From assembly GCA_007117565.1 (NCBI GenBank), contig SKGG01000027.1:1-7444 (forward strand): a DNA stretch of 7,444 bases, read 5' to 3'. Positions 1 to 7,444 of the stretch are shown in pieces. Each line of letters begins with the position of its first letter. Position 1 is the stretch's first letter. The notes under the pieces are model-generated. The model worked only from the letters and a program-made list of their open reading frames with translations, was not told the origin of the DNA and did no database searches. This stretch comes from Candidatus Izemoplasma sp. (GTDB taxonomy: Bacteria; Bacillota_I; Bacilli_A; Izemoplasmatales; Izemoplasmataceae). The translations under genes were made by a program, and so were the position numbers.

Positions 1-169
1 ATTCCCCATTTGGCATTTTTCGGCTTGGCATAGCAACAAATAAGCCTTCCTTGCCGTCGATGACCCGCAACTCATGGACCACAAAACAATCGTCTATGGT
101 GATCGCCGCAATCGCTTTTAATCGGTTTTCACCATTAAACTTTTTGACTCTAACATCCGTAATGTTCAT
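1..169 (-). CDS. spoVG: SpoVG regulator (N-terminal part; 3' end beyond window)
   Basis: SpoVG is a small (about 90-100 aa) nucleic-acid-binding regulator, conserved in Bacillota including non-sporulating species, and named for its role in Bacillus sporulation. The visible 56 residues begin [19 protein letters not shown] and continue through [24 protein letters not shown]. These match the family's invariant blocks (TDVR, R-x-K/R-A-x-A-x-I, FVVH-x-x-[14 protein letters not shown]), and the reading frame is open to the window edge. The start is the ATG at 167-169, preceded by a GGGGG Shine-Dalgarno-like run (178-182) 8 nt upstream. This ORF is easily missed because it is truncated. It follows rsmA on the same strand after 110 bp and has its own promoter at 214-242. 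In B. subtilis rnmV, rsmA and spoVG lie in the same order with several genes between them; glmU usually follows spoVG, so it may lie just outside. The identification is firm; its role in this organism is not known from sequence. Confidence 0.93.
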
Positions 170-213
170 TTGTCAAACCCCCGTGCGAATGTGTGGCATT
201 TTATATATGGGTA

Positions 214-242
214 AGTATATCATAAAAAGGTTTGTAATTCAA
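214..242 (-). promoter_or_regulatory. Sigma-A-type promoter of spoVG
   Basis: On the minus strand there is a -35 TTGAAT (237-242), a 17 bp spacer and a -10 TATACT (214-219) preceded by TGA, so it is also an extended -10 element. The predicted transcription start is near 207, giving a leader of about 38 nt before the spoVG ATG. It lies between the rsmA stop and spoVG, so spoVG can be expressed independently of the upstream genes. Confidence 0.75.
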
Positions 243-279
243 AATGTTTTGTCTAGGGCAAGTCGCGTAACTAAGCGAT

Positions 280-1095
280 TCAACGCCAGTTATCATGAAT
301 GAAGCGAGTCAAGGCGATAAAATCATCGACACTCATCGCTTCTGCGCGCACATCATAGGGGAGTTCACGAGACTCGAAAAACGGCTCGAAAACGACCTTT
401 TCAAGTGGGTATTTTTGCGTTAAGTTGTTGGTTAAAGTCTTACGTCGTTGCGCAAAACTTTGCTTAATAACATCAAAAAACAAGGGTTCTTCATCGACGG
501 TTAGCGCTCTTACTGGCTTGATACTTAACACCACCATCGCTGAATCGACCCCTGGTATGGGCTTAAAGACGGTCTTAGGTACTTTAAACGCGTAATGTGT
601 GTGGGATCGGTATTGCACCGCCACACTTAAAGCGTTGTAATCTTTCGTTTTAACAGGGGCACACAGGCGCATCCCAACTTCGTGTTGAACCATCACAACG
701 ATGGTATGAACCAAATTAGATCTTTCTAACAATCTAAACAATATGGGGGTTGTGATGTAGTAAGGAAGGTTGGCGACTACGATGGCCCCCTCAAGGTTAG
801 GATCAATGGTTTTTAAATCAGCGTCGATATCTCGCTTTAAAATATCATCTTTGATTAAAATTAGGCCCTGTGACTGATAATTTTCCTGAAGGTTTGGAAT
901 GAGGTCTTTATCGATTTCGTAAGCGACCACACGTCCTGCCTGTTTAAGAAGATGTTTGGTTAAAGCACCGGTTCCAGGGCCAATCTCGACAACAGTTTCG
1001 TGTCCTTTTAAGTTTGCGAGACGAACTATTTTTTCTTGCATCCCTTGGTCTACCAAAAAGTTTTGTCCAAAATACTTTTTTGCTTTAGGTTGCAT
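280..1095 (-). CDS. rsmA: 16S rRNA (adenine1518-N6/adenine1519-N6)-dimethyltransferase RsmA
   Basis: RsmA (KsgA) uses S-adenosylmethionine to dimethylate two adjacent adenines in the 3'-terminal helix of 16S rRNA, a late step in small-subunit assembly. The 271-residue protein has the family layout: KYFGQNFLVD near the N-terminus, SAM-binding motif I EIGPGTG (37-43), the acidic motif II YEID (59-62), the catalytic NLPYY motif (109-113), QHEVGMRL (137-144), FKPIPGVDS (177-185) and the C-terminal helical domain with SFAQRRKTL. The ATG at 1093-1095 is chosen over an upstream in-frame TTG at 1111-1113. It gives the usual family N-terminus and has an AGAGG Shine-Dalgarno (1105-1109) 9 nt upstream, and the TTG codon would sit within that region. 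The start lies 11 nt inside rnmV, implying translational coupling. The rnmV-rsmA pair is conserved in Bacillota. No convincing terminator follows the TGA stop, so some readthrough into spoVG is possible. Confidence 0.96.
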   Translation of the reverse strand: MQPKAKKYFGQNFLVDQGMQEKIVRLANLKGHETVVEIGPGTGALTKHLLKQAGRVVAYEIDKDLIPNLQENYQSQGLILIKDDILKRDIDADLKTIDPNLEGAIVVANLPYYITTPILFRLLERSNLVHTIVVMVQHEVGMRLCAPVKTKDYNALSVAVQYRSHTHYAFKVPKTVFKPIPGVDSAMVVLSIKPVRALTVDEEPLFFDVIKQSFAQRRKTLTNNLTQKYPLEKVVFEPFFESRELPYDVRAEAMSVDDFIALTRFIHDNWR

Positions 1096-1621
1096 GGAGC
1101 ACCGCCTCTTCAATTTGATTTAGTGTGATGTTGTGTCGATTCAACGTTTGGTAAAAAGCCTTTGCATTTCCCATAGGAAGGTGATAGTGACGGGCGATTA
1201 ACCATCTATTTCGCCTGGCGTCTCGAGGATAAACACAGTATAAACGATAGTCTTCCTTGTTTAACGTTTCACGTGAAACATTCGGGGTGTGTATGTGTTT
1301 GAAAGCCTCTATTAAAACATCGTCTGAGGCATGCTCAACTCCTATTTTTCCACGTTTTTCATCTGTACAATCTTCTTTTTGAAGGTGAATGTGCGCACAT
1401 GGCCCAAGAAAATCTTCGAGTCGTTTTCGTATTCGGTAACCAGCACTGTCTGGATCTAAACATAAAACAAACCGTGCGCCTTTTTGTTTAAGTTGTTCGA
1501 GTTCTTCAAAGACGTTTGAGGGGATGTTAGAGCCTCCGGTAATCAACAGTCTTATTTGAGGGAATCGCTGCTTTAGACGCATCGCGTCATGTTGTCCTTC
1601 GACAATATAGATTGCTTGCAT
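1085..1621 (-). CDS. rnmV: Ribonuclease M5 (5S rRNA maturation)
   Basis: RNase M5 is a Toprim-domain endonuclease that makes the mature ends of 5S rRNA from its precursor, acting on a ribosomal-protein-bound substrate. The 178-residue product is close to the roughly 185 aa of the B. subtilis enzyme. The Toprim motifs are intact: IVEGQHD (6-12, catalytic Glu8), ITGGS (27-31), LDPDSAGYRIRKRL (55-68, metal-binding DPD at 56-58) and the M5-specific GVEHAS (94-99). A C-terminal helical segment follows. The ATG at 1619-1621 has an AAGGAAG Shine-Dalgarno (1631-1637) and begins 1 nt after the upstream lipid-kinase stop; the 3' end overlaps rsmA by 11 nt. An unusual element is the linker NVSRETL (114-120), between the Toprim and C-terminal domains, which is encoded by a near-perfect parS palindrome (see 1265-1280). 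Confidence 0.95.
   Translation of the reverse strand: MQAIYIVEGQHDAMRLKQRFPQIRLLITGGSNIPSNVFEELEQLKQKGARFVLCLDPDSAGYRIRKRLEDFLGPCAHIHLQKEDCTDEKRGKIGVEHASDDVLIEAFKHIHTPNVSRETLNKEDYRLYCVYPRDARRNRWLIARHYHLPMGNAKAFYQTLNRHNITLNQIEEAVLHAT
1265..1280. other. parS: Predicted parS site (ParB/Spo0J binding) inside rnmV
   Basis: The minus strand reads TGTTTCACGTGAAACG, which matches the bacterial parS consensus TGTTNCACGTGAAACA at every position but the last. The inner 14 bp GTTTCACGTGAAAC (1266-1279) is a perfect palindrome. ParB dimers load at such sites, spread along the DNA by a CTP-dependent clamp mechanism, and recruit SMC condensin near the replication origin. In frame it encodes VSRET, in the linker between the two RNase M5 domains. 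A second site lies at 2423-2438. The match is seen directly; ParB binding is inferred because no parB is in the window. Confidence 0.87.
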
Positions 1622-1622
1622 G

Positions 1623-2543
1623 TTAAATGACTTCCTTAAAATACTTTAATCGTTTTGGGTGCACATAAATGGGCATCGTTTTTGGCAGAACTCTGATTTC
1701 TTGGTTACCACTGTTTGCGGCCTCGCCATCCACGTTCCAAGCGCGGTGATGATTGGTTATCACTTTGACACGTTTGCCTTTAAGGTAGGTGACACCAGGG
1801 ATCTTTTTGATTTTTAATAAAAACGCCAACAAGAAGAAGACATTGTTAAGCAATGGCACATAAGGGAAAGCAATCACATTCACTTCTTGATCATCAAGCT
1901 GGGGGCGTTTAACCATATCAAACCCTGCAACATAACGTGAATTCAAAATCAAGATAAGGGCATAAACCCCTAGCTTCTTTTGGTCATCCACATGAATTTC
2001 AGCTTTAATCATTGGTACGGTAAAAAAGGCTTTGACTCCTACAATAATGTACGCAGCGTACCCTAAATAGCGTTTTAATCTTCGGTTCGCTTTGTAGGAA
2101 ATATCGACGTAGTTTCCTATGGCACTTACATAGGCAAAATAGCCTTGAGCGCTTTGCACCACATCCATCCTTCTTAGGTGATTAGCTTCAATAACCCCAA
2201 GAGCTTTACGGATGTTTTTCGAGATGCCCAGCGTGTGTGCTAAGTCACACGCTGTGCCGCTTGGTAAATACCCAATAGGCGGTGGATTTTTGGTTTTAGC
2301 GACCGCGTTCGTGATTTCATTCATCGTGCCATCACCACCACTAACCACGACTAAATCAACCCTGTTAAAGGCCGCTTCTTTATAGAGTTGTGTCGCATGT
2401 CTTGGGTACTCTGTCGGCGCAATGTTACACGTGAAACCTAAGGCTTCTAGTTTTGCGACCACCTCTGGAAGTGCTTTTTTGAAAGCCGCTTTCCCACTAT
2501 GCGGATTGTAGATAATTAAACATCTTTTCACTTTCATCACCAT
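1623..2543 (-). CDS. dgkB: Diacylglycerol kinase-family lipid kinase (DgkB-like)
   Basis: Soluble DgkB-type kinases phosphorylate diacylglycerol to phosphatidic acid with ATP at the inner face of the membrane, recycling diacylglycerol released by lipoteichoic acid or glycolipid synthesis. The 306-residue product has the full DAGK catalytic fold: IIYNPHSGK (10-18), the nucleotide-binding SGGDGTMNE (68-76), LPSGTACDLA (93-102), RRMD (124-127) and VDGE (271-274), whose Glu274 aligns with the catalytic glutamate of Staphylococcus DgkB. Length equals that family (about 300 aa). A hydrophobic stretch at 229-246 may help membrane docking. It is the first gene of a set with rnmV and rsmA. The start is uncertain: the ATG at 2541-2543 and another ATG two codons on (2535-2537) both lack a good Shine-Dalgarno, and the promoter predicts a leaderless mRNA. 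Substrate could also be sphingosine- or other lipid-like, as in YegS/YtlR relatives, so the symbol is tentative. The coding sequence carries a parS site at 2423-2438. Confidence 0.88.
   Translation of the reverse strand: MVMKVKRCLIIYNPHSGKAAFKKALPEVVAKLEALGFTCNIAPTEYPRHATQLYKEAAFNRVDLVVVSGGDGTMNEITNAVAKTKNPPPIGYLPSGTACDLAHTLGISKNIRKALGVIEANHLRRMDVVQSAQGYFAYVSAIGNYVDISYKANRRLKRYLGYAAYIIVGVKAFFTVPMIKAEIHVDDQKKLGVYALILILNSRYVAGFDMVKRPQLDDQEVNVIAFPYVPLLNNVFFLLAFLLKIKKIPGVTYLKGKRVKVITNHHRAWNVDGEAANSGNQEIRVLPKTMPIYVHPKRLKYFKEVI
2423..2438. other. parS: Predicted parS site (ParB/Spo0J binding) inside the dgkB-like gene
   Basis: The plus strand reads TGTTACACGTGAAACC. It matches the parS consensus TGTTNCACGTGAAACA at all positions but the last and retains the full GTTNCACGTGAAAC core. 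On the coding strand it encodes GFTCNI (residues 36-41 of the lipid kinase). Its centre is 1158 bp from the site in rnmV. Binding by ParB is inferred from the consensus match and from its pairing with the other site. Confidence 0.85.
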
Positions 2544-2549
2544 CGCTTC

Positions 2550-2558
2550 ATTATAGCA
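2550..2558 (-). promoter_or_regulatory. Extended -10 promoter of the dgkB-rnmV-rsmA unit
   Basis: The minus strand has TGCTATAAT: a consensus -10 TATAAT (2550-2555) with an upstream TG motif. No good -35 exists; with a 16 bp spacer the hexamer ACGTCA matches only 3 of 6 and lies inside the pta terminator hairpin. Transcription is predicted to begin near 2543-2544, on the ATG of the lipid kinase. Confidence 0.65.
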
Positions 2559-2559
2559 T

Positions 2560-2593
2560 AAAAAAAGCGCTTGACGTTAGTTGTCAAGCGCTT
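2560..2593 (-). terminator. Intrinsic terminator of pta
   Basis: On the minus strand, the arm AAGCGCTTGAC (2583-2593), a 7 nt loop AACTAAC (2576-2582) and the arm GTCAAGCGCTT (2565-2575) form a perfect 11 bp stem followed by a T-run ending at 2560. The 5' arm consists of the last pta codons, and the TAA stop (2577-2579) lies in the loop. Confidence 0.92.
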
Positions 2594-3530
2594 GTGCTGC
2601 GGTAATAATGGCTAAATTATATACATCATCGCTGTTACATCCGCGAGAGAGGTCATTGACGGGTTTTTTAAGGCCTGCAAGCACTGGGCCGATGGCTTCA
2701 AACCCACCGAGACGCTGAACCATTTTATAGCCAATGTTTCCGCTGTTTAGATCAGGGAATACAAACACGTTTGCTTCGCCTGCGACTTTAGAACCCGGAA
2801 ACTTCGCTTTTCCTACCGAAGGTACCACGGCAGCGTCAAACTGCATTTCTCCATCAACGGCTAAAGCTGGCTCTAACGCTTTCGCTTTGAGGGTCGCTTC
2901 ACGGACTTTTTTAGCTTCGTCGGTGTTGGCTGAACCGTTGGTTGAAAAAGACAACATGGCTACTTTGGGGTCAATGCCAAACATACTTGCGGCTTTCGCT
3001 GACTCAATCGCAAAGGACGCCAAGTCATCTGCGGAAGGATTAGGATTAATGGCGCAATCTCCCATAATGTAGGCTTGATCATCTTTTAACATTAAGAAAT
3101 AACCAAACGTTCTAAGGATCCCTGGTTTTGTCTTAATCAGCTGAAGGGCTGGTCTGACGGTTTCACCTGTTGAATGAATAGCCCCGCTCACGAGTCCGTC
3201 TGCTTCTCCTGTTAAGACAAGTAACGTCCCATAATAGTTTGGTTGCTTCATGCACTCTATGGCTTCGTGTCGCTCTAATTTGCCTTTACGAGCTTCTAAG
3301 AAAGCGTCAAGGAGAGCGTCATTACGAGGGTCATTCGAAAGATTAACGACCTCGACACCCTCATGGAACGCGGTGCCTTCTTTTGCGGCTAAAACAATTG
3401 GAATAAGAATGTCTTCTTCCGCTAAGCGATTGACCGCTTCAACAATTCTTGGGTCATTTCCTTCAGGAAATACCACTCTTTTTTTCTTTCCTACCACATG
3501 GTTTTTTAAAGTATTAAGTACCTCTAACAT
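2577..3530 (-). CDS. pta: Phosphate acetyltransferase
   Basis: Pta interconverts acetyl-CoA plus phosphate and acetyl phosphate plus CoA in the cytoplasm. With acetate kinase, expected elsewhere in the genome, it yields ATP during overflow or fermentative metabolism. The 317-residue protein is the short single-domain class without the N-terminal regulatory domain of enterobacterial Pta. Family blocks are present: VVFPEGNDPRIV (19-30), YYGTLLVLTGEADGLVSGA (99-117), STGETVRPALQLI (120-132), GDCAINPNP (157-165), SFSTNGSA (194-201), NVFVFPDLNSGNIGYK (254-269) and GPVLAGLKKPVNDLSRG (281-297). The ATG at 3528-3530 is chosen because AAGGTGG (3536-3542) lies 5 nt upstream and the protein then starts at the normal family position. 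The frame stays open 51 more codons upstream, but that extension would run through the promoter and into ppaX. It appears monocistronic, with its own promoter and a strong terminator. Confidence 0.96.
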   Translation of the reverse strand: MLEVLNTLKNHVVGKKKRVVFPEGNDPRIVEAVNRLAEEDILIPIVLAAKEGTAFHEGVEVVNLSNDPRNDALLDAFLEARKGKLERHEAIECMKQPNYYGTLLVLTGEADGLVSGAIHSTGETVRPALQLIKTKPGILRTFGYFLMLKDDQAYIMGDCAINPNPSADDLASFAIESAKAASMFGIDPKVAMLSFSTNGSANTDEAKKVREATLKAKALEPALAVDGEMQFDAAVVPSVGKAKFPGSKVAGEANVFVFPDLNSGNIGYKMVQRLGGFEAIGPVLAGLKKPVNDLSRGCNSDDVYNLAIITAAQALDN

Positions 3531-3535
3531 GTTAT

Positions 3536-3542
3536 CCACCTT
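3536..3542 (-). promoter_or_regulatory. Shine-Dalgarno fixing the pta start
   Basis: The minus-strand AAGGTGG differs from the ideal AAGGAGG at one position and lies 5 nt before the ATG at 3528-3530. It supports that ATG over the longer open frame reaching 3683. Confidence 0.8.
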
Positions 3543-3557
3543 ACTTTCACAATATTC

Positions 3558-3585
3558 ATTATAGACATTTTTTTGTTTTTTGCAA
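3558..3585 (-). promoter_or_regulatory. Sigma-A-type promoter of pta
   Basis: The minus strand has a -35 TTGCAA (3580-3585), a 16 bp A-rich spacer and a perfect -10 TATAAT (3558-3563). The predicted start is near 3551, giving a leader of about 21 nt with the AAGGTGG site. It faces away from the ppaX promoter about 20 bp to its right. I saw no CcpA cre-like operator in this interval. Confidence 0.75.
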
Positions 3586-3603
3586 TGCACATGGGCCCCT
3601 TTT

Positions 3604-3612
3604 TGGTACAAT
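3604..3612 (+). promoter_or_regulatory. Extended -10 promoter of the ppaX operon
   Basis: TGGTACAAT combines a -10 TACAAT (3607-3612) with a TG extension. The -35 region is poor: the best is TGCACA at 3586-3591, 4 of 6 matches at a short 15 bp spacing. Transcription should start near 3619, at the AGGTG Shine-Dalgarno (3619-3623), leaving a leader of about 10 nt before the ATG at 3629. Confidence 0.6.
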
Positions 3613-3628
3613 AAGTCTAGGTGATAAC

Positions 3629-4282
3629 ATGTTGAAATACCCTTATGTCTTATTTGATTTAGATGGCACCCTGATTGATACAAACGAGATCATCATTGAT
3701 AGCTATCATCATACACTAAAAAACTACGTGCCTAATGAAACATTTAGCGATCAACAAATCATTGATTTTATTGGTCCACCACTCGAAGTAATCTTTGAGC
3801 GGTATGTCTCAAAGTCAATCGCTAAAGAAATGATTGACTATTACCGTACCTATTACCGTGCGCATGAAGAATCTAAGCATCGGCTCTATCCTGGTGTTAA
3901 AGAAAACCTTGAGGAGTTAAAAAAGCTGGGTGTTAAAATGGCTATTGTAACGTCTAAGTATAAAGCAGGGGCTATGCCTAGTGTGCGTTATTATGGTTTA
4001 GAATCCTACTTTGATGCCTTTATCGGGTTAGATGATGTCACACACCCTAAACCTCACGCAGAGCCCGTCCTAAAAGCTTTGCGTTTGTTAGGCGCGGAGA
4101 AAGACGCCTCAGCGCTCATGATTGGCGATAACCAAGGAGACATTCTTGCGGGCTTTAACGCAGGCATTGAAGGCGTTGGTGTGGCTTGGGCCATCAAAGG
4201 GGAAACCCATTTAAGTGCGGTGAATCCAAGCTATCTTATTCACGACATGTCTGAACTCATCGACATCGTCCAAGGAGGTTAA
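3629..4282 (+). CDS. ppaX: PpaX-like pyrophosphatase (HAD superfamily)
   Basis: PpaX hydrolyses the pyrophosphate released when HPr kinase/phosphorylase dephosphorylates HPr(Ser-P) by phosphorolysis, linking it to carbon catabolite control in Bacillota. The 217-residue length equals B. subtilis PpaX (216 aa). HAD motifs are all visible: motif I FDLDGT (9-14, nucleophile Asp10 and acid/base Asp12), motif II VTS (107-109), motif III lysine in HPKPHAEP (Lys141) and motif IV GDNQGD (166-171). PpaX-like stretches include LFDLDGTLIDTNEIIIDS, DDVTHPKP and AWAIKG. The cap domain is the small helical C1 type (about residues 17-85). It is the first gene of a three-gene plus-strand unit and ends 3 nt before the HIT gene, with that gene's Shine-Dalgarno inside its last codons. 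Phosphoglycolate phosphatase (Gph), a close relative, is the alternative; resemblance to PpaX around DTNE and DNQGDI favours the call. Confidence 0.86.
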   Translation: MLKYPYVLFDLDGTLIDTNEIIIDSYHHTLKNYVPNETFSDQQIIDFIGPPLEVIFERYVSKSIAKEMIDYYRTYYRAHEESKHRLYPGVKENLEELKKLGVKMAIVTSKYKAGAMPSVRYYGLESYFDAFIGLDDVTHPKPHAEPVLKALRLLGAEKDASALMIGDNQGDILAGFNAGIEGVGVAWAIKGETHLSAVNPSYLIHDMSELIDIVQGG

Positions 4283-4285
4283 TGT

Positions 4286-4693
4286 ATGTGTATCTTTTGT
4301 AAAATTGTCGAAGGTGAAATTTCTGCGTACAAAATTTATGAAGACGAAGAGGTTCTCGCGTTTTTAGACATCACACAAGGCACCAAAGGTCACACGTTAC
4401 TCATTCCTAAGCACCATGTAAACAATCTTTATGAGATGAATGAGACACAAGCGGCGACTTTGTTCGCCAAAGTGCCTCTCATTGCGCGAGCGTTAAAAGA
4501 AGCCTTTAATCCCATCGGATTAAATTTAATTAACAACAACGATCAACCTTTACAAACCGTCTATCATGCCCATCTTCATTTGATTCCTCGCTATGAGAAT
4601 GACGGCATGAAGCTGAGTACGCTCAACCACATGAATGAGTATACTGAAGACGACTATAAAGCTATTCAAAAGGCTATTCTTGAGCATGTCTAA
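4286..4693 (+). CDS. hit: HIT-family (histidine triad) nucleotide-binding protein
   Basis: HIT proteins bind and hydrolyse nucleotide conjugates such as adenosine phosphoramidates, aminoacyl-adenylates or dinucleoside polyphosphates; the physiological substrate of bacterial Hit is poorly defined. The 135 residues carry CIFCKIVEGEI at the N-terminus (Cys2 and Cys5, likely zinc ligands as in the HinT/Hit group), DITQGTKGHTLLIPKHH (28-44), GLNLINNN (78-85) and the catalytic triad HAHLHLIP (94-101; His94, His96, His98). Length and sequence match B. subtilis Hit (145 aa). The start ATG at 4286 has a perfect AAGGAGG (4272-4278) 7 nt upstream, within the end of ppaX. An out-of-frame ATG at 4282 is ignored. 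The 3' end overlaps the rhodanese gene by 8 nt. Confidence 0.93.
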   Translation: MCIFCKIVEGEISAYKIYEDEEVLAFLDITQGTKGHTLLIPKHHVNNLYEMNETQAATLFAKVPLIARALKEAFNPIGLNLINNNDQPLQTVYHAHLHLIPRYENDGMKLSTLNHMNEYTEDDYKAIQKAILEHV

Positions 4694-5051
4694 GGTTGAT
4701 TTTACCAACGTTCATCACTACATAAATCAAGCGGCCTATCAGTTTATTGATGTCCGAGAACCCTATGAACTCCAGTTAGATGGGTTCATCCAGGGGTTTG
4801 CGTGCGTCCCTTTTTACACGACGTTGATCCATAAAAACATTATCCAGTATGTCCGAGATCCAAAGAAAGAAGAAGCTGTCCTAGATAAAGCTGCGCTTTT
4901 AAAAGCGTTCGACCCCACCAAAGACATTTACTTGATGTGTAACACGGGCACCCGTTCAGGTTATCTTACGTTAGTCCTCCAAAACCACGGCTTTCGTGTC
5001 ACCAATCTTGGGGGCATCCATGACTATCTTGCATTAAAAAAACAAATCTAA
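4686..5051 (+). CDS. Single-domain rhodanese-like protein
   Basis: Rhodaneses transfer sulfane sulfur through a cysteine persulfide; single-domain forms act in sulfur trafficking or as general thiol sulfurtransferases. The 121 residues contain the structural motif FIDVREPYE (20-28), an active-site loop CNTGTR (85-90) with catalytic Cys85 in a C-x4-R pattern, and LGGIHDYL (108-115) at the end of the domain. The usual H-I-x-G-A/S-x-N-I-P block is diverged to FIQGFACVPF. The ATG at 4686 overlaps the end of hit by 8 nt and lacks a clear Shine-Dalgarno, so translation probably depends on ribosomes finishing hit. An open frame reaches upstream to 4635, but that would add 17 residues unrelated to the family. 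The stop TAA (5049-5051) falls in the loop of the terminator. Function beyond sulfurtransferase is not determinable. Confidence 0.9.
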   Translation: MSKVDFTNVHHYINQAAYQFIDVREPYELQLDGFIQGFACVPFYTTLIHKNIIQYVRDPKKEEAVLDKAALLKAFDPTKDIYLMCNTGTRSGYLTLVLQNHGFRVTNLGGIHDYLALKKQI

Positions 5052-5066
5052 ACGATTTGTTTTTTT
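5036..5066. terminator. Bidirectional intrinsic terminator between convergent operons
   Basis: The arm AAAAAACAAATC (5037-5048) pairs with GATTTGTTTTTT (5054-5065) across a 5 nt loop TAAAC; an additional A-T pair at 5036/5066 is possible. The A-run on one side and T-run on the other give a U-tract in both directions, so it can end both the ppaX unit (plus) and the serS-pepA unit (minus, stop at 5071-5073). The rhodanese TAA stop is at the loop. Confidence 0.88.
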
Positions 5067-5070
5067 TGAT

Positions 5071-6441
5071 TTAAGCGTTGTCGATGAGGTGTTGTAGGAC
5101 GGCTTTTACGACGCGCCCTGTGGCGCCTGCTTTCTCTTCATACGTAACGCCTGCGACATCCAGATGAATCCAAGGAATCTCAGGCTTGACAAAATGATTT
5201 AAGAACGCTGCGGCTACAGATGCGCCCGCAACTCGTGGCCCACTGTTTTTTAAATCCGCAACATGCGATTTAAGCCCTTCTTTATGTTCCTCTCCTTGAG
5301 GAAGCCACCATACTTTTTCTTCCGCTTTCTCAGCACTCTCTAAGAAGGTTTTAAGGTAGTCTTCATGGTTTGTAAAGGCGCCAATATGGCTTTTACCCAA
5401 GGCTGCAATGACGGCGCCCGTTAAGGTCGCCATATCAAGCATTTTGCGCGCGCCTTGTTCTTGAGCGTACCATAAAGCATCCGCTAACGTTAAACGTCCT
5501 TCTGCGTCGGTTGAGACAATTTCAATCGTGGTGCCATCGGCCGCTTTGACAATGTCATCGGGCACAATCGCGTGATCGCCAATACGGTTATCGGTCGCTA
5601 AAATCAAGCCATCCACGTTCACCGGCACTTCTAAATGCGCTAAGGCTTTCATCACACCCATCACATTGGCTGCGCCGCCCATGTCCATTTTCATCGTCGG
5701 CATGCTCGTACTTGGTTTTAACGAATACCCACCAGTATCGTACATCACGCCTTTACCAATGATGGTGGTGAGTGGTTTATCCCCGCCATGACGGTATTTA
5801 ATGTGGATCAGTCTTGGGGGAATCAGGGATCCCTTATTGACGGCTAAGAAAGCCCCCATCGAAAGTTTTTCGATGGCAGCTTTATCTAAAATCTCAACCG
5901 TCGTATGAGGATATTTTGCATAAGACGACGCGAGCTCCGCCAGATCTAGTGCATTTAAGTGCGAATAGGGTGTGTTCACAAGTGTTTTTGTGACATTGAT
6001 GGCTTCCGCGATAACTTGTGCTTCTTTAAGACTGGCTTCATCGTCTGTAAAAAGCGTGATGGGTGTCAGTGGTTTAAACGATTTGCCTTTCACCACGTCA
6101 AAACGATAATGCGCTAACGATAACGCTTCGTAAAACCGTCCTTTTTCTTCGTCAAAGGTGTCAATCGCAATGGCGATGGGTTGATCACTTTTGGCACATG
6201 AAGCGGCCACCGATTGACGCTTCTTTAAGGTTTCTAATGCGCTTTTTTTAGCCACATAAAGCCGTTTTAGTGTTGGGTGATGCATCGGCGTTAAAAGGGT
6301 AAGGTCATCTTCTACAAGGCTTTCAAAAGCCACCTCTAAATGTTGTTCTAACGCGTTCAGTAAGGGGTGATTTGATGGGTAACACACCACTAACCGTTCT
6401 GGTAGGGTCTTAAGGGTTAAGCTTTGGGTTTGAATGATCAT
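5071..6441 (-). CDS. pepA: M17-family leucyl aminopeptidase
   Basis: M17 leucyl aminopeptidases remove N-terminal residues from peptides with a two-metal active site, usually as cytoplasmic hexamers. The 456-residue protein has a divergent N-terminal domain (about 1-140) and a catalytic domain with all expected ligands: [16 protein letters not shown] (228-243; Lys230, Asp235, Lys242), MKMDMGGAA (250-258; Asp253) and [12 protein letters not shown] (310-321; Asp312, Glu314, catalytic Arg316). Two features differ from textbook PepA: the signature NTDAEGRL is STDAEGRL, and the ENMPSG-x-A-x-x-PGD loop is replaced by [13 protein letters not shown] (284-296). The ATG at 6439-6441 overlaps the serS stop as ATGA and has AAAGGAG (6449-6455) 7 nt upstream, so it is co-transcribed and coupled with serS. 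The bidirectional terminator follows. Substrate preference (PepA versus PepB-like) cannot be fixed from sequence. Confidence 0.92.
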
Positions 6442-7444
6442 CGTTTCGCTCCTTTTGTCGGTATCGTATCGGTATTCATGTAAGATCTTAAAACTTCAGG
6501 AATGATAATTGAACCATCTTCTTGTTGATAATTTTCAACCACCGCAATCCACGTACGTCCAACCGCCAATCCAGAACCATTTAAGGTGTGCACATATTCG
6601 GGTTTAGCGTCTTTATCGCGTTTGAATCGAATGTTGGCTCGGCGCGCTTGGAAATCTTCTGCGTTGGAGATGCTGCCAATTTCGCGGTAAGTGCCATAAG
6701 AAGGTAAATACACCTCAATGTCATAGGTCTTGCTCATCGCAAAGCCTAAATCACCACTGCACAGCTCAACCACACGATAAGGGATTTTAAGCGCCTTTAA
6801 AACGGCTTCTGACTGCGCCAACATCTGATCTAAGGTCCCATAAGAGTCCTCAGGCTTGGTAAACTGAATTAGCTCAACTTTATTAAACTGATGTTGTCTT
6901 AAAATACCCCGAGTGTCTCTACCGGCACTGCCAGCTTCCTGGCGAAAGGCCGTGGTAAAGGCTGTATAACGTATCGGTAAGTCTTCTAAAGGGATGGTTT
7001 CATCACGATGAAGGTTGATCGATGGGACTTCAGCGGTCGGATTAAGGTATAAATCACGGTCATCTTTAAGTCCAAACGCGTCTTCTTTAAACTTAGGAAA
7101 CTGACCTGAGCCTAACATAGACGCCCCGTTGACAATGTATGGCAACAAGATTTCTTGATAACCTGCGTGGCTATGCAGGTCCATCATGAACTGGATGAGG
7201 GCGCGTTCTAAGCGAGCACCTAAGCCTTTATACACGACGAAACGTGACGCACTGATTTTGGTCGCTCTTTCAAAATCAAGTAAGTTGGCCTCTTTGGCTA
7301 AGTCCCAATGCGCTTTAGGTTCAAATGAAAACTTGGGCACCTCACCCTCATGCCGAATCACACGGTTACCGGCTTCATCAAGCCCCACAGGAATCTTTGG
7401 ATGAGGAACGTTGGGCAACCGTAACCAAGCGTCTTGTAACGACG
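6438..7444 (-). CDS. serS: Seryl-tRNA synthetase (5' end beyond window)
   Basis: SerRS charges tRNA-Ser with serine through a seryl-adenylate. The frame is open to the right edge; about 334 residues are visible and the N-terminal coiled-coil tRNA-binding arm (roughly the first 90-100 residues) is outside. The visible part starts just before [14 protein letters not shown], the normal junction after the arm. Class II motifs are clear: motif 1 region [17 protein letters not shown], the serine-pocket NPTAEVP, motif 2 [21 protein letters not shown], the downstream [11 protein letters not shown] and motif 3 [19 protein letters not shown]. The in-frame TTG at 7416-7418 encodes an internal leucine, not a start: the eight codons before it (SLQDAWLR) continue the family sequence. 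The C-terminus ends IPTKGAKR, and its last codons hold the pepA Shine-Dalgarno. The common PYMGG ending is replaced by SYMNT. Confidence 0.96.

Follow-up and report, generated by a model that had tools for sequence, protein, structure and literature searches.

What keeps a palindrome in the codons of rnmV, the gene for a ribonuclease M5-like protein of Candidatus Izemoplasma: the protein that it encodes or the DNA itself? In the window, by which we mean the whole 7,444-nt stretch analysed here, this element (site A) reads CGTTTCACGTGAAACA on the plus strand and TGTTTCACGTGAAACG on the minus strand, one mismatch away from TGTTTCACGTGAAACA. It fits the palindromic parS consensus TGTTNCACGTGNAACA of chromosomal sites at 15 of 16 positions, and positions 1266–1279 within it form a perfect 14-bp palindrome. 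The first-pass annotation had described the match, the palindrome and the VSRET peptide that the site encodes, and a direct reading of the window agrees on all three. With up to three mismatches allowed, the window contains two parS matches against 0.09 expected, a number reached in 1 of 200 shuffles. The second match, in the dagK-like gene, was absent from the first-pass list (Table 1). We predict with high confidence that site A is a working chromosomal parS and belongs to a two-site cluster in dagK and rnmV near the origin.

Table 1 Features of the window that bear on the predicted parS sites
Feature	Position	Strand	Description
ksgA, 16S rRNA dimethyltransferase	280..1098	-	Pfam RrnaAD
rnmV, ribonuclease M5-like, 178 aa	1085..1621	-	Pfam Toprim and DUF4093 over cut-off; solved RNase M5 6tpq; adjoins ksgA
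Predicted parS site A, TGTTTCACGTGAAACG	1265..1280	-	VSRET, residues 115–119 (V115–T119) of rnmV; 15/16; same codons in six relatives
dagK-like lipid kinase gene, host of second site	1623..2543	-	Pfam DAGK_cat
Second predicted parS site	2423..2438	-	GGTTTCACGTGTAACA on the minus strand, TGTTACACGTGAAACC as matched in the window; encodes GFTCN in dagK; core GTTNCACGTGNAAC exact

The host protein scores 81.1 bits (E 9.9e-23) against NCBIfam TIGR00334, under the naming cut-off of 110.65, and is therefore named here as divergent, RNase M5-like. The RNase M5 chain 6tg6_A (116 residues) aligns to window residues 3–111 and ends just before site A, which supports the placement of the site in a linker; the alignment of the full-length chain 6tpq_B continues to window residue 166, and the Pfam DUF4093 match (residues 92–174) spans the site. 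Among 54 RnmV proteins that lack site A, residues 115–119 rank 161, 164, 172, 166 and 171 of 172 for variability. The columns of VSRET are thus among the most variable where the site is absent, so that the case for VSRET being retained for the sake of the protein is weak. Site A lies in the linker after the Toprim domain, inside the frame that encodes RNase M5, where VSRET and its variants are tolerated; such tolerance suggests that DNA, not protein, fixes these codons.

A contig scan for relatives gave one, a Candidatus Izimaplasma draft (locus L001 in genome G001), and the others were taken from the order of that genome (90 genomes). An RnmV match is present in 68 of the 90 and the core GTTNCACGTGNAAC in 51. 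The rnmV regions of 59 of the 68 RnmV-positive genomes were covered (60 loci); of the nine uncovered, four lack an exact core, and in the other five the sole core is off the contig of rnmV. Among the 59, the core lies at the rnmV codons of the window in six (G001, G044 and G055–G058), and the dagK site is found in 11, again at the codons that it occupies in the window. Exact cores number 12 in the assemblies of the six site-A relatives, two per genome, and all lie in dagK or rnmV. In L001, site A reads TGTTCCACGTGGAACA, which is still a perfect palindrome with both sides altered together, and encodes VPRGT instead of VSRET.

Conservation at the two levels can be separated codon by codon. When the seven site-A carriers are aligned, all of them share the third base at 6 of 173 ungapped columns: four of these are the consecutive site codons GTT nCA CGT GnA, and the remaining pair comprises the start codon and a glutamate codon. 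The encoded residues vary (S/P/T and E/G), only at the positions where parS allows any base. The 12 dagK carriers behave alike, with identical third bases at 5 of 297 columns, of which four are the site codons and the fifth is a tryptophan. That the carriers are related could by itself suggest a chance match, or shared ancestry without selection. Outside the site, however, third bases agree between the window and each carrier at 28–46% of aligned RnmV columns, against 4/4 site codons for all six, and the resampling nulls for order and class rnmV also speak against this reading, which we regard as the least credible of the explanations considered.

Since the rows of the seven-carrier comparison had been selected for having site A, and the comparison is circular to that extent, trees were built and a recoding test was applied to the full set of 61 rnmV genes. 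Synonymous recoding was repeated for 1000 rounds with the codon use of each genome in this gene block. The rnmV genes (61, the window included) contain 11 core sites against a recoding mean of 0.13 (maximum 2), and the dagK genes (60) contain 12 against 0.10 (maximum 2). In ksgA (59 genes), pta (37), HIT (55) and HAD (56), the same test found zero core sites with zero expected. These numbers bear directly on the idea that RNase M5 function maintains VSRET and that the DNA match is a by-product of codon usage. In its favour, all nine proteins of the homologue search, the window's included, keep V[SP]R[EG]T (their DNA was compared for the window and the Izimaplasma draft), and near codon 33, where other genomes carry a site, siteless proteins are often already close to IS.ET. 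Such a protein constraint is nonetheless very improbable, given the variability of these columns in siteless proteins, third bases that stay fixed while residues change, and the excess of observed over recoded sites. We regard the combination of a protein that is free at site A and a DNA that is not as strong evidence, from sequence comparison, for selection on the DNA sequence itself. The first-pass suggestion that the DNA is selected as a centromere element is accordingly supported by the codon and recoding tests, and the comparison that it had proposed, of synonymous positions of the 16-mer in related rnmV genes, finds them conserved, strongly in its favour.

The order also shows where else the core can sit. 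A different rnmV position near codon 33 (site B) is occupied in three order genomes, and one further in-gene rnmV position in L044. This locus (L044:3464-4766, genome G039) has three cores around rnmV-ksgA, two of them at separate codon positions inside rnmV; its dagK has none. The ksgA gene of the window carries no parS site; in some relatives a site lies inside ksgA or at or beyond its 3′ end (L044, L052, L053, L061 and L111–L114). The block also retains sites in four genomes that gave no RnmV match: in G074 and G078 these are located in dagK, inside ksgA and upstream of dagK, and in G075 and G077 at or beyond the end of ksgA. The dagK site of G074 and G078 (L111 and L114) is kept as GGTTTCACGTGTAACA, identical to the 16-mer of the window. 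Because sites persist in the block where RnmV has no match, the cluster follows the place on the chromosome rather than rnmV as such. Elsewhere in the order, exact cores occur in unrelated genes, namely a hisB-like gene (L128:5225-5803), a urocanase (L130:4521-6560) and a pyridine nucleotide oxidoreductase (L131:5132-6070), and some others sit where no ORF of 60 codons was found. Cores in other genes indicate that rnmV is not the rule and that parS seats turn over. A plasmid search with the rnmV-dagK DNA gave no match.

A ParB match (TIGR00180) is present in 68 of the 90 order genomes, 66 of them over the curated cut-off. Five of the six site-A relatives have it (G044 and G055–G058). The ParB profile search gave no match in the nearest relative, G001, a 1.1-Mb draft, and this absence is likely a gap in the draft. 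The same search found no ParB in G036 and G039, which carry sites of this block, and only a weak match in G040. Just before parB, all five site-A relatives with ParB have an ORF that matches Pfam AAA_31 and CbiA (MinD/ParA) over cut-offs (5/5) and scores under the cut-offs of the NCBIfam ParA models. Several ParB-positive order genomes, among them G002–G004 and G006–G011, show no exact core. The sequence GTTTCATATGAAAC, possibly a variant parS centred on CATATG, occurs in three genomes that have ParB and lack the exact core (G007:C1:1258614, G009:C1:1599756 and G011:C51:5461), 24–29 kb from dnaA in the two in which dnaA is placed; the only further match among the 90 genomes is in G046, which has an ordinary core elsewhere.

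The ParB paralogue Noc binds a related palindrome, the Noc-binding site NBS (TATTTCCCGGGAAATA; PMC7383237), and a Noc-binding site was considered and rejected for site A, whose centre is CACGTG rather than CCCGGG and whose position 1 is G rather than A. Site A carries G and A, as in parS, at the two positions that differ between the motifs, and not the A and C of NBS. On the protein side, R173 and G201 are reported as parS-type residues, and Q and R as their Noc-type counterparts (PMC7383237). In our own reading of this numbering on ParB proteins of the order, GKSR is found in 11 of 11, so that they carry R at the R173 position and not the Q of Noc, and the G of GHAR/K (G201 position) in 10 of 11. 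The ParB of G063 (L123:4720-5580) has AHAR where the other ten have GHAR/K, at a position reported as absolutely conserved in ParB. One ParB was scored against NCBIfam, with the Noc model on top at 215 bits, under its cut-off of 315, and TIGR00180 at 169 bits, over its cut-off; among solved structures, the best relative of this ParB is Spo0J (177 bits; Noc, 134).

With dnaA as a proxy for oriC, distance from the origin was measured in the relatives, the window being too short. In the 12 genomes with both on one contig, sites of the block lie 12.1–14.2 kb from dnaA. Five of these genomes are the site-A relatives G044 and G055–G058, and the sites of the remaining ones are at other places of the dagK, rnmV or ksgA region. 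The first-pass annotation had noted neither this closeness to dnaA nor the presence of parS at further rnmV codons and in the rnmV of further lineages. We infer that ParB is present in the genome of the window as well. By analogy with established ParABS systems, a ParB dimer would load on the palindrome, close as a clamp and slide to neighbouring DNA, and the resulting ParB complex would serve ParA (and SMC) in moving or folding the freshly replicated origin region; binding, sliding and segregation at site A are expected on the same basis.

Beyond the order, RNase M5 matches were found in 199 of 247 class-sample genomes (158 over cut-off). From these we analysed 90 rnmV loci, a non-random sample (30 by score and 60 down the list, with most order members and a few others omitted). 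An exact core lies in rnmV, or starts at most 25 nt before its profile start, in 10 of the 90 loci. Within the coding sequence, 10 sites in 9 genes compare with 0.17 expected by recoding (maximum 2, 1000 rounds). The 370 kb of these loci contain 14 cores, of which 10 fall in the 49 kb of rnmV. Eight of the class sites are site B, in the stretch TNG[ST]xV[SP]RET. The whole assemblies of the ten genomes contain 15 exact cores, 13 at rnmV and the remaining two in G104, about 3 kb or less away from it; six of the ten have a single exact core, located in rnmV, and all ten have a ParB over cut-off. Weaker matches (up to two mismatches, exact cores counted) are no commoner than in a reversed control in 7 of 11 genomes checked, and G241 has one additional one-mismatch site just before rnmV. 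Across the class sample, the number of exact cores in a genome varies between 0 and 9 (the maximum being reached in G149 and G237), with at least one in 148 of 247 genomes and none in 99. The only exact cores in the assembly of G114 (L223) are two that lie within rnmV or at its start.

In four of these class genomes (L205, L221, L223 and L224), the site starts 10–25 nt before the rnmV profile start, as might be expected if the palindrome were not a centromere and served instead as the operator of a transcription regulator for dagK-rnmV-ksgA; the site of L223 falls in a possible N-terminal extension of rnmV. An operator accounts poorly for a sequence whose tolerated positions match those of parS, for sites placed within the codons of two or three genes at positions that differ between lineages, or for sites that are kept where RnmV is not found and cores that lie in unrelated genes elsewhere in the order. 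We therefore consider an operator unlikely, and a chromosomal parS by far the better reading of site A.

How often parS has entered rnmV was addressed with three trees. The first comprised 58 of the 61 loci (L047, L060 and L075 dropped), with RnmV and DagK in the data and no support values, and places the seven site-A carriers in one group. In the second, of 29 chosen loci out of the 61 with RnmV and DagK left out, six carriers group with a support of 100 and L048 falls outside. Site A is thus limited to one group, with a placement of L048 that differs between trees, and may have a single origin despite the position of L048 in the 29-locus tree. The third tree was built from RnmV only, with the site columns dropped (149 rows, labels counted among 20 labelled rows, many forks weak). 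On it, sites A and B need two changes each, three in all where two is the minimum. The three site-B genes of the order and the eight of the class fall in different sets (support 98), each together with siteless genes. As sites A and B occupy different codons, parS has been gained in rnmV more than once.

Much of this agrees with known systems. The widespread chromosomal parS, as in Bacillus subtilis (TGTTNCACGTGAAACA), has the same palindromic core, clusters near the origin and is matched by Spo0J-type ParB in the relatives studied here. Sites are few here, however: every one of the six site-A relatives has two exact cores, compared with 10 parS sites in B. subtilis (PMC7022226). Placement within coding sequence is shared with Pseudomonas aeruginosa, where 9 of the 10 sites parS1–10 are predicted to be intragenic and a single site near the origin is enough (PMC4368675), so a parS in coding sequence is a known kind of element. 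In the present case, several lineages have sites in one and the same gene, rnmV, and such reuse does not appear in the available part of the PMC4368675 account. A literature search found no paper that links parS to rnmV or RNase M5 by title or abstract, and the tables of the Livny 2007 parS census could contain such a site. What seems new, as judged from the genomes compared, is the recurrence of parS in rnmV, in some genomes as the only exact core. We lean towards regarding rnmV as a preferred and reused centromere seat, in which several class lineages have their sole exact core, at least two codon positions have been used and the centromere dictates amino acids.

The predicted parS in rnmV gives a clear example from nature of a centromere that overlies codons, in which constraint on the DNA can be separated from constraint on the protein. 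Genomes with a single core in rnmV, if their weaker sites are irrelevant, would be simple systems in which to study the sufficiency of a single near-origin parS and its effect on the host gene. The choice of rnmV may reflect an origin-near place combined with a tolerant linker, or a link between ParB loading and the genes of rRNA maturation.
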